Assembly (NCBI RefSeq): GCF_001676785.2
Contig: NZ_CP015910.2
Location: 1,550,001-1,614,000 of the forward strand
From: Brachyspira hyodysenteriae ATCC 27164
GTDB lineage: Bacteria; Spirochaetota; Brachyspiria; Brachyspirales; Brachyspiraceae
Reading direction: 5' to 3'
DNA length: 64,000 bases
Each line of letters begins with the position of its first letter. Positions within the stretch are counted from its first letter, which is position 1. The notes under the pieces were generated by a model. That model was not told the origin of the DNA. It did not search any database and saw only the letters and a program-made list of their open reading frames with translations. A program made the translations under genes and the position numbers. This document shows positions 1-64,000 of the stretch, piece by piece.

Positions 1-322
1 TTATATTATAATTTTATTAAAGCGATAAACTAGCAGCTGATAACTTTAGTTATCAGATATCTTTTATAGAGTTTATCATGATAGATAATAATAAATTATT
101 ATAGCTTTATTAGAAAATACTTATATTACTCAGATAAATTCTACGTGCTCCATATTAAAATTAAACGCTTGTTATTTAGGCAATGCCATCTTTTAATGTA
201 ATTAATATTAATAATTTTATATGACAAATGAATATTTACAGTATTTTAAGATTTTATATAGAAATACAATTTGACTATAAATATGTAACAAAATTATAAT
301 AATCTAATCAGTATAAAAATAA
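1..322. other. Left-edge stretch without a recognised gene
   Basis: I see no credible coding sequence here. The only structure is a small perfect hairpin at 37-56 (CTGATAAC, loop TTTA, GTTATCAG) without a clear T-tract. It may mark the end of a transcript that starts outside the window, but that cannot be tested from this sequence. Confidence 0.4.
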
Positions 323-353
323 AAAGCCTGAATTTTAATTGAATCCAGGCTTT
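323..353 (-). terminator. Rho-independent terminator of the cysK-cysE unit
   Basis: Arms AAAGCCTG (323-330) and CAGGCTTT (346-353) form an 8-bp stem. Read on the minus strand the stem is followed by a T-rich run (TTTTTATTTTTA), as expected for termination just after the cysE stop codon. Confidence 0.75.
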
Positions 354-368
354 ATTTACACAAAATTA

Positions 369-1097
369 TTATACATACATATTATCATTAAGTGTTAACT
401 TCTTATTTTCTTCAACAGACTCTAAGACTATGCAGTTAGCTCCTATCACAGCATTTTTACCTATAATAGTATTGCCTCCGAATATAGAAGCATTAGCATA
501 TATTGTAACATTATCACATACTGTAGGATGTCTTTTCTGACCTTCTAAAGATCTTCCATTTGTTAATGATAATGCCCCTAATGTAACACCTTGATATATT
601 TTTACATGATTACCAATCACAGTAGTTTCACCTATTACTATTCCTGTACCATGATCTATAAAGAAATAATCATCTATTAATGCTCCTGGATGTATATCTA
701 TTCCTGTTTTTGAATGAGCGAATTCAGATATAGTTCTAGCTATTAAATATTCTTTCTGATTATAAAATATATGTGCTATTCTATAATGAAATATAGCCCT
801 AAATCCTGGATAAGTAAATATTATTTCATCATAAGATTTTGAAGCAGGATCCGACTGATAAAAAAATTCCAAATCATGTTCTAAACTTAATGTAATATCA
901 TCTATCTGTTCTATAAAATCTAGCAAAGCAGAATCATCAGTAACTATTTTCATATAAAGCTTAGCTATATTTTTTTTTACAATATCTCTATTAGGACTTT
1001 CCCTAAAAAAATTAGGAAAAACATAATCTCTTATAAGTTTAACTATATCCTTAATATCCTTTTGATTAGGAAGTTCATTGAAAGTTTTAAGTTTCAT
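369..1097 (-). CDS. cysE: Serine O-acetyltransferase
   Basis: This enzyme acetylates L-serine with acetyl-CoA to O-acetylserine, the precursor of cysteine. The 242-residue protein has the helical N-terminal half of the family (about 1-130) followed by a left-handed beta-helix of hexapeptide repeats (about 135-225). The conserved HPGA motif is at 136-139, IDHGTG with the expected catalytic His near 149, and KRHP with a second active-site His near 191. The ATG is preceded by AAGG at a normal distance. It lies 11 bp downstream of cysK and is almost certainly cotranscribed with it, so the window shows the complete two-step serine-to-cysteine route. The short C-terminus after the helix ends in LNDNMYV; in enteric CysE the tail docks into CysK, but I cannot tell whether that happens here. 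Confidence 0.93.
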   Translation of the reverse strand: MKLKTFNELPNQKDIKDIVKLIRDYVFPNFFRESPNRDIVKKNIAKLYMKIVTDDSALLDFIEQIDDITLSLEHDLEFFYQSDPASKSYDEIIFTYPGFRAIFHYRIAHIFYNQKEYLIARTISEFAHSKTGIDIHPGALIDDYFFIDHGTGIVIGETTVIGNHVKIYQGVTLGALSLTNGRSLEGQKRHPTVCDNVTIYANASIFGGNTIIGKNAVIGANCIVLESVEENKKLTLNDNMYV

Positions 1098-1108
1098 AAA
1101 ATTTTACC

Positions 1109-2023
1109 TTAATTCCAAGAGTATCTTTCACCTGTATCAGGCAGTATACAAAGCATTTTTATTATATTATCTTTTTTAGTTAAATTTTTGTATAAATCTA
1201 TTGCAGCATAAACATTTGCACCTGAAGATACTCCAACAAGCAGCCCTTCATTAAAACATATATCTCTAGCCGTATTTATAGCATTCTCATCAGATACATC
1301 TACTATTTTGTATATAACATTTAAATCTAAAATTTCAGGTATAAAATTAGGACCTATACCCTGTATTTTATGGGCAGATGTACGACCTTTGGTAAGTAAT
1401 GGAGATGCTTCAGGTTCTACACCAATAACTTTTGTATTTTTATTTTTATCTATTACATACTTTCCTATTCCTGTGGCTGTACCTCCTGTACCAATACCTG
1501 CAAATATATAATCAACATCTGGAATATCGCTGAATATTTCAGGAGCAGTTGTAAGATAATGAGAATCAACATTAGATTTATTAATAAACTGACCAGGTAT
1601 AATAGAATCTGGAATTTTTTTATTTAATAGCTCAGCTCTTTTTACAGCAGCATCCATTCCGCCATCAACTAATTCTAGTTTTGCTCCATAGTTTCTTATA
1701 AGCTTTCTTCTTTCTTCAGACATAGATGAAGGCATAACTATTATAACATTTAATTTTAAATACTTACCAATAGCCGCCATAGCAATACCAGTGTTGCCTG
1801 AAGTAGGTTCTATTATTGTTGATCCTTTTTTTAATTTACCTTCCTTAAATAAATCTAATATTATTTGTTTAACTGCTCTGTCCTTTATTGAACCAGCAGG
1901 ATTATTCTTTTCTACTTTTCCATATAACTCTATGTTTTTACCTAAATTAAATTTATCTTCTATATTTTTCAACCTCAAAATTGGGGTATTTCCTATCATA
2001 TCAAGTATATTATTATATATCAT
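1109..2023 (-). CDS. cysK: Cysteine synthase (O-acetylserine sulfhydrylase)
   Basis: This PLP enzyme of the fold-type II beta family converts O-acetylserine and sulfide to cysteine. The PLP lysine lies in NPAGSIKDR (K47), the phosphate-binding loop is preceded by SGNTG (75-79), and a glycine-rich GIGTGGTATG loop follows. The length of 304 residues is usual for CysK/CysM. I chose the ATG at 2023: the longer reading begins at a TTG that overlaps GGGAG, which is a good ribosome binding site for the internal ATG. It ends 11 bp before cysE. CysM cannot be excluded on sequence alone; the pairing with cysE favours CysK. Confidence 0.92.
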   Translation of the reverse strand: MIYNNILDMIGNTPILRLKNIEDKFNLGKNIELYGKVEKNNPAGSIKDRAVKQIILDLFKEGKLKKGSTIIEPTSGNTGIAMAAIGKYLKLNVIIVMPSSMSEERRKLIRNYGAKLELVDGGMDAAVKRAELLNKKIPDSIIPGQFINKSNVDSHYLTTAPEIFSDIPDVDYIFAGIGTGGTATGIGKYVIDKNKNTKVIGVEPEASPLLTKGRTSAHKIQGIGPNFIPEILDLNVIYKIVDVSDENAINTARDICFNEGLLVGVSSGANVYAAIDLYKNLTKKDNIIKMLCILPDTGERYSWN

Positions 2024-2122
2024 AATGTCTCCCAAAAAATATATATTATTTACTAATATATATTAATAAATAAATAAAAACAATAGTATATAAAAAAACA
2101 TTTTCTAAAAATATAAAGTTAT

Positions 2123-3562
2123 TTATTTAATATTTTTAATAATTTCTTTTAAAATTCTCCATATCCTATCAACTGAAGATATACTTAAATATTCTCTAGG
2201 TGTATGAACATTATAAATATTAGGTCCCATACTAATAACATCAGTATCTTTCAATGCTTTTTTTAATATTCCGCATTCCAAACCAACATGCACAGAAGCC
2301 ACCTGAGGATCTTTACCTGTAATTGTTTTATATGCCTTTATAGCAATATCCCTTACTTTCGAATTAGGATCATATTCCCAAGCAGCATATCCATCTCTAT
2401 ATATAAAATTAGAATTTGTAATAGAAGCTAAAGTCTTAACTCTTGATACTATTTCATTTGATGAGCTTTCTACAGAACTTCTAATGAATATAGTAAATGT
2501 CAATTTATTATCCTTTTCTTTAAGTACTCCATTATTAGAACTTGTCTGAACTAATCCTTCTATATCTTTACTCATATAAAGAACTCCATCTGGAGAAAGC
2601 ATCATAAAACTTATAACATTATTACTTAATTCTTTTTTATAACATTCTTTCACATTTTCAGCATTTGAAATAAGTATTTTTATATTAGGATCAGCTGTTC
2701 TATATTCAAATTTTATATTCTCATAAAGTTTTTCTATAGTATTTTTTACTTTATTTACATCTTTAGCAGTAATAACAGCATAAGCACTTTTAGCTATTGC
2801 ATTATGAACAGAACCGCCTTCTATATAAGCTATATTTATATCATCTTTTACAGAATCTAAAACTCTTCCTAATATCTTTATGGCATTGGCTCTCTGTTTA
2901 TCTATTTCCATACCAGAATGTCCACCTTTAAGTCCTGTAACTTCTATTTTTAATGCCGAATTATTATTTGCTTCTTTCTCTATATTAAATTCTGCTACAG
3001 TATTAATACCGCCAGCACTACTTACCCAAAATGTACCTTCTACCTCAGAATCTAAATTTATAAGAGTTTTACCATTTAAATGTTCATCAGTAACTGAAAA
3101 TGCTCCTGACATACCATCTTCCTCATCAGATGTAATAAGAACTTCTAATGCAGGATGCTCTATGTCTTTTGAATCAAGTAAAGCAAGGCCATAAGCAACG
3201 GCAATACCATCATCTGCCCCTAAAGTAGTATTATTAGCTCTTAAAACATCTCCTTCAACTATTAATTCTATAGGGTCTTTATCAAAATCATGTTTTGACT
3301 CACTAGTCTTTTCACAAACCATATCCATATGTCCCTGTATAATAACAGGAGGTATATTTTCATAACCCTTTGAAGCCTCTTTTTTAATTATTACATTATT
3401 TTCTTTATTCTGATATACTTCTAAATTTCTATCTTTTGCAAATTTTACTAAAAAATCACTTATCTGCTTTTCATGTTTAGATCTTCTAGGTATTTTACTT
3501 ATTTCCTCAAACCATCTAAAAACTTCTTTAGAATCAAGATTATCAAAATTATTTAAGAACAT
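2123..3562 (-). CDS. pepD: Aminoacyl-histidine dipeptidase (peptidase M20C)
   Basis: A cytosolic zinc dipeptidase of the PepD/Xaa-His type, about 479 residues as in E. coli PepD (485). Visible M20 motifs are GHMDMV (metal His and Asp near 78-80), GADDGIA with the bridging Asp near 117, TSDEEDG with the catalytic Glu near 147-148, and GGHSGMEI in the lid or dimerisation domain. A conserved late motif HVGLECGIL lies near the C-terminus. The ATG at 3562 is preferred over a TTG five codons upstream because that stretch holds the Shine-Dalgarno sequence TTGGAGG. It lies 99 bp upstream of cysK in the same direction and could add Cys-Gly-type peptide salvage to the cysteine genes, but that link is inference. 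Confidence 0.9.
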   Translation of the reverse strand: MFLNNFDNLDSKEVFRWFEEISKIPRRSKHEKQISDFLVKFAKDRNLEVYQNKENNVIIKKEASKGYENIPPVIIQGHMDMVCEKTSESKHDFDKDPIELIVEGDVLRANNTTLGADDGIAVAYGLALLDSKDIEHPALEVLITSDEEDGMSGAFSVTDEHLNGKTLINLDSEVEGTFWVSSAGGINTVAEFNIEKEANNNSALKIEVTGLKGGHSGMEIDKQRANAIKILGRVLDSVKDDINIAYIEGGSVHNAIAKSAYAVITAKDVNKVKNTIEKLYENIKFEYRTADPNIKILISNAENVKECYKKELSNNVISFMMLSPDGVLYMSKDIEGLVQTSSNNGVLKEKDNKLTFTIFIRSSVESSSNEIVSRVKTLASITNSNFIYRDGYAAWEYDPNSKVRDIAIKAYKTITGKDPQVASVHVGLECGILKKALKDTDVISMGPNIYNVHTPREYLSISSVDRIWRILKEIIKNIK

Positions 3563-3627
3563 ATAAATTTCCTCCAAGAACTGCTGTTATAATACAATTT
3601 TTAATATTAATATATTACTTTACAATA

Positions 3628-3658
3628 AAAAACAAGGGATATTTCTCCCTTGTTTTAT
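3628..3658 (-). terminator. Rho-independent terminator after oppA-like gene
   Basis: Arms AACAAGGGA and TCCCTTGTT enclose a 6-nt loop. On the minus strand the stem is followed by TTTTTTATT. It lies just past the stop codon of the peptide-binding protein gene and before pepD. Confidence 0.8.
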
Positions 3659-3678
3659 TTAATGATTTATATCATTTT

Positions 3679-5301
3679 TTATTTTTCGTTATTTTCTAAA
3701 TAAGCATAGAAAAACTTATGTTTTCCTAAAGTATCAAATTGCACATCCTTCAAGTTAGGATTTACAAGCACAGGCAAAGTATAGAAATATAAAGGTATGA
3801 TAGGCATTTCAGACATAAATAAATCTTCTGCTTTATGAAGTATAGGCATTCTCACATTATTATCACCTGTAGAAGAAGCCTGTGCCAATAATGCATCATA
3901 CTGAGGATTATTATAACATTCCACATTTTGAGCACTATGACTCAAGAACATACCTAAAAATGTCATAGGATCATCATAATCTCCAACCCAAGCATTTCTA
4001 GCAACTACATAAGATTTATCCAAACGAGTCTGCTGAAATACTGCCCATTCTTCACTTGATATTGTGCTGTCTATTCCTAAATTATTTTTCCACATTTGCT
4101 GTACAGCTTCAAATATAGAAGTATGCTCTCCAGGGTTAGTTTTAAAATCTAGTACAGGAAAACCTTGTCCATCAGGATATCCTGCTTCTGCTAATAAATT
4201 TTTAGCTTCTTCTATATTTTTTGTATAATCTTCTGGTTTTACACTATAATAATCGCCGCCATTAGTTCTGAAACTTCCATTAACATCTGATATCAAACAT
4301 GGTACAACTGCGGCTGCAGGAATCTGTCCGCCTCTTGTAACCTGTTCTACTATATAATTTCTATCTATAGCTAAAGATAAGGCTTTACGGACTCTTGCAT
4401 CTTTTAAAGTATCATTAGTATTATTCAAACTATAATAATAAAGAGCTAAATAAGGTTTTATTTGTAAATATCCTTCCTCTTTTAAAACATCCATATCCTG
4501 GGTAGGAACTCTGTCAGAGAAATATATAGAACCCTCTTTAATACCTGCCACTACTGATGTTGCATTATCCATTAATATAAATATTAGCTTTTTAGGTACT
4601 ATATCTGAAACATTCCAATAATTAGTATTAACTTCCATAACTATTCTATCATCAATTGATCTCTCAGTCATTTTGAAAGGACCATTTCCTATATAAGTTT
4701 CAGGGCTCATAGTCCAAGTATCAGGATTAGCTTCTATAATATCTTCTCTTAAAGGAAAATAAACAGGATATGCCATAAGCTGATCAAAATATGGAATTGG
4801 TGCTTCCAATGTTACTTCTAATGTATTATCATCTAAAGCTTTAACACCTAATGAATCTACAGGCATTTCACCGGCTGTAATTTTTTTGGCATTTTTCAAA
4901 GGCTCCATCTGATAACTATAATTTGCAGCAGTTTTAGGATCAGTTGCCCTTCTCCAGCTATAAACAAAATCATTTGCTGTTACAGGATTTCCGTCTGACC
5001 ATTTAGCATTGCTTCTAATATGAAATACATATTTAGTTCCATTATCACTAATATCCCAGCTTTCAGCAACTCCGCCTACTATTTTACCTTGCTTATCTTT
5101 TGCGGCAAGTCCTTCAAAAGCATGAATTATATACATACTTCCATCTATAGCAGAATTCAATGTTGGATCTATAGTTTGAGGCTCTGGTCCAACATTAAGT
5201 CTTAATACTCCTTCTTCATAGCTAGTATTTCCGCCTCCGCAAGAAATGGCAAATACAAGTATAACCAAACAAAAAAATGCATATTTAAAAAATTTAGTCA
5301 T
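3679..5301 (-). CDS. Oligopeptide ABC transporter substrate-binding lipoprotein (OppA family)
   Basis: A periplasmic or membrane-anchored solute-binding protein of family SBP_bac_5. The mature start is a lipoprotein: hydrophobic residues 5-20 followed by FAISC, with Cys21 as the likely lipidated residue. The family signature is clear in the first third (NVGPEPQTIDPTLNSA, then HAFEGL, then YVFHIRSNAKWSDGNPVTA). The protein has 540 residues from the ATG at 5301, which has GGAGT before it; a longer reading adds 19 residues that do not look like a signal. No Opp permease or ATPase genes adjoin it, so it must share a transporter encoded elsewhere, as is common when spirochaetes carry several OppA paralogues. 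Substrate is unknown. Confidence 0.88.
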   Translation of the reverse strand: MTKFFKYAFFCLVILVFAISCGGGNTSYEEGVLRLNVGPEPQTIDPTLNSAIDGSMYIIHAFEGLAAKDKQGKIVGGVAESWDISDNGTKYVFHIRSNAKWSDGNPVTANDFVYSWRRATDPKTAANYSYQMEPLKNAKKITAGEMPVDSLGVKALDDNTLEVTLEAPIPYFDQLMAYPVYFPLREDIIEANPDTWTMSPETYIGNGPFKMTERSIDDRIVMEVNTNYWNVSDIVPKKLIFILMDNATSVVAGIKEGSIYFSDRVPTQDMDVLKEEGYLQIKPYLALYYYSLNNTNDTLKDARVRKALSLAIDRNYIVEQVTRGGQIPAAAVVPCLISDVNGSFRTNGGDYYSVKPEDYTKNIEEAKNLLAEAGYPDGQGFPVLDFKTNPGEHTSIFEAVQQMWKNNLGIDSTISSEEWAVFQQTRLDKSYVVARNAWVGDYDDPMTFLGMFLSHSAQNVECYNNPQYDALLAQASSTGDNNVRMPILHKAEDLFMSEMPIIPLYFYTLPVLVNPNLKDVQFDTLGKHKFFYAYLENNEK

Positions 5302-5520
5302 AAATAAAACTCCAAAAAATAGTTGATATATTTTATCATAGCATAAAATTTCAGTCAATTACATCTTGCTTGATATAAAAATATTATTATATTAATATTT
5401 TTATCTAATAGTATTTTTTTATATATAGTATTTGCTATTTTTATATAATGAGGTATATTAATATAGTTTTAAAAAAAATATTTTATTTGTTTTCAATTTA
5501 ATTAGAGAGAGGTTGTATTT

Positions 5521-7353
5521 ATGTTGGGTAATAATAAAAGCGGTATTGGAAATAATAGTTTAATATTTAAATTTTTAATACCATATATGGCGGCATTATT
5601 TATAATTTGTGTAACAATATATATTGCATATTTTCCTCAGTATAAAACAAGATTTTTAAATTCCAATAAATATAATACATATAATATTTCATCGGAAATA
5701 GAAAATAATATTTCTGCTTTATACGGAAAAATAAATATATTTTACTCTTATGTAGAAAAGGAAGTAAATAGAGATAACTTATTAAACGTATTTAAAAATA
5801 TTATAAACAATGAGCCTGATTTAATAAACATATTTTATGCTGATACAATACCATACAAAGATGGTGGAACGGTATTAAATACTGTTGGTCAGCTGCCAAG
5901 TGACTATGATCAAACATCAAGAGAATGGTATAAAAATGCTATAGCTTCAAGGGAAATAGTAGTATCTGAACCTTATGTAGATGTTGTTAGTAAATCTATT
6001 GTAGTAACTTTTTCAAAAACTATATATGTTAATGGTCAAATCGGTGGTGTAGTAGGAATAGATGTAGATTTTTCTAAAATTATATCTTCAGGTTTAGAAG
6101 AAGCAAAAAAATATAACTATAATTTAAATATCATAAATAAAGATGGATTGTATATATATAATCAAAATGAAAGCTATATATTAAAAGAAAATATTTTCAA
6201 CAATAAAGAAATATCTCAGCACAAAAATGATATTATAAATAATAATAATTATGGATGGATAGATAAAAAACTATCATATATATCATCAAAAATAAAAAAT
6301 AGTAATTGGAATATAATTGTTAGTTTAGATAATAAAGAATTAAATTCATCATTATTAAAATTACTTATATTAATAATATCTGTATTTATAATATTATCAG
6401 CAATAGAAGCTACATTAGTCATAGTTATAGCAAAACCTATATCAAATACTCTGGATAATACTATTTCAATAATAAAATCTATGTCAAAAGGAAATTTCAA
6501 TACACATTTTGATGAAAAAGAATTAAATAAAAAAGATCAAACCGGAGATGTAATAAGATCTCTTAATGATATGCAAAATAAACTTGGTGATATTATTTAT
6601 AGTATGAAAGATAATATAAATGGAATTAACAACTCTGTAAATATTATTACTAATGGAAATATAGATTTATCTGACAGATCCACATCACAGGCAAGCTCTT
6701 TAGAAGAATTAACAAGATCAGTAGAATTTGTATTTTCATCATTGAAAGAGACTGCTGAAAATGCAGGGAATGCCAAAAACATGAGTGAAAAAGTATCAAA
6801 TGCTACAAGAAACGGAGTAAATGCAATAAATGCTACATCAGCAAATATGGCAGAAATATCCGAGGCTAGTAAAAAGATTTCAGATATTACAAAAATAATA
6901 GAATCAATAGCCTTCCAAACTAATATATTAGCTTTAAATGCATCCGTTGAAGCTGCAAGAGCTGGAGATCAGGGAAAAGGTTTTGCTGTAGTTGCAAGCG
7001 AAGTTAGAAACCTTGCAATAAATGTTGGAAATGCTGCTAAAGATATTACAGCAATAGCAAATGAAACTATTGAAAAAATACAAAATGGAAGTGCATCTGT
7101 TCAGGCTTCATCATATATACTTAATCAAATAGAAACATCTGTTAATGATGTACTAACATTGTTAACAGAAATATCAAGTGCTATCATAGAAGAAGAAAAC
7201 AGCCTATCACAAATTAATACTGCTGTTATAGAAATTAATAGAATAACTCAGGATACTTCTAAAATAGCAAATGAAGGAGCAAATGCAAGTAAAGATGTAC
7301 TTGATAAATCAAATAATATAGTTGATCAAGTTTCTTATTTCCATTTTAATTAA
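5521..7353 (+). CDS. Methyl-accepting chemotaxis protein with double-Cache-like sensor
   Basis: A 610-residue chemoreceptor. A first membrane segment near residues 17-35 and a second near 280-305 bracket a periplasmic domain of about 240 residues that resembles dCache_1 (the motif [10 protein letters not shown] and the later [10 protein letters not shown]). A HAMP linker follows, then the cytoplasmic signalling helices with the invariant hairpin tip ([19 protein letters not shown] and [13 protein letters not shown]). The start has GAGAGAGG upstream, a strong ribosome binding site. It is monocistronic and differs from the two receptors at 29-34 kb in lacking a hemerythrin tail. The ligand is unknown; dCache domains often bind amino acids or small organic acids. 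Confidence 0.93.
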
Positions 7354-7361
7354 TAAAAAAT

Positions 7362-7431
7362 AAGTTTTATCTATATATTATTTTATTTACTGAAATAAAT
7401 CGAAGTAAATATAATGTAATAGATAAAACTT
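7362..7431 (+). terminator. Long hairpin after the chemoreceptor gene
   Basis: AAGTTTTATCTA (7362-7373) and TAGATAAAACTT (7420-7431) are perfectly complementary, and the sequence between them folds further with mismatches. It starts 8 bp after the stop codon. There is no uninterrupted T-tract, so it may be a weak terminator or a 3'-end stabiliser. Confidence 0.45.
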
Positions 7432-7502
7432 TAAAATATATGAATTTAATTATTTTTTATAAAATATAATTATTATATAATATTAAGAATTTATTATAAA
7501 AG

Positions 7503-7961
7503 TTAATCAATACTTTTTTTAGTTTTTGATAATAAAGTAATATCAGATATTCTCATATTTTTATCAACAGCTTTGCACATATCCCATATTGTAAGAGCAG
7601 CAACACTAACCGCAGTTAAAGCCTCCATCTCTATACCTGTTTTATAACTGCATCGGCAATAAGATTTTATAACTATTCCATCTTCTTCCAAAATAAAATC
7701 TAAAGATACTTTTTCTATATTGATATTATGACATAAAGGTATAAGCTCAGAAGTATGTTTAGCCCCCATAATGCCGGCAATCCTAGCAACAGATATGACA
7801 TCGCCTTTCTTTATATTATTTTCTTCTATCAATTTTAGCGTTTCTTTTGATAAATATATTTTTCCTGTAGCTTCTGCAGTTCTTTTTACAATATCTTTAT
7901 CTCCAACATCAACCATATTGGCATTACCGCTTTCATCTATATGTGTTAATTTATCATTCAT
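7503..7961 (-). CDS. moaC: Cyclic pyranopterin monophosphate synthase
   Basis: MoaC acts with MoaA in the first step of molybdenum cofactor synthesis, turning the 3',8-cyclo-GTP product of MoaA into cyclic pyranopterin monophosphate. The 152-residue protein has the family landmarks HIDESGNANMVDVGDK at the N-terminus, AKHTSELIPLCHN in the middle and GIEMEALTAVS followed by DMCKAVDK in the C-terminal half. The ATG has GAGG before it. It is the last gene of the moeA-moaA-moaC run on the minus strand and lies 25 bp after moaA. Confidence 0.95.
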   Translation of the reverse strand: MNDKLTHIDESGNANMVDVGDKDIVKRTAEATGKIYLSKETLKLIEENNIKKGDVISVARIAGIMGAKHTSELIPLCHNINIEKVSLDFILEEDGIVIKSYCRCSYKTGIEMEALTAVSVAALTIWDMCKAVDKNMRISDITLLSKTKKSID

Positions 7962-7986
7962 TTTTATAACCTCAATTTTTATTTAA

Positions 7987-8784
7987 TTAACCGCCTATCA
8001 TACTTAATGATTCAGCATCGCTATAAGCACCATTTTCAGGCTTTCTTTCAATACATTTTATTATAGAGCCTCTTATATCATCAAAGTCAACTTTGAACTT
8101 TATATTACTATGCAGACAGCTTAGTAAATATCCGTCAGATAATAATCTTATTCTATTGCAGTATTTACATCTTGCAGGTCTATCATAATCTATAGAATCA
8201 AGTTTCTGACTGTTAAGATTATAGTACTGAATAGTTTGAAGTTTGGCATTTATACTTTCAGCATATTTTTTTAATAATGGCAATTCTTCTTTGCTTTTGT
8301 CATCATATACAACAACATTAATCTTTAATTGAAAGCCTAATTCAGAAGCTTTTTTTATACCCTTCATAGCATCATATAAATTTCCGCCTCTTGTAATATA
8401 TTTATATCTTTCACTGTCTAAAGTATCAAGAGATATATTTATTGAATCAAGCCCTGCATTTTTTAATTTATCAGCAATGCCGTCAAGCAAAACCGCATTA
8501 GTAGTCATAGCTATTATCTCTACTTTATCTATAGTCCTAATCATAGCTACAAGCTCATCAATATTTTTTCTTACTAAAGGCTCGCCTCCTGTTATTCTTA
8601 CTTTTTTTACTCCTAATTCAGAAGCCTCTTTAACTACATTATATATTTGTTCATAAGTTAAAATTTGACTATGTGTTTTTTTTATAATACCTTCTTCAGG
8701 CATACAATATACACATCTTAAATTGCATCTGTCAGTAACAGAAACACGTATATAATTAATTTCTCTATTAAAGGAATCTAACAT
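7987..8784 (-). CDS. moaA: GTP 3',8-cyclase, short form
   Basis: A radical-SAM enzyme that starts molybdopterin synthesis from GTP. The N-terminal cluster motif is C20-x3-C24-x2-C27 and the C-terminal MoaA cluster motif is C206-x2-C209-x13-C223; the essential C-terminal Gly-Gly is present. The protein is only 265 residues against about 320-335 in most bacteria. The missing part lies between the barrel (near QTIQYYNLN) and the second cluster, where other MoaA proteins carry some 40-60 more residues. The ATG at 8784 is preceded by GGGAAG inside the end of moeA, so the two genes overlap by 17 bp and are likely coupled. It looks functional because every cluster ligand is kept. Confidence 0.92.
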   Translation of the reverse strand: MLDSFNREINYIRVSVTDRCNLRCVYCMPEEGIIKKTHSQILTYEQIYNVVKEASELGVKKVRITGGEPLVRKNIDELVAMIRTIDKVEIIAMTTNAVLLDGIADKLKNAGLDSINISLDTLDSERYKYITRGGNLYDAMKGIKKASELGFQLKINVVVYDDKSKEELPLLKKYAESINAKLQTIQYYNLNSQKLDSIDYDRPARCKYCNRIRLLSDGYLLSCLHSNIKFKVDFDDIRGSIIKCIERKPENGAYSDAESLSMIGG

Positions 8785-9988
8785 CAACTACACTTCCCTT
8801 GACAATATCCGAAATTCCAATATCTATTTTTAATATACCATTAGCCTCAGAGAATGATGATATCATAGATGAATTATTATATTTTATAAGTTTAACTGAT
8901 AATTTAGTATTATCAAAAAATAAATTAACAGGTATATATTCAAGTCTTTCTGTATCTTTTCTTTTAAAATCTTCAGTAATTACAGCCTTTATATAATTAG
9001 TATCATAATTTATACCTAAGCAATTTAATATATAAGGCTTAACCATTATTTCAAAAGTCATAAAAGAAGAAACAGTATTACCAGGCAAAGCAAACACTGC
9101 CTTTTTACCTAATTTACCAAAGAACAAAGGTTTTCCAGGCTTCATAGCAACACCATGAAATATTTGATTAACTCCAAGCTCTAATAACTCCTTATGAACA
9201 TAATCAAAATCTCCCATAGATACACCGCCGCTTATAAGAACAATATCATTCTCTTCTAATGCTTTAGACAATATTTCTTTTATCTCTTTTTCATCATCAT
9301 TTACTTTCCCATAAAATTTGCTGCTGCAAGATAAAGCTGAAGTTCTAGCAACAAGCATTGGGGCATTAGCATCGTATATCTGTCCTTCTTTTAAACTTTC
9401 TCCTATATTTGCTATTTCATTGCCTGTAGATATTACAGCAGTATTTATTTTCTTCTTTACTTCTATATTACTATAACCGAACCCTGCAAGTATAGCAACA
9501 TCTTTAGGTAAAAGCATTTTTTTATCTAATGCTTTATCTCCGGATTTTTTATTATTGCCTTTTTTTATTACATTATTTGTTATTTCTTTTTTAGTGAAAT
9601 TAATAATTGTTTTGCCATTTTCTTTTTTTTCTTTTTTTTCTTCTACCCACTCTACTCTCTGAACTGCATCGCAATTTTCAGGAATCATAGCACCTGTCAT
9701 TATTTTTACACATTCTCCACTTTTGACTTCAATTTTATCGCAAAGTCCTGCATATATAATTTTATCTTCAATTAAAACATAACTATTTTTATTTTCATCT
9801 TCTTTTTTATAAGCATATCCATCCATAGAAGATTTACTAAAAGGAGGATCATCATTCAAAGCATAAACATCATCAACTAAAACTCTATTATAAGAATCAA
9901 GCACTGATATTTTTTCATTACCATAATCTTCAGAATTTTTTAATACCAATTCCAAAGCTTCATTCGGATGTAAAAAAGTTCTAGCCAT
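8768..9988 (-). CDS. moeA: Molybdopterin molybdenumtransferase
   Basis: MoeA inserts molybdate into adenylated molybdopterin. The 406-residue protein shows the N-terminal MoeA landmarks (PPFSKSSMDGYA, then VKIMTGAMIP), the MPT-binding domain with STGNE, SGGVSMGDFDYV and ALPGNTVSS, and a C-terminal domain IV. A lysine- and glutamate-rich loop of low complexity (about residues 115-135) interrupts domain II, as is often seen in AT-rich genomes. GGAG precedes the ATG. It is the first gene of the moeA-moaA-moaC unit. Confidence 0.93.
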   Translation of the reverse strand: MARTFLHPNEALELVLKNSEDYGNEKISVLDSYNRVLVDDVYALNDDPPFSKSSMDGYAYKKEDENKNSYVLIEDKIIYAGLCDKIEVKSGECVKIMTGAMIPENCDAVQRVEWVEEKKEKKENGKTIINFTKKEITNNVIKKGNNKKSGDKALDKKMLLPKDVAILAGFGYSNIEVKKKINTAVISTGNEIANIGESLKEGQIYDANAPMLVARTSALSCSSKFYGKVNDDEKEIKEILSKALEENDIVLISGGVSMGDFDYVHKELLELGVNQIFHGVAMKPGKPLFFGKLGKKAVFALPGNTVSSFMTFEIMVKPYILNCLGINYDTNYIKAVITEDFKRKDTERLEYIPVNLFFDNTKLSVKLIKYNNSSMISSFSEANGILKIDIGISDIVKGSVVDVRFL

Positions 9989-10049
9989 ATAAACTCCTAT
10001 TATTGCTAATAAAATTACTTGCTTACAAATATTTATTAAATAATTTAAT

Positions 10050-10336
10050 GTATACTAAAAATTTTTAAGTTTATCAATTTTTCCTTGTTCTTTTTCCCGC
10101 CACAAAAAGAACCAAAAAGTGCAAGTATAAAATTATTACTAAATCATACTAAAATAGTCTTACATGTAAGATAAATTATTAATTTAAGCTAAAATATAAA
10201 ATATAGCCCTTCACCTGCCAAAGGCCGCTTCAAAAGAAGTGGGGTATGGCAGAACTGTGTGCTTCGCAGCAAAGCCACATATATAAAACAAAAATATAAC
10301 TTTATTTTTTGACAAAATATATTTGTTTCAGCATAT
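10050..10336 (-). repeat. Intergenic palindromic element, copy A
   Basis: One of five related elements (also near 16.5, 38.1, 46.7 and 54.0 kb). The left end, TATACTAAAAATTTTTAAG, matches copies B and E. Internal hairpin arms GTTCTTTTT and AAAAAGAAC lie near 10086-10112, the palindrome TTACATGTAA lies in a core shared with copy B, and a GC-richer part with CAAAAGAAGTGGGG follows. It fills the gap between the xdhC-like gene, whose stop codon is 6 bp away, and moeA. I see no open reading frame in it. Confidence 0.75.
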
Positions 10337-10342
10337 AATAAA

Positions 10343-11203
10343 TTAATTTTTTATCTTTCTTCTATTTTCTGCTTTTGCCCTTACAAGTATAAGTTCTGCT
10401 GCTATACTTATTGCTATTTCTTCTGTAGTCTCTGCACCTATTGGTATTCCTATTGGTGCATGAACTCTTAATATCATTTCATCAGTATAATTTTCTTCAT
10501 TTTTTAATCTGTCATGCAATGTCTTTATTTTATTTTTACTTCCTATCATTCCAATATATAATGCATTAGTTTTCAAAGCATTTTTTTCAACTATATAATC
10601 ATGAGAATGTCCTCTTGTAACTATTACTATATAATCTTTATCTCTAATATCTATTTTATTAAAAACACTTTCATAATCTTCTACTATTATTTTACTAGCA
10701 TTAGGAAATCTGTCTTTATTTGCAAACTCTTCTCTATCATCTATAACAATACAATTAAAACCTAATTTATATAAAACTTCAATCAAATCATAAGATACAT
10801 GTCCGCCGCCGAATATATAAACATTGCTTTCTTTATCTTCAATTTCTTTTTTTAAATTGTTTATTATATCTTTATTATCATTTAAATATATAAATGACAT
10901 CTCAGCACTTCCGCCGCATACCATACCTATTCCGCCTGCTTCCTGAGAAGTTAAATTATATTTATTAGTGGTTGTTTCTTTTTTATTTAAAAATGTATAA
11001 GCATCTTTTATGGCTTCAAATTCTAATAAACCTCCTCCTATAGTTCCAATACTTCTCTGTTTATCGCCATCTTTATAAATTAACATAAAAGCATCTAATG
11101 TTCTTGGGGCAGAGCCTGAAATTTTAAGTATTTTTATTAATTCTGTATCTATACCAGAATTTACTAATTCTAATGCCTTATCTAATATTTGCTTATTATT
11201 CAT
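10343..11203 (-). CDS. XdhC/CoxI-family molybdoenzyme maturation protein
   Basis: XdhC proteins bind molybdenum cofactor and help sulfurate and load it into xanthine-dehydrogenase-type enzymes. The 286-residue protein has the N-terminal CoxI-like half (SGSAPR, then GTIGGGLLEFEA, then GMVCGGSAE, a conserved Cys region) and the C-terminal Rossmann half starting at VYIFGGGHVSYDL with VIDDREEFAN and TRGHSHD. GGA precedes the ATG. It lies upstream of moeA on the same strand, separated by repeat copy A. No XDH-type structural gene is in the window, so its client enzyme is encoded elsewhere. Confidence 0.88.
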   Translation of the reverse strand: MNNKQILDKALELVNSGIDTELIKILKISGSAPRTLDAFMLIYKDGDKQRSIGTIGGGLLEFEAIKDAYTFLNKKETTTNKYNLTSQEAGGIGMVCGGSAEMSFIYLNDNKDIINNLKKEIEDKESNVYIFGGGHVSYDLIEVLYKLGFNCIVIDDREEFANKDRFPNASKIIVEDYESVFNKIDIRDKDYIVIVTRGHSHDYIVEKNALKTNALYIGMIGSKNKIKTLHDRLKNEENYTDEMILRVHAPIGIPIGAETTEEIAISIAAELILVRAKAENRRKIKN

Positions 11204-11351
11204 TTATTTTTCCTAAAACTAACAATGACTTAAATAATATTATAATAAATTTTTTGTAATTTTTAAATAAAATTCTAAAAAAAATTTATATTTATATTGA
11301 ATATTTTATTTTTTTGTATAAACTTCTAAATAATAATAGTTTTTTAAACTG

Positions 11352-11370
11352 TATAAATTAGAATTGCATT
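11352..11370 (+). promoter_or_regulatory. Probable promoter -10 giving a near-leaderless MOSC transcript
   Basis: TATAAA at 11352-11357 ends 13 nt before the ATG at 11371, and no Shine-Dalgarno sequence is present between them. A start of transcription 6-7 nt after the -10 box would leave a leader of about 7 nt. No convincing -35 box is visible. Confidence 0.4.
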
Positions 11371-11820
11371 ATGGAAAAAAAGTATTTCAAATTAATTTCA
11401 TTAAACATATCAAAAGATACAGGTACAGTAAAAACTCCTGTAGAAAGCATCACTTTAGTAGAAGATAAAGGCGTTCTTAATGATGCCCATTTTGACAAAT
11501 TAAAAGACAGACAAGTTTCTTTACTTGCTATTGAAGATATAGAATATACAAATGATAAAATGAAGGCTGATCTCAAACCTGGTGATTTTGCTGAAAATAT
11601 CACAACTAAAGATGTTGAGCTTTATAAACTGCCTATAGGAACAAAAATGTATATAGGAAATACTATAGTAGAAGTTTCTAAAATAGGTAAAGCATGTCAT
11701 CATGGATGCGATATAAAGCAATTAGTAGGAGACTGTATTATGCCTAAAAAAGGAATATTTGTAAGGGTTATTAAAGGCGGAGAAATAAAACTTGAAGATA
11801 CTTGTTATTACTGTGTCTGA
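11371..11820 (+). CDS. MOSC-domain protein
   Basis: MOSC domains bind molybdenum cofactor or carry activated sulfur for cofactor maturation. The 149-residue protein is a stand-alone MOSC domain with RQVSLLAIE, GDFAENI and the conserved cysteine motif KIGKACHHGC (C109, C113). It begins the plus-strand half of the molybdenum block and overlaps the mogA/moaB-like gene by 29 bp. No ribosome binding site is visible before its ATG, which may be read from a near-leaderless transcript. The exact sulfur- or cofactor-related reaction is not known for this small-MOSC subgroup. Confidence 0.88.
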   Translation: MEKKYFKLISLNISKDTGTVKTPVESITLVEDKGVLNDAHFDKLKDRQVSLLAIEDIEYTNDKMKADLKPGDFAENITTKDVELYKLPIGTKMYIGNTIVEVSKIGKACHHGCDIKQLVGDCIMPKKGIFVRVIKGGEIKLEDTCYYCV

Positions 11821-12268
11821 CAGAGCTTTTAAAGGCATTTATGAAGACAAATCGGGTGCTGTTATAGTAAAAACTCTTGAAGATAGTTTAAAAGGAAAAA
11901 TCACAAATATAGAAAAAATCATAATACCAGATGAATATGATACTATATTAAATACTTTAAATGAAAACAAAAATAAATTTGATATTATAATAACCACAGG
12001 AGGAACAGGTTTATCTCAAAGAGATGTAACGCCTGAAGCTACAGAGGCATTTTGTAAAAAGGAAGTTAGAGGAATATCAGATTATATAAGGCAAGAATCT
12101 ATAAAAGATACAATATTTGCCACTCTATCAAGAGGATATGCTGGAATTAATGATAATGTGTTTGTAGTTAATTTTCCTGGAAGCAAAAAAGGTGCTGAAT
12201 ATTGTACTAATTTAATGATTCCTTTACTAGAACATATTGTTAGTATGATTAAAGGTGAAGGACATTAA
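11792..12268 (+). CDS. Molybdopterin adenylyltransferase / MoaB-like protein
   Basis: A 158-residue MoCF-fold protein. It has the N-terminal strand ILVITVSDRAFKG, the MPT-binding loop TTGGTGLSQRDVTPEA and a C-terminal VNFPGSKKGAEY motif, as in MogA and MoaB. These enzymes adenylate molybdopterin before MoeA inserts the metal. The reading starts at a TTG inside the MOSC gene with GGCGGAG upstream; no ATG is available that would keep the conserved first strand. Translation is therefore likely coupled to MOSC. MogA and MoaB cannot be separated reliably by eye, so no symbol is given. Confidence 0.87.
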   Translation: MKILVITVSDRAFKGIYEDKSGAVIVKTLEDSLKGKITNIEKIIIPDEYDTILNTLNENKNKFDIIITTGGTGLSQRDVTPEATEAFCKKEVRGISDYIRQESIKDTIFATLSRGYAGINDNVFVVNFPGSKKGAEYCTNLMIPLLEHIVSMIKGEGH

Positions 12269-12314
12269 ATATTTTTATAAATAATAAAAACAAAATAAAT
12301 TTAAAGGTACTACT

Positions 12315-13106
12315 ATGAAAAAAATAATATTTATAACTTTATTAATATCTTATTTATTTGTATCATGCGGTTCTTCAAATACTGCAGATAATGCATCACA
12401 AACTAATACAGAAAATAAAGAGATATTAGTATTGGCTGCTGCAAGCTTAACTGATGTACTTACAGAATTAGCTAATAACTATAAAACAGAAACAGGAACA
12501 ACCGTTACATTCTCTTTTGCTTCATCAGGAGCATTACAAACACAAATAGAAGCAGGCTCTCCAGCCGATATATTCTTTTCTGCAGCACAAAAACAAATGG
12601 ATGCTTTACAGGAAAAAGATTTAATTGATACTAATACAAGAAAAGATTTGCTTGAAAATAAAGTAGTATTAATATCTCCTACAAATTCAACTTTAAATAT
12701 AAAATCTTTTATAGATATGACAAATGCTAATGTTACTAAAGTAGGATTAGGTGAGCCAAAAAGCGTACCTGTAGGACAGTATTCTGAAGAAATACTAAGT
12801 AATTTATCTATATTAGATGCAGTTAAACAAAAAGCTGTTTATGGTTCAGATGTTAGAAATGTACTTTCTTGGGTTCGTACAGGAGAAGTTGACTGCGGTA
12901 TAGTTTATGCCACTGATGCTCAAATAGCAAATGATATTAATATAATAGCAGAAGCTCCTGAAGGTACTCATAAAAAAGTTATTTATCCTATAGCTGTAGT
13001 AAAAGCTTCAGAAAATAAAGAAGAAGCTCAAAAATTTATAAACTATATTTCTACAGATACAGCTGCTGAAGCATTTAAAAATTATGGATTTACTGTAATT
13101 AAATAA
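12315..13106 (+). CDS. modA: Molybdate ABC transporter substrate-binding lipoprotein
   Basis: ModA captures molybdate (or tungstate) outside the membrane. The protein has 263 residues with a lipoprotein signal ending in LFVSC (Cys18). Family motifs are LAAASLTDVL, FSFASSGALQTQIEAGSPADIFFSA, and later SVPVGQYS and the GIVYATDA stretch near the C-terminus. The oxyanion is normally held by Ser and Ala/Tyr groups in these motifs. It stands at the head of modABC, 46 bp after the mogA/moaB-like gene, so import and cofactor synthesis are likely one operon. Confidence 0.94.
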   Translation: MKKIIFITLLISYLFVSCGSSNTADNASQTNTENKEILVLAAASLTDVLTELANNYKTETGTTVTFSFASSGALQTQIEAGSPADIFFSAAQKQMDALQEKDLIDTNTRKDLLENKVVLISPTNSTLNIKSFIDMTNANVTKVGLGEPKSVPVGQYSEEILSNLSILDAVKQKAVYGSDVRNVLSWVRTGEVDCGIVYATDAQIANDINIIAEAPEGTHKKVIYPIAVVKASENKEEAQKFINYISTDTAAEAFKNYGFTVIK

Positions 13107-13110
13107 GATT

Positions 13111-13779
13111 ATGGAATATACTCCATTAATATTATCTATAAAAACGGCATTATATTCTACAATAATAACTTTTTTTGTAGGAATATATGCCGCTATTATA
13201 GTAGTAAAAATCAAAAAATTTTCATCTATATTTGATATAATATTCACACTTCCTCTTGTACTTCCTCCTACTGTTGTGGGATTTTTTCTTTTATTATTTT
13301 TCGGAAGAAATTCTTTTATAGGAGGTATAGTTTCTAAATTAGGATTTCCTTTTGTATTTACATTAAGAGGTGCAGTATTGGCTTCATTTATAGTATCATT
13401 TCCGCTAATGTATAGAACAGCAAAAGGAGCATTCGAGCAAATAGATAAAAATATAATCAATGCAGCAAGAACATTAGGCAAATCAGAAAATTGGATATTT
13501 TGGAGAGTAATACTTCCAAACACTTGGCATTCCATACTAGGAGGAACTATACTATCATTTACTAGAGCTTTAGGCGAGTTTGGTGCTACTATAATGATAG
13601 CAGGAAACATACCAAATAAAACTCAAACAATGTCATTAGCCGTATATACTGCAGTTCAGGCTGGGGATAGAGAATTAGCTTTTAAATGGGTTATGATAAT
13701 TGTATTAATATCATTTGTAAGTATAATGATGATGAATGTTATATTACCTCTTTCTGATACTATAAAAAAGAGATTATAA
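13111..13779 (+). CDS. modB: Molybdate ABC transporter permease
   Basis: The membrane subunit of the ModABC importer. The 222-residue protein has five likely membrane helices and the cytoplasmic EAA loop (INAARTLGKSENWIFWRVIL) that contacts the ATPase. LPLVLPPTVVGFFLL and FTRALGEFGATIMIAGN are typical ModB stretches. The gene begins 4 bp after modA ends; its ribosome binding site must lie within the end of modA. Confidence 0.95.
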   Translation: MEYTPLILSIKTALYSTIITFFVGIYAAIIVVKIKKFSSIFDIIFTLPLVLPPTVVGFFLLLFFGRNSFIGGIVSKLGFPFVFTLRGAVLASFIVSFPLMYRTAKGAFEQIDKNIINAARTLGKSENWIFWRVILPNTWHSILGGTILSFTRALGEFGATIMIAGNIPNKTQTMSLAVYTAVQAGDRELAFKWVMIIVLISFVSIMMMNVILPLSDTIKKRL

Positions 13780-13797
13780 AAATTATGAGGTTTAATA

Positions 13798-14850
13798 TTG
13801 GGTTTAATAGTTGATATAAAAAAGAAGCTATCTAATTTTGATTTAGATTTGCAGTTTGAAGTAAAAAGCGGAGTATTCTCTATTTTGGGAGCTTCAGGCA
13901 GCGGCAAAAGTATGGCTTTGAAATGCATTGCAGGAATCGAAAAACCAGACAGCGGATATATAGAATGTAATGGAAATGTTTTTTATGATTCTAAGAAGCG
14001 TATTAATATAAAGCCTCAAAAAAGAAATGTAGGTTTCTTATTTCAAAATTATGCTTTATTTCCAAATATGACTGTTGAAGAAAATATTAAATGCGGAATA
14101 AGAGATAAAAAAAGTAATATTGATATTGAATATATTATGAAAAAGTTTTTCATAAATCATATAAAAAATAAAATGCCAAGAGAAATATCAGGAGGAGAAC
14201 AGCAAAGAACTGCATTAGCAAGAATATTTGTATCATCTCCAAATATATTAATGCTTGATGAACCTCTAAGTGCTTTAGATTATCATATAAAATGGGAATT
14301 AGAAAAATTTATTTCTTCAACTATAAAAGAGTTTGACGGCACTACTTTGTTTGTATCGCATAACAGAGATGAAGTATACAGATTATCAGATAATATAGGA
14401 ATAATAAATAAAGGTAAATTCGATATAATAGATTCTAAATATAATCTTTTTGAAAATCCTAAAACTTATTTCTCAGCACTTCTCACAGGTTATAAAAATT
14501 TTTCAAAAATAAAAATATTAGAAAATAAAAAAATAGAATGCATTGATTGGAATATCATTTTAGAAATTAAAAATAATAATTTAGAAAATATAGAAAATGC
14601 TAACTATATTGGAATGCGTCCTTATTCTTTTTTTGACTATGATGATAATAAAAAAGATAATATATATATAAAATCAAAAATAACAAATATTACTGAAGAT
14701 ATGTTTTCTTATATTATAACTTTAATGCCTCATAACAGCGAAAATCAAATAACTTGGAGATTAGATAAAGATAAATATAAAAATGATTATGAACTTGGAA
14801 AAGAAATAAATTTATCATTTAATACTGATGATATAATATTTTTAAAATAA
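13798..14850 (+). CDS. modC: Molybdate ABC transporter ATP-binding protein
   Basis: The ATPase of ModABC. The first 235 residues hold Walker A GASGSGKS, the Q-loop LFQNYALFPNMT, signature SGGEQQR, Walker B ILMLDEPLSALD and the H-loop FVSHNRDE. The remaining part (about 255-350) is a regulatory MOP/TOBE-like domain of the ModC type, though divergent and lysine/asparagine-rich. The start is a TTG 18 bp after modB with GAGG before it; an ATG just upstream is out of frame and stops after nine codons. Total length is 350 residues, close to E. coli ModC (352). Confidence 0.93.
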   Translation: MGLIVDIKKKLSNFDLDLQFEVKSGVFSILGASGSGKSMALKCIAGIEKPDSGYIECNGNVFYDSKKRINIKPQKRNVGFLFQNYALFPNMTVEENIKCGIRDKKSNIDIEYIMKKFFINHIKNKMPREISGGEQQRTALARIFVSSPNILMLDEPLSALDYHIKWELEKFISSTIKEFDGTTLFVSHNRDEVYRLSDNIGIINKGKFDIIDSKYNLFENPKTYFSALLTGYKNFSKIKILENKKIECIDWNIILEIKNNNLENIENANYIGMRPYSFFDYDDNKKDNIYIKSKITNITEDMFSYIITLMPHNSENQITWRLDKDKYKNDYELGKEINLSFNTDDIIFLK

Positions 14851-14890
14851 ATAAAAGCGGTAAGATTAATAAAAATCAAACCGCTTTTAT
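14851..14890. terminator. Bidirectional terminator between modC and the PepSY-like gene
   Basis: ATAAAAGCGGT (14851-14861) and ACCGCTTTTAT (14880-14890) form an 11-bp stem with A- and T-rich flanks on both sides. It lies between two convergent genes and suits both. Confidence 0.85.
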
Positions 14891-14916
14891 TTAAATACAT
14901 CATTAATTATAAAAAA

Positions 14917-15345
14917 TTAGTCGTCGAATTTTTGTCTCATAATCTGTCCGTTTCCTGTTACCATAAGCTCCATCATATTATTTAATTTTAACTTATAATT
15001 GCCCCACTCTTTTTCTGCATCTATTACAGCAGCCTGAGGATAAGCATTTTTTACAGCCTGTATAACAGCAGGAGGAAAAGCAGCATCAGGTATAGGAGCA
15101 TATTCACTGTCTATATTCTCCCAATCTCCATTACCTAAAAAGTCTATAGATACACCATTAGACAATTGTACATCGAATTTTCTTCCGTCTCTTTCAACTT
15201 TCCAAATTTGGGCACCCGGAAAAGCTCTTTGTATAAATGCACTGGCTTGCTGAGGTAATGCTGAAGGCGGAACTACCATATCTGCAAAAAGACTAGAAGC
15301 TGATAAAATAAATAATGATGCTAAAAAGATAGATAATTTTTTCAT
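14917..15345 (-). CDS. Secreted PepSY-like (DUF2874-type) protein, paralogue 1
   Basis: A 142-residue exported protein with a Sec signal peptide (hydrophobic residues 5-20, cleavage likely after SLFA). The mature part contains two PepSY-like repeats: one begins LPQQASAFIQRAFPGAQIWK and contains GVSIDFLGNGDWENI; the other begins PPAVIQAVKNAYPQAAVIDA and ends IMRQKFDD. A close paralogue lies at 51129-51557 with the same layout and the same promoter type. Such domains are thought to bind or inhibit partner proteins in the periplasm, but no function can be assigned here. The ATG has GGAGAG upstream. Confidence 0.8.
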   Translation of the reverse strand: MKKLSIFLASLFILSASSLFADMVVPPSALPQQASAFIQRAFPGAQIWKVERDGRKFDVQLSNGVSIDFLGNGDWENIDSEYAPIPDAAFPPAVIQAVKNAYPQAAVIDAEKEWGNYKLKLNNMMELMVTGNGQIMRQKFDD

Positions 15346-15395
15346 GATTTACTCTCCTTAAATATTGATATATGTAAATTATCTTTACAATTATA

Positions 15396-15424
15396 AGTAT
15401 AGCATTTTTATATTATTTGTCAAG
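15396..15424 (-). promoter_or_regulatory. Sigma-70-type promoter of the PepSY-like gene
   Basis: On the minus strand, TTGACA (15419-15424) and TATACT (15396-15401) are separated by 17 nt. The paralogue at 51 kb has the identical pair of boxes with the same spacing, which supports both calls. Confidence 0.8.
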
Positions 15425-15440
15425 TTTCTTTACAATATTT

Positions 15441-16478
15441 TTACTTGTTTTTTACATTATTTTTTATTTTTTTTATTAATTCTTTTAAATCTTTGGGTAA
15501 AGGAGCTTTTACTTTAATTATTTCATCAGTGATTGGATGATAAAATTTTAAACTATATGCATGTAAGGCCTGTCTATTGAAAAAACCTTCCGGAATAATA
15601 CCTTTTTCTATAAAATCATCAAAAACTTTAGGGCCGTATTTACCGTATATTTTATCACCTACCATAAAAAAGCCTTTAGAATATAAATGCACCCTTATCT
15701 GATGCATTCTTCCTGTATAGAGCCTAGCCATAACAACAGCATAATCTCCTATTCTTTTTATGGTTTTAAAAGAAGTTTTTGAATATTTTGAACCTTCTAC
15801 ATTTTCTTTATGGAGCGTTTGAAATCTTCTGTAATATTCATGCCCACTTTCAAGCATATAGCCTTCAACGGTGAATTTATCTTCTATATCTTTGGCATTT
15901 TCTATCACAGCAATATATGTCTTTTCTATAGAATTTCTTTTATACTGCTTTCCATTTACTTTTCTTCCAGCAAGCATAGCACAAAAATTCGATGCTGATT
16001 TACTGCTTCTTGAAAGAACTACGCATCCGCTTGTTTCTCTATCTATCCTATTTAGCATATTTATATTGCTGTTAAGCATATTTTTAACAATAGTATGAAG
16101 CGTATTATGATAATATTTACCAGAAGGTATAACAGGTAAATTAGCTGGTTTATTTGCTATTATTAAATCACCGTCATCATATACTATAGAAACATTTTTA
16201 TCTACTTCAGGCTCTTTCATTCCTATAATATGATAAGCTATCTCATCGCCTTTTTTTACAGTTCTAGTATATTTTACTTTGCTATTATTAAGAAGAACTA
16301 AACCCTGACCTATCAAATCCTGCCATTTATTTCTTGAATAATAAGAAAATCTATCTCCCATATATTTATCTATTCTTGTATTCTCTTCAACATCTTCTTC
16401 TATACGGCATTTCCTTATTACAGATTTTTTATATAATTCACCTATATTTTCATGTAATTTATTTTTTTTCTTTCTCAT
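15441..16478 (-). CDS. RluA-family pseudouridine synthase
   Basis: A 345-residue RNA pseudouridine synthase with an N-terminal S4 RNA-binding domain (about residues 20-85, from EENTRIDKYMGDRFSYYS) and the RluA catalytic domain. The catalytic aspartate is in LNRIDRETSGCVVLSRSSK; TGRMHQIRVHL is the second family motif. The insertion between them is lysine-rich. Its target (23S rRNA or tRNA) cannot be told by eye. The ATG lacks a Shine-Dalgarno sequence, and a strong promoter ends only 7 nt upstream, so the mRNA may be leaderless. Confidence 0.9.
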   Translation of the reverse strand: MRKKKNKLHENIGELYKKSVIRKCRIEEDVEENTRIDKYMGDRFSYYSRNKWQDLIGQGLVLLNNSKVKYTRTVKKGDEIAYHIIGMKEPEVDKNVSIVYDDGDLIIANKPANLPVIPSGKYYHNTLHTIVKNMLNSNINMLNRIDRETSGCVVLSRSSKSASNFCAMLAGRKVNGKQYKRNSIEKTYIAVIENAKDIEDKFTVEGYMLESGHEYYRRFQTLHKENVEGSKYSKTSFKTIKRIGDYAVVMARLYTGRMHQIRVHLYSKGFFMVGDKIYGKYGPKVFDDFIEKGIIPEGFFNRQALHAYSLKFYHPITDEIIKVKAPLPKDLKELIKKIKNNVKNK

Positions 16479-16485
16479 AAATATG

Positions 16486-16513
16486 ATTATACTAATAGAA
16501 AAAAATTTGTCAA
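16486..16513 (-). promoter_or_regulatory. Strong promoter of the RluA-family gene, leaderless start
   Basis: On the minus strand TTGACA (16508-16513), a 16-nt spacer and TATAAT (16486-16491) match the consensus exactly. The ATG follows the -10 box after 7 nt, so transcription should begin at or within a few bases of the start codon. Confidence 0.75.
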
Positions 16514-16516
16514 AAT

Positions 16517-16826
16517 ATATACTGAAAATTTTTAAGCTTGTTAATTTTTTTATTGTTCTTTTTCCAACCGCATACGCTCTGCAGACTTCGTCAAAGAACC
16601 TATATCCTCAACAAGCTCGGATACGCTTTGTGAAAGTGCAAATATAAAATTAGTACTAAATAATACTAAAATTATTTTACATGTAATATAAACTATTAAT
16701 TTAAGCTAAAATATAGCCTTTTTGCTTCTTTGTGGCAACAAAAGAAGTGGGGTTTGGGGCAAAGCCCCAGACATCAAAATAAAAATATAAATTTATCTTG
16801 ACAAAATATAATTGTTTAGGTATATA
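16517..16826 (-). repeat. Intergenic palindromic element, copy B
   Basis: The best-preserved internal region of the five copies. The left end reads ATATACTGAAAATTTTTAAG as in copy E. It holds the TTACATGTAA palindrome and the core shared with copy A (TATTAATTTAAGCTAAAATA), a hairpin CTTCTTTGTGGCAACAAAAGAAG-type near 16725-16748, and a perfect GGGGCAAAGCCCC hairpin at 16757-16769. It fills the whole gap between the EutT-like gene, whose stop codon is 12 bp away, and the promoter of the RluA-family gene. Confidence 0.8.
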
Positions 16827-16837
16827 TTGAATATTTT

Positions 16838-17593
16838 TTATTCAAGTATATCTTTACCTGTATATGCTATTAACATCAATATATAAACAGCACTGCTCAT
16901 ACGATTCAAAACTTTAATAATATCTTCCCTTTCATTTTTTAAAGCATTATAAGCTATTAATTCAGCCTCTCTTACTAAAGTTCTTATTAGATTAAGTTTT
17001 ATAACTGCATAAGGCATATCACAATTGATAAATACATGATCACATCCGAAATACTCTTTAGGGTGATGAGATATTTTTCTAATCTCATCATCTGTTAAAC
17101 CAAATATGGTATCTAATTCTAAACTTTTATTTGTAACTTCTGAATATAATATTGCATGAATAAGTTTATGGTACTTTTTTAAATATTCCAATAATTTATA
17201 TTCTTGCCTTTCTTTAAACTCATACTCTATATCTACTATTAAAGCAAGCAAACTATCTAATTTACCTCTTAATATTATTCTAGGATGATTTTTTTCCACC
17301 AATACATTATCATATAAATGAGTATAATTTTCAGGTTTAGTATCTAGTCTTTTATTAGTTTCATAATCTATATAGTATTCAATATTTTCTATTTCTTTTA
17401 TACCATACGATTTAGGATTTGATGTAAAGCTTCCAACATTACAATTATTAGTTTTTATTTTGATTTCTATATTTTTAGAATCTAAATATTTTCTTGCAGA
17501 AAGAGTTAAAAAATCTCCCTCTTCTATAAAATATTCTGATACATCTTTATCAAGTATATCATTTATAATCATTTCTTCTGTTATAACTCTCAT
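16838..17593 (-). CDS. EutT-like corrinoid adenosyltransferase
   Basis: EutT-type enzymes transfer the adenosyl group of ATP to cob(I)alamin, forming coenzyme B12. The 251-residue protein matches EutT over its C-terminal two thirds: HPRIILRGKLDSLLALIVD, GLTDDEIRKISHHPKEYFG and the late LNRMSSAVYILML. The N-terminal part (MRVITEEMI..., SARKYLDS) also fits. The cysteine-rich metal motif (CCxxC) of the enteric enzyme is not present. The ATG at 17593 is chosen over an upstream TTG. It is the last gene of a run with a BtuFCD-like importer and no eut metabolosome genes, so a general role in activating imported corrinoid is more likely than a dedicated ethanolamine-pathway role; that is inference. 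Confidence 0.82.
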   Translation of the reverse strand: MRVITEEMIINDILDKDVSEYFIEEGDFLTLSARKYLDSKNIEIKIKTNNCNVGSFTSNPKSYGIKEIENIEYYIDYETNKRLDTKPENYTHLYDNVLVEKNHPRIILRGKLDSLLALIVDIEYEFKERQEYKLLEYLKKYHKLIHAILYSEVTNKSLELDTIFGLTDDEIRKISHHPKEYFGCDHVFINCDMPYAVIKLNLIRTLVREAELIAYNALKNEREDIIKVLNRMSSAVYILMLIAYTGKDILE

Positions 17594-17624
17594 AAACAAA
17601 CTCTATATTAATTTTATAATAACA

Positions 17625-18413
17625 CTATTTCCATTTATCAAAAGATTTATTCATATAATTTATCACATCTATATCATATATATTATTGAGCATATTGATA
17701 TCAAAATCATCAATACTTCCAAAATACTGAGAACTTCCATTTTTTAAAACCAACAATTTATCAGACAAATTCAAAGCTGCATTTATATCATGAAGCACAG
17801 CTATAATGCATCTTGAACCATTTAAAACCCATTCTTTTAAACTATCAATTAATTCTATCTGGCTATTTAAATCCAAATGATTAGTAGGCTCATCCATAAG
17901 TATTATACTAGGATTTTGAACAAAAGTCCTTGCCAAAAATACTCTCTGCAATTCTCCGCCTGAAAGTTCTGTTATTAATTTATCTTTCAAATGCATTATC
18001 TTTAATTTTTCCATATAGTAAATTACAAACTCTTTATCCTCTTTTGTAGGCATTGATAATAATTTGTCTTTATAGCTTGAATACCTTCCCATCATTATAG
18101 TATCATAAGCAGTATATCCAAAATATATTGCTGATATCTGACTCATCATAGCTATTTTTTTATAAACATCTATTTTTTTTATATTTTCATCATCGATAAG
18201 TATTTCGCCTTTATCAAAATCTATTATCCTACATAAAGATTTAAGCAAAGTAGTTTTTCCGCATCCGTTAGGACCTATAATACATAAACTTTCATTTGCA
18301 TTTACTTCAAAAGATATATTTTTTAAAACTTCTTTTTTATTTGAATAGCTTAAATATAAATTTTTAACTTCAATCATTTTATTTGTTTTATCAGCTTTAT
18401 TTATATCATTCAT
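17625..18413 (-). CDS. ABC transporter ATP-binding protein (FecE/BtuD type)
   Basis: The ATPase of an iron-siderophore/heme/cobalamin type importer. Walker A is GPNGCGKTT, the signature is LSGGELQR, and Walker B is IILMDEPTNHLD, followed by an H-loop in VLHDINAAL. The protein has 262 residues. It lies 6 bp after the permease gene and 31 bp before the EutT-like gene. Because the next gene adenosylates corrinoid, cobalamin or a related corrinoid is the most likely cargo, but ferric chelates remain possible. Confidence 0.9.
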   Translation of the reverse strand: MNDINKADKTNKMIEVKNLYLSYSNKKEVLKNISFEVNANESLCIIGPNGCGKTTLLKSLCRIIDFDKGEILIDDENIKKIDVYKKIAMMSQISAIYFGYTAYDTIMMGRYSSYKDKLLSMPTKEDKEFVIYYMEKLKIMHLKDKLITELSGGELQRVFLARTFVQNPSIILMDEPTNHLDLNSQIELIDSLKEWVLNGSRCIIAVLHDINAALNLSDKLLVLKNGSSQYFGSIDDFDINMLNNIYDIDVINYMNKSFDKWK

Positions 18414-18419
18414 AATAAA

Positions 18420-19427
18420 TCACATTCCTTTATTATTGCTGCTTGATATAAATATATACAAAAAGAAAGGAGCCCCTATCACTGCCGTAACAATACCTAT
18501 TGGGATATTAGAGCCTGAAACTACAATTCTTGAAAATATATCAGAAACATTTAATATTAACGCTCCCATTAAAGCAGACATAGGAAGTACAATTATATGC
18601 TTAGCACCAAATATTTTTCTTGTTATATGAGGAGATACTAAATCTATAAAACCAATTATGCCTGTAAATGCCACTAAAACCGCTGTTATAAACGATGAAA
18701 TCAATATAAAAAATATTCTCATATCCTTAACATTTATACCAAGAGATAAACTTGTTTCATCTCCAAATGTCATTATATCTAATACGCTTGAATATTTAAT
18801 CAGCAATAACAATGATATTAAAGTCATAAATATAATTATAAAAATATCCAATTTATTTCTTACAAATAAACTTCCAAGCTGCCAAAGTATTATTTGATTT
18901 GAATATTTTGGAAACATATATGATAAAAAACTCATTAAAGAACTTAAAAATAATGATATAACTATACCAGCAAGTATTATAGAATTATTACTCATATACT
19001 TATCTATTTTTTTTGATATAAATAATATAAAAGATATAGTAATAAAAGCGAATACCATTGATACGCCTATAAAAAAATATTGATTAAAAGATACTGTCAT
19101 AATTATAAGCAAAGCAGCTCCAAGTCCGGCACCTGATGATATGCCTAAATTATATACTGAAGCTAATGGGTTTCTTAGTATTGACTGTATCACAACCCCT
19201 GTTATAGATAATGAAGCTCCAACAAATAATGATAATATAGAATGCTGAATCCTAATGCCTATGATATCAGCATTTATTTTATCTATATTCATAAGCTCGA
19301 CATTAAAAATTTTATATAATAAAATAGCAAATACTTCTTTTGGATGTATGAATACGCTTCCTATACATATTGATAATACAGTAGAAATAATCACTAACAA
19401 TAAAATTATAATAATTTTTTTTATCAT
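18420..19427 (-). CDS. FecCD-family ABC transporter permease (BtuC type)
   Basis: A 335-residue membrane subunit with about ten hydrophobic helices. It carries the FecCD landmarks GASLSITGVVIQSILRNPLA near residues 75-95, then LGISSGAGLGAALLI, and GFIDLVSPHITRKIFGA with the following helices near the C-terminus that contact the ATPase. It starts 5 bp after the binding-protein gene with GGA upstream. Confidence 0.92.
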   Translation of the reverse strand: MIKKIIIILLLVIISTVLSICIGSVFIHPKEVFAILLYKIFNVELMNIDKINADIIGIRIQHSILSLFVGASLSITGVVIQSILRNPLASVYNLGISSGAGLGAALLIIMTVSFNQYFFIGVSMVFAFITISFILFISKKIDKYMSNNSIILAGIVISLFLSSLMSFLSYMFPKYSNQIILWQLGSLFVRNKLDIFIIIFMTLISLLLLIKYSSVLDIMTFGDETSLSLGINVKDMRIFFILISSFITAVLVAFTGIIGFIDLVSPHITRKIFGAKHIIVLPMSALMGALILNVSDIFSRIVVSGSNIPIGIVTAVIGAPFFLYIFISSSNNKGM

Positions 19428-19432
19428 TATAA

Positions 19433-20371
19433 TTAATTCCTAATTATTTCAATATCTTTATATTCATTAGGATAAGCATATTTAGCCATCATAATCATAG
19501 CATTTACAATATTATGTGTAGGTAATGAAGATGAAGCTATATAATATACATCTTTATTTTTTACGGCACTTATATTCTGCCAAGATTTACGTCTTAATAT
19601 TTCTTCTGTAGGGTTATCAATATAGTCAACGCTTGTAAATATTATATCAGGATTTGAAAATAATATATTTTCTTCCGAAGTGCTTATCCAAGAATTTTTA
19701 TCTGAAAATACATTAGATGCTCCTATAATATTTATCATATCGTCTATATAAACATTAGTGCCGAATGAATATAAATTAGGCAAAGCAGCTATTTCAAAAT
19801 AAACTTTCTTTTTGTTTTGTATGCTTTCTCCTATAGTTCTAATATTTTCTATATTTTTATTCATAATGTTAATAATATTAGAAGCGGCATCACTTTTATT
19901 CAAAACATTACCTAAAAAAGTTATATCATCTTCTATAGATTTTATGGTATCACTGCTAGGTATAACCGCAACGCATATACCTGAAGCTTTTATAGAATCT
20001 AACGAAGTTTTTCCAGAAAATACACTAAAATTATTAACAAAAACAATATCTGGTTTCATTGCTATGATTTTTTCTGAATCAGGATTAAGCATATCAAAAA
20101 CAGGTATATTAGATACATCTATATTATTAGTATATAAAATTTCTTTGGAAGTAGAATCAAAAGCAATTATCTTATCTGAAATACCTAATGACAATATAAT
20201 ATCTGTAGCTGATGGTGTTAAAGATGCTATATTTTCTATTTTTTCAGGCAAGATAATATCATTTCCAGCCCTATCTTTTATAGATAAGTTATTATTACTT
20301 TTATCTGCATTAATGCATGAAAATAAAAATATACTAAAAAAAATAAATAAAAATATTCTAACAGTTTTCAT
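19433..20371 (-). CDS. Periplasmic-binding lipoprotein of a BtuF/FecB-type importer
   Basis: A 312-residue class III binding protein with a lipoprotein signal ending in FLFSC (Cys19). Its two lobes are typical: the first begins IKDRAGNDIILPEKIENIAS with LTPSATDIILSLG and MKPDIVFV, the second contains FEIAALPNLYSFG, a later NPDIIFTSVDY and SWQNISAVKNKDVYYI. The serine and threonine in LTPSATDI fit the BtuF/FecB family. It heads the importer genes and follows the ExbB-like gene by 49 bp. Confidence 0.9.
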   Translation of the reverse strand: MKTVRIFLFIFFSIFLFSCINADKSNNNLSIKDRAGNDIILPEKIENIASLTPSATDIILSLGISDKIIAFDSTSKEILYTNNIDVSNIPVFDMLNPDSEKIIAMKPDIVFVNNFSVFSGKTSLDSIKASGICVAVIPSSDTIKSIEDDITFLGNVLNKSDAASNIINIMNKNIENIRTIGESIQNKKKVYFEIAALPNLYSFGTNVYIDDMINIIGASNVFSDKNSWISTSEENILFSNPDIIFTSVDYIDNPTEEILRRKSWQNISAVKNKDVYYIASSSLPTHNIVNAMIMMAKYAYPNEYKDIEIIRN

Positions 20372-20420
20372 AATTTTTTAATTGCAGAAGTATAAACTAA
20401 AGAATTGTTATTGTCAATTA

Positions 20421-21053
20421 TTAATTTTCTGTTTTAGTATTGCTGTCATTTATTATATAATCTGAAACTTCATTTGATAAATTTTCTATAAATAATATTC
20501 TTTCATTAAGAGTATTTACAAAATAGTTATAAAATACCACTGTAGGTATGGCAATAATAAGTCCAGCCGCAGTAGTAAGCAAGGCATTCGCAATACCTGA
20601 AGCCAAAGCAGACGGGTTTCCGCTTCCTGCAACTGATATTACAGCAAAAGATTGTATCATACCAAGTATAGTACCTAAAAGTCCAAGCAATGGAGCAACT
20701 GTTGATATTGTAGAAAGAGCAGATATAAATCTTTCAAGTCTTGGAAGTTCTTTATTGGAGGCACTTTGCATAGATTCCTTAGGCATATCAGAATTTTTAA
20801 GTCCTGACATTATAATATTTGCTAAAGGGGATTTTGATGTTTCACATAATGCAATAGCTGCTTTTAATTCTTTATCTTTTATTAAAGAAATAAGCTTAGG
20901 TGCTAATGAATTATCCTGTGATTTTATTCTAGTAAAATAAATAAATCTATCAACTACTATTGTTAATCCCAATACTGAAGATATAAGAAGTCCTATCCAA
21001 CAAATAGCCATAGCCGAATTAAGCAAACTCTCAGATCCAAATATATTATCCAT
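20421..21053 (-). CDS. MotA/TolQ/ExbB-family proton channel protein
   Basis: A 210-residue inner membrane protein with three predicted helices: residues about 15-37, 115-140 and 155-180. The motifs PLLGLLGTILGMIQSF and ALLTTAAGLIIAIPTVVFYN mark the ExbB/TolQ channel. ExbB, with ExbD and TonB, energises outer-membrane receptors. No exbD or tonB lies next to it, which is unusual. Its place at the head of the importer genes suggests that it powers uptake of the same cargo across the spirochaete outer membrane. A TolQ role cannot be excluded. Confidence 0.85.
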   Translation of the reverse strand: MDNIFGSESLLNSAMAICWIGLLISSVLGLTIVVDRFIYFTRIKSQDNSLAPKLISLIKDKELKAAIALCETSKSPLANIIMSGLKNSDMPKESMQSASNKELPRLERFISALSTISTVAPLLGLLGTILGMIQSFAVISVAGSGNPSALASGIANALLTTAAGLIIAIPTVVFYNYFVNTLNERILFIENLSNEVSDYIINDSNTKTEN

Positions 21054-21161
21054 ATATATAAATGCCCCATTAAAATATCATTATTTGTTAAAACATTATA
21101 ATTGCAAGAATATAAAAAATCAATATTTTAAAATATATTTTAAAAATAAATATAAAATTAC
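21054..21161. other. Divergent intergenic region, ExbB side
   Basis: This AT-rich part of the 322-bp divergent region holds no gene. It is too short for a cobalamin riboswitch of the ExbB unit and I see no B12-box-like sequence in it. Confidence 0.4.
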
Positions 21162-21190
21162 TTGACATTTTTTATTATTTATAATAATAT
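21162..21190 (+). promoter_or_regulatory. Sigma-70-type promoter of the arginine operon
   Basis: TTGACA (21162-21167), a 17-nt spacer and TAATAT (21185-21190). Transcription would begin near 21197, giving a leader of about 180 nt before argC, much longer than needed for translation. Confidence 0.8.
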
Positions 21191-21227
21191 TATTGTCAAT
21201 AGTAAATGTTTTTAGGAAAAAATAAAA

Positions 21228-21287
21228 ATGTATAACGTAAATTCAATCAATTACAATTTATTTTTCAATAATTCTTCAAGGCGTTAA
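21228..21287 (+). CDS. Candidate arginine leader peptide
   Basis: A 19-codon ORF, MYNVNSINYNLFFNNSSRR, sits about 30 nt after the predicted transcription start. It has AGGA upstream of its ATG and ends in two consecutive arginine codons (AGG CGT) directly before the stop. These codons look rare in this AGA-preferring genome. The small inverted repeat AGGC-GTTAA-GCCT overlaps the Arg codons and stop, and TTTTCAATAATT occurs twice (21262-21273 and 21301-21312). This is the layout expected of a translation-coupled attenuator for argCJBD. I see no classical T-tailed terminator after it, so the mechanism is open, and the ORF could be chance. Confidence 0.5.
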   Translation: MYNVNSINYNLFFNNSSRR

Positions 21288-21375
21288 GCCTCTAATTTTC
21301 TTTTCAATAATTTAAATCTCGTAAAAAAATAAAAACAAAATAATATTAACCATTAATATATAGGAGTATTGTATT

Positions 21376-22434
21376 ATGATAAAAGTATCCGTTATAGGTG
21401 CAACAGGATATGCAGGTGCAGAATTAATAAGATTATTATTATCTCATAGTAAAGTAGAATTAAAAAATCTTTCTTCAAAAAGTTTTGTAGGAAAAAATAT
21501 CAATGAGATATATCCTAATTTAAATAAAAACTTAGATAAATTATTATTAGATGAAAATGAAATATTTGAAGATACTGATGTTGTATTTGCATCATTGCCT
21601 GCAGGATTAAGCGATGATATTGCAAATAAATGTTTTGAAAAAAATATTTTGTTTATAGATTTAGGTGCTGATTTCAGATTGGACAACGAAGAAGATTATA
21701 AAAATTGGTATGGTAATGAATATAAATATAAAAATCTTCATAAAGAAGCAATATACTCAATACCTGAAATAATTAAATATGATAATGTATATAACAAAAA
21801 AGAATTAAAGAATGCAAAAATTATAGGTAATCCAGGCTGCTACCCTACTTCTATAGGTTTAGCATTAGCCCCAGCATTGGTAAATAAATTCATAATAAAA
21901 GATGATATTATAATTGATTCTAAATCAGGTGCGACAGGTGCAGGAAGAGAATTGAAATTGAATACTCATTATACTGAATGTAACGAAGCCTTTGCTCCTT
22001 ATAAAATTGCCGAGCATAGACATACCCCTGAAATAGAACAGACATTATCAAATATATACGGCGAAGATATAAAAGTTACTTTTGTTCCTCATTTACTTCC
22101 ATTAAATAGAGGAATAGTTTCAACAATATATACTAAATTAGAAAATAAAAATCTCAAATTAGAAGATATACATAATACTTATAAAGAGTTTTATAAAGAT
22201 TCAGCATTTGTAAGAGTATTAAATATCGGAGAGATAGCGAATTTAAAATATGTTAAATACTCAAATTATTGTGATATATCTTTGCATATGGATGCAAGAA
22301 CTAATAAATTAATAATAGTATCAACAATAGATAATATGGTAAAAGGAGCGGCAGGACAGGCAATACAAAATATGAATATAGCTTTAGGCTTAGAAGAATC
22401 CGAAGGACTGAATTTCATTCCTCCAGCTTTCTAA
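21376..22434 (+). CDS. argC: N-acetyl-gamma-glutamyl-phosphate reductase
   Basis: ArgC reduces N-acetylglutamyl phosphate to the semialdehyde with NADPH, the third step towards arginine. The 352-residue protein has the nucleotide-binding GATGYAGAELIRLL at the start, the catalytic cysteine in NPGCYPTSIGLAL (near residue 155), SGATGAGRE and the C-terminal DNMVKGAAGQAIQN. GGAG precedes the ATG. It is the first gene of argC-argJ-argB-argD. Confidence 0.96.
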   Translation: MIKVSVIGATGYAGAELIRLLLSHSKVELKNLSSKSFVGKNINEIYPNLNKNLDKLLLDENEIFEDTDVVFASLPAGLSDDIANKCFEKNILFIDLGADFRLDNEEDYKNWYGNEYKYKNLHKEAIYSIPEIIKYDNVYNKKELKNAKIIGNPGCYPTSIGLALAPALVNKFIIKDDIIIDSKSGATGAGRELKLNTHYTECNEAFAPYKIAEHRHTPEIEQTLSNIYGEDIKVTFVPHLLPLNRGIVSTIYTKLENKNLKLEDIHNTYKEFYKDSAFVRVLNIGEIANLKYVKYSNYCDISLHMDARTNKLIIVSTIDNMVKGAAGQAIQNMNIALGLEESEGLNFIPPAF

Positions 22435-22440
22435 AAATAT

Positions 22441-22484
22441 AAAAATTGTGAACGCTTGGCATACACTTAATGTGAACAATTTTT
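22441..22484 (+). promoter_or_regulatory. Hairpin between argC and argJ
   Basis: AAAAATTGT (22441-22449) and ACAATTTTT (22476-22484) form a 9-bp stem that begins 6 bp after the argC stop codon. The weak A-T pairing and large loop suggest at most partial termination or an mRNA processing site within the operon. Confidence 0.4.
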
Positions 22485-22557
22485 AATAATAATAAAGAAT
22501 ATAACAAATTGATTTAATAAATAACAATTGATTTTATAAATAAATAGGAGATTATAA

Positions 22558-23787
22558 ATGGATAGTTTTAAACAAATTGAAGGCGGAATATGTGCTTCTG
22601 AAGGTTTCTTAGCAAACGGAGTACATGCTGGTATAAAAAAGAATAGCGAAAAAAAAGATTTAGCAATAATTTATAGTAAAACTTTATGTTCTGCTGCTGC
22701 GGTATATACTCAAAACAAAGCATGCGGAGCAAATATCACAGTAAGCAAAGAACATTTAAAAGACGGAAAAGCAAAAGCTGTTATATGCAATTCTGGAAAT
22801 GCTAATACTTGTAATAAAGACGGTGTAGATAAAGCAAAAGAAATGTGCAAACTAACTGCTGATGTATTAGGTATTGATGAAAAAGATGTTGCTGTTGCTT
22901 CTACAGGTGTTATAGGCGTACCATTACCAATAGAGCCTATACAAAAAAATATAAAAGAACTTATAGAAAATGCTGCTCATTCTGCAGAGCATGCTAAAAA
23001 TGCAGCAAATGCCATAATGACTACTGATACATTTATGAAAGAAATTGCTTATGAATTTGAAATTGACGGAAAGAAAGTTCATATAGGCGGAATGTCAAAA
23101 GGAAGCGGTATGATTCACCCTAATATGGCTACTATGCTTGCATTCGTAACTACTGACTGCAATATATCAAGTGAAATGCTTCAAAAGGCTTTAAGCGAAG
23201 ATATTAAATACACATATAATATGATTAGTGTTGACGGTGATACTTCTACAAATGATATGTGTGTTGTACTTGCAAATGGTGAGGCTAAAAATACTTTAAT
23301 CGATAAAGAAGATGATAATTATAAAATATTTTGCAAAGCATTGAATATGACTAATACTTATTTAGCAAAACAAATGGCTAAAGACGGAGAAGGTGCTACA
23401 AAATTAATAGAATGCGAAGTAATCAATGCTGAAAGTTTAAAATTGGCTAGAAAGATAGGTAAATCTGTAATAACTTCAAATTTAGTAAAAGCAGCTATGT
23501 ACGGATGCGATATGAATTGGGGAAGAATTTCATGTGCTATAGGTTATACCGATGCTGATTTTGATATAAATAAAGTTTCTATAAATGTTGGTTCAAAATA
23601 CGGTGAAATGAATGTATATAAAGACGGATACGGTGTAGAGTTTGATGAGGATGAAGCTTTAAAAATATTGAAAGAAGATGAAATAAAAATCACAATTAAT
23701 ATGAACTGCGGAAATTATAAAGCTACAGCTTGGGGATGTGATTTGACTTATGATTATGTAAAAATTAATGGCTCTTATAGAAGTTAA
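22558..23787 (+). CDS. argJ: Bifunctional glutamate N-acetyltransferase / amino-acid acetyltransferase
   Basis: ArgJ recycles the acetyl group from N-acetylornithine to glutamate, and in many bacteria also acetylates glutamate with acetyl-CoA. The 409-residue precursor has the self-cleavage and nucleophile site in GMIHPNMATMLAFVTTD: the Thr in MAT becomes the N-terminal nucleophile of the beta chain. GGMSKGSG and the late GCDMNWGRI are further landmarks. Because no argA or argE is in the cluster, this is a cyclic arginine pathway. AGGAG lies upstream of the ATG. Confidence 0.96.
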   Translation: MDSFKQIEGGICASEGFLANGVHAGIKKNSEKKDLAIIYSKTLCSAAAVYTQNKACGANITVSKEHLKDGKAKAVICNSGNANTCNKDGVDKAKEMCKLTADVLGIDEKDVAVASTGVIGVPLPIEPIQKNIKELIENAAHSAEHAKNAANAIMTTDTFMKEIAYEFEIDGKKVHIGGMSKGSGMIHPNMATMLAFVTTDCNISSEMLQKALSEDIKYTYNMISVDGDTSTNDMCVVLANGEAKNTLIDKEDDNYKIFCKALNMTNTYLAKQMAKDGEGATKLIECEVINAESLKLARKIGKSVITSNLVKAAMYGCDMNWGRISCAIGYTDADFDINKVSINVGSKYGEMNVYKDGYGVEFDEDEALKILKEDEIKITINMNCGNYKATAWGCDLTYDYVKINGSYRS

Positions 23788-23824
23788 AAATTATATGTAT
23801 TTATATAGATAAAAGGAAATAAAA

Positions 23825-24691
23825 ATGGAAAATATTTCAAATAGAGATAAGGCTCTAATACTTAATCAGGCATTACCATATATACAAAAATATACAGGAA
23901 AAACAGTTGTAATAAAATACGGCGGAAGTGCTATGGAAAATCCTGAATTAAAAAAGAAAGTTATGAGCGATGTTGCTTTGCTTTCTACTGTAGGAATAAA
24001 TGTAATAGTAGTTCATGGAGGCGGTAAAGATATTACTGCTATGCTTAATAAAATAGGAAAAGAATCAAAGTTTATAAACGGCTTAAGATACACTGACAGC
24101 GAAACTGCTGAAGTAGTAAAAATGGTCCTTGCAGGCAAAGTTAATAAAGACCTAGTTGCTTCTCTTGAAAACTGCGGAGGTAAATGTCTTGGTATATGCG
24201 GTATTGACGGAAAGATGTTTAAAGTAAGCAAATATAAAGGCGATGATGATTTGGGATTTGTAGGCGATGTTGATCATGTTGATACAGATTTACTCAATAC
24301 AATTATATCAAATAAATATATTCCAATAGTTGCAACTATAGGATGCGATGATGAAGGAAATGTTTATAATATTAATGCTGATACTGCTGCTGCAAGAATA
24401 GCTGAAAGTTTAAAAGCTGAAACTCTAATATATATGACTGATACACCAGGGCTTTTAAAAGATAAAGATGATGAAAATACTTTAATAAGTCAAATTAATA
24501 TTAAGGATATAGATAACTTAATAAAAGACGGCACTATATCAGGCGGAATGATACCTAAAGTTAGGCATTGTATAGATGCTGTAGAAAATGGGGTGTCAAA
24601 AGTATTTATAATAGACGGAAGATTATGCCACTCATTATTAATAGAAATGTTCACCGATGAAGGTATAGGAACTATGTTTCATAAAGATTGA
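23825..24691 (+). CDS. argB: Acetylglutamate kinase
   Basis: ArgB phosphorylates N-acetylglutamate. The 288-residue amino-acid-kinase fold shows VVIKYGGSAM with the catalytic Lys, VVHGGGKDI for the substrate phosphate, NADTAAARIAESLKA and SGGMIPKVRHC with the C-terminal catalytic Lys. An N-terminal helix of about 20 residues (ALILNQALPYIQKY) is of the type seen in the hexameric, arginine-inhibited enzymes, so feedback inhibition is likely, by family knowledge. Confidence 0.95.
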   Translation: MENISNRDKALILNQALPYIQKYTGKTVVIKYGGSAMENPELKKKVMSDVALLSTVGINVIVVHGGGKDITAMLNKIGKESKFINGLRYTDSETAEVVKMVLAGKVNKDLVASLENCGGKCLGICGIDGKMFKVSKYKGDDDLGFVGDVDHVDTDLLNTIISNKYIPIVATIGCDDEGNVYNINADTAAARIAESLKAETLIYMTDTPGLLKDKDDENTLISQINIKDIDNLIKDGTISGGMIPKVRHCIDAVENGVSKVFIIDGRLCHSLLIEMFTDEGIGTMFHKD

Positions 24692-24724
24692 TAATCTTAA
24701 AAAATTGTAATTGGGAGTAAAAAA

Positions 24725-25963
24725 ATGCCTTGTAAGAAAAACAATAAAAATAATAATCAAGATAATGAAAAATCAAAATTAAAAAAAGAATATATTAATA
24801 ATAATAAAAAATATGTTGCTAATACTTATGGAAAATTTGATATAGTTTTAGAGTCTGGAAAAGATTGTAAATTAAAAGATATAGAAGGAAAAGAATATAT
24901 TGATTTAGGAAGCGGTATCGGAGTTAATAGCATTGGTTATAGTAATAAGAATTATATAAATGCTGTAACTAATCAATTAAAAACTCTTCAGCATACATCA
25001 AACCTTTACTATACAAAACCTTATATAGATTTAGCTAAAAAGCTATGCACTATTACAAAATATGATAAAGTATTTTTCTGCAACTCTGGTGCTGAATCAA
25101 ATGAAGCTGCTATTAAATGTGCTAGAAAATATTCTTTCAATAAATATGCTAATAATGATAAAAATTATAAAAGAAACAAAATAGTAACTTTAAAAAATTC
25201 TTTTCATGGCAGAACTATGGCTACAATTTCAGCTACAGGACAGGATGTTTTTCATAATTACTTTTTCCCATTTTTGGAAGGTTTCGAATTTGCAGAGGCA
25301 AACAATTATGAAGATACTATATCAAAATTAAAAGATAATGCCTGTGCTATGATGATGGAGCTTATACAAGGTGAAGGCGGAGTTATACCTCTTGATAAAG
25401 AATATGTTCAGAAAGTACAGAAATACTGCGAAGAAAATGATATACTTTTTATAGTTGATGAAGTGCAAACAGGTGTAGGAAGAACAGGAAAATTCTTATG
25501 CTCTGAGCATTTTGGTATAAAGCCTGATATCACTACATTGGCTAAAGGTTTAGGAGGAGGACTTCCTATAGGTGCAATGCTTATGAGCAAAAAATGTTCT
25601 GATGTATTTGTTCCTGGAGATCATGCTTCTACATTCGGTGCTAATCCTGTTGTTGCTGCCGGTGCTTTGGAAGTACTAAATATAATAGATAAAAACTTAT
25701 TAAAAGAAGTTGAAAAGAAATCCAAATATATAAAAAGCAAATTAACAAAACTTGATAATGTTGTAAGCGTAGACGGTATAGGTTTAATGCTTGGAATAGG
25801 TTTGAAAGAAGGATTAAATGCAAGAGAAATAGTAGAGAAATGCATATCAAAAGGAACTATTCCATTAACTGCTAAAAATAAAATAAGACTTCTTCCACCT
25901 CTCACAATTAGTGATAAAGAATTAGAAAAAGCCGTTTCGATACTTTGCGAGTGTTTAGGATAA
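24725..25963 (+). CDS. argD: Acetylornithine aminotransferase
   Basis: ArgD transfers an amino group from glutamate to the acetylglutamate semialdehyde using PLP. The 412-residue class III aminotransferase has NSGAESNEAAIK, SFHGRTMATISATGQ, IVDEVQTGVGRTGK and the PLP lysine in TTLAKGLGGGLPIGAM. The first 30 residues are rich in Lys and Asn and resemble no family motif; they may be a low-complexity extension. It closes the argCJBD operon. Confidence 0.94.
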   Translation: MPCKKNNKNNNQDNEKSKLKKEYINNNKKYVANTYGKFDIVLESGKDCKLKDIEGKEYIDLGSGIGVNSIGYSNKNYINAVTNQLKTLQHTSNLYYTKPYIDLAKKLCTITKYDKVFFCNSGAESNEAAIKCARKYSFNKYANNDKNYKRNKIVTLKNSFHGRTMATISATGQDVFHNYFFPFLEGFEFAEANNYEDTISKLKDNACAMMMELIQGEGGVIPLDKEYVQKVQKYCEENDILFIVDEVQTGVGRTGKFLCSEHFGIKPDITTLAKGLGGGLPIGAMLMSKKCSDVFVPGDHASTFGANPVVAAGALEVLNIIDKNLLKEVEKKSKYIKSKLTKLDNVVSVDGIGLMLGIGLKEGLNAREIVEKCISKGTIPLTAKNKIRLLPPLTISDKELEKAVSILCECLG

Positions 25964-25972
25964 AGATAATAG

Positions 25973-26012
25973 ACCTGCTTTATAATGATGTTTTTTACAT
26001 TATGAAGCAGGT
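25973..26012. terminator. Terminator after argD
   Basis: ACCTGCTT plus ATAATG pairs with CATTAT plus AAGCAGGT around a T-rich loop, giving a long stem with one bulge per side. Flanks suit both strands, so it probably also ends the convergent ABC-2 exporter transcript. Confidence 0.8.
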
Positions 26013-26029
26013 TTATTTATCATAACAAA

Positions 26030-26830
26030 TTATGCTGATATATCTCTTTTATTAAAAATAATCACAGACAATATATTAGTTACTATTCCAATAATAAATA
26101 AGCATATAGTGACAATTAAAAATATATTAAAATCATCGCTGTATTTAGAAGGATTAAACAAAGTTATAATACTTAAATATTTAAAAAACTCTGCCTTCTC
26201 TCCTACCCTTGATATCATTTGAAATAACATAAATAATATACAAAGTCCAGCACCTGCCCAAAGAGAAATATTTGTAGAAGAAAAACTTACAGAACTCAAA
26301 AAACATATTCCTAAAAAAGAAAGCCATAACCCCAAAAGCCCAATATTTATAATTATGATTTTTGTAATATCAAGTTCGCCTTTAAACATAATCTCGCTTG
26401 TAAATATAATGAGCATAGTTATATATAAATTTAATATAAATATTTCTATAACAGCATTCAATATTTGTGTAGATATTATTTTTATTCTTGAATTTGGTGT
26501 AGCAAATAAATATGCTATGCTTCCTTTATCAATGTATCTTATTACTAGTCTATTAACCAATAGCACAATAAAAACTAATGGAAAAATAATAAGAAGAAAT
26601 GAATATAAATAATCAATTAAGAAGTCAGTTAAATTATTTGAAAAATTATTCATTCCAAATAAGGCAAACATTTGAGGCATACTCTCAACCATAGAATTCA
26701 AACTATCAACGAGTTTAGGATCAAACATAGAAATAATAATTGCTCCATACATAGTTAATACTGCAGCAAATATTAATAATATTTTTAAATTTGATTTGAA
26801 TTCTTTTTTAAGTAAAATTAAATTAATCAT
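26030..26830 (-). CDS. ABC-2 type exporter permease
   Basis: A 266-residue integral membrane protein with six hydrophobic segments of the ABC-2 transporter class. The charged N-terminus MINLILLKKEFKSNLK leads into the first helix; a central stretch with NSRIKIISTQ follows a loop. The ATG at 26830 with GGAGT before it is preferred over a TTG start further upstream. It is the last gene of tetR-ATPase-permease. Cargo is unknown; such TetR-controlled pairs often export drugs or lipophilic compounds. Confidence 0.82.
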   Translation of the reverse strand: MINLILLKKEFKSNLKILLIFAAVLTMYGAIIISMFDPKLVDSLNSMVESMPQMFALFGMNNFSNNLTDFLIDYLYSFLLIIFPLVFIVLLVNRLVIRYIDKGSIAYLFATPNSRIKIISTQILNAVIEIFILNLYITMLIIFTSEIMFKGELDITKIIIINIGLLGLWLSFLGICFLSSVSFSSTNISLWAGAGLCILFMLFQMISRVGEKAEFFKYLSIITLFNPSKYSDDFNIFLIVTICLFIIGIVTNILSVIIFNKRDISA

Positions 26831-26871
26831 GTTTACTCCATTATTCAATAGAAATTATATCTTTTGAATTT

Positions 26872-27753
26872 TTATTTATTATAAAAATGTAAAAACAACT
26901 CCTCCAAAGTCTGACTTGAAGAATTAATATCTAATATATCATAATTGCTAAGTTCTTTTATAAAACTATTAACTTCATTATTAGCAATAACAATTTTTAC
27001 AATATTATTATTCAATTCACATTTAAAACTAATTTGATTTTTAAAATTTTCAGCATCTTTTTCTGTTTTAAAAATCACTTCAAAATTCTTATTCTTTTTG
27101 GATTTTAATTCCTCCATATTTTCTATAGCAATTAGCTTACCGTCTTTTAATATAGCAGTTCTGTCGCATGTCTTTTCTATCTCTTCAAATATATGAGATG
27201 ACATAAAAATTGTAGTGCCTTTTTTCTTTTCTTCTAAAATTAAATCAATAAACTTTTTCTGCATCAAAGGATCAAGTCCGCTTGTAGGCTCATCTAATAT
27301 GATAACTTCAGGCTCATTCATAAAGGTACATACTATACCTATTTTTTGTTTAGTACCTTTAGACATTTTATTTATTTTTCTGTTAGCGTCTAATTCAAAA
27401 ATTTCAATAAGCTCTTTCATTCTATTTTTATTTTTTATTGATTTCATATCAGCAATAAAATTTATAAAATCATCGCCTTTCATCTCGTCCATAAAAGCGA
27501 TTTCACCAGGCAAATATCCAAGTTTTGATTGTATATTTTCTCTTTTATCAAAACAGTTCATATTTAATATTTCTGCATTGCCTTTATCAGACTTTATAAA
27601 TCCCATTAACTGTCTTATAGTAGTAGTCTTACCTGCTCCATTAGGACCAAGCATTCCGAATATCTCTCCTTTATTCACCTCAAAGGATAAATCGAATACT
27701 CCTCTCATAGCTCCATAATCTTTAGTAATATTATTTACTTTTATTACGGACAT
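26872..27753 (-). CDS. ABC-2 type exporter ATP-binding protein
   Basis: A 293-residue ATPase with Walker A LGPNGAGKTTT, a signature region MSKGTKQKIGI (divergent from LSGGQ, as is usual in the CcmA/DrrA-like exporter class) and Walker B VIILDEPTSGLDP, then SSHIFEE. The C-terminal 75 residues are of the exporter type. GGAGG precedes the ATG. The partner permease is 41 bp downstream and the TetR regulator directly upstream. Confidence 0.9.
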   Translation of the reverse strand: MSVIKVNNITKDYGAMRGVFDLSFEVNKGEIFGMLGPNGAGKTTTIRQLMGFIKSDKGNAEILNMNCFDKRENIQSKLGYLPGEIAFMDEMKGDDFINFIADMKSIKNKNRMKELIEIFELDANRKINKMSKGTKQKIGIVCTFMNEPEVIILDEPTSGLDPLMQKKFIDLILEEKKKGTTIFMSSHIFEEIEKTCDRTAILKDGKLIAIENMEELKSKKNKNFEVIFKTEKDAENFKNQISFKCELNNNIVKIVIANNEVNSFIKELSNYDILDINSSSQTLEELFLHFYNK

Positions 27754-27770
27754 AAATATCCTCCTAGAAT

Positions 27771-28385
27771 TTATAAATATTCTTCCTTGTATGAAATCTG
27801 CTTAAACATCTTCATCCATTTAGAATACTGTTTTATCATGTCATCTTTATCTATTTTGATGCTCATATTTTTTCTGCTTTGCAAATAACCTTCTGATGTA
27901 TATGTTATCATTTGTATAATGTCTTGCATATTAACATCATCTTTAAATTTAGTTGTATCAATATTTTTAAAATAAGCAGCTATATCAATTTGCTTTTTAT
28001 CTCTATATTTATTTACTATCTCTTTTACATCTTCACTTTCATCAAAATATCCCTGAAGAATAAAATCAAATATAGATTTATACTTCTCCATAATTTCTAA
28101 TTTTTTATAAAAAGAATATTCCATAAGTTCAAAAAAATCTGTTATTTTATAAAAATCTGAATCTGCAACTACGCTTTCTAAATATTCATAAACATAATCA
28201 TAAATATATGCATATAAATTCTTCTTGCTCTTAAAATGATATAAAAGCAAAGATTTTGATATATTAGCATTATTAGAAATATTTTCTAAAATAGCATGCT
28301 TATATTCATGTTTTGCAAACTCATCAATAGAAGCATTGATAATAGCTTCTCTTTTATCTTCTGGTATATTGGCATTTTTACTCAT
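27771..28385 (-). CDS. TetR/AcrR-family transcriptional regulator
   Basis: A 204-residue repressor. The N-terminal helix-turn-helix is clear (REAIINASIDEFAKHEYKHA, then NISKSLLLYHFKSKKNLYAY), and the C-terminal ligand-binding part is divergent. It is the first gene of its operon with the ABC-2 exporter, and a perfect palindromic operator overlaps its promoter's start region, so it should repress itself and the exporter until a ligand binds. Confidence 0.9.
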   Translation of the reverse strand: MSKNANIPEDKREAIINASIDEFAKHEYKHAILENISNNANISKSLLLYHFKSKKNLYAYIYDYVYEYLESVVADSDFYKITDFFELMEYSFYKKLEIMEKYKSIFDFILQGYFDESEDVKEIVNKYRDKKQIDIAAYFKNIDTTKFKDDVNMQDIIQMITYTSEGYLQSRKNMSIKIDKDDMIKQYSKWMKMFKQISYKEEYL

Positions 28386-28416
28386 AATTCACTTAACAAA
28401 TAATAGTCACATACTG

Positions 28417-28435
28417 ACTGACTAAGTTAGTCAGT
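28417..28435. promoter_or_regulatory. Perfect palindromic operator of the TetR regulator
   Basis: ACTGACTAAGTTAGTCAGT is a 19-bp palindrome with 9-bp arms around one central base. It lies directly downstream of the -10 box, over the predicted transcription start. A further ACTG unit at 28413 extends the left side. Confidence 0.8.
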
Positions 28436-28443
28436 ATATTTTT

Positions 28444-28471
28444 ATTATAATACATAATAAAAAATTGTCAA
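28444..28471 (-). promoter_or_regulatory. Promoter of the tetR-ABC exporter operon
   Basis: On the minus strand TTGACA (28466-28471), 16-nt spacer and TATAAT (28444-28449), a consensus promoter. Transcription should begin within the operator palindrome. Confidence 0.75.
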
Positions 28472-28581
28472 TAGAAAATTAAAAACTTTATCATACTGTA
28501 CATACGGATATATAATAAATTAACATGCTAAGGTTTTTTAAATATCAAAAATATTATATATTGCTTATAGTGTAAATATAG

Positions 28582-28587
28582 TATAAT
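28582..28587 (+). promoter_or_regulatory. -10 box of a probable leaderless DUF4416 transcript
   Basis: TATAAT ends 8 nt before the ATG at 28596, with no Shine-Dalgarno sequence between. A start 6-8 nt downstream would fall on or next to the A of ATG. The -35 match upstream is weak. Confidence 0.5.
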
Positions 28588-28595
28588 ATAGTATT

Positions 28596-29153
28596 ATGAG
28601 TAAAGTATTAAAACAATCAAAAGCAGTTCTTGTTGCTGCATTAATGTATAATGATATAAATATATATAATTCAGTATTAAAAAAACTTATAGATAATTTT
28701 GGTAATACTGAAGTTATAAGCGATGAATATTTATTTTCCCATTCTGCTTATTATAGAGAAGAGATGGGAGAATCTTTGAATAAAAGGTTTGTAGTTTTTA
28801 AAGATATGATAGATAGAGATTATATTGCTGATGTAAAAAAAATAACAGACAATATAGAAAAAGAATATTCAGATGAAAATAATAATAGAAAAATCAATAT
28901 AGATCCTGCAATATTAACATTAGAAAATTTTATTCTAGTTACAAATAAAAATTTCACACATAGAATATATTTAAAAGACGGAGTATTTGCTGATTTAACT
29001 CTAATATATAAAAAGAAAAAAGGATATACAGAATTAGAATGGACTTATGCAGATTATTCAAGTAATGAAACTAAAAAGTTTTTAAATAAAATAAGAGAGC
29101 TTTTCTACAATAGACTTATAGAAAGCTCTCCATTTGGTTCTAATTGGAAATAA
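28596..29153 (+). CDS. DUF4416 family protein
   Basis: A 185-residue cytosolic protein that matches the DUF4416 family in length and pattern: an N-terminal VLVAALMYNDINIYNSV strand-helix, the middle FSHSAYYREEMGESLNKRFV, then IDPAILTLENFILVTNK and KDGVFADLTLIYKK. The family is widespread in spirochaetes and some thermophiles and has no proven function. There is no ribosome binding site; the promoter -10 box is so close that the transcript is probably leaderless. It converges with the chemoreceptor gene 4 bp away. Confidence 0.8.
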   Translation: MSKVLKQSKAVLVAALMYNDINIYNSVLKKLIDNFGNTEVISDEYLFSHSAYYREEMGESLNKRFVVFKDMIDRDYIADVKKITDNIEKEYSDENNNRKINIDPAILTLENFILVTNKNFTHRIYLKDGVFADLTLIYKKKKGYTELEWTYADYSSNETKKFLNKIRELFYNRLIESSPFGSNWK

Positions 29154-29157
29154 TATT

Positions 29158-31422
29158 TTAAGAATCTTGTATTCCAGCAATTCTTACAAATTCTTTATCC
29201 CATACACCTATATGCTCTATTAAAAGTTTAGCTAAAAGATCTGAAAAATCAATAGCTACCTGACGCCAATCACTGCTGGATTTAAATGACTTATACTGAT
29301 CATCAATAGCTTTTTCAAATTTTCTATGTTCTTCAAAATGTTCTTTAATCTTATGGTACTTATCTTTATTAGCAACCTGTATTTTCTGCTCTTCAGCAAA
29401 GTGGTATTTAGTATAATTAATAGCACCTTTAAATGCTTCATCAACATCTTCTTTTACACCATTATATAAAGCTGAATGAACTTTATTAGCATATTCTATA
29501 ATTTGAACATGCTGACCATCTATAGTTTTATTATGAGTATAATACTGATCAAGCCACTCTAATTTCTTAGCACCTACTTTAAAGAAAGCCATAGCATTAG
29601 ATAATTCTTCCATTTGTTCTTCAAGTTCTTTAGATGATTCATGCATAGATGAAACCAATGAACTATTTCCTTGAGTTTGAGCATCCATATTAGACATAGC
29701 ATTATTTATACTGTCTATACCGATTAACTGCTCCTTAGTAGTATTAGCCATATCAGCAATAACTCTTGTTGTCTCTTCAATTTTATTTTCTATATCCTCA
29801 AATAAAGTTCTAGACATATTAGCAGAATCTGTTGCCTTTTTTACCTTCTCATTACTTTCTGTAATAAATGAAGTAATGTTATTAACAGAGCTTTGAGTTG
29901 TCTGAGCCAAATTTCTAACCTCAGAGGCAACAACTGCAAATCCTCTTCCCTGCTCTCCTGCTCTGGCTGCCTCTACAGAAGCATTTAAAGCTAGTATATT
30001 AGTTTGGAATGCTATATCTTCAATAAACTTTACTAATCCGCTAATCTTTTGACTATATTCAAATGCCTGACTAGTGTTTTGAGCAGTTTCAGAAATAATA
30101 CTTCCAGCTTCCTCTACAGCATTTCTTGCATTTATCATCATATCATTAATAATAGCTGCATTTTCTGCTGTTTTTTTAATAGTACTTGAAATTTCCTCTG
30201 TTGCTTCTGCTGTCTTTTCCAAATCTGATGCCTGATTCAAAGTTCTAGTAGCTAAATCTTTATTTGAATATGATAGAGAATAAGCTGTTCTTTTAGTTAA
30301 AGCAACATTTGAATTTGCCACATCTATAATATCTCTTATAGATGTTTTCATATTATCAAAACTTTTTATTAATTCACCGATTTCGTCTCTTCTTCCAAAA
30401 TATTTATTATTTACCTCAAAAGTTAAATCTCCTTTAGATATTAAATTAGCCAATCTTAAAGCCTCTTTAAGAGGAGATGTTAATCTTCTCGTAAATCCTA
30501 CGATAATGATTGTTACAATAACTATTATGGCTATTCCAAATAATATTGAGAATATAATAGTTCTTCCCAATGAAGAATATAACTCTTTTTCTAACATGGT
30601 TATTATAATATACCAATCTGTATTATCTACATTGTAATATGACATTAAATATTTTTGCTTATCCATATCATCCTTATAATGCATTATACCATTTTTATTT
30701 TTAAAAACTTCATCATAAGGAATATTATTTCCTGCGGTAGTTAAAATTTTAGTACTATCATTATGAGCCAATATTTTTTTATTGCCGTCTATTATAGATA
30801 TTCTTCCAGTTTCTCCTATTTTCACATTTAGAATATATCCATTAATTAAATCTCCCCAATCTACGTTTCCAGATAATACTCCTATAACTTTTCCTGTATT
30901 ATCTTTTATTCCAGCCCATACTCTATATGTAGGATTTCCTGTGGCAACTGATTTACTTACGCTAGCCTCACCTCCGGAATTATATCCTCCGGCAACAAAC
31001 TTTTTCCAACCATCATCATTTCTATCCATAGTTACATTATTAAGAATTCCATTTTCAGAATCTATTATGGCATTTCCATTTAAATCTAACAATATAAAAT
31101 TAATAAATGATCTTTTAGAATTTTTAAAATATTTTAAAGCTTCCTCAGCGCTGAGTTTTAAAGTTTCATCTTGAGTATTAAGTAAAAAATTTATTAATAT
31201 ATCAGAAGTAACAAAATTAGCCATAGAAGAATGATTATCTTCCAGCCAAAGATTGATCAAATTTTTATAAGAAACTGATGTGGACTCAAATCCGCTCTCA
31301 ACAGCATCATCTATAGCTTTTGTACTAAAAAACAATGCAACACCAACACTAAGTAATATAGATAAAACTATAGCTGTTACAAACAACACAGGTATTTTGA
31401 ATCTTAAACTATATATTTTCAT
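29158..31422 (-). CDS. Methyl-accepting chemotaxis protein with C-terminal hemerythrin domain (1)
   Basis: A 754-residue chemoreceptor. Membrane segments near residues 8-30 and 285-310 bound a dCache-like sensor; HAMP and signalling helices follow, with the conserved tip [19 protein letters not shown] and [13 protein letters not shown]. The last ~135 residues form a bacteriohemerythrin: IDGQH, YHFAEEQ (His and Glu), HFEEH and HIGVWDKEF supply the His/Glu/Asp set that binds a di-iron centre. Such a domain at the cytoplasmic end can sense oxygen, as in DcrH of Desulfovibrio. A paralogue with the same layout lies immediately upstream. GGGAG precedes the ATG. Confidence 0.93.
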
Positions 31423-31644
31423 ACTTTCTCCCGAAGTAGATTATTAATTTTAATGTACAAATAAAATAATAACACTTATAAAAATAATTTCAACATAAAA
31501 CATTTTTCTTATAAGTATTAATTATTAATAAGTATATAATATTACATTTCCTTTAATTAATTATATAATTAAAAGATAATAAAAGTTTTTTATATTACAA
31601 AATATTTTTATTAATAATATCGTATATAATATAAAATTTTATTA

Positions 31645-33879
31645 CTATATTCCAACCATTTTTACAAATTCTTTATCCCAAACCCCAATATGCTGAATAA
31701 GCCACTTACTCAAGATATTTGCCATATCCAAAGCCGTATTTTTCCAGTCATTTGAAGTATTTAGTTCATCTATTTTTTTAGCTACTAAATTTTCAAAACT
31801 TCTATGCTGTTCAAAATGTTCTTTTATTTTTTTATATCTATCTGCATTTTCTTTTTGTAGTTTCTCTTCATCTGAAAAATGATATTTTGTATAATCCAAT
31901 GTCATATTAAATACATTTTTTACTCTTTCAACATCTTCTTCATATATAGCAGAATATATATCATTAATAAAATTTAATAATTTTTTATGCTGTTCATCTA
32001 TATGTTCATTATTAGTATTGTAATTTTCAGACCAATCCAAATGATGAACACCTGTTTTAAAGAAACTTATAGCACTAAAGAAATTATTAGTTTGCTTTTC
32101 CAATTCTGAAGAAGAATTTTTCATAAGCTCAACTAAATCGGCATTATCTTTAGTTTTGGCATCTATACTAAGCATAGAATTATTAATTTTAGAAACATCT
32201 TCCTGCTGTTTATTAATCTTTACAACTACATCTTTCATTATATTTGTAGTATTTTCTATTTTTTTCTCTATCTCAACAAATAATTTTTGAGACATATTAG
32301 CAGAATCAGTAGCTTTCTTAATTTTATCATTACTATCTTCTATTAAGGAAGTAATATTCTTAGCTGACTCTGATGTATTCAATGCCAAATTTCTAACCTC
32401 AGAAGCAACAACCGCAAATCCTCTGCCCTGCTCTCCTGCTCTTGCCGCCTCTACTGAAGCATTCAAAGCCAATATATTAGTTTGAAATGCAATATCCTCA
32501 ATAATCTTTATTATATCACCTATCTTCTTACTCGATTCAAAAACAAGTTCAGTATTTTTAGCAGTATCAAATATTATAGAACCTGCATTATTTATTTCAT
32601 TTCTAGCATCTATCATACCGTCACTCATAGATTTCATATCATTAGTTGATTCATCTATAGAGAGAGAAATATTTTTCATAAATGATGTTGTAGCATTTAT
32701 ATCGGAGACTTGAGATATAGTTCTCTCTGACAAGTCTTTATTTGAATAATATAAACTATAAGCTGTTCTTTTTGTTTGAGATATATTTGAATTTACAACT
32801 TTAATGATATCTTTTATAACTTTTTTCATCTTATTAAAGCTATTTAAAATATCCCCTATTTCATCTTTTCTATTCAAATGCTTTTTAGATATTACAGTAG
32901 TTAAATCTCCATTTGCAATATTATCTGCTTCTTTAACAATCTCTTTAATAGGAGATGTTATATATTTTGAAAATATCCAAATCATAATAATAGATAAAAT
33001 AATCAAAACGACGGCTATGTATATAGGATGTCTTAACATATTATTTACAGGATTATAAAGTTCGCTTTCAGCTATAGTGGCAACTATATACCAATGAGAA
33101 TATATTATAGGACTGAAATACATCATATAAAGTTTATCATCAGTATCTTTATAATGCTTAATAGATTTTTTTAATACAGTCATATCATCAAGAGCTTTAA
33201 AATCTTTCAAGCTATTTAGAATTTTATTTTTATCTTTATGAGCAATGATATTCTTATCCTCATCAACTATCATTATATTTCCTGTATTTCCTATTTTAGC
33301 AAATGAAATACAATGCTTTATAAAATCTGACCAATCTATATGAGATGATAAAACTCCTATAACATTTCCATTATTATCTTTAATATCAGCATACATTTTA
33401 TAAACGATATCGCCTGTTATTGAAGATTTAACAATTCCCATTTTTGCTGTATTATTTTTGTATAAAGTAAAATCTGAATCATAACCATTATTATAGTTGA
33501 TCAAAGAATCATTTTCCGAATCAAGAAGAACTTTACCTTCTCTATTTAAAATTGTAAAATGCAATGATGCATTCCTATAATTTTTAAATCCTATTAAAGT
33601 ATTGCTTGCCAACTGAGCATTATCTTCATTAACAGATAACAAATAATTGACTATACTTTGATTAGTTGCAAAGCTTTCAATTATTGATTTTTGATGTTCT
33701 ATCCATAGATTAGCTGTACCCTCATAGGCAGCAGCAGTAGTTTCAAATCCATTTTGAGCCGCTATATCAACAGACTTCAATGATATTAAAAACATTATAA
33801 CTGTTATCACAAATATTGATAATGTAATAGAAAGTCCCATAATAAGCGGTATTTTAAATGTCAAACTATTAAGTTTCAT
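31645..33879 (-). CDS. Methyl-accepting chemotaxis protein with C-terminal hemerythrin domain (2)
   Basis: A 744-residue paralogue of the neighbouring receptor, with the same order of parts: two membrane segments around a Cache-type sensor, HAMP, signalling helices with the invariant tip, and a C-terminal hemerythrin domain with [18 protein letters not shown] and HIGVWDKEF. Sensor sequences of the two differ much more than their signalling and hemerythrin parts, so they probably recognise different external ligands but share the same internal oxygen or redox input. It is separated from the downstream paralogue by 222 bp, so each may have its own promoter. Confidence 0.93.
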
Positions 33880-33946
33880 TTTGTAACCCTTATTATAAAA
33901 TTTGAACTACATTCTACCATAATTGTAAAATAAAATCAAATTAGTA

Positions 33947-34750
33947 CTATTTTAATAGGTTTAAAGCATCCTTAGGTAAATTATTAGAATGTACAAGCAT
34001 AGCTAAAGCAGATTGAGATTTTATTGAACTTATAGCCTCATAAATAGAAGCCTCGGCTACATCTCTATCCATTTTTTTACTGCCATAAGCAATAGTATTT
34101 TCATAAGAATTCATAAGCCCCTGAATATATGTATTAAACCTATTTTTATAAGCTCCTAAATCGGCTCTTTGTTTAATAACATATTCAATAGCATTATCTA
34201 TCATTCCTATAGTTCTATTTGCTTTACTTACAGAAGATACAGAAATATAACTATTAAATTCATTTTTTAATTTTAAAGAACTTGCTGTCATTGTAGCAAC
34301 ATAAATTCTTTTTCTCTGATCTCTGCTTGGACCTATATGAATCCACATACTTGCAGAAGCATTAACTGTATTTGAAAATCTTCCTGTCAATATATTTAAA
34401 GTATTGAATTGTGCCTGACTTGCTACCCTATCTATTTCATCTATTAAACTTGATACCTCTGCTTGAATATATGATCTGTCAGAATTATTATATATTCCAT
34501 TTGCAGATTTTACTGCTAATTCTCTAATACGCTGCAATATATCTATTGTTTCTCCTAGATATCCATCGGCTGTTTGTATAAATGATATTCCGTCTTGAGT
34601 ATTTTTTTCTGCACGAAGCATATATCTTCCTTGTACTAAAGGACCTTTCTCGCTTGCAAATAAACTAGGAAATTTTTTCTTATGTTCAGTAGAATTAACT
34701 TTTAAATATCTGTTCGCCCTAATCGCATTGACATTATTTGTTATTATCAT
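33947..34750 (-). CDS. Divergent flagellin (FlaB-like)
   Basis: A 267-residue periplasmic-flagellum filament homologue. The FlaB core is clear in the middle (DGISFIQTADGYLGETIDIL, RIRELAVKSANGIY, ASQAQFNTLNILTGRF, ASMWIHIG, KQRADLGAYKNRF). The N-terminal segment after MIITNNVNAIRANRYLK is unusual: the SSGLRINRAGDDASGLA stretch shared by ordinary FlaB proteins is replaced by KFPSLFASEKGPLVQGRY. The C-terminal helix is also altered. It could be a minor or specialised filament subunit. A sigma-28-like -10 element lies upstream, and GGGG precedes the ATG. Confidence 0.85.
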   Translation of the reverse strand: MIITNNVNAIRANRYLKVNSTEHKKKFPSLFASEKGPLVQGRYMLRAEKNTQDGISFIQTADGYLGETIDILQRIRELAVKSANGIYNNSDRSYIQAEVSSLIDEIDRVASQAQFNTLNILTGRFSNTVNASASMWIHIGPSRDQRKRIYVATMTASSLKLKNEFNSYISVSSVSKANRTIGMIDNAIEYVIKQRADLGAYKNRFNTYIQGLMNSYENTIAYGSKKMDRDVAEASIYEAISSIKSQSALAMLVHSNNLPKDALNLLK

Positions 34751-34792
34751 AAAAACCCCAACTATTTTATAAATGTAATAATATTTACTACA

Positions 34793-34800
34793 TTATCGGT
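34793..34800 (-). promoter_or_regulatory. Possible sigma-28 (FliA) -10 element before the flagellin gene
   Basis: ACCGATAA on the minus strand matches 7 of 8 bases of the FliA -10 consensus GCCGATAA and lies about 43 bp before the ATG. No good TAAA -35 box is seen at the usual 15-nt distance, so the call is tentative. Confidence 0.45.
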
Positions 34801-34970
34801 ATTAATTAAAAATGCAAAAATAACATTTTTATTAGATAATTTTATATCTACTTGAACAAATAAGAAATATGAAAATAAAATAAATTTATAAACTAATATA
34901 TTTTTATGAAATTAATATTTTTATGTTTATAATATTGTAAGATTATAAAAAATAAATTATTATTGATAAA

Positions 34971-36095
34971 ATGAATAATATAAAAAAATTAGCTATACTT
35001 CATCCTACTTTCGGATATAACGGCGGTGCTGAAAATGTAATACTTGCATTCTCAAAATACTGTCATAGTTTAAATATAGAAATAACTATTTATACTTATA
35101 GATTAAGAGATGATGTACCAAATTATATAAAACAGATAAAAACAGATATAAAATTAAATCCTTTTACATTTAATAAAACTGCCAAATTTCTAATAAATGA
35201 ATTAATAAATTATGATGCCGTTTTAATACATAATTTTCCAGCAACTATATTCTTTGGACTTGCTTCAAAGTATGCTCAGAGGAACAATATTAAACTTCCT
35301 AAAAGCTTTTGGTATTGCCATGAACCTAGTGTGAGGCTTTATGGGCATGATGATGAAAGCTATAAAAAACTTCAAAAGACTTGGGATATAATTGCAAGAT
35401 ATACAATGTACTTAGACAGATTAGGTGTAGGCAAAATAGATTATATAATGTCAAATAGTATAAGAACTAAAGAAGCAGTAAAAAGAGTTTATAACAGAGA
35501 AGCTGAAGTTATATACCCATGCATAACTGATACAGAAAATATTATACCTATTAATGAAGGAAAGCATTTTGTATATGTGGGAAGAATTGAAAAATCTAAA
35601 AATTTGGAAAATGCTATTATAGCTTTTAAATCATTTATTGAAAAGATAGAAGATAAAGAATTAAAATTTATAATAGCTGGAAAAGGCAGACATGAAAATA
35701 ATTTAAAAAAACTCACAGAAAAATTAAATATGAATAATAATATTATATTCAAAGGTTTTGTAAGTGATGAAGAAAAAAAAGAATTATTAAATAAAAGTTA
35801 TGCCTTAGTAATGCCTGCTATAAATGAACCATTTGGACTCACCGTAATAGAAGCATTATACTCTTCATGCATATCCATAATATCCAATAAATCAGGAGTA
35901 TATGAAGTAGTTAAAGATTTATCTATCAGCTGCAATATGGAAAATACAGATGAAATAGTAAATTCTATGTCATTAGCATACAAAGATAAAAATATAAAAA
36001 ATGAGATTATAAACTCATCAAAAACTATATTAGATATCTTTACAGTACCATCATATAGTGAAAATGTGATAAAATATATAGTAAATCACTTGTAA
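34971..36095 (+). CDS. Glycosyltransferase family 4
   Basis: A 374-residue GT-B enzyme. The N-terminal domain starts LAILHPTFGYNGGAENVIL; the C-terminal donor-binding domain has FVYVGRIEKSKNLENAI, FIIAGKGRHENNL and the EX7E motif in EPFGLTVIEAL. Such enzymes add sugars from nucleotide-sugar donors to lipids or polysaccharides. No other sugar-polymer genes adjoin it, so its acceptor is unknown. The Shine-Dalgarno sequence is weak. Confidence 0.9.
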   Translation: MNNIKKLAILHPTFGYNGGAENVILAFSKYCHSLNIEITIYTYRLRDDVPNYIKQIKTDIKLNPFTFNKTAKFLINELINYDAVLIHNFPATIFFGLASKYAQRNNIKLPKSFWYCHEPSVRLYGHDDESYKKLQKTWDIIARYTMYLDRLGVGKIDYIMSNSIRTKEAVKRVYNREAEVIYPCITDTENIIPINEGKHFVYVGRIEKSKNLENAIIAFKSFIEKIEDKELKFIIAGKGRHENNLKKLTEKLNMNNNIIFKGFVSDEEKKELLNKSYALVMPAINEPFGLTVIEALYSSCISIISNKSGVYEVVKDLSISCNMENTDEIVNSMSLAYKDKNIKNEIINSSKTILDIFTVPSYSENVIKYIVNHL

Positions 36096-36175
36096 TATTT
36101 CTAATATGTATTATAGTTATAATTGACTATGTACCATTTTATAGTTAAATAGTTAGAATTTATTATGGAGAGATT

Positions 36176-38053
36176 ATGAAAAATTATACATCTATACCTA
36201 GTTCATTTTTTGAAACAGTGCAGAAAATGCCTCAAAGCCCTGCCTATAGATATAGAGATAATAACGAAGAAAAAGTTACAATTACATATAAAAAACTTTA
36301 TGATAAAGTAAATGCTATAGCTAAAGCATTCGATGTTAAAGGATTATCAAAAAAGCATGTTGCAATATTTTCAGAAAATAGAATAGAATGGTTTATATCT
36401 GATATGGCACTTTTAGCATTGGGTTCTGCTGATGTTCCAAGAGGTATAGACTCTACATCTGATGAATTAAATTATATAATAGAACATAGTGAATCTGAAG
36501 CTGTTCTAGTAGAAAATGAATATGTTTTTAAAAAGATAGAAAAACATCATAAAGATTTATCATTAATAGTTTTTCTTGATAGTTCTAAACATGATCCTGA
36601 TAACAATATTTATTCTTTTGAAAAGTTTTTAGAACTTGGTGAAGAAAGTTTAAATGGCGATGAAGAGTTTGCTATAAAAAAAGCATCAAAATTAACTAAT
36701 GAAAGTATAGCAACTATAATATACACTTCCGGAACTACAGGAAAGCCAAAAGGTGTTATACTTACACATGGAAACATACTTCATAATGTAAGAGTTCTTC
36801 CGGATATAATAAAATTACATCCTGGAGAAAAACTTCTTACTATACTTCCTATTTGGCATATATATGAAAGAACAATATCTTATGTAACAGCCGTAACAGG
36901 TTGTTTTACAGCCATCACAAATAAAAGATATTTAAAAAATGACTTTACAGAAGAAAAGCCTGATATATTTATTTCTGTACCAGCAATATGGGTTAATATA
37001 TATAATACAGTAATGAAAAATATAGATAGAAAAAGTGCATTCGCTAGAAATCTTGCAAAATTCTTTATAAAAAGATCTATAAAATATATAAGAAGCCTAA
37101 GATTTCAAAATGACTTAATTTATTTATTAGGCGATGAAAATAAAAATGATAAAAAGGCAGAATACAGCATAGGTATGTTTGACCCTATTTATCATAAAAT
37201 GGCAACAAAAATGGTATACAGTAAAATAAAAGAATTAACGGGCGGTAAAATGCGTCTTACTATATCAGGAGGCGGAGCTTTACCTATGTACATAGAAGAT
37301 TTTATTGAGGCTGTAGGAATAAATTTAATTGTTGGTTGGGGTATAACAGAAACTTCTCCGGTTGTTACATTGAGATCACCTTATAAAAATTATAGAGGTA
37401 CTTGCGGTACTCCGATTCCAGAAGTAAAAATTGAAGTTAGAGATAAAGAAGGAAATATTTGTAAAGACGGAGTTATGGGAGTATGCTATATAAAAGGTCC
37501 GAATATTTTCAAAGAATATTACAAAGATCCTGAATTAACTAAACAGGCAAAAATTGACGGTTTTTTCAATTCAGGAGATTTAGGAACATATACTCAGCAA
37601 GGTGAAATAGTTTTAACAGGAAGAGCAAAGGAAACTATAGTTCTTCTTACAGGTGAAAATGTAGAGCCTCAGCCTATAGAGAATAAAGCATTGGAATCTC
37701 CTTATATTTCTCAAATTATGCTTGTAGGACAGGATAAAGCTTCAACAGGTGCAATTATAGTAATAAATAAAGAAAACATAAAAGAACATTTTGATAAGCA
37801 AAAAATTCATTATGATGAAAATACTCTTGCATCTTCAAAAGACGTTTATAAATTAATGAGAGAAGAGCTGGATAATTTAATTAACTATAGAAACGGATTC
37901 AGACCTTATGAGGCTATAGCAAAAATGATAATAACAGATGAAGAGTTTACAATAGAAAATGGGCTTTTAACTCAGTCCTTGAAAATAAAAAGAGCAAATG
38001 TTATGGAAGCATATAAAGATAAAATAGATGCTTTATATGATAAAGTAAAATAA
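36176..38053 (+). CDS. Long-chain acyl-CoA synthetase (AMP-forming)
   Basis: A 625-residue ANL-superfamily ligase that activates fatty acids to acyl-CoA via acyl-AMP. Visible motifs are the P-loop TIIYTSGTTGKPKGVILTHG, GWGITETSPVV for adenine binding, FNSGDLGTYTQQGEIVLTGR in the hinge region and the late LTQSLKIKRANV with the catalytic lysine. The length and motifs fit FadD/long-chain ligases found in spirochaetes. GGAGAG precedes the ATG. It may activate host fatty acids for phospholipid synthesis. Confidence 0.9.
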   Translation: MKNYTSIPSSFFETVQKMPQSPAYRYRDNNEEKVTITYKKLYDKVNAIAKAFDVKGLSKKHVAIFSENRIEWFISDMALLALGSADVPRGIDSTSDELNYIIEHSESEAVLVENEYVFKKIEKHHKDLSLIVFLDSSKHDPDNNIYSFEKFLELGEESLNGDEEFAIKKASKLTNESIATIIYTSGTTGKPKGVILTHGNILHNVRVLPDIIKLHPGEKLLTILPIWHIYERTISYVTAVTGCFTAITNKRYLKNDFTEEKPDIFISVPAIWVNIYNTVMKNIDRKSAFARNLAKFFIKRSIKYIRSLRFQNDLIYLLGDENKNDKKAEYSIGMFDPIYHKMATKMVYSKIKELTGGKMRLTISGGGALPMYIEDFIEAVGINLIVGWGITETSPVVTLRSPYKNYRGTCGTPIPEVKIEVRDKEGNICKDGVMGVCYIKGPNIFKEYYKDPELTKQAKIDGFFNSGDLGTYTQQGEIVLTGRAKETIVLLTGENVEPQPIENKALESPYISQIMLVGQDKASTGAIIVINKENIKEHFDKQKIHYDENTLASSKDVYKLMREELDNLINYRNGFRPYEAIAKMIITDEEFTIENGLLTQSLKIKRANVMEAYKDKIDALYDKVK

Positions 38054-38059
38054 TTCCTA

Positions 38060-38241
38060 ATATATCCATAAACAATTATATTTTTATTTTGATATATGGG
38101 GCCTTGCCACCGTTGTGTATTCCCACTTCTTTTGCCGACGCTATGCGTGCCTACAGCAGGCGTGCAGCGGGAAAAAGAACAACAAAAAAATTTACAAAGT
38201 TAAAAATTTATTTTTTTATAAAATATAGTTGTTATGTATGT
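38060..38241 (+). repeat. Intergenic palindromic element, copy C (internally deleted)
   Basis: Starts 7 bp after the acyl-CoA synthetase stop codon. The left end (AACAATTATATTTTTATTTT) matches the far end of copy B read in reverse, followed by GGGGCCTTGCC and CCCACTTCTTTTG. The right part, AGCGGGAAAAAGAACAAC and AAAGTTAAAAATTT, matches copy A. The central core with TTACATGTAA is missing. A GC-rich stretch (GCGTGCCTACAGCAGGCGTGC) is private to this copy and forms its own hairpin. Confidence 0.65.
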
Positions 38242-38325
38242 TTATAATTTTTGTACTCTCTATACAAATATTTAAAAAAATTATTTTTAATATATAATTA
38301 AAATAAAAATTTAGGAAAGTAAATA

Positions 38326-39036
38326 ATGTTTATAACAAGCAAAAACACAATAGTTGAAGCTATTTCAAAAGATTTAGTTCAAACTTTATATATAAAATTT
38401 CCTGTTTCAAAAAGAGAAAAAGATATTATAAAATTGGCTGAAAAAAAGAAAGTGCCAATCAAAAATGTTGATAAAAATGAAATGGAAAAAATTGTAGGCA
38501 AAATTTATTCAATAGCTGCTGATATAAAAGAAAATGTTGAAATAGGTATAGACAGTTTTATAGAAAAAGCATTTGAAAAAAGAGAAAATCCTTTAATATT
38601 CATACTAGATTCTATAACCGATGTTCATAATTTAGGGGCTATAATAAGAAATGCTTACTTTTTTGATGTTGCAGGAATTATAATGCCGAAAGATAATTCA
38701 GCACCAATCAATGAAAAAGTTTATGAAATATCAGAAGGAGCTGCTTATCATTTGCCAATATCAATAGAAACTAATTTAAATAGAGTTATAGATTTGATGA
38801 AAGATAAAGGCTTTTGGATATATTATGCAAGCGAGAAAGGAGAAACTTCATTAGAGGATTTCAAATTCAATTCTCCTACTGCAATTATATTGGGCAATGA
38901 ACATAGCGGAGTAAGAGATATTTTGAAAAAAAACTCAGACGGAAGTATTATTATAAATGCTGTAAATGATTTTGATTCATTAAATGTATCTGCTGCTTCT
39001 GCTATTATAGGCTATGCATACTCTATTTATAAATAA
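38326..39036 (+). CDS. TrmH/SpoU-family 2'-O-ribose RNA methyltransferase (RlmB-like)
   Basis: A 236-residue SPOUT methyltransferase with an N-terminal substrate-binding domain (about 1-70) and the knotted catalytic domain. Family motifs are DSITDVHNLGAIIRNA (motif 1, with the Asn and Arg), AIILGNEHSGV (motif 2) and INAVNDFDSLNVSAASAI (motif 3). It most resembles RlmB, which methylates G2251 of 23S rRNA, but tRNA methylation by TrmH-type enzymes is possible. AGGA precedes the ATG. Confidence 0.88.
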   Translation: MFITSKNTIVEAISKDLVQTLYIKFPVSKREKDIIKLAEKKKVPIKNVDKNEMEKIVGKIYSIAADIKENVEIGIDSFIEKAFEKRENPLIFILDSITDVHNLGAIIRNAYFFDVAGIIMPKDNSAPINEKVYEISEGAAYHLPISIETNLNRVIDLMKDKGFWIYYASEKGETSLEDFKFNSPTAIILGNEHSGVRDILKKNSDGSIIINAVNDFDSLNVSAASAIIGYAYSIYK

Positions 39037-39183
39037 ATATTATTAATTATATTTTATGAATATTGATTAATATTGTTATATAATAATGTATATATTTATT
39101 TTTTTACTTGCAATAATAGTAAAAAAGTATATATTAAATATATAGGATATAAAATTTAAGGCATAATATACGGAGATTTAAAA

Positions 39184-39549
39184 ATGCCTATAGCACCTTT
39201 AGACTTGCAACAATTATATATGCAGCAATCGCATATAGGACGTATGGAGCATACAAGAATGGCTGCCAAAACTATTGCTATGCAGTCAGAAGATAGAGAT
39301 ATACACAGAGATTCATATATAAAAGATTCAACTGTTGTAAAGTCTGAAAATATATCTGATGAAACTAAGGTTAAAGAAAAAAAAGATGAACAAAGACCTA
39401 AAGATCAAGGATATATGTCCTATAGAAAAAAGAATAAAAAAAGAATGACTGATAATACTGATGATAAAGAAGGAAACAATACTATAGAAATAGAAGAGGT
39501 TTCAGCAACCGAAAATACTAAAGGTTCAAGAATAGACTTTTTAGGATAA
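39184..39549 (+). CDS. Hydrophilic protein of unknown function
   Basis: A 121-residue, highly charged protein without membrane segments. The first 35 residues (MPIAPLDLQQLYMQQ...) look helical and ordered, while the rest is rich in Lys, Glu, Asp and Arg and likely disordered; the extreme C-terminus is SRIDFLG. CGGAG precedes the ATG. It lies 11 bp before the coiled-coil membrane protein gene, so the two are probably coexpressed. I do not recognise a family with certainty. Confidence 0.7.
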   Translation: MPIAPLDLQQLYMQQSHIGRMEHTRMAAKTIAMQSEDRDIHRDSYIKDSTVVKSENISDETKVKEKKDEQRPKDQGYMSYRKKNKKRMTDNTDDKEGNNTIEIEEVSATENTKGSRIDFLG

Positions 39550-39560
39550 TTAATCTACTT

Positions 39561-40442
<882 letters not shown>

Positions 40443-40484
40443 TTATTATATTTTTATCTAATCATAAATTAATAATATAAAAAA

Positions 40485-40520
40485 AACCGCTCATTAAAAT
40501 TAATTAACAAGCGGCTTTTT
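40485..40520. terminator. Bidirectional terminator
   Basis: AACCGCT and AGCGGCTT, with inner TTAA/TTAA pairing, are flanked by A and T runs on both sides. It lies between the coiled-coil protein gene and the convergent symporter gene. Confidence 0.8.
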
Positions 40521-40535
40521 AAATATATGGCAAAC

Positions 40536-41741
40536 TTATGCGTCTGTTTTTACAACTTTTTTCTTATAAATTGTATCAACTATAACACCCAAAGCATTAT
40601 CACCAGATACGTTACAAGCAGTACCGAATGAGTCTTGAGTGATGTATAAAGCAACCATTATAGCACTCAAAGGGCTATCAGGACCACCAAGACCAACCAT
40701 ATAAAGGAATGGTAAAGCTGTCATTATTGAACCGCCAGGAGCACCAGGAGAAGCTATCATAGCGATACCAAGCATAGCAATAAATGGAAGTATAGTTCCA
40801 TAAGTTATAGGTATCTGATTCATTAAACATACCGCTGTAGCACAGGCTGTGATTGTTATCATAGAACCAGCCATGTGAATATTAGCACAAAGAGGTACTA
40901 CAAAATTTCTTATCTGTTCAGATATACCATCTTTTTCTGCACATTGTAAGTTAACAGGTATAGTAGCAGCTGATGACTGTGTACCTAAAGCTGTAGCATA
41001 TCCTGCTATTTGGTTTCTCATAAGCATAAAAGGATTTTTCTTTCCTATTGAGCCAGATACTAAGAAAGCTATTAATAAATATAATAAATGCATTATTATT
41101 ACTACTATGAATACTTTCCATAATATTCCTAAGATTACAAAAGTTTTTCCTGATCTAGTCATATCTACAAAAGTACCACAAATATATAAAGGTAAAAGAG
41201 GAATGATAGATACTCTCAATACTTTATCTATTATAGTTGATAACTCTTTGAAAACATTATACAAATAATCTCCTATTTCTTTACCTCTCATAGAAGATAT
41301 TCCAAGTCCTATAATGAAAGCAAATAAAACTGCTGCCAATGTATCTAGAAGTGGGGTAACAGTTATAGATAAATAAGGGCTAACAGAATTTCCTGCTGCT
41401 GCTGCAATTCTTTGAATATCATCAGCACTCATGAAGCTAGGAAATAAATTGAATGCCACTAAAAATGATGCTGAACCTGCTATTAAAGTAGATCCATAAG
41501 CTAAAGCACAAGTTACAAGTAATAAGAAACCAGAGCCTTCTTTTAAGTCTGCTATACCCATAGATACATAAGAAACAATCATCAAAGGTATTACAAATTT
41601 TAGGTAGGAACTGAATATTCCCGAAGCTGTAACGATAATTCTGGATATTACTTCTGGTATAAAATGCTGCCCGAATAATATACCGAGTAAAATTCCAATA
41701 ATCAGTCTTGGAACTAGACCTAGTTTAAACTTTTTTTCCAT
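40536..41741 (-). CDS. Dicarboxylate/amino acid:cation symporter (DAACS family)
   Basis: A 401-residue secondary transporter of the SDF family (GltP/SstT/DctA). It has about eight membrane helices and two re-entrant loops. The substrate-binding signature is visible: QSSAATIPVNLQCAEK near the first re-entrant hairpin, then SPGAPGGSIMTALPFL and the helix with TACNVSGDNALG. Substrates in this family include glutamate, aspartate, serine/threonine and C4-dicarboxylates; the exact one is not clear. GGAG precedes the ATG. Confidence 0.9.
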   Translation of the reverse strand: MEKKFKLGLVPRLIIGILLGILFGQHFIPEVISRIIVTASGIFSSYLKFVIPLMIVSYVSMGIADLKEGSGFLLLVTCALAYGSTLIAGSASFLVAFNLFPSFMSADDIQRIAAAAGNSVSPYLSITVTPLLDTLAAVLFAFIIGLGISSMRGKEIGDYLYNVFKELSTIIDKVLRVSIIPLLPLYICGTFVDMTRSGKTFVILGILWKVFIVVIIMHLLYLLIAFLVSGSIGKKNPFMLMRNQIAGYATALGTQSSAATIPVNLQCAEKDGISEQIRNFVVPLCANIHMAGSMITITACATAVCLMNQIPITYGTILPFIAMLGIAMIASPGAPGGSIMTALPFLYMVGLGGPDSPLSAIMVALYITQDSFGTACNVSGDNALGVIVDTIYKKKVVKTDA

Positions 41742-41948
41742 TAGTTTCTCCTAATTAGTAGTATATATTATATAATATATACAAAAAAACTAATATGTAA
41801 ATAGATAGTACATTTTTTTGATAATATTATATTTAATAATATTTTAAAAACATACAATATTACTATATACAATATTAAAAACAGCAAAATATTACTATAA
41901 AAGATTATTTATATGAAATAATAAATATAAAAAAACTATATTAAATCA

Positions 41949-42416
41949 TTATTTAACATCTAAATCAGATGTACAATTAGGACATTTTACAGCATTAATA
42001 TTTATACTAGAATAACAATAAGGACATACTTTTTCTTTAGATTCTTTTTCATCTTTTTCTTTTTTAACAGTTTTTTCCTGTATCTTATTGAATAATTTGA
42101 TAATTATAAATAAAGATAAAGCAGTTATTATAAAACTTATTATGGCATTAATAAATACACCTATGCCTATTACCACAGCTCCGGCATTTCTAGCAGCCTC
42201 TATTGAATTATAATTTCCCAAAGTATCAGTACCTTTTTTTATAACTATAAATATATTTGAAAAATCTATACCGCTTAATATCATACCTATTGGAGGCATT
42301 AATATATCATCTACAAAAGAATTAACTATCTTTGTAAATGCTGCCCCTATAACTAAGCCTACAGCCATATCTAATATACTTCCTTTCATAATAAATTTTT
42401 TAAACTCTTTTATCAT
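41949..42416 (-). CDS. mscL: Large-conductance mechanosensitive channel with zinc-ribbon tail
   Basis: MscL opens under membrane tension to release solutes on osmotic downshock. The N-terminus [20 protein letters not shown], first helix with [21 protein letters not shown], the periplasmic loop and the second helix (residues about 75-100) are typical. After the usual C-terminal helix, residues about 125-155 add a linker rich in Lys and Glu and a zinc-ribbon CPYC-x10-CPNC, ending in DLDVK. This tail makes the protein 155 residues, somewhat longer than most MscL. Confidence 0.93.
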
Positions 42417-42462
42417 AATAAAATCCCGATAATTTTTTATTTATATTATATATCAAAAATAA

Positions 42463-42495
42463 AAAAGAGGCAGTATAAAATACTGCCCCTTATTT
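42463..42495 (-). terminator. Rho-independent terminator of the Spy-like gene
   Basis: GGCAGTA (42469-42475) and TACTGCC (42481-42487) form the stem; on the minus strand it is followed by TCTTTTTTATTTTT. It separates the Spy-like gene from mscL. Confidence 0.8.
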
Positions 42496-42543
42496 TTCAA
42501 TAAACCTCGTATATATATTTTATAAATCAGTTTTCCATTTTTA

Positions 42544-43074
42544 TTATCTGTAATAATAGTATCTCATTCTGTAGCTATTTAATTGTGCTAATTGTTCATC
42601 TGTAAGAACATCTAAAACAGCAACATCTTTTTCAATTCTGAGATAATCTATTTCTTTTTCTAAATCTTTCTTTTGATTTATTAAATCTTTAATTAAGTTT
42701 AAATCAATATCTATTTTCTCTCTTTCTAATTTGAATTTATAATCAATATTTCTTTTTTGGTATTCTAAATCATTGATTTTTAATTCATACTCATAAAATA
42801 TTTTGCTCATTTCATCGATTTGCTGATCTGTTAAATATATACCAGCATTTCTGCACATTCTATATATATCACCTCTTGCTCCAGGTCTATGTCTAGGAGT
42901 TGGAGGAACTGGTTCTCTGTCTCTTGGAGCTGGAGGAACAGGCTCTCTATCTCTTGGAGCAGCTTCATATCTGTATCTAGGCTGATTAGCAGTATCTGGA
43001 GCTGGTGGCTGTGCAAAAGCAATTGATGATATTATACTAATTATAAAAAGTGATAATAATATTTTAGTTTTCAT
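42544..43074 (-). CDS. Exported proline-rich protein with Spy/CpxP-like helical domain
   Basis: A 176-residue exported protein. The signal peptide ends near AIAFA (residues 16-20). Residues 35-70 are a proline/arginine-rich linker with two exact-length repeats of PPAPRDREPV. The C-terminal half (about 75-170) is a long helical region that opens with LTDQQIDEMSKIF and closes with LDVLTDEQLAQLNSY, like the two LTxxQ motifs of Spy and CpxP periplasmic chaperones or metal sensors. Such proteins respond to envelope stress; the role here is inferred from the motifs only. GGAG precedes the ATG. Confidence 0.72.
   Translation of the reverse strand: MKTKILLSLFIISIISSIAFAQPPAPDTANQPRYRYEAAPRDREPVPPAPRDREPVPPTPRHRPGARGDIYRMCRNAGIYLTDQQIDEMSKIFYEYELKINDLEYQKRNIDYKFKLEREKIDIDLNLIKDLINQKKDLEKEIDYLRIEKDVAVLDVLTDEQLAQLNSYRMRYYYYR
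42901..42960 (-). repeat. 30-bp tandem repeat, two units, in the proline-rich linker
   Basis: 42901-42930 and 42931-42960 differ at only a few positions and both begin GGAGGAAC after one base. They encode the APRDREPVPP decapeptide. A degenerate third unit adjoins at 42871-42900. Confidence 0.85.
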
Positions 43075-43362
43075 GTTTTAATCTCCTTAATAATAATATA
43101 AAATATCTCGTTTTTTCTTGTTATATTAGACGAACATTTTATATAAAAGTTCCCGAATAACTTACAACAAATAAATTTTTTTTAAATAAATCATTAATTT
43201 TTTATTTTATTAAACAAATTGAAATCTTTATATTAAATAATTCATAATAATAATTTTGAGTATTTTTATTTTTATAAACTATTGACTTTTTTAATTTCAC
43301 ATGTTAAAGTCCGAAGTCTTTTATATTTCTATAAAGGATAATATTATATAAAAGGTTTTATT

Positions 43363-44178
43363 ATGAAGAAAATCATCATTATACTATTATCAATCATTTA
43401 TTTTAATCAAATATATTCCCAAACTTCAAATCTTATATCTAAAGAACTTCTGAAATTTAATAATATAAAAAGCATTTCTGTATTGGCAGATATTGGAAAC
43501 ATAGAAGTAAAAAAGAGTCATAAAAATTTAATATATATAGAAAATGTTATATATGATTGGATAAAAACAGAAAACAATGACGGAGTATTAAAAATATCAT
43601 ATAAAGTACCAAATCCTCAGTCAATAAAAAATATGAATACTTCAAAACATAAAATTATTGTAATGGTATCTGATAATATAAAAGAAAATAATTTTCATGC
43701 AGGCACAGGTAATTTAATAATATCTGATTTTAATTGTAGTAGTTTATTTTTATCAAGCGGCACAGGTAATATTAATATAAACAATGTAAATACAGAATCT
43801 TTAATAATTGAAGCAGGTACTGGAAAAGTAAATGCTAATAATTTAAAAGTAAATAATAATACAGAAATACATATAGGTACAGGAGATATTACATTAAACT
43901 GCGAAGTATATAACAAAATATTTTTGGAAGGCGGAACAGGAAATGTAACTATGAATATTAACGGAAATAAAAATGATTATTCTGTAAATGGAGAATCCTT
44001 TGTAAGAAAAATTTTTGTTAATGGTGAAATTACAAAATCAGAATTTTTTGAATACGAATTTAGAAACGGCGGAAGAATTAAACCAAATAGAGATATGATA
44101 AAACAATATAATAATACTAAAAATATAATCAATATAGACGGTAGCATTGGAAATATTTATATTAATTTTAAAAAGTAA
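43363..44178 (+). CDS. DUF4097-type secreted beta-repeat protein
   Basis: A 271-residue exported protein with a signal peptide (residues 3-19, cleavage near IYSQ). The mature part is a repetitive beta-solenoid-like series with spaced glycine turns: GTGNLIISDF, GTGNININNV, GTGKVNANNL, GTGDITLNCE, GTGNVTMNIN, each about 20 residues apart. This GTG-N pattern is typical of DUF4097 (putative auto-transporter adhesin head-like) domains. Such proteins are of unknown function; adhesion is only a family-level suggestion. AAGG precedes the ATG. Confidence 0.8.
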   Translation: MKKIIIILLSIIYFNQIYSQTSNLISKELLKFNNIKSISVLADIGNIEVKKSHKNLIYIENVIYDWIKTENNDGVLKISYKVPNPQSIKNMNTSKHKIIVMVSDNIKENNFHAGTGNLIISDFNCSSLFLSSGTGNININNVNTESLIIEAGTGKVNANNLKVNNNTEIHIGTGDITLNCEVYNKIFLEGGTGNVTMNINGNKNDYSVNGESFVRKIFVNGEITKSEFFEYEFRNGGRIKPNRDMIKQYNNTKNIINIDGSIGNIYINFKK

Positions 44179-44200
44179 TTTATCATTTTTCATTATAAAA

Positions 44201-44240
44201 AATAAAAGAGACCTAAAAATATTTAAGCCTCTTTTTATTT
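44201..44240. terminator. Bidirectional terminator between DUF4097 gene and serB
   Basis: AATAAAAGAG and CTCTTTTTATT form the outer stem with partly paired bases inside, A/T-flanked on both sides. It lies between two convergent genes. Confidence 0.7.
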
Positions 44241-44261
44241 TTTAATATTTGTACTAACTCT

Positions 44262-44888
44262 CTACATATCTAATTTTTCTAATATAAGAGTTAAATCTTT
44301 TTTATCTATTACAATATTTGCTTCTTTTTTTAGAATCTCTTTAGCACAGAAAGCAGCTTTATTTTTAGCGTATTTAAACATACTCAAATCATTAGCCCCA
44401 TCACCTACAACTAAAGTATCATCATAAGAAATATTTAAAAGCCTTTGCAATGTTAAAAGCATATTTCCCTTGCTGTCAGAAAACATCATCTCACCGCCAA
44501 CTTTTCCTGTAAGAACATTATCTTTAACATGAAATATATTTGAAAACTCTGCATCCAAATTTAATTTCTTAGCAAATGGAACAGTAGCATTTTTAAATCC
44601 GCCTGAAAAGCATACGCATTTATAATCTCTCTTATGCAGCTCTTCAATAATTTCTTTTGCTCCGTTCATTACAGGAAGCGAATTGCAAATTTCATTAACA
44701 GTTTCTAATTTGATGCCTTTTAGTAAAGCTACCCTACTTTGCAAACTCTCAAAGAAATCTAATTCTCCTCTCATTCCTCTTGCTGTAATTTCAGAAATCT
44801 CTTTAGCAAAATTAGTTTCCTTTGCAATAATATCCAAAGTTTCGCCGTCCATTAAAGTAGAATCAAAATCAAAAACTGCTAATTTCAT
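44262..44888 (-). CDS. serB: Phosphoserine phosphatase
   Basis: SerB releases serine from phosphoserine, the last step of serine synthesis. The 208-residue HAD phosphatase has motif I DFDSTLMDGE (nucleophile Asp near residue 8), motif II CFSGGFKN, and motif IV VVGDGANDLSM. The helical cap follows motif I. It lacks the N-terminal ACT-type extension of E. coli SerB. It lies 18 bp downstream of serA with AGGA before its ATG. Confidence 0.94.
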   Translation of the reverse strand: MKLAVFDFDSTLMDGETLDIIAKETNFAKEISEITARGMRGELDFFESLQSRVALLKGIKLETVNEICNSLPVMNGAKEIIEELHKRDYKCVCFSGGFKNATVPFAKKLNLDAEFSNIFHVKDNVLTGKVGGEMMFSDSKGNMLLTLQRLLNISYDDTLVVGDGANDLSMFKYAKNKAAFCAKEILKKEANIVIDKKDLTLILEKLDM

Positions 44889-44906
44889 TTTTATTTATCC
44901 TATTAA

Positions 44907-46511
44907 TTATAAACTATATTCAGCTGTAAGTCTTACATATTTAGGATCTTGAACGCCTTCTATATTAGAAATTTTTGTTATAACGTCATTTCCAATAACT
45001 CTATCAACGTTTATTGCCATTATAGATGTACTGCTTCCTTTAATATTTTCAGATACGCTCATTGAACCAATATTGATTCCATCGCCTGAAAGAACTGTTG
45101 CAACTTTAGCTATCATAGCAGGCTGGTTTATATGAGGTACTATCAATATATGAGGCTGAGGTTTGATTATAACATCATAATCATTAAACTTAACTATCCT
45201 TGCAATATTCTTAGCTATCAATGATACTGATACGCTTGATGTATCTTTATCTGTTGTCAATTTTACTTTAAGTATGCTTGTGAAAGTTGAAGGAGCTTCA
45301 GACTTGATAGTTTTTACTTCAATTCCTCTCTGTTTAGCAAGATAAGGAGCATTAACGTAGTTAACATCTTGGAACATATAAGATAATGCACCTTTTAATA
45401 TAGCAACCTCAAGAGGCTGAATATCTAAATTAATTAAATCTCCCTGAGCTGTTATTTCAAGAGATTTTATTTTTCCATTTGCTGTCTGCATTATCATTTC
45501 GCCAGCATTCTCTGAAATTTTCATGTAATCTTTAACAGGCTCTAATTTTTCAGGATTAAGAGAAGGTATATTCACTGCTGATTCAGTATATCCTCCAGAT
45601 AATACCTGTTTTATCTGCTTAGCAACATCTAAAGCAACATTGATCTGTGCTTCTTTTGTACTGGCTCCAAGGTGAGGAGTAAGTATCAAATTATCCTTTT
45701 TATATTCAACTAAAGGACAAGTTTCTATTTTAGGCTCATTTACAAATACATCCACTGCAGCTGCTGCTATAGTGCCATTTTCTAAAGCATTTTTTAAATC
45801 CTCTTCATTAACAAGTCCGCCTCTTGAACAGTTAATAATTATTGCAGTATTTTTCATCTTGCATAAATTATCTTTATTTATTATATTATTAGTTTCAGGA
45901 GTTTTTGGTATATGAAGAGATAAATAATCAAGTTTAGGTAAAAACTCATCTAAAGAAGTTTCATAAACAGCACCAGCTTTCTGAACTATTTCTTCTGTAG
46001 CAAAAGGATCATACACAATAACTTTCATACCAATAGCCAAAGCAATATGAACAACCTTTCTTCCTATTCTTCCAAATCCCATAACACCTAAAGTTTTTCC
46101 TAAAAGCTCATTACCTGTGAATTTATCTCTATTCCATTTAGCATCTTTAGTGGATACTGCAGCAGGTACTATATTTCTTGATACAGCAAGCATTAAAGCT
46201 ATAGTATGTTCTGATGCTGCAATAGTATTTCCGTCAGGAGAGTTTACTACTATTATCCCTTTTTCTGTAGCAGCTTCAACATCTATATTGTCCACTCCTA
46301 CTCCTGCACGTCCTATGATTTTTAAATTCTTTCCAGCTTCTATAATTTTTCTAGTTACTTTAGTTTGGCTTCTAACCATCAAAGCATCATATTCACCAAT
46401 AACTTTAACTAATTCATCTTCACTCATAGTAGGAAGAAATACAGCTTCAGAAACATCAGCTATTATATCCTTGACGCATTCATTTACCTTATCAGTTATT
46501 AAAACCTTCAT
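44907..46511 (-). CDS. serA: D-3-phosphoglycerate dehydrogenase
   Basis: SerA oxidises 3-phosphoglycerate to 3-phosphohydroxypyruvate, the first step towards serine. The 534-residue long form has the catalytic and NAD domains (MVRSQTKV, GRAGVGVDNIDVEAA, GKTLGVMGFGRIGRKV, NCSRGGLVNEEDL, HLGASTKEAQ), an intervening domain (about 315-450) and a C-terminal ACT domain (IVPHINQPAMIAKVATVL...) that may bind serine for feedback control. GGAG precedes the ATG. Confidence 0.95.
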   Translation of the reverse strand: MKVLITDKVNECVKDIIADVSEAVFLPTMSEDELVKVIGEYDALMVRSQTKVTRKIIEAGKNLKIIGRAGVGVDNIDVEAATEKGIIVVNSPDGNTIAASEHTIALMLAVSRNIVPAAVSTKDAKWNRDKFTGNELLGKTLGVMGFGRIGRKVVHIALAIGMKVIVYDPFATEEIVQKAGAVYETSLDEFLPKLDYLSLHIPKTPETNNIINKDNLCKMKNTAIIINCSRGGLVNEEDLKNALENGTIAAAAVDVFVNEPKIETCPLVEYKKDNLILTPHLGASTKEAQINVALDVAKQIKQVLSGGYTESAVNIPSLNPEKLEPVKDYMKISENAGEMIMQTANGKIKSLEITAQGDLINLDIQPLEVAILKGALSYMFQDVNYVNAPYLAKQRGIEVKTIKSEAPSTFTSILKVKLTTDKDTSSVSVSLIAKNIARIVKFNDYDVIIKPQPHILIVPHINQPAMIAKVATVLSGDGINIGSMSVSENIKGSSTSIMAINVDRVIGNDVITKISNIEGVQDPKYVRLTAEYSL

Positions 46512-46620
46512 TTTTATCTCCTTTTGTTACTATGCTCGAAAAAGTATAAAAACTCATCAATGTTAAATTATTGAATCAACTTTTCTCGCTTTATAACTAT
46601 TACTAATAAAAAATAAAATA

Positions 46621-46652
46621 TTCTAATATAATGAGAAAGCATTATATTAGAA
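46621..46652. repeat. 32-bp perfect palindrome upstream of serA
   Basis: TTCTAATATAATG and CATTATATTAGAA are perfectly complementary 13-base arms around AGAAAG. It sits directly next to repeat copy D, between the aminotransferase gene and serA. It lacks a T-tract and could be a regulatory site or an mRNA-stabilising hairpin. Confidence 0.8.
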
Positions 46653-46800
46653 TATACCTAAACAAATATACTTTATCAAAAATAAATTTATATTTTTATA
46701 TCTGGGGCTTTGCCCCAGCCCCACTTCTTTTGTTGCCACAAAGAAGCAAAAAGGCTACATTTGAACTTAACTTTAATTTATATATAAAATAATCAAAACT
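46652..46800 (+). repeat. Intergenic palindromic element, copy D (truncated)
   Basis: Starts ATATACCTAAACAAATATAC, then TTTATATTTTTATATCT, a perfect GGGGCTTTGCCCC hairpin and CCCCACTTCTTTTGTTGCCAC, followed by AAAGAAGCAAAAAGGCTA. This matches copy B base for base over long stretches. The half beyond GGCTA is degenerate and ends at the neighbouring stop codon. Its orientation relative to the flanking genes is opposite to that of the other four copies. Confidence 0.75.
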
Positions 46801-46814
46801 ATCTATTATTATTA

Positions 46815-47960
46815 TTATTTATTTAATTCTTCAATTAACTTTTTAACTCCGCTTCCTAATTCAAATTTATAACCTAATTTCAAAATGCTAGCTTCTAATG
46901 CTCCCATAGCCATTATTACATCTCTCTCGCATACAAATCCAAGAGTACCCATTCTAAAGATTTTATTTTCTAAATTGCCCTGTCCATTAGCAACTATTAT
47001 ATCATAATCTTCTTTCAAAGTTTTTCTTATATCAGGCACACTTATTCCTCCAGGAGGAAGTATTGAAGTGATAGCATGGCTTGCATTATTATCATCTTCC
47101 ACAAGCAATTTTAATCCTATAGTTCTTACAGCAGCCCTTAAAGCAAGAGAAAGTTTTTTATGTCTTTTATTAACATTTTCAATACCCTCTTCTTTTATCA
47201 TTTTTAAAGCAGTATGTAAAGAAGTTATAAGACTTACTGCAGGAGTAAAAGGAGTTGTATCTTTAGCTAAAGACTTTTTATGTTCAGTCCAGTTAAAATA
47301 AAAACTAGGATATTTACATTTTTCATGCATTTTGAAAGCATCTTCGCTTGCGGTTAAAAATGAAAGCCCCGGAGCAATCATAAATCCTTTTTGTGAACCA
47401 GATATTGCAACATCAATATTCCATTCATCAGTTTTAAACTCCATAGCACATAAACTTGTTATACCGTCTACAACTGATACAGCACCATGTTTTTTTATAA
47501 TAGAACATAATGTTTTCACATCATTAGCAGCACCTGTTGAAGTTTCGCTATGTGTAAGAGTTACAATTTTTATATCTTTATCCTTATTCAAAGCTTCCTC
47601 AAGCATTTCAGGAGTTATAACCTTACCTGCTTCAACTTCTATTTTTGTAACTGCAGCTCCTCTGCTTGCTGCAATTTTTGCCCATCTTGCACCAAAATTA
47701 CCAATAGATAAGCATAATACTTTATCGCCCTCATTAATAAGGTTTTCTAAAGCAGCACACATTGCTCCTGTTCCGCTTGCTGTAAATAGATATACATCAT
47801 TCTTAGTTTGAAACACATATTTTAAATCTTCGTATACTTCTTTTAATATATTTGAAAATTCTTTGCTTCTATGCGCCATAGGATGTTTTGCCATTTCTAT
47901 CAAGGCTGATTCAGGTACCGGTGTAGGACCCGGTATCATCAAAAAAGTTTTATCTTTCAT
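46815..47960 (-). CDS. Class V aminotransferase, probable phosphoserine/alanine-glyoxylate type
   Basis: A 381-residue PLP enzyme of the alanine-glyoxylate/serine-pyruvate aminotransferase branch. It starts FLMIPGPTPVPESAL, shows TASGTGAMCAALENL, HSETSTGAANDVKTL, VVDGITSL and the PLP lysine in SGSQKGFMIAPGLSF. Being upstream of serA and serB, it most likely replaces SerC as phosphohydroxypyruvate aminotransferase, which is known for related enzymes in some archaea and bacteria. That role is inference from context. GGAG precedes the ATG. Confidence 0.85.
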   Translation of the reverse strand: MKDKTFLMIPGPTPVPESALIEMAKHPMAHRSKEFSNILKEVYEDLKYVFQTKNDVYLFTASGTGAMCAALENLINEGDKVLCLSIGNFGARWAKIAASRGAAVTKIEVEAGKVITPEMLEEALNKDKDIKIVTLTHSETSTGAANDVKTLCSIIKKHGAVSVVDGITSLCAMEFKTDEWNIDVAISGSQKGFMIAPGLSFLTASEDAFKMHEKCKYPSFYFNWTEHKKSLAKDTTPFTPAVSLITSLHTALKMIKEEGIENVNKRHKKLSLALRAAVRTIGLKLLVEDDNNASHAITSILPPGGISVPDIRKTLKEDYDIIVANGQGNLENKIFRMGTLGFVCERDVIMAMGALEASILKLGYKFELGSGVKKLIEELNK

Positions 47961-48260
47961 TATGCAGTCTCCTTAAAATTATCAATAAAAAATAAAAAAT
48001 ATTTCATACATTATAGTACATATATTATTTTTTACAATACTGTATCTAGTAATATTTATATAAAAATTATTTCATTTACATATAAAACAATAATTTTCAT
48101 ATAAAAAATTATTATTTTTTGATATTGCTAATATTTCTAATAAAATTATATATTAATTATGTTAGAACTTTTTAAAGCGACAAGAAAAATACTCACTTTA
48201 AGTTAATAATTTTTTATATGCAATATACATTTCAATAAAAATATTTTAATATAAAACTTC
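47961..48260. other. Divergent intergenic region
   Basis: An AT-rich 394-bp gap begins here between the class V aminotransferase gene and the YfhO-like gene. Apart from the promoter at 48261-48289 I see no gene, repeat or strong hairpin in it. Confidence 0.4.
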
Positions 48261-48289
48261 TTGACAATACATTATCTTTTATATATTAT
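48261..48289 (+). promoter_or_regulatory. Promoter of the YfhO-like gene
   Basis: TTGACA (48261-48266), 17-nt spacer, TATTAT (48284-48289). Transcription would begin about 60 bp before the ATG, which has AAGGA upstream. Confidence 0.65.
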
Positions 48290-48354
48290 TTAATATCTAA
48301 TTTTATCATATTAAGTAATTGACAACTTAGTTTATTAAATAAGGAAAACATATA

Positions 48355-50919
48355 ATGAAATCATTAAAAAAAGAAATTATATACCCTATTATATTTGCAC
48401 TTCTTTCTATATTATTTTTCTACAGCAATTTAACTTTCTCTTATCTTCAGATGGGAGATGTTATTCTTTGGGATATAAAAAATATAAAAGATGCAATATT
48501 CAATGGAAATTTATATTTCTGGAATAATGCTTATTTTACAATAGCAGCACCATCAACAGTGCCTATTCATCCAAAATCTTTACTAATAGCATTACTTCCT
48601 AATAATATATACCCTCAGGTAAGTATAATGTTTCATATTACTGTAATGGGATATGGTTTATTTTTATTTTTAAGAGAAAAGAAATTATCAATAAAAGCTT
48701 CTATGTTCGGCGCTATAGCTTTGATGTTCTCAAACGCTATAATAACATTAATATTGCCTGGACACCTAGGAAAATTTGAAACTTACTGTTATTTTCCATT
48801 TGTATTGTATTTCCTTTCAAAAGCTATGAATACTGAAAAATGGATTCATTTTCTTTTTACAAGTGCTTTTTTAGGAATAGCATTTTTAGGCGGAGCATTA
48901 GATGTAGCTATGTACTTCGCTTTATTTTTATCTTGTTATTTTTTATATTTACTTTACTGCAAAAAGAATGATAAAAAAATAATGGACTTTATAAAAACAG
49001 ACATAAAAAAAATAATTCTTCTATGTGTTAAATTTGCCTTAGTAGCAGTATTTTCCTTTTTAATGTCTATACAAATTATAATGATAACAAGAAACACTCA
49101 GGATATGGGAGCAGCAGGAGTTACAGATAAAAATCAATTATGGGAATGGGCTACTAGATGGTCATATCCGCCTGAAGAAATATTGGGATTCTTTATGCCT
49201 GGATTCTTTGGATACTATTCAGGTAGTCAGACTCATCCTTATTGGGGAAGAATAGCTAATATGCCTGGAGAGCCTAAAACTTCAAACTTCTCTTTAACTT
49301 CTGCCAATATTGGTTATATCACTTTCATCTTTATAATATTTGCAATATTTATAAGCAGAAAAAAATACAGTGAAAAATATTTCTGGATTGGAACTGCCCT
49401 ATTCTTTTTGATAGCAAGTTTCGGAAGATATTTCCCTGTTATATATGGAGCTTTATTTCAAATACCAATATTTCAAGATGCAAGAAACCCTAATAAATTC
49501 ATAGAAATTATACCTATTCCATTTGCAATTCTTTCATCATTTGCATGCGATTATATATTCAAAGCATTGGAAGCAAAAAAAGAGGATAAACTCTTAAAAT
49601 ATTTAGAAGATGATTATAAATATATAAGCATAGCTCAAAAAATTATGTATGTAATAACAATAGTATCTGTTGTACTTGCATTAATAACAATATTAACAAA
49701 TGGAATGATATATAATAGTTTTGTAGCAGATTGGAAAGAAGCTAATGCTACTTTAATATCAAAAAATATATTTATGTCATTTATAAGATTAGCTTTAATA
49801 TCTTCTGCTGTACTTCTTTTAATTAATAATGCCATTTCATTGAAGGAAATAACTATAAAAGATAAATTCATTTTAATAGTACCATTAATAGGATTTATAT
49901 TGTTTTCTGTGTATGATTTAGGACATATAGGTTTTCTCATCATAGGAAGTATTATAGTATTTTTCTATATTATTATAGCAAACAAAGAACAACTATTTTA
50001 TAAATATCTCCCTTATATGTTTATGGCTGTATTATTTTTGGATTTAACTCAAAGCGGAAATATCTTTATAGTAAAATCTAATTATGATCAGATGTATAAT
50101 TCTACTCCTATAGTTGATCATATATTAAATGAAAAAGGCAATGAAACAACAATGCCTATACTTATTCCTTATCTATATAGATACACTACTCACACAATGC
50201 CTTATTACAAAATACCTTTAACTGAGCCTCCTGCAGCAAGCAGATTATCAAAAGATATTACAGATGTATTTACAGCTTTCAGAATAAATGATTATGTTGG
50301 TTATCAGCCTAGACTTATGGATCTTTTAGGAGTGAGATATATTCTAAGTCCTACATATTTGGATCAGTCTATTCTTTCAAACGATTTAACAAAAATTACT
50401 GAATATCAAGATCAATTCTCAGCAGCTGTTTTATATGAACTTAAAGGCTATAGAAATAAATACGAGTTTGTAAATAATGCATATAATGCAGTAGACTTCA
50501 ATGATGGACTTGGAAGAATTACAATGCCTAATTTCAATTTAGCTAATGAGGTTGTTTTATTAAATAATTCAAATAATAATATCACTTTAAATAATGCTAA
50601 TTCTATATATACTGCTGAATTAATTGAAGAAACTGATAATAAAATAGTACTTAATGTAAAAACTCCTGAACCTGGAATCCTAGTATCCAAAGAGCGTTAT
50701 AATACTGATTGGTCTGTAACTGTAAATGGAGAAAAGAAAGAGCTTTTAAATGCTAATCTATTATTTAGAGGTGTTTATGTTGAACCAGGAGATAATAATA
50801 TAGTATTTGAATTCACGCCTTCAATGAAATATTTATACAGTACAATAATCTGCTGGATAATATTTATAGCCCTTTCTCTTGTAAATATAGTTTTATATTT
50901 AAAAAAACAAGATAATTAA
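48355..50919 (+). CDS. YfhO-like polytopic membrane protein
   Basis: An 854-residue protein with about twelve membrane helices, resembling the bacterial YfhO family (GT-C fold). The first extracellular loop holds DVILWDIKNIKDAIFNG and WNNAYFTIAAPS, typical of the acidic loop of GT-C enzymes. The C-terminal 200 residues are mainly extracytoplasmic and beta-rich (VKTPEPGILVSKERYNTDWS) and precede a final helix. YfhO in Gram-positive bacteria takes part in glycosylating lipoteichoic acid; the substrate in a spirochaete is unknown. Confidence 0.8.
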   Translation: MKSLKKEIIYPIIFALLSILFFYSNLTFSYLQMGDVILWDIKNIKDAIFNGNLYFWNNAYFTIAAPSTVPIHPKSLLIALLPNNIYPQVSIMFHITVMGYGLFLFLREKKLSIKASMFGAIALMFSNAIITLILPGHLGKFETYCYFPFVLYFLSKAMNTEKWIHFLFTSAFLGIAFLGGALDVAMYFALFLSCYFLYLLYCKKNDKKIMDFIKTDIKKIILLCVKFALVAVFSFLMSIQIIMITRNTQDMGAAGVTDKNQLWEWATRWSYPPEEILGFFMPGFFGYYSGSQTHPYWGRIANMPGEPKTSNFSLTSANIGYITFIFIIFAIFISRKKYSEKYFWIGTALFFLIASFGRYFPVIYGALFQIPIFQDARNPNKFIEIIPIPFAILSSFACDYIFKALEAKKEDKLLKYLEDDYKYISIAQKIMYVITIVSVVLALITILTNGMIYNSFVADWKEANATLISKNIFMSFIRLALISSAVLLLINNAISLKEITIKDKFILIVPLIGFILFSVYDLGHIGFLIIGSIIVFFYIIIANKEQLFYKYLPYMFMAVLFLDLTQSGNIFIVKSNYDQMYNSTPIVDHILNEKGNETTMPILIPYLYRYTTHTMPYYKIPLTEPPAASRLSKDITDVFTAFRINDYVGYQPRLMDLLGVRYILSPTYLDQSILSNDLTKITEYQDQFSAAVLYELKGYRNKYEFVNNAYNAVDFNDGLGRITMPNFNLANEVVLLNNSNNNITLNNANSIYTAELIEETDNKIVLNVKTPEPGILVSKERYNTDWSVTVNGEKKELLNANLLFRGVYVEPGDNNIVFEFTPSMKYLYSTIICWIIFIALSLVNIVLYLKKQDN

Positions 50920-50940
50920 TAAAAATATATATTTTATGTA

Positions 50941-50979
50941 AAAACAGTTTTAATATTTTCATATTAGAACTGTTTTTTT
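50941..50979 (+). terminator. Terminator of the YfhO-like gene
   Basis: AAAACAGTT (50941-50949) and AACTGTTTT (50968-50976) with inner TAATAT/ATATTA pairing, followed by more T residues. Confidence 0.8.
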
Positions 50980-51070
50980 AAATTTACAGCAAACATATAC
51001 GATAATATGTAAGTAATAATCATAAAAATAAATATCTTGTAAATAAGAAGTAAAATATTTGTAAAAAATA

Positions 51071-51099
51071 TTGACATATAATAATAAATATGATATACT
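51071..51099 (+). promoter_or_regulatory. Promoter of the second PepSY-like gene
   Basis: TTGACA (51071-51076), 17-nt spacer, TATACT (51094-51099). The boxes and spacing are the same as for paralogue 1. The transcript carries an unusually strong, repeated ribosome binding site, AGGAGGAGGAGG, at 51111-51122. Confidence 0.8.
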
Positions 51100-51128
51100 A
51101 ATTATATAAAAGGAGGAGGAGGTTATTT

Positions 51129-51557
51129 ATGAAAATACTAAAAGTAATATTAACAATTATCATAATCTCTTCCTGCAGTTTATTCGCAGATGATTGGATT
51201 GTTTCTCCTGAACAGCTGCCTCAAAGGGCTAAACAATTTATAGCTCAAGTATTTCCTGATGCACAAATATGGTATGTAGAAATGGATGATGGAAAATATG
51301 AGGTAGAACTTTCCAACGGCATAAAAATAGACTTCTTAGGAAACGGAGATTGGAAGGAAATAGATGCCGAATATATTGGAATACCATATAATGTATTTCC
51401 TGCCAATGTTGCAAACACAATAAGAAACACATATCCGCAAACCGTTATAATAAGTGCTGAAAAGAAATGGGGTACTTATGAAATAAAGCTTAATAATATG
51501 ATGGAGCTTTATATATCTTCTGACGGTCAGCTGATAGGACAAAAATTCGACGATTGA
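51129..51557 (+). CDS. Secreted PepSY-like (DUF2874-type) protein, paralogue 2
   Basis: A 142-residue exported protein with a signal peptide ending near SLFA and the same two-repeat structure as paralogue 1 at 14917-15345. Shared blocks include LPQRAKQFIAQVFPDAQIWY, SNGIKIDFLGNGDWKEID, a second repeat NTYPQTVIISAEKKWGTYEI and the C-terminal GQKFDD. Both are the same length, with a mature part that diverges mainly in the linker. Very strong promoter and Shine-Dalgarno suggest high expression. Confidence 0.8.
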   Translation: MKILKVILTIIIISSCSLFADDWIVSPEQLPQRAKQFIAQVFPDAQIWYVEMDDGKYEVELSNGIKIDFLGNGDWKEIDAEYIGIPYNVFPANVANTIRNTYPQTVIISAEKKWGTYEIKLNNMMELYISSDGQLIGQKFDD

Positions 51558-51582
51558 TTTACTTTCCATCCCATATACAATG

Positions 51583-51617
51583 CAGGGTATTAGATTTCTA
51601 ATACCCTGTAATTTTTT
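51583..51617 (+). terminator. Rho-independent terminator of PepSY-like paralogue 2
   Basis: CAGGGTATTAG (51583-51593) and CTAATACCCTG (51598-51608) form an 11-bp perfect stem around ATTT and are followed by a T-tract. No T-tract follows it on the other strand. Confidence 0.88.
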
Positions 51618-51679
51618 AACAATCAAAATTCAAAATAAATTAAAATGAATATCTATAAAGTTATAAAGCATTAATATTG

Positions 51680-53938
51680 TCAGTCCTTATAATACTTGCT
51701 GTAATATTCATAGCTTTTAATAACTCTCTCTACATAATATTCAGTTTCTTCAATATCAATGAATCTTCCTGTACGATACATATTATTAGTACCATACTCT
51801 GCTTTCCATCTTCTTCCGCGTCCTGAACCTGCATTATAACTTGCTGCTACTAATATATAATTGCTAGCCTTTTGACTGCTGAATAACCAGCCTAAATGAG
51901 AAACTCCTAAATTAATATTCTGCTTAGGATCTGTTAAATCTAAAGGATTATATCTATATCTTGCCTTTTTATTTTCAGCTGCTGCTGTTGTAGGCATTAA
52001 CTGCATAAGTCCCATAGCTCCAACCCAAGATTTAGCTTTAGGATCAAATAAACTTTCTTCACGCATTATAGCATATACAAAAGCAGGCTCTATTTTATAA
52101 TATTTAGCTTCAGGTACAACATATTCATCAAAATATCTAGGATAAACTCTCTTTCTAAACTCATCAGGAAGCAAATCAACATTATCACTGTAAGGATATC
52201 CAAAATATTTTCCTATATTTGCTGATACTTGTATAAGCCTTTTTGTATTTCCTGAATCTTTAAATATTTTTTCAGCAAAATAAAATAAAGGATATGTTAC
52301 CTGTGTCTTTTTAAATATTTTATCGAATTCAGTATATGCATTATCATAATCGCCATAATAGTATAATATTATTGCTTTATTAACTTCTCTTCTAGTCTGA
52401 AGTGATAATTCATTAAATAAATCATCCTCGCTTCTATTAGCGTATAAATCTTTTACAAATCTATTATGCATAAGAATATTTTTAGCCAATGCCCTAGCCT
52501 CTCTTGTTATATTATCTTCTTTACCTGTAGCAATATAATTTAAAAATTGTATCTTATTAAGCATCTGCATAGATTTAGTAAAATTAGAATCAGCATAATA
52601 TCTTTTAGCTTCATTTAAATAATAAGTATTGCTAAGCTGAACATTAGCTATCATTTCATTATTGGCAAGACTCAAAGCACCTTTTATAAAATAATGGCTT
52701 TTACTTGTAAGAAGTGTTTTCATTAAATATTCATCTCTTTTTTCAATATCTCCAAACTCTTCAGCAGTCCACATATTCCAAGATAATGCAAAATCATGTC
52801 TGAAACTAGGATATCTTGCTTCTAAAGCCTTAGTAGCAAAATAAGTTTCTGTTTTATTATTTAATTTGAATGCCTTTCTTAAATATGATTTTAATGCAAG
52901 CTCTGTATATCTGCTTTTAGGAAATCTCTTCATTACATTAGTAAGATAAGTTTTTGCCTGAACTAAATTATTTCTATTCAAACTCAAAGTAACAAAACTA
53001 TTATATATTCTAGGAACATAATCATCTCTAGGATATTCTTTCAAAAAAGTATTATAAAGTTCTATTGATTTTTCATAATTTTTTAATCTATTATAATTAT
53101 CTGCAGAATAGTAAAGACCTAATCTTCTATGAGATTTATTGTTAAGATTTGATAAATACTCATCGAATAAAGCCGCAGCATCTCTTCTGTCTCCAGACTT
53201 CTGTTTAATTCTAGCCATATAATATGTAGAACTTGCTTTATAAGCATTATTATCATATAAATACTGAAAATGCTTTAAAGATGCTTTTCTATATCCTGCT
53301 TCATAAAGTATGGTTGCTGTTTTAAATTTTAAATTATTTGGAAAAGATGAAATATCTTCAGGGAAATTATTATTATAATATATAGCAGCTTCGCTTAATC
53401 CGAATCTGTTTAAAAGTTCATAAGCTATCATTCTAGCCTTATTGGTATCATCAGTATCTCTTAAAGCTCTTATTCCAACAAATTCTTTAATCCATTTTTG
53501 AGATTTACCATTAAAAAAATTGCTTATAGGATAATCATCTCTATAAAACTCAGTAAGAGCCTTATATTGCTCTGCATAAGGATATAATGATGAACGCGGA
53601 TATTCTTTCATTAGTAAGGCATATAAATCTATTGCTTCATTATACATATTAGTTAGCAAAGCACTTTTAGCTCCGTAATATATAGTATAATCTCTAATGA
53701 TCATATCATCTTCTGTATTCATAATATTTGTAAATTGATTGTATGCTTCTAAATATTTTCCTCTATTATGAAGTTCTAATGCCGTACCATAATTGATTTT
53801 ATTTTTTGATATAATATTCTTTTGTAATGATATATCCTGAGCACCCAACATGGATGTCATTACAATAACAATGATTTCAAAACAAAGTGTAAATATTAAA
53901 ACTCTTTTATTAAAAATTTTTAAAATAGTATTTTTCAT
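51680..53938 (-). CDS. Soluble-type lytic murein transglycosylase (Slt70-like), paralogue 1
   Basis: A 752-residue exported enzyme that cleaves peptidoglycan glycan strands to anhydro-muropeptides. A signal or membrane segment (residues 13-31) is followed by a long superhelical region of TPR/Slt-type helices (about 45-590). The C-terminal catalytic domain has the Glu in MREESLFDPKAKSWVGAMGL (near 627), LMQLMPTTAA and ASYNAGSGRGRRW. A paralogue of nearly the same length lies upstream on the same strand, with copy E between. Roles in wall turnover or making room for periplasmic flagella are possible but unproven. Confidence 0.9.
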   Translation of the reverse strand: MKNTILKIFNKRVLIFTLCFEIIVIVMTSMLGAQDISLQKNIISKNKINYGTALELHNRGKYLEAYNQFTNIMNTEDDMIIRDYTIYYGAKSALLTNMYNEAIDLYALLMKEYPRSSLYPYAEQYKALTEFYRDDYPISNFFNGKSQKWIKEFVGIRALRDTDDTNKARMIAYELLNRFGLSEAAIYYNNNFPEDISSFPNNLKFKTATILYEAGYRKASLKHFQYLYDNNAYKASSTYYMARIKQKSGDRRDAAALFDEYLSNLNNKSHRRLGLYYSADNYNRLKNYEKSIELYNTFLKEYPRDDYVPRIYNSFVTLSLNRNNLVQAKTYLTNVMKRFPKSRYTELALKSYLRKAFKLNNKTETYFATKALEARYPSFRHDFALSWNMWTAEEFGDIEKRDEYLMKTLLTSKSHYFIKGALSLANNEMIANVQLSNTYYLNEAKRYYADSNFTKSMQMLNKIQFLNYIATGKEDNITREARALAKNILMHNRFVKDLYANRSEDDLFNELSLQTRREVNKAIILYYYGDYDNAYTEFDKIFKKTQVTYPLFYFAEKIFKDSGNTKRLIQVSANIGKYFGYPYSDNVDLLPDEFRKRVYPRYFDEYVVPEAKYYKIEPAFVYAIMREESLFDPKAKSWVGAMGLMQLMPTTAAAENKKARYRYNPLDLTDPKQNINLGVSHLGWLFSSQKASNYILVAASYNAGSGRGRRWKAEYGTNNMYRTGRFIDIEETEYYVERVIKSYEYYSKYYKD

Positions 53939-54025
53939 TTAATATAAGCCTGAAATAGTTTTTATATAGCAGCTATTATTGTATTACTTTTTTGATTTTT
54001 TGCAAATAAATTTTACATTTCGATT

Positions 54026-54296
54026 ATATACTGAAAATTTTTAAGTTTGTCAATCGATGCACTTTATATATAATTATCAACTTTTTTGCCGCACAAAAAA
54101 GTTGCAAAAAACGCAATTGCTATAACTTTATATTAAAAAATACTTATTAAATATAGGATATAACCTGAATTTAAAGTAAAAATGCAGTCTTTTTTGTTCT
54201 TTTGGCCACAAAAAGAACTGGGGGAGTGGGGGCTAGTCCCCACAAAACATAAATTTAAAATTGCTTTTTTAACAAACTTAAAAATTTTCAGTATAT
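54026..54296 (-). repeat. Intergenic palindromic element, copy E (intact terminal inverted repeats)
   Basis: The ends (54026-54053 and 54269-54296) are 28-bp inverted repeats with a single mismatch; each starts ATATACTGAAAATTTTTAAG. Inside are two hairpins of the type ACTTTTTTGCCGCACAAAAAAGT and GTTCTTTTGGCCACAAAAAGAAC, and a GTGGGG...CCCCAC hairpin near 54224-54242. Element length is 271 bp and there is no open reading frame. It lies between the stop codon of paralogue 2 and the start of paralogue 1 of the lytic transglycosylases. Confidence 0.85.
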
Positions 54297-54325
54297 TTCA
54301 AATATGTTTATAAAATAATTACATA

Positions 54326-56575
54326 TTAATCTTGATAATATTTACTGTAATGTTCATAACTATTAATAACTTTCTCTACATAATATTCAGTTTCTTCAAT
54401 ATCGATGAATCTTCCTGTACGATACATATTATTAGTACCATATTCGGACTTCCATCTTTTTCCGCGTCCTGAACCTGCATTGTAACTTGCCGCCACTATT
54501 ATATAGTTGCTTGCATTTTCATTTTTAAATAACCAGCTTAAATGTCCGATACCTATATTAATGTTTTGTTTAGGATCGGTTAAATCTAATGGATCGTATC
54601 TGTATCTAGGATTTCTATTTTGCTCTGCAGCTGTAGCAGGCATTAACTGCATAAGTCCCATAGCCCCAACCCAAGATTTAGCCTTTGGATCAAATGTACT
54701 TTCCTCACGCATTATAGCATATACAAATAATGGATCTATTTTATAATGCTTTGCCTCTGGAAGAACATACTCATCAAAATATCTAGGATAAACCATTTTT
54801 CTAAACTCATCAGGAAGCAAATCTGTATTATAAGTATAAGAATAATCAAAGTATTTTCCTATATTAACAGATATCTGCATAAGCCTTTTAGTATTTCCTG
54901 AATCTTTAAAAATCTTTTCAGCAAAATAAAATAATGGATAATTTACTTTTTCAGCTTTCTTAAATATTTTATCATATTCTGTGTATGCATTATCATAATC
55001 GCCATAACAGTATAACAATATTGATCTATCAACTTCATTAGTAGTTTGTAATGATAATTCATTAAATAAACTATAATCAGTTTTATTTGAATATAGCTCT
55101 TTTACAAAATCATTTTGCATAAGAATATTTTTAGCCATATCTCTAACTGATTTCATAAAATCATCTTCTTTTCCAGTAGCAATATAATTTAAAAATTGCA
55201 CCTTATCAAGCATTTCCATAGATTTAGTATAATTTGAATCAGTGTAATATTTTTTAGCTTCATCAAAATAATAAGTATTGCTGATTTCAACATTTTTAAT
55301 CATATCATCATTAGCTAAAGTCAAAGCACCTTTTACAAAATAATGATTTTTACTTGTAAGAAGTGTTTTCATTAAATATTCATCTCTTTTTTCAGTATCT
55401 CCAAATTCTTCTGCACTCCACATGCTCCAAGACAATGGAAAATCATGTCTGAATTTTGTATATCTTTTCTCTAATGCTGAAGTTGCAAAATAAGTTTCAG
55501 TTTTATTTTTTAATTTAAATGCTTTTCTCAAATATGATTTTAATGCCAATTCAGTCTGCCAGCTATTTGGAAATTTATTCATAACATTAGTTAAATAAAC
55601 TTTCGCCTGAACTAAATTATTTTTATTTAAACTTGTATTAACAAAATTATTATATATTCTAGGAACATAATCATCTCTTGGGTACTCTTTCAAAAATGTA
55701 TTATATAATTCCATTGATTTAGCATTATTTGTCAATTTAGCATAATTACCTGCGGAATAGTAAAGCCCCATTTTTCTATATGTTTTATTATTAGCATTAG
55801 TTAAATATTCATCATACAATTTAGCTGCTTCTTCCCTATTTCCTTCTGATTCATTTATTCTAGCCATATAATAAGTTGAATTTCCCTTATTATAATTATT
55901 AGAGTATAAATATTCAAAATGCTTTAATGCAGATTTTTTAAATCCTGACTCATAAAGTACTGAAGCAGCCTTATATTTTAAACCATTATCAAATAAAAAT
56001 ATTTCATCTTCATAATTATCATTATAATAAATAATAGCCTCAGTATTTGACAATTTAGTTATAAGTTCATAAGCTATCATCTTAGCTTTATTAGTATCAT
56101 CAGTATTTCTTAAAGCTCTAATACCTACAAATTCTTTAATCCAATTTTGTTTCCTACTATTAAAAAAGTTGCTCACAGGATAATCATCTCTATAAAACTC
56201 GGCTAATGCTTTATACTGTTCAGCATAAGCATATAGCGGCGAATTTGTATATTCTTTCATTAATAATGAATACAAATCTATAGCTTCATCATACATATTG
56301 GTACTTAAAGCACTTTTAGCTCCATAATATATAATATAATCTTTGATGATTGCATCCTCATCTCTATTCATTATATTAGTAAATTGATTATATGCTTCTA
56401 AATATTTTTCTCTATTATATAATTCTAATGCAGTGCCATAATTCATTTTATTTTTTGAAGTGATTTTATTTTTTAATGAAATATCCTGTGCGGTAAGCAT
56501 AGAGGCAATTACAGCAATAATAACAGCAAAACAAATAATAAATAATATGAATCTTTTAAAAGCTTTATTTTTCAT
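54326..56575 (-). CDS. Soluble-type lytic murein transglycosylase (Slt70-like), paralogue 2
   Basis: A 749-residue tandem paralogue of the gene at 51680-53938, aligned with it nearly end to end. It has the same membrane or signal segment (residues 11-27), the helical superstructure with matched insertions, and the catalytic region MREESTFDPKAKSWVGAMGL, LMQLMPATAA and ASYNAGSGRGKRW. Both keep the catalytic Glu, so both should be active. The gene begins at an ATG after GGG with weak ribosome binding. Confidence 0.9.
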   Translation of the reverse strand: MKNKAFKRFILFIICFAVIIAVIASMLTAQDISLKNKITSKNKMNYGTALELYNREKYLEAYNQFTNIMNRDEDAIIKDYIIYYGAKSALSTNMYDEAIDLYSLLMKEYTNSPLYAYAEQYKALAEFYRDDYPVSNFFNSRKQNWIKEFVGIRALRNTDDTNKAKMIAYELITKLSNTEAIIYYNDNYEDEIFLFDNGLKYKAASVLYESGFKKSALKHFEYLYSNNYNKGNSTYYMARINESEGNREEAAKLYDEYLTNANNKTYRKMGLYYSAGNYAKLTNNAKSMELYNTFLKEYPRDDYVPRIYNNFVNTSLNKNNLVQAKVYLTNVMNKFPNSWQTELALKSYLRKAFKLKNKTETYFATSALEKRYTKFRHDFPLSWSMWSAEEFGDTEKRDEYLMKTLLTSKNHYFVKGALTLANDDMIKNVEISNTYYFDEAKKYYTDSNYTKSMEMLDKVQFLNYIATGKEDDFMKSVRDMAKNILMQNDFVKELYSNKTDYSLFNELSLQTTNEVDRSILLYCYGDYDNAYTEYDKIFKKAEKVNYPLFYFAEKIFKDSGNTKRLMQISVNIGKYFDYSYTYNTDLLPDEFRKMVYPRYFDEYVLPEAKHYKIDPLFVYAIMREESTFDPKAKSWVGAMGLMQLMPATAAEQNRNPRYRYDPLDLTDPKQNINIGIGHLSWLFKNENASNYIIVAASYNAGSGRGKRWKSEYGTNNMYRTGRFIDIEETEYYVEKVINSYEHYSKYYQD

Positions 56576-56734
56576 TTACACAAAACCCAAATATAATTTT
56601 TTATATATAAATTTTATTTTATTATTTTTACAATTTTTTGCAAATCAATTCAATATATTAATCATAAAAAATAATAGTAATTTATCAATATTTTTGTATA
56701 TTAACTATAAACAAATTATGGAGAAATATATAAA

Positions 56735-58105
56735 ATGGATTTAATAGAATTAAGAGATAAACAAAAAAAATTCTTTCAAACATCAAAAACTTTATCATAT
56801 AATTTCAGAATAGAACAATTAAAAAAATTAAAATCAATGTTAATAAAATATGAAAAAGATTTTATAGATGCATTATACAAAGACATGCAAAAATGCGAGT
56901 TTGAGGCTATAGCTTCAGAATTTTATATGGTTATAGAAGAAATTAATCTATTCATAAAAAATTTAAGAAGATGGATGCATCATAAAAAAGTAAAAAAGAA
57001 CATGATAACAATGGATGCTAAGACAATGGTTATAAATAAGCCATTTGGGGTATCATTGATAATATCGCCTTGGAATTATCCTGTTCAATTAACTTTTCTT
57101 CCGCTTGTAGGAGCAATAGGTGCAGGAAATACCGCTATAATAGCACCTTCTCAATTAACTCCTTGCGTTTATGATGTAATTTATGATTCAATAAAAAATA
57201 CATTTGATGAAGAGTATATTGCAGTTATAGATAAAACTGTGCCTCCGGAAAGTACAACAAAAATAGAATATGATAAAATTTTCTTTACAGGCTCTCCAAG
57301 AGTTGGAAAAATTATCATGGCAAATGCTTCAGAGTTTCTCACTTCTGTAACTTTAGAGCTTGGAGGAAAATCACCTGTAATAATAGATGATATAAAAGGA
57401 AATAATTTTAATAAAGCTGTAAAAAGAATTATATGGGGTAAATTTTTAAACTCCGGTCAAACTTGTATATCTCCTGATTATATATTATTAAGAGAAGATT
57501 TAAAAGAAAAATTTCTAACTGCATTCAGTAAAGAAATAGAATTATTCAATAAAGAAAGAAAACTGCATAGAATTATAAATGAAAATCATTATAAAAGAAT
57601 AAAATCATATTTGAATGACGGAAAAATAATTTACGGCGGTGAATACAATGATAATAATTTATCTATTTCCATTACAATAGTAGAACCTAAAGATTTAGAA
57701 ACTAATATAATTAAAGATGAAATATTCGGAAGTGTTTTCCCAATACTATATTACAAAACAAAAGAAGAAGCAAGAGATATAATAAATAAAGTTTGTTCAA
57801 AGCCTCTTGCTATGTATGTATTTTCAGAGGATATTGCTTTTAATTATTACTTTATAGAGAAAATGAGTTACGGATGCTGTGCTGTTAATGATACTATAAG
57901 TCAGATACTTAATCCTAATGCACCTTTCGGAGGAATCGGCAATAGCGGTATAGGACAGTATCATGGCTATGATAGCTTTAAATGTTTTTCAAAAGAAACA
58001 ACTATTCTAAATAAAGGTTATAGTTTTGAAATTGATACCAGATATCCGCCTTATGATAAAAATATAAAATCATTAAAATTTTTATACAATCTTACAAAGA
58101 AATAA
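56735..58105 (+). CDS. Aldehyde dehydrogenase (class 3 family)
   Basis: A 456-residue NAD(P)-dependent aldehyde dehydrogenase. The cofactor region has IISPWNYPVQL, the catalytic Glu is in LELGGKSPVII and the catalytic Cys in NSGQTCISPDY; FGSVFPI and PFGGIGNSGIGQYHG are late motifs. The length and these features fit ALDH3-type enzymes that act on medium- or long-chain aldehydes, but the substrate is not certain. GGAG precedes the ATG. Confidence 0.92.
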   Translation: MDLIELRDKQKKFFQTSKTLSYNFRIEQLKKLKSMLIKYEKDFIDALYKDMQKCEFEAIASEFYMVIEEINLFIKNLRRWMHHKKVKKNMITMDAKTMVINKPFGVSLIISPWNYPVQLTFLPLVGAIGAGNTAIIAPSQLTPCVYDVIYDSIKNTFDEEYIAVIDKTVPPESTTKIEYDKIFFTGSPRVGKIIMANASEFLTSVTLELGGKSPVIIDDIKGNNFNKAVKRIIWGKFLNSGQTCISPDYILLREDLKEKFLTAFSKEIELFNKERKLHRIINENHYKRIKSYLNDGKIIYGGEYNDNNLSISITIVEPKDLETNIIKDEIFGSVFPILYYKTKEEARDIINKVCSKPLAMYVFSEDIAFNYYFIEKMSYGCCAVNDTISQILNPNAPFGGIGNSGIGQYHGYDSFKCFSKETTILNKGYSFEIDTRYPPYDKNIKSLKFLYNLTKK

Positions 58106-58118
58106 ATTTAATAATAAA

Positions 58119-58152
58119 AAAGGCCTATATTTAATATCAATATAGGCCTTTT
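58119..58152. terminator. Bidirectional terminator
   Basis: AAAAGGCCTATATT (58119-58132) and AATATAGGCCTTTT (58139-58152) form a 14-bp perfect stem around a 6-nt loop, between two convergent genes. Confidence 0.9.
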
Positions 58153-58176
58153 ATTTTTTATGGTATTTATACTAAA

Positions 58177-59328
58177 TTAATTTCCCCATACATCGGGTTC
58201 AAACTCTTTATTAACTCTATTATAATCTACGATATCAACTCCGTTATAATAGAATTTTAAAATCTCTTTATAATCTTTTTTTACTTGTGCCATACCGTAA
58301 GCACCCCACTGACACATACCTACTCCATGTCCACTTCCTTTTCCAGTGATTATAATACCGTTATCAACTTTTTTAATAGTGAAGTTAAGTGAAGGTACTA
58401 ATCTAGGAGAAAGAGTAGTTCTGAAATCTCTTGAAGTAATATCATTATTATCTATTTTTATATTAGTAGCTTTTCCAGATTTAGGATCAGTACTTATACC
58501 TATAGAAGATTTTTCAGTAGCATGTACAGAATAATTAGCTAAATCATTATTAAGCTCATTATAACTCAAAGCATTAGTCCAAGGCTTAATCTGAGCATTG
58601 CAGTAAGGACAAGCAACACCGCCCAAATAAGGAACAGCAACACCAAATACATTTTCAGCACTATCAGTATGTCCGCCGCATAAAGCACTGAAATATGTAG
58701 CTATAACTTTTCCTTTATAAACAGCAATCTCATATCTAGTTCTATCAACTGCCTGTTCTACAGACCAATTCATTTTTTCTTTACCATTATAAACTTGATA
58801 TTTTGTAGTATTATCAACATCAAAAGGAAGTTTATTAGCATTTTTTAATATATGATACATAGCATAAGTTCTAGCTGCTACTGCCTGAGCTTTTAAAGCT
58901 TCCATAGGCCAATCAGGAGACATTTCATGAGGAAGTACTCCTTTAACATAATCTTCAATATTAAGTTCATTAACAACTATCATTGTATCATTATATGGAA
59001 TAAACATTAAAGAACCATAATATTCAATACCATTTAAAGTAAATCCATCCTGAGTTTCAAATACTATACCTTCTTTATAAACTCCTACTTCATTAACTTT
59101 TAATCCTAATCTGTTTTCAACTACCATTACAGTTTCATTGGTAAGAGCAGATATAATTTCACTTTCATATTTATAATTGTATGCTTTATATGGTCCTTTG
59201 ATATTAATAGTATATGGTGCTTTTACATCTGTTAATTGTACTCTTATAATATTTTGATTTGCAAATGCATATATACTATTCATAGCTAATAAGACTAGCA
59301 ATAAAAAGAAATACTTTTTGACTCCCAT
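58177..59328 (-). CDS. SpoIID/LytB-domain exported protein
   Basis: A 383-residue exported protein with a signal peptide (residues 5-23, to about AFA). The SpoIID family core is clear: VNELNIEDYVKGVLPHEMSP, WPMEALKAQAVAARTYA with the catalytic-type Glu region upstream, YFSALCGGHTDSAENV with a metal-type Cys/His group, and GSGHGVGMCQWGAYGMAQ. SpoIID is a peptidoglycan lytic transglycosylase in sporulating bacteria; homologues occur widely in non-sporulating ones. GGAGG precedes the ATG. Confidence 0.9.
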   Translation of the reverse strand: MGVKKYFFLLLVLLAMNSIYAFANQNIIRVQLTDVKAPYTINIKGPYKAYNYKYESEIISALTNETVMVVENRLGLKVNEVGVYKEGIVFETQDGFTLNGIEYYGSLMFIPYNDTMIVVNELNIEDYVKGVLPHEMSPDWPMEALKAQAVAARTYAMYHILKNANKLPFDVDNTTKYQVYNGKEKMNWSVEQAVDRTRYEIAVYKGKVIATYFSALCGGHTDSAENVFGVAVPYLGGVACPYCNAQIKPWTNALSYNELNNDLANYSVHATEKSSIGISTDPKSGKATNIKIDNNDITSRDFRTTLSPRLVPSLNFTIKKVDNGIIITGKGSGHGVGMCQWGAYGMAQVKKDYKEILKFYYNGVDIVDYNRVNKEFEPDVWGN

Positions 59329-59399
59329 AATTTTAACGCCTCCTTGCGATATATAAATTTATTCGTCAAAATTATCGGTTATTTCAAAACTTCCTTTAT

Positions 59400-62390
59400 T
59401 TATTTTAATTCTATTTCTTTTGATTCTTTAGTATTCCAGTCCATTTCAAATTTTTTCCAATTATTTGAATCAAATATATTATTCTTTACATAGTAGAAAT
59501 AATTAAAATTATATGAATACTTCAATTGAGATTTTATTTCCCAATCATTAAGCTCTATTATATACATACCATTTGTTTTATAATCATTTGTTATTAGTTT
59601 ATTGTTAAAAGTGTTTTTTACACCATCTATATGTTTTACTGCTAAATATGGAGTATCCGCTATAGTCATAAAGTTAGTATTTATTTCTATATTACCTTTA
59701 CTATTGAAATCTTTATATAAAAGTAAAGCATTATACCAAGTAGCAAATTTCATGTTTTCATTAGTAAAAAATTCTGTATTAACTTTTCTGCCATGATCTG
59801 ATACAACTATTATCTTTGTATTATCATAAACCTGATTTTCCTTTAAGAAATTTATAAAATCAATCAAAATATTTATAGCAGATACATTTACATAAAAATG
59901 TCTGGCACTATTTTCATCCTTATAAATATATAAATCCTCTTCTGGTATTGGTGTAGTAGAATAACCAGGCAAATAATCTGAATTAAAAAACTGCTGTTCA
60001 TGTGTCATCATATTATGCATTATATTATAATAATTACCATCTTCTTTTATATTAACAAAATCTTTTGTAGCAGAAAGCATTGCATAATTGTATATACTGG
60101 AATTAATAGAAAATTTAGAAATGTATGGTAAAAACCAATTTTTATCGCTATAAAAATCATATCTTAAATTAATAGGCATCATTCTAAATAAAGAGAATCT
60201 TATAAATTTGTTCTTTTTATCAAAAATAGAAAATTCAGATATATCGAAACTATCTCCTCCTAAATATTTACTTAAACTATAACTATACACAGCATTATCA
60301 TTATATGCTGAAATATTAGTATAATCCTTAAATATACTTAAATCAGGAATATCATAAAAATTTGCATAAACTGGATCAAGCAATACAGACTTATAACCAT
60401 AATTTTCTAAAGACAGCGGTATTGTTAATAAAGCCTCATTATGTTTATCAACTAAATTATTAGTACCATCAACAGATAACTCATATGGTAAATAATCATA
60501 TCCGCCATAAAGTGATGCTATAGTTGCCGTATAATCAGAAAAAGATACTGTATTTGGATAAAGAACAAAACCATCTAGTTGTTTCTTATATTCAGGAAAT
60601 CTTTCTAAAGCATCTATCCAATATGATGGTATAGCCCTATCTAATATAAATACAAAAATATTTTCTCCGTTCTTTGATAAAGTAAATAAATCATTTATAT
60701 TTTGATTATTATAAGTATCATCTGACTTTGTATGTAATTTATATATTTTAGAAGCATCATAGGCAGATATAAAAATCAAAACCAATATTAATATTAAGTA
60801 AATATTGAGAATAATATTTATTTTTTTAATTCTTAAAATAATAATAAATATGCTAACAAATATTAACATATATAAAATATTAAAAAATATATCTTTCATA
60901 GATGCTAACAAATAACTTGTATCATCAAATATAAAGTCAGCATTAATATTAACATAATTTCCTGTCATAATAAAAGTATCTATTAAAAACAAAATGGATA
61001 TAAATAAAAATATCAATGTTAAATAATTTTTTATCTTTTTAGAAAATAAAATATATAAGAACATTGGATAAAAAAAGAAAATACCAATAGAAACTACAAA
61101 ATTATTTAATATAAAATAAAAAGGTGTATTAAATTCCTGAGGAGATGCACCTATCAATGAAGATGGTATAAAAATACCGGATAATATAGTTATTAATGAA
61201 GAAGACAATAACATTAATTTATGAGTATTAGTTTCAAATATAAATTTTAAATTTTCTTTATTATAAAAAATAAAATTATAAATATTTCCAATATTGATTA
61301 TAATAGTGAATATTAATAAAAATGTATATATATTAATAGAATAATTTTTAGGAGAAAGTCTATAATATAATTCTACATTCTCATCTATATTTTCTATTTT
61401 ATCTTTTAAATCAACATTCACAAATATAGTAGAAGTTCCTCTAAAATATACACTATCTACTATATCTGGTAATTTATCTGTATTACCTTGAAATGTAAAT
61501 AAATCACTATTAATAAATATTTTGCTATAATATTTAACCTTAGCAAAATATGCATAATTATTATTTCTATTTTGTATAAAATTAAAATCTCCTAAATAAC
61601 ATTTTCTTTCAACATTAGCTAATATTAATAATAAACTAAATAAAACTGTTATAAATATAAAAAATACATTATATGCCTTTAATAATTTAAATTTATTTTT
61701 TACTAAAACTTCATACAACTTAAACTCTATTATAATATTCTTTATAAATGAGAATAAACAGTTAATAGTCCAATAAAATAAAAGTCCTGATGGAGAAGTA
61801 TATAATAATACTAAAAATATTAATGAAACTGCATATAATGGTAAGCTCTCTTTTAACTTTAATTTCCTAGCATATACGAAACCTGCAAGCAAACTAAATA
61901 AAGTCATCAAAAAAGGAAGTAAATTTATACTAATATTTCCAATCTTTATTAAAGCATCTGGTTTAGATAAATCTTTAATAAATAAAAAGCTCTGACCATT
62001 TAATCCAGTTAAACTATGCACAAAATTATATGCTGCTATAAAAAACGGTATCTGTATTAAAAGCCCTAATGTACCTCGAAAAGCATATATTGTTTTATAA
62101 CCATTTATTCTCTGACAGGTTCTTATTAATAAATATCTCTGATCTCCTTTATATACAGCCTTAATATTATCTATCATAGGCTTCATTTTATCTTGAATAG
62201 CTCTTTCTTTAGTCTGCCAAGATTCTGCTATGTTATATAAAGGCAGAGATAAAAAATTGATACATAAACTGAGTAAAAATAAACTAATACCGCTGCTTGA
62301 TCTAAATTCATTATTAAACAAGTAGTATAATATTTCTATTATGAATTCTATAGGATATATTGTAATATTATAAAGCATATCAAAAAACAT
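59400..62390 (-). CDS. YidC/Oxa1-domain protein fused to an alkaline-phosphatase-superfamily (sulfatase/LtaS-like) domain
   Basis: A 996-residue membrane protein with an unusual fusion. Residues about 20-225 match the YidC/Oxa1 insertase core: FLSLPLY, KMKPMIDNIK, IQIPFFIAAY, and SPSGLLFYWTINCLFSFIKN. Several more membrane helices follow (to about 545). The C-terminal part (about 575-930) has the alkaline-phosphatase-superfamily pattern: FVFILDR (metal Asp), a Thr-rich SFSDYTATIASLYGG loop likely to carry the nucleophile, a His region near THEQQFF, and VVSDHGR (metal Asp/His). No sulfatase CxPxR motif is present, so a phospho-transferase like LtaS or EptA is more likely than a sulfatase. The ATG has GAGAG upstream. 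Confidence 0.85.
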   Translation of the reverse strand: MFFDMLYNITIYPIEFIIEILYYLFNNEFRSSSGISLFLLSLCINFLSLPLYNIAESWQTKERAIQDKMKPMIDNIKAVYKGDQRYLLIRTCQRINGYKTIYAFRGTLGLLIQIPFFIAAYNFVHSLTGLNGQSFLFIKDLSKPDALIKIGNISINLLPFLMTLFSLLAGFVYARKLKLKESLPLYAVSLIFLVLLYTSPSGLLFYWTINCLFSFIKNIIIEFKLYEVLVKNKFKLLKAYNVFFIFITVLFSLLLILANVERKCYLGDFNFIQNRNNNYAYFAKVKYYSKIFINSDLFTFQGNTDKLPDIVDSVYFRGTSTIFVNVDLKDKIENIDENVELYYRLSPKNYSINIYTFLLIFTIIINIGNIYNFIFYNKENLKFIFETNTHKLMLLSSSLITILSGIFIPSSLIGASPQEFNTPFYFILNNFVVSIGIFFFYPMFLYILFSKKIKNYLTLIFLFISILFLIDTFIMTGNYVNINADFIFDDTSYLLASMKDIFFNILYMLIFVSIFIIILRIKKINIILNIYLILILVLIFISAYDASKIYKLHTKSDDTYNNQNINDLFTLSKNGENIFVFILDRAIPSYWIDALERFPEYKKQLDGFVLYPNTVSFSDYTATIASLYGGYDYLPYELSVDGTNNLVDKHNEALLTIPLSLENYGYKSVLLDPVYANFYDIPDLSIFKDYTNISAYNDNAVYSYSLSKYLGGDSFDISEFSIFDKKNKFIRFSLFRMMPINLRYDFYSDKNWFLPYISKFSINSSIYNYAMLSATKDFVNIKEDGNYYNIMHNMMTHEQQFFNSDYLPGYSTTPIPEEDLYIYKDENSARHFYVNVSAINILIDFINFLKENQVYDNTKIIVVSDHGRKVNTEFFTNENMKFATWYNALLLYKDFNSKGNIEINTNFMTIADTPYLAVKHIDGVKNTFNNKLITNDYKTNGMYIIELNDWEIKSQLKYSYNFNYFYYVKNNIFDSNNWKKFEMDWNTKESKEIELK

Positions 62391-62514
62391 AAAGATACTC
62401 TCAATAAATTAATTTATTAAACTTTATAATATTTCCTATATTGGATAAAAATATCATAAAAAAAATTATTAAATTTTGAATGCGGTTATTATTAATCATA
62501 TATTTCTTCTTTAA

Positions 62515-63639
62515 TCAATTATCATTTTTTAGAACCATTTTAGATACAAAATAAGCTACAATTATAGCTGTTATACCTCCTACCAATTTTGCTACTATCA
62601 TAGGAAATATCATATTTCTATATTCTCCTCCAGCGTAACCTGCAGTAAATCCTAAATGATCTCCAAATGTAAAAGCAGCACTAACGGCAAAAGCACAATT
62701 TATAATTTTTGCCTGATTATTCATATCTTTCATTATATTAAACATAGGTATATTATTAGCAAGAGTTGCAACCAAACCAGCCGCACCTATATCATTCATA
62801 CCTAATTTTTTACCAACAGCTTCCAAAGGTTTTGATGCCACTTTAGTAAGTACAAATACAAGCGGAAAAGCACCTGCCAAAACAAAAGCTATACTTGCAA
62901 CTGTAGTTACAGCATCAGATATAGGAGACATTGTAACTGTTTTATTATCTATAGTAAATTTTATTATTTGAATTCCTGTTAATGCTTCTATCACAGCAAG
63001 AACTAAACCTATAGTAATTAATATAACTAAAAATTTAGAAAACAAATCAAATATTTTTATTAGAATATCTCTTATAAATATTAATCCTAAAGCAAGAAAT
63101 ATTGATACTATAATTATTGGTATAAGATTTTTTATTAAAAATATGATTCCATACCCTGCAGCAAGTCCGCCAACAAAAGCACCTATAGGTATAGTAATCA
63201 TACCAGAGGCTATTCCTAAAGCTAAATATTTATGATCTTCTTTATTAATAATACCAATAGCAACAGGTATACTAAAAACTATAGTAGGTCCCATCATAGC
63301 TCCAACTATAAAAGCTGAAAATTTTCCGGCATTTATATCCTGAGCAAACTCTAATGCTAAAGGAGCACCGCCCATATCATTAGCAAGTATTGTTGTTGCA
63401 AACATTGAAGGGTCTGCACCTAAAGCAGTATATATTGGAATGATAATCGGTTTTAATAATGCTGCTATTACAGGAGCAAGACATATAATACCAATCATAG
63501 ATAAAGCCAAAGCTCCCATAGCATTGAACCCAGCTTCAAACTGTTCTCCAAGGCCAAATTTATTGCCAATAATTTTATCTATAGCTCCAATGACCATAAA
63601 TATAATCATCAAATATAGTATTATTTCATTTATACTCAT
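62515..63639 (-). CDS. eutH: EutH-family ethanolamine permease
   Basis: A 374-residue integral membrane protein with about ten helices that matches EutH. Landmarks are NEIILYLMIIFMVIGAIDKI, FNAMGALALSMIGIICLAPV, ANDMGGAPLALEFAQD and FTFGDHLGFTAGY near the C-terminus. EutH carries ethanolamine across the inner membrane, mainly when the amine is scarce. No eut metabolosome genes adjoin it; instead, an amino-alcohol kinase lies 22 bp upstream and the YidC/phosphotransferase fusion 124 bp downstream, in one direction. AGGA precedes the ATG. Confidence 0.92.
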   Translation of the reverse strand: MSINEIILYLMIIFMVIGAIDKIIGNKFGLGEQFEAGFNAMGALALSMIGIICLAPVIAALLKPIIIPIYTALGADPSMFATTILANDMGGAPLALEFAQDINAGKFSAFIVGAMMGPTIVFSIPVAIGIINKEDHKYLALGIASGMITIPIGAFVGGLAAGYGIIFLIKNLIPIIIVSIFLALGLIFIRDILIKIFDLFSKFLVILITIGLVLAVIEALTGIQIIKFTIDNKTVTMSPISDAVTTVASIAFVLAGAFPLVFVLTKVASKPLEAVGKKLGMNDIGAAGLVATLANNIPMFNIMKDMNNQAKIINCAFAVSAAFTFGDHLGFTAGYAGGEYRNMIFPMIVAKLVGGITAIIVAYFVSKMVLKNDN

Positions 63640-63661
63640 AATTATATCCTATAAATTCAGT

Positions 63662-64000
63662 TTAATTAAAATGAAAATAGGATAAATTTTTATGAAGTCC
63701 GGATATATGATATCTCATATACTCATAAGATTTATTCATAATTCCCCATAAAGACCATATATAATTATGTATAATTTGTGCTTTTCTCACTCTAGTATCA
63801 TCTAAACCATTATATGATTTTAATAATTTAAGACGTCTTTCATCATCAATATCAGATTCACATACAAAACTAGCTATATCTAAATAATTAGAAGTAAAAC
63901 CAGAATATTCAAAATCTATTATCTTTACATCATTTCCATTATACAATATATTGCCAAATAATAAATCTAAATGACATAATACCTTTTCATCTTTATCTAA
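63662..64000 (-). CDS. Choline/ethanolamine kinase family protein, C-terminal part (cut by window edge)
   Basis: Reading on the minus strand from the window edge, the frame runs open into CHLDLLFGNILYN and VKIIDFEYSGF. These are the Brenner-type catalytic HxDxxxxN and the metal-binding DFEYs motif of choline/ethanolamine kinases (LicA-like, APH fold). The remaining ~95 residues are the helical C-terminus. The N-terminal lobe lies outside the window. Such kinases phosphorylate choline or ethanolamine with ATP. Its neighbour EutH points to ethanolamine as the substrate, by inference. Confidence 0.85.
   Translation of the reverse strand, partial: LDKDEKVLCHLDLLFGNILYNGNDVKIIDFEYSGFTSNYLDIASFVCESDIDDERRLKLLKSYNGLDDTRVRKAQIIHNYIWSLWGIMNKSYEYMRYHISGLHKNLSYFHFN

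Follow-up and report, generated by a model that had tools for sequence, protein, structure and literature searches.

Is arginine synthesis in the spirochaete Brachyspira hyodysenteriae controlled by a ribosome that reads arginine codons in a short frame upstream of argCJBD? The window analyzed here is a stretch of 64,000 nucleotides within the 3.07 Mb genome. A preliminary description of it had proposed an arginine attenuator composed of a consensus promoter, a 19-codon leader ORF ending in AGG CGT TAA and an AGGC/GCCT stem, all ahead of the genes argCJBD. Each of these parts was found again, the leader elements by reading the letters and the genes with NCBIfam models. The features are as follows:

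21162..21190, forward strand: putative promoter, TTGACA (21162-21167), 17 nt, TAATAT (21185-21190), letters read
21214..21217, forward strand: Shine-Dalgarno (SD) AGGA of the leader ORF, inside the TTTTAGGAAAAATAAAAATG block
21228..21287, forward strand: leader ORF MYNVNSINYNLFFNNSSRR then stop, ATG at 21228, 19 codons, letters read
21279..21284, forward strand: control codons AGG (21279-21281) and CGT (21282-21284), Arg-Arg, with TAA (21285-21287) directly after
21279..21291, forward strand: hairpin AGGC-GTTAA-GCCT, arms 21279-21282 and 21288-21291, predicted -4.9 kcal/mol
21288..21375, forward strand: unstructured, G-poor spacer from hairpin to argC, by shuffles and base composition
21376..22434, forward strand: argC, TIGR01850 above cut-off (NCBIfam)
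22558..23787, forward strand: argJ, NF003802 and TIGR00120 above cut-off (NCBIfam)
23825..24691, forward strand: argB, TIGR00761 above cut-off (NCBIfam)
24725..25963, forward strand: argD, TIGR00707 (subfamily model) above cut-off (NCBIfam)

The leader of the B. hyodysenteriae argCJBD operon

The stop codon lies in the loop (GTTAA) of the 4-bp stem, and the two Arg codons begin in the 5′ arm and extend into that loop. The TTTTAGGAAAAATAAAAATG block around the SD of the leader is conserved across most argC leaders. The promoter sequence is present, but with six promoter-type matches in the window against 4.9 expected, a single match in such AT-rich DNA is no better than chance; what speaks for it is the TTGAC box that recurs at the same place in the argC upstream regions of Brachyspira relatives (masked in L034). 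The 13-mer AGGCGTTAAGCCT occurs once in the window, where 0.03 occurrences would be expected allowing up to one mismatch, and once in the whole genome. It is present in 18 of the 29 genomes of the family, and its reversed control in none of the 29.

AGG and CGT are uncommon Arg codons, as had been stated: among 516 Arg codons in 51 window ORFs, as called by a simple script, AGA accounts for 446, AGG for 44 and CGT for 22. In a scan of 30 of the 33 tRNA loci of the genome, tRNA-Arg genes with the anticodons TCT, CCT, GCG and TCG were found and none with ACG. By standard pairing rules, and given CCT and GCG among these genes, AGG and CGT would be read mainly by different minor tRNAs. The GCG anticodon is found in the tRNA-Arg at L242 (G000:C1:2260709-2260782).

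The element TTTTCAATAATT does occur twice at this locus, as first described. The alternative pairings proposed for it are not supported: it is a direct repeat and so cannot pair with itself, and across 22 Brachyspira upstream regions it is doubled in two (including that of the window), single in one and absent from 19.

Conservation of the arginine codons and reading frame

We compared the argC upstream regions of the family. A search for argC was positive for 23 of the 26 Brachyspira genomes and for one of the three from other genera; upstream sequence was obtained for 22 of the 23 Brachyspira argC genomes, and 22 distinct upstream regions were aligned. Left out of the counts were L122 (the contig ends inside argC), L133 (another genus) and eight further Brachyspira loci in which the last 300 nt were identical to those of another locus. 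An SD-preceded ORF ending in AGG CGT TAA is present in 19 of the 22 regions, so that the Arg-Arg codons and their reading frame, the persistence of which had been suggested as a test, do persist across Brachyspira. AGGCGTTAAGCCTC is unchanged in 17 of these 19 leaders. In the exceptions, L131 and L134, AGG CGT TAA is kept and the stem is replaced by GGCG-TTAAT-CGTC or CGCC (GGCG-TTAAT-CGYC), which is still predicted to fold, at -2.3 and -5.0 kcal/mol. The predicted pairing probability of the hairpin 5′ arm averages 0.93 over the 19 leaders.

The leader ORF is 15 to 21 codons long, and its length has changed at least eight times on the argC tree. The ORF had originally been traced backwards in frame, and the frame was therefore checked again without assuming it. 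Each of the 19 argC leaders has a single SD-preceded ATG between promoter and motif, and this ATG is always in frame with the motif; the same is true of all five ABC transporter leaders described below. With no constraint on frame, the chance of its being kept through eight independent length changes would be about (1/3)^8. As controls, the distance from stop to argC ATG, in which no frame is kept, gave residues modulo 3 of 10/7/2 in the argC leaders, and the distance from promoter to ATG gave 12/6/5 in the argC and ABC leaders pooled (n=23).

Pairwise differences in the leader body number 62/58/59 at the three codon positions (pairs more than 30% different or of unequal length were left out), an equal spread that by itself is no sign of coding; the codon differences comprise 111 nonsynonymous and 25 synonymous changes, from pairs that are not independent. 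The frame and the last two codons are kept and the body drifts, which is the expected sign of a codon-sensing leader and argues against a functional peptide. Judged from these alignments, it is the codons and not the peptide that are under conservation in the argC leaders. The features looked for in a leader-peptide attenuator can thus be read here: a short ORF that has an SD and a start codon and follows soon after the putative promoter, and tandem codons for the amino acid made by the operon that are kept while the remaining peptide varies.

Outside Brachyspira, a leader scan of 71 of 72 argC loci (L089, which has no upstream sequence, was left out) gave four leaders with Arg-Arg, against six with Leu, five with Lys and four with Ile. 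No Arg-Arg leader was seen by eye before argC of G028, the sole other genome of the family with this gene.

The three regions without Arg-Arg, L128 (G018), L037 (G002) and L130 (G020), form one clade on the argC tree. L037, which matches a B. alvinipulli record exactly over 300 nt, and L130 have no Arg codon before the stop, and L128 has a single one (MYIFIATLFVHTR then stop). Loss of the Arg codons in relatives, named beforehand as evidence against an attenuator, has therefore occurred in this one three-genome clade, but Arg-Arg is kept in the other 19 of 22 regions. No argG was found in these three genomes, so that argCJBD there would not reach arginine by the usual route. argG was also undetected in G001, G010, G013 and G021 (86% complete), all of which have an Arg-Arg leader, and hence pathway loss alone does not explain the loss of the codons; a link between the two losses is suggestive only. 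Across the genus, argG (PF00764) was not found in nine of 26 Brachyspira genomes (G001, G002, G010, G012, G013 and G018-G021), eight of which have argC, the exception being G019.

Similar leaders before transporter operons

The exact 13-mer also ends a 20-aa, SD-preceded ORF (MINCFSNIKILSFFQVLIRR then stop, and variants) in five genomes, at L145 (G010), L146 (G011), L147 (G013), L148 (G016) and L149 (G012). AGG CGT stands directly before the stop in all five of these leaders having the motif, and the hairpin is as in the argC leaders. The ORF lies about 100 nt upstream of two substrate-binding-protein genes, a permease gene and an ATPase gene (the last assigned by eye) of an ABC transporter. 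For both binding proteins the best NCBIfam model, below its cut-off, is a lysine/arginine/ornithine binding protein, and the substrate of the transporter is likely to be of that type. In a search of 30 transporter loci, an SD-preceded ORF ending in Arg was present at six (in five genomes, two loci being the same site) and such a leader was absent at 24, that of the B. hyodysenteriae genome of the window among them. One further transporter leader, L159 in G019 (MKIYYNSYKSRRISLNNVQFKK then stop, read by eye), contains AGG CGT with no stop behind it and was not counted; neither argC nor argG was found in G019.

Among loci with one-mismatch variants of the 13-mer, 20 were read, which is not every place listed, and eight of these are argC or ABC leaders. 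In L180, L195 and L182 there is an open frame ending in Arg-Arg-stop, but it runs antisense within ORFs of 840-1131 nt, and these candidates were rejected; the rest of the other 12 loci have no leader ORF. No Arg-Arg-stop leader was found before argF (14 of 15 argF starts read; L227 gave none) or before argG (18 loci read; the start of L208 is misplaced). Several argG regions contain arginine-rich open frames (e.g., ...KRREKER then stop) in repeat-like stretches that are not common to all species.

A search with AGGCGTTAA in eight genomes, in which 94 distinct site contexts were read and filtered on ORF, SD and position, gave a third operon class. The sites read were 16 of 17 in G000 and 17 of 18 in G010 (the two left out being the known argC and ABC sites), 43 of 46 in G001 (argC being one of the other three), four of 22 in G003, four of 20 in G006, four of 19 in G009 and four of 19 in G018, and, as far as the loci show, both sites in G019. 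Those passing the filter were the argC leaders of G010 and G009 and the sole new case, a leader (MLYASFNKIKHSQMLSFTSPSHKSIKTKKSIKFRR then stop) before a sodium:solute symporter operon in G010, where one more small ORF separates the leader from the symporter. Leader ORFs ending in Arg-stop precede the symporter at nine of 15 family loci (L369-L377). Four end in Arg-Arg-stop (G010, G012, G013 and G016) and five in one Arg codon, AGG TGA (G007, G009, G015, G018 and G020), those of G018 and G020 having a GTG start. The hairpin is not conserved among them. Five of the six remaining symporter loci seem, by eye, to follow the same upstream gene (L378 and L379 were translated). At the leaderless L378 (G002) and L379 (G001) the symporter lies between arcA, above its model cut-off, and a homologue of L-arginine:glycine amidinotransferase (E 4.8e-87, with no Pfam or NCBIfam match). 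Flanked in this way, the symporter likely has an arginine-related substrate.

The three operon classes bear on two explanations that do without codon sensing. The AGGC-N5-GCCT inverted repeat could be a DNA operator or a protein-binding RNA hairpin to which the ORF is incidental, as might be thought from the 13-mer, which is better conserved than the flanking sequence and is found again ahead of the ABC transporter. This is very unlikely, since all 24 leaders have their sole SD-preceded ATG in frame, through the at least eight length changes of the argC set, since L131 and L134 alter the repeat yet keep Arg-Arg-stop, and since the symporter leaders keep an Arg codon before the stop without this repeat. 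The second explanation is arrest of the nascent peptide by free arginine, like that of the fungal arginine attenuator peptide. That peptide, too, is an upstream and arginine-related one, but the bodies of the Brachyspira leaders are unconstrained within operons and between operons share little beyond the C-terminal Arg, which makes this mechanism hardly credible. We consider instead that the leader probably senses arginine, as charged tRNA-Arg, through its Arg codons, a reading drawn from sequence comparison. The finding is larger than the preliminary description had it: what the comparison points to in Brachyspira is an Arg-codon leader-peptide regulon, the output step of which we infer.

Regulators and the output of the leader

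ArgR (PF01316) was found in none of the 29 genomes of the family; the same search was positive in nine of 14 named control genomes. From this and the Arg-Arg leaders, Brachyspira probably senses arginine by ribosomal reading of codons. Covariance models gave no match of the leader to a T-box or other Rfam regulator within window positions 20000-23000; the three Rfam matches elsewhere in that interval are all below gathering scores. Rho is present in the genome.

No terminator-like site was found in the argC leader of the window, and in 19 leaders the spacer from stop to argC is no more structured than its shuffles (z from -1.5 to +1.2), on which ground a conserved spacer structure was rejected. 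The argC spacers have in common that they are G-poor, with C exceeding G, and when 32 upstream regions of the window are ranked by C minus G, that of argC comes first. Pyrimidines make up 0.66 of the 20 nt that follow the hairpin and 0.47 of the remaining spacer, with the higher value near the hairpin in 19 of 19 argC leaders; this pyrimidine-rich start, weak or absent in the ABC leaders, is a possible Rho loading site. By eye the spacer also looks C-rich in the clade without Arg-Arg, so C-richness does not track the codons; this, like the lack of a conserved hairpin in the symporter leaders, counts against a Rho-dependent mechanism. The presence of Rho and of an unstructured stretch with C over G is what a Rho-dependent attenuator calls for, a permissive description that, again by eye, also fits that clade.

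In classical attenuation of the trp/his type, AGGC/GCCT would be the 1:2 pause hairpin and a terminator/antiterminator pair downstream would decide. The codons in the 5′ arm and the stop in the loop do resemble the trpL 1:2 hairpin, and some argC leaders have U-rich stretches after the hairpin. However, no intrinsic terminator with antiterminator was found after the leader ORF of the window, the ABC leaders have by eye no U-run after the hairpin, and the loop, at 5 nt, is so short that both arms would lie under a stalled ribosome. Classical attenuation is accordingly improbable. Of the attenuator first proposed, the Arg-codon leader ORF stands, recurring before the transporters; a classical terminator/antiterminator switch is not supported.

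A second possible output is translational control, in which the leader ribosome would alter the pairing of the argC SD, for example with GCCTCC. Folding predictions for the spacer show such pairing in some leaders, L031 and L035 among them, and modelling of a stalled ribosome raises the unpaired fraction of the L134 SD from 0.05 to 0.95. Over the 19 leaders, though, the mean predicted unpaired fraction changes only from 0.26 to 0.34, with most of the change from L134 and, more weakly, from L032 and L038. SD sequestration was rejected on account of this small change, and translational control in general appears unlikely, if somewhat less so than the classical switch.

The absence of a terminator, the unstructured pyrimidine-rich spacer, the presence of Rho and the size of the ribosome footprint lead us to favor Rho-dependent attenuation relieved by starvation. 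When arginine is plentiful, the ribosome on the leader would read AGG CGU, terminate at UAA and leave; the stop-codon hairpin would then re-form, and a naked, pyrimidine-rich and G-poor spacer would trail RNA polymerase, so that expression would end early, with Rho as the most likely agent. At low levels of arginyl-tRNA, the ribosome would stall on AGG or CGU, covering the hairpin together with the first part of the spacer, and expression of the operon would follow. A ribosome covers about 13 nt past its A-site codon; the stalled ribosome would thus cover the whole hairpin and the first bases of the spacer, and the terminated one would uncover both. Codon sensing by the leader is well supported by comparison, and we infer translation of the leader, stalling, the direction of control and Rho as effector. 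The choice of a Rho-dependent step as output is tentative, made at a little under even confidence, with mRNA decay, translational control or another output as alternatives.

Relation to known leader peptides and meaning for Brachyspira

The attenuators of the trp, his and leu operons have a short leader ORF with codons for the product of their own operon and a stop codon inside a hairpin. The Brachyspira leaders are alike in both respects and differ in their unstructured spacer, in which no terminator or antiterminator was found. In tnaC of the tryptophanase operon, the ribosome is arrested by free tryptophan together with a conserved peptide. Likewise, a ribosome stalled at the end of the Brachyspira leader ORF would block the loading of Rho just downstream, whereas its stall would come from codon starvation.

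According to the report on Salmonella speF, orf34 is an Arg-codon leader that controls ornithine decarboxylase, with Rho-dependent termination involved (PMC6386406). What the two have in common is a short ORF upstream in which rare Arg codons stand side by side (AGG CGG in speF). As described there, orf34 differs in that its sensing codons are numbers 12 and 13 of 34, a long way before the stop, and in having a conserved peptide domain, a long structured leader and control by RNase G (PMC6386406). The Brachyspira operons, by comparison, serve arginine synthesis or, probably, transport, and in their leaders the Arg codons stand right at the stop of a peptide whose sequence can vary freely. Candidate cys leader peptides in Mycobacterium and its relatives, for which Rho has been proposed, are similar in their control codons near the stop, the lack of a terminator hairpin and the pyrimidine motifs between leader and gene (PMC1262725). 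They differ in sensing cysteine, in belonging to a different phylum and in pyrimidine motifs that are not conserved, and the passages on them describe no stop-codon hairpin (PMC1262725). Neither arginine nor Brachyspira occurs in the main text of a survey of premature terminators (PMC2965389). Among the matches listed in searches of the open literature, which mostly leaves subscription papers outside, there was no report of a leader peptide for arginine biosynthesis or of leader-peptide attenuation in Brachyspira.

Our overall proposal, which we hold to be evenly balanced, is that Brachyspira has a translation-read arginine regulon in place of a repressor, in which a stalled ribosome, by shielding the RNA around the stop codon, overrides a terminator-less, probably Rho-based attenuation in three unrelated operon classes, each of which would have acquired a short ORF with one or more minor Arg codons last before its stop. 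If true, arginine biosynthesis would be governed by a leader peptide in a genus of spirochaetes whose genomes yielded no ArgR. The 22 genomes and three operon classes form a natural series for the presence, variation and loss of control codons, a series that could address the origin of codon-sensing leaders, the choice of codons and attenuation without a terminator.

Follow-up and report, generated by a model that had tools for sequence, protein, structure and literature searches.

A YidC core joined to a predicted EptA/LtaS-type phosphotransferase in Spirochaetota, with a possible role in modifying surface glycolipids

The window analysed here (i.e., the whole 64,000-nucleotide stretch of Brachyspira hyodysenteriae ATCC 27164 DNA) contains a gene that joins a YidC/Oxa1 core to a domain of the alkaline phosphatase (AP) superfamily, downstream of genes for a EutH-family permease and a choline/ethanolamine kinase fusion (Table 1). 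In Pfam searches, 60KD_IMP matched residues 34-221 far above its cut-off (E=1.5e-20, 74.3 bits vs 35) and also matched 90/90 relatives, as expected from the original prediction that residues 1-225 resemble YidC. NCBIfam YidC models fell on the same N-terminal part, where the C-terminal YidC domain score was slightly below the curated cut-off. The catalytic half of the window copy matched Sulfatase and Phosphodiest (Pfam) and a generic arylsulfatase model (NCBIfam), all below cut-off, and none of the phosphoethanolamine transferase or LTA synthase family models in Pfam or NCBIfam matched this copy. The Sulfatase match that had been anticipated was thus sub-threshold in the window copy (residues 621-874, E=0.001, 18.9 bits vs 25) but reached E<=0.01 in 26/30 relatives and passed the cut-off in several sister copies. 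An assembly error or chimaera was rejected because dozens of genomes, each assembled separately, carry both halves in one frame, and the fusion of two domains proposed at the outset is therefore real. A targeted literature search, with most subscription journals outside its coverage, found no paper on a YidC-phosphotransferase fusion. The domain architecture is new, combines two known kinds and is widespread within a single phylum; in the searchable literature it is apparently undescribed.

Table 1 Features of the fusion gene, its neighbours and the normal yidC. Coordinates are window positions unless a contig (G000:C1) is given.
Feature	Coordinates	Strand	Evidence or remark
Fusion gene, 996 aa	59400..62390	(-)	Intact ORF, ATG start; AlphaFold2 pLDDT 91, pTM 0.86
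YidC/Oxa1 core module, residues 1-222, five TM helices + cytoplasmic C1 hairpin	61725..62390	(-)	60KD_IMP E=1.5e-20; fold Z 17.7 to 3wo7, 17.4 to 6al2
Codon of N45, at the groove site occupied by Lys in canonical spirochaete YidC	62256..62258	(-)	K 30/30 canonical
Linker: extra TM helix (233-258), small beta domain (262-347)	61347..61694	(-)	Model secondary structure, alignment gaps
Phosphotransferase membrane half, residues ~376-560, five TM helices	60711..61265	(-)	PbgA 6xlp alignment, hydropathy
AP-superfamily catalytic domain, residues 566-996, predicted periplasmic	59400..60695	(-)	Z 20.6 to LtaP 4uop, 19.3 to LtaS 2w5q; Sulfatase/Phosphodiest matches
D584, predicted metal ligand	60639..60641	(-)	Invariant 90/90
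T621, predicted covalent nucleophile	60528..60530	(-)	Invariant 90/90; helix start in model
H797, predicted active-site His	60000..60002	(-)	Invariant 90/90
D865-H866 (SDHG motif), predicted metal ligands	59793..59798	(-)	Invariant 90/90
EutH-family ethanolamine permease	62515..63639	(-)	Upstream of fusion, same strand; PF04346 E=3.7e-135
Nucleotidyltransferase-choline/ethanolamine kinase fusion, C-terminal end	63662..64000	(-)	Choline_kinase E=1.6e-10; gene runs on to G000:C1:1615119
Normal yidC, 626 aa	G000:C1:2753003-2753596		Same genome as fusion

We modelled the whole fusion with AlphaFold2 using 90 sequences, and also modelled the N-terminal 262 residues alone (pLDDT 88). The N-terminal module superposed on B. 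halodurans YidC over 207 residues (Z 17.7, rmsd 3.1) and matched E. coli YidC (Z 17.4) and chain OX of the membrane-associated human mitoribosome (9olf, Z 12.2), which upholds the predicted YidC core. Residues 376-996 aligned with residues 6-557 of PbgA (6xlp), nearly the full PbgA length, at Z 20.2; the rmsd of 15.3 indicates that the two domains are arranged differently in PbgA and the fusion. Residues 574-996 matched LtaP, LtaS and the EptC periplasmic domain (Z 18.6-20.6), and a whole-chain Foldseek search was led by MCR-1, PbgA and LtaP, with MCR-1 first. In the model, the YidC core is joined to the enzyme via one or two helices (plus the small beta domain in the ~1000-aa forms, which alignment gaps indicate is absent from the ~900-aa forms). 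As modelled, the fusion is two complete membrane modules, a diverged YidC core and an EptA/LtaS/PbgA-type enzyme (residues ~376-996), and counting helices off the YidC topology would place the catalytic domain in the periplasm. Because the phosphotransferase has a five-helix membrane half to itself, the YidC core is an added module and not, as had been suggested, the membrane anchor of the enzyme.

Alignment of 90 sequences, the most distant sharing 27% identity with the window copy, revealed that N577, D584, T621, R743, H797, D865, H866 and K893 are all invariant. The enzyme part thus combines an AP-superfamily fold and a five-helix N-terminal membrane half with the Thr nucleophile, acidic first ligand and D-H pair of EptA/LtaS-type enzymes, an equivalence drawn from position and spacing rather than from residue-level superposition. 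Sulfatases use a formylglycine nucleophile made from Cys or Ser. The type I sulfatase C/S-x-P-x-R motif was absent at the nucleophile position, which is Thr in 90/90 sequences (SFSDYTATIASLYGG in the window copy), and we therefore rejected a plain sulfatase. Since fold scores for sulfatases and phosphonate hydrolases equal those for LtaS and the Sulfatase profile score of the window copy is weak, the reaction class rests mainly on the conserved Thr and on context. The fusion shares its fold (Z 19-21) and, judged by pattern, its ligands with LtaS/LtaP, but differs in its YidC module, its diderm spirochaete host and its ethanolamine/aminoethylphosphonate context. With EptA/MCR-1 it shares the five-helix membrane half, the periplasmic AP-superfamily domain, the metal-ligand pattern and the Thr spacing (37 between D584 and T621, resembling E246 and the nucleophile T285 of MCR-1; PMC12658134), but it carries an N-terminal YidC module and linker, and its first ligand is Asp rather than Glu. 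These results agree with the original prediction of an LtaS-like catalytic domain, whose Thr-rich loop holds T621.

Whether the hydrophilic groove and the catalytic Thr survive was to be judged by structure prediction: the predicted Thr is kept and the groove is still polar, but the groove Lys is gone. Canonical spirochaete YidC has Lys at this groove position in 30/30 sequences, whereas the fusions have Thr (32), Ser (29), Asn (28) or Gly (1), and Lys or Arg in 0/90; their groove is polar and uncharged. A positive groove residue is reported to be strictly conserved across all YidC homologs, but insertion can tolerate loss of the groove Arg where a hydrophilic or aromatic residue occupies E. 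coli position 517 (PMC8920935). W207, which aligns with E. coli Y517, is invariant in the fusions, and residual insertase activity is possible because the groove is polar and this residue is aromatic. In all fusions the NPLGGCLP segment that precedes TM2 in canonical spirochaete YidC is replaced (residues 99-109). N210 stands where canonical YidC nearly always has Gln. Overall, the fusions share with YidC/Oxa1/Alb3 proteins (60KD_IMP, PF02096) the fold, the five-helix core, the C1 hairpin and the YW pair near the groove (Y206-W207), but they differ in the uncharged groove, the missing NPLGGCLP, three extra residues before TM2 and the attached enzyme, and they form a clade apart from canonical spirochaete YidC (100/100 support, to be read with caution given the long branches). 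The loss of the charged groove residue suggests that the YidC half was probably recruited for another job, e.g., lipid handling.

Comparison of paralogues revealed that the two halves evolve at different rates. In the closest pair of the B. hyodysenteriae genome, the YidC half is 91% identical vs 56% for the catalytic half. Divergence at four-fold degenerate sites is similar in this pair (0.50 in the YidC half and 0.56 in the catalytic half), which indicates that the slow YidC half reflects purifying selection and not recent copying, and its slower evolution argues that it does more than anchor the protein inertly. Gene conversion was likewise rejected as an explanation for the conservation of the YidC half in most paralogue pairs, in which four-fold sites are about equally diverged; one pair (G012a/b) does look recombined. 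In two copies from one genome (L051:8481-11474 and L054:7738-10743), the YidC DNA is 97% alike with four-fold differences of 0.05 and the catalytic halves are diverged, and this pair is an apparent case of recombination joining one YidC half to different catalytic halves.

The B. hyodysenteriae genome holds four intact fusions, one broken copy and one normal yidC, the last being the second yidC for which the original prediction had proposed a check. In the broken copy (L007:5013-7953; G000:C1:1619013-1621953), two ORFs (731 and 281 aa) overlap in different frames close to a seven-A run, which looks like a broken gene or a sequencing slip. Genomes of the same genus carry zero to six fusions each beside one canonical yidC. 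In a first sample, 16 spirochaetes outside Brachyspira had canonical yidC only; a wider survey placed the fusion across Spirochaetota, and we thus rejected a single-genus curiosity. Strong matches (E<=1e-60) were found in ~105/393 Spirochaetota genomes, counted by eye, and most of the best listed were full length. A scan of GTDB contigs gave, among the matches listed, 74 loci from Brachyspira, Treponema, other Spirochaetota and one unclassified bacterium (L110). The fusion reaches six copies per genome, as in Treponema ruminis (six fusions and one canonical yidC), and a normal yidC accompanied the fusions in the genomes checked. A search for plasmid spread gave no plasmid match for the fusion.

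The genes around the fusions point to headgroup and sugar-precursor chemistry. Past the window lie another nucleotidyltransferase gene, a Glyphos_transf gene whose product has a YIDPGTGS membrane segment at its N-terminus, then the broken fusion and one more that is intact. Other Brachyspira fusion loci contain genes for a PEP mutase, a class V aminotransferase and a TPP enzyme that reads as a phosphonopyruvate decarboxylase. Phosphonate tailoring (Pnt) clusters of Treponema denticola and relatives have PEP mutase, decarboxylase, transaminase and nucleotidyltransferase genes of the kinds also found beside some fusions; the paper describing them names LicD-like phosphotransferases and glycosyltransferases, and a search of its text for sulfatase and alkaline phosphatase found no mention of either (PMC6697681). 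A Glyphos_transf gene (CDP-glycerol-phosphotransferase-like) lies within three genes of 52/74 fusions outside Brachyspira, 51 of them on the same strand, vs only 8/41 Brachyspira fusions. Within Brachyspira, the Glyphos_transf gene is present in 13/15 fusion carriers and 0/11 non-carriers (p=2e-5, which overstates independence because these genomes are related), and the corresponding counts for the kinase fusion, or for its nucleotidyltransferase part, are 12/15 and 0/11. YIDPG[TS]GS occurs within the first 60 residues of 45/49 Glyphos_transf partners (e.g., L043:5939-7219, L051:519-1832 and L133:10733-11974). Treponema fusion loci (L113-L157) recurrently contain GHMP-kinase-like, GmhA-like and nucleotidyltransferase-HAD genes (e.g., L125:2536-3852, L137:11094-12128 and L139:1586-2215), a set that looks like a GDP-heptose pathway.

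We tentatively read the fusion as a phosphoethanolamine/aminoethylphosphonate-type headgroup transferase for surface glycolipids combined with a repurposed lipid-handling YidC module. It would be a two-module inner-membrane phosphotransferase with its catalytic domain in the periplasm, where T621 would attack a lipid-borne headgroup at its phosphorus. This headgroup would be phosphoethanolamine or 2-aminoethylphosphonate, or possibly glycerophosphate; it would form a covalent intermediate with the Thr before moving on to a glycan or glycolipid of the surface. Different donors or acceptors would be handled by paralogues whose catalytic halves have diverged. Less certainly, the YidC module would have no general role in protein insertion, and its polar groove might bind, thin or scramble lipid beside the enzyme. 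Donor or acceptor lipids that the Glyphos_transf partner helps to make on the cytoplasmic side could in this way reach the periplasmic active site. We favour lipid handling because the groove is polar and uncharged and because no part of the protein is conserved more strongly than the YidC half. Lipid scrambling also has precedents in the family: it has been reported in vitro for E. coli YidC, and in vitro or in simulations for other Oxa1-family insertases (PMC10491306). Lipids or glycans are favoured over proteins as substrates because the groove charge and NPLGGCLP are lost and the neighbours are CDP-ethanolamine/aminoethylphosphonate-like. Between the two ideas first put forward for the YidC part, the same evidence favours its reuse as a lipid-facing platform. 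More specifically, the locus could encode a make-flip-transfer machine, in which a cytoplasmic CDP-alcohol-type transferase builds a phosphoethanolamine or aminoethylphosphonate lipid, the YidC-derived scramblase flips it and variable surface glycolipids receive the headgroup from the periplasmic domain; we regard this fuller scheme as doubtful. If it were true, it would be, to our knowledge, the first insertase fold to act as the lipid-translocating part of an enzyme.

The other of those ideas is that a specific membrane protein or lipoprotein, inserted or held in place by the YidC module, goes on to be decorated by the periplasmic domain. The invariant YW pair and the retained C1 hairpin and YidC fold would fit this idea, and insertion can survive loss of the groove Arg next to an aromatic residue (PMC8920935). 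We nevertheless consider it improbable, as the groove Lys and NPLGGCLP are lost family-wide and the neighbours resemble headgroup and sugar-precursor genes rather than a protein substrate. Alternatively, the YidC module may be a dedicated chaperone that binds the YIDPGTGS segment of the Glyphos_transf protein, giving one complex that spans the cytoplasmic and periplasmic steps. Colocation (52/74), co-occurrence and the recurrence of the motif in 45/49 partners suit this reading; however, 33/41 Brachyspira fusions have no partner within three genes (most carrier genomes hold one elsewhere), and we rate it unlikely, if slightly less so than the decoration of an inserted protein.

The enzyme half allows for other chemistry. 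LtaP and LtaS are among its best fold matches, the partner comes from the CDP-glycerol glycerophosphotransferase family and treponemes have LTA-like glycolipids, all of which would suit an LtaS-like polymerase that supplies the spirochaete outer membrane with a polymer of glycerophosphate type resembling lipoteichoic acid. The EutH, ethanolamine-kinase-like and phosphonate genes, however, point to ethanolamine or aminoethylphosphonate and not glycerol, and no CDP-glycerol synthase was recognised among the scanned neighbours, so that we place the polymerase on a par with the chaperone. PbgA, which is regarded as a regulator, is a close fold match across both the membrane half and the catalytic domain, and the fusion could likewise sense or bind lipids with no group transfer. 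This is very unlikely: the predicted active site is still complete in the fusion, and ligands and Thr that are invariant in 90/90 diverged sequences would be needless for such a regulator.

Under the headgroup-transferase reading, the fusion is a candidate for a phosphoethanolamine or phosphonate step on the surface glycolipids of a phylum that includes human and animal pathogens. Lipid scrambling by the Oxa1 family has been reported in vitro, and a widespread protein in which a YidC fold lacking the charged groove residue is attached to a headgroup-transferase-like enzyme offers a natural test of its use in cells. The fusions are also at risk of being mislabelled as plain YidC insertases in annotation.

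Perfect tandem arrays with 5-7 bp units accompany 16/41 Brachyspira fusions vs 10/392 other genes in the same loci, and the nearest end of the fusion-linked arrays is 59-108 bp (about 90 bp) upstream of the start codon. Arrays of the same unit are found elsewhere in Brachyspira, including genomes without the fusion. No such array was found upstream of the window copy. Two other fusions near the window each have an array ~100 bp upstream, GACTGTT x12 (L007:11492-11574; G000:C1:1625492-1625574) in one case and TGTTGAT x32 (L007:8055-8278; G000:C1:1622055-1622278) in the other. GTCAACA in three or more copies occurs at one place only in the B. hyodysenteriae genome. HMW1A of Haemophilus has 7-bp promoter repeats. 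This protein is described as a phase-variable adhesin (PMC8262952). By analogy, the upstream arrays suggest that fusion expression may be phase-variable, in keeping with a surface structure. Elsewhere in the window, at 51680-53938 and 54326-56575, lie adjacent paralogues with TPR-like N-termini and, judged by eye, an apparent C-terminal lytic transglycosylase domain.
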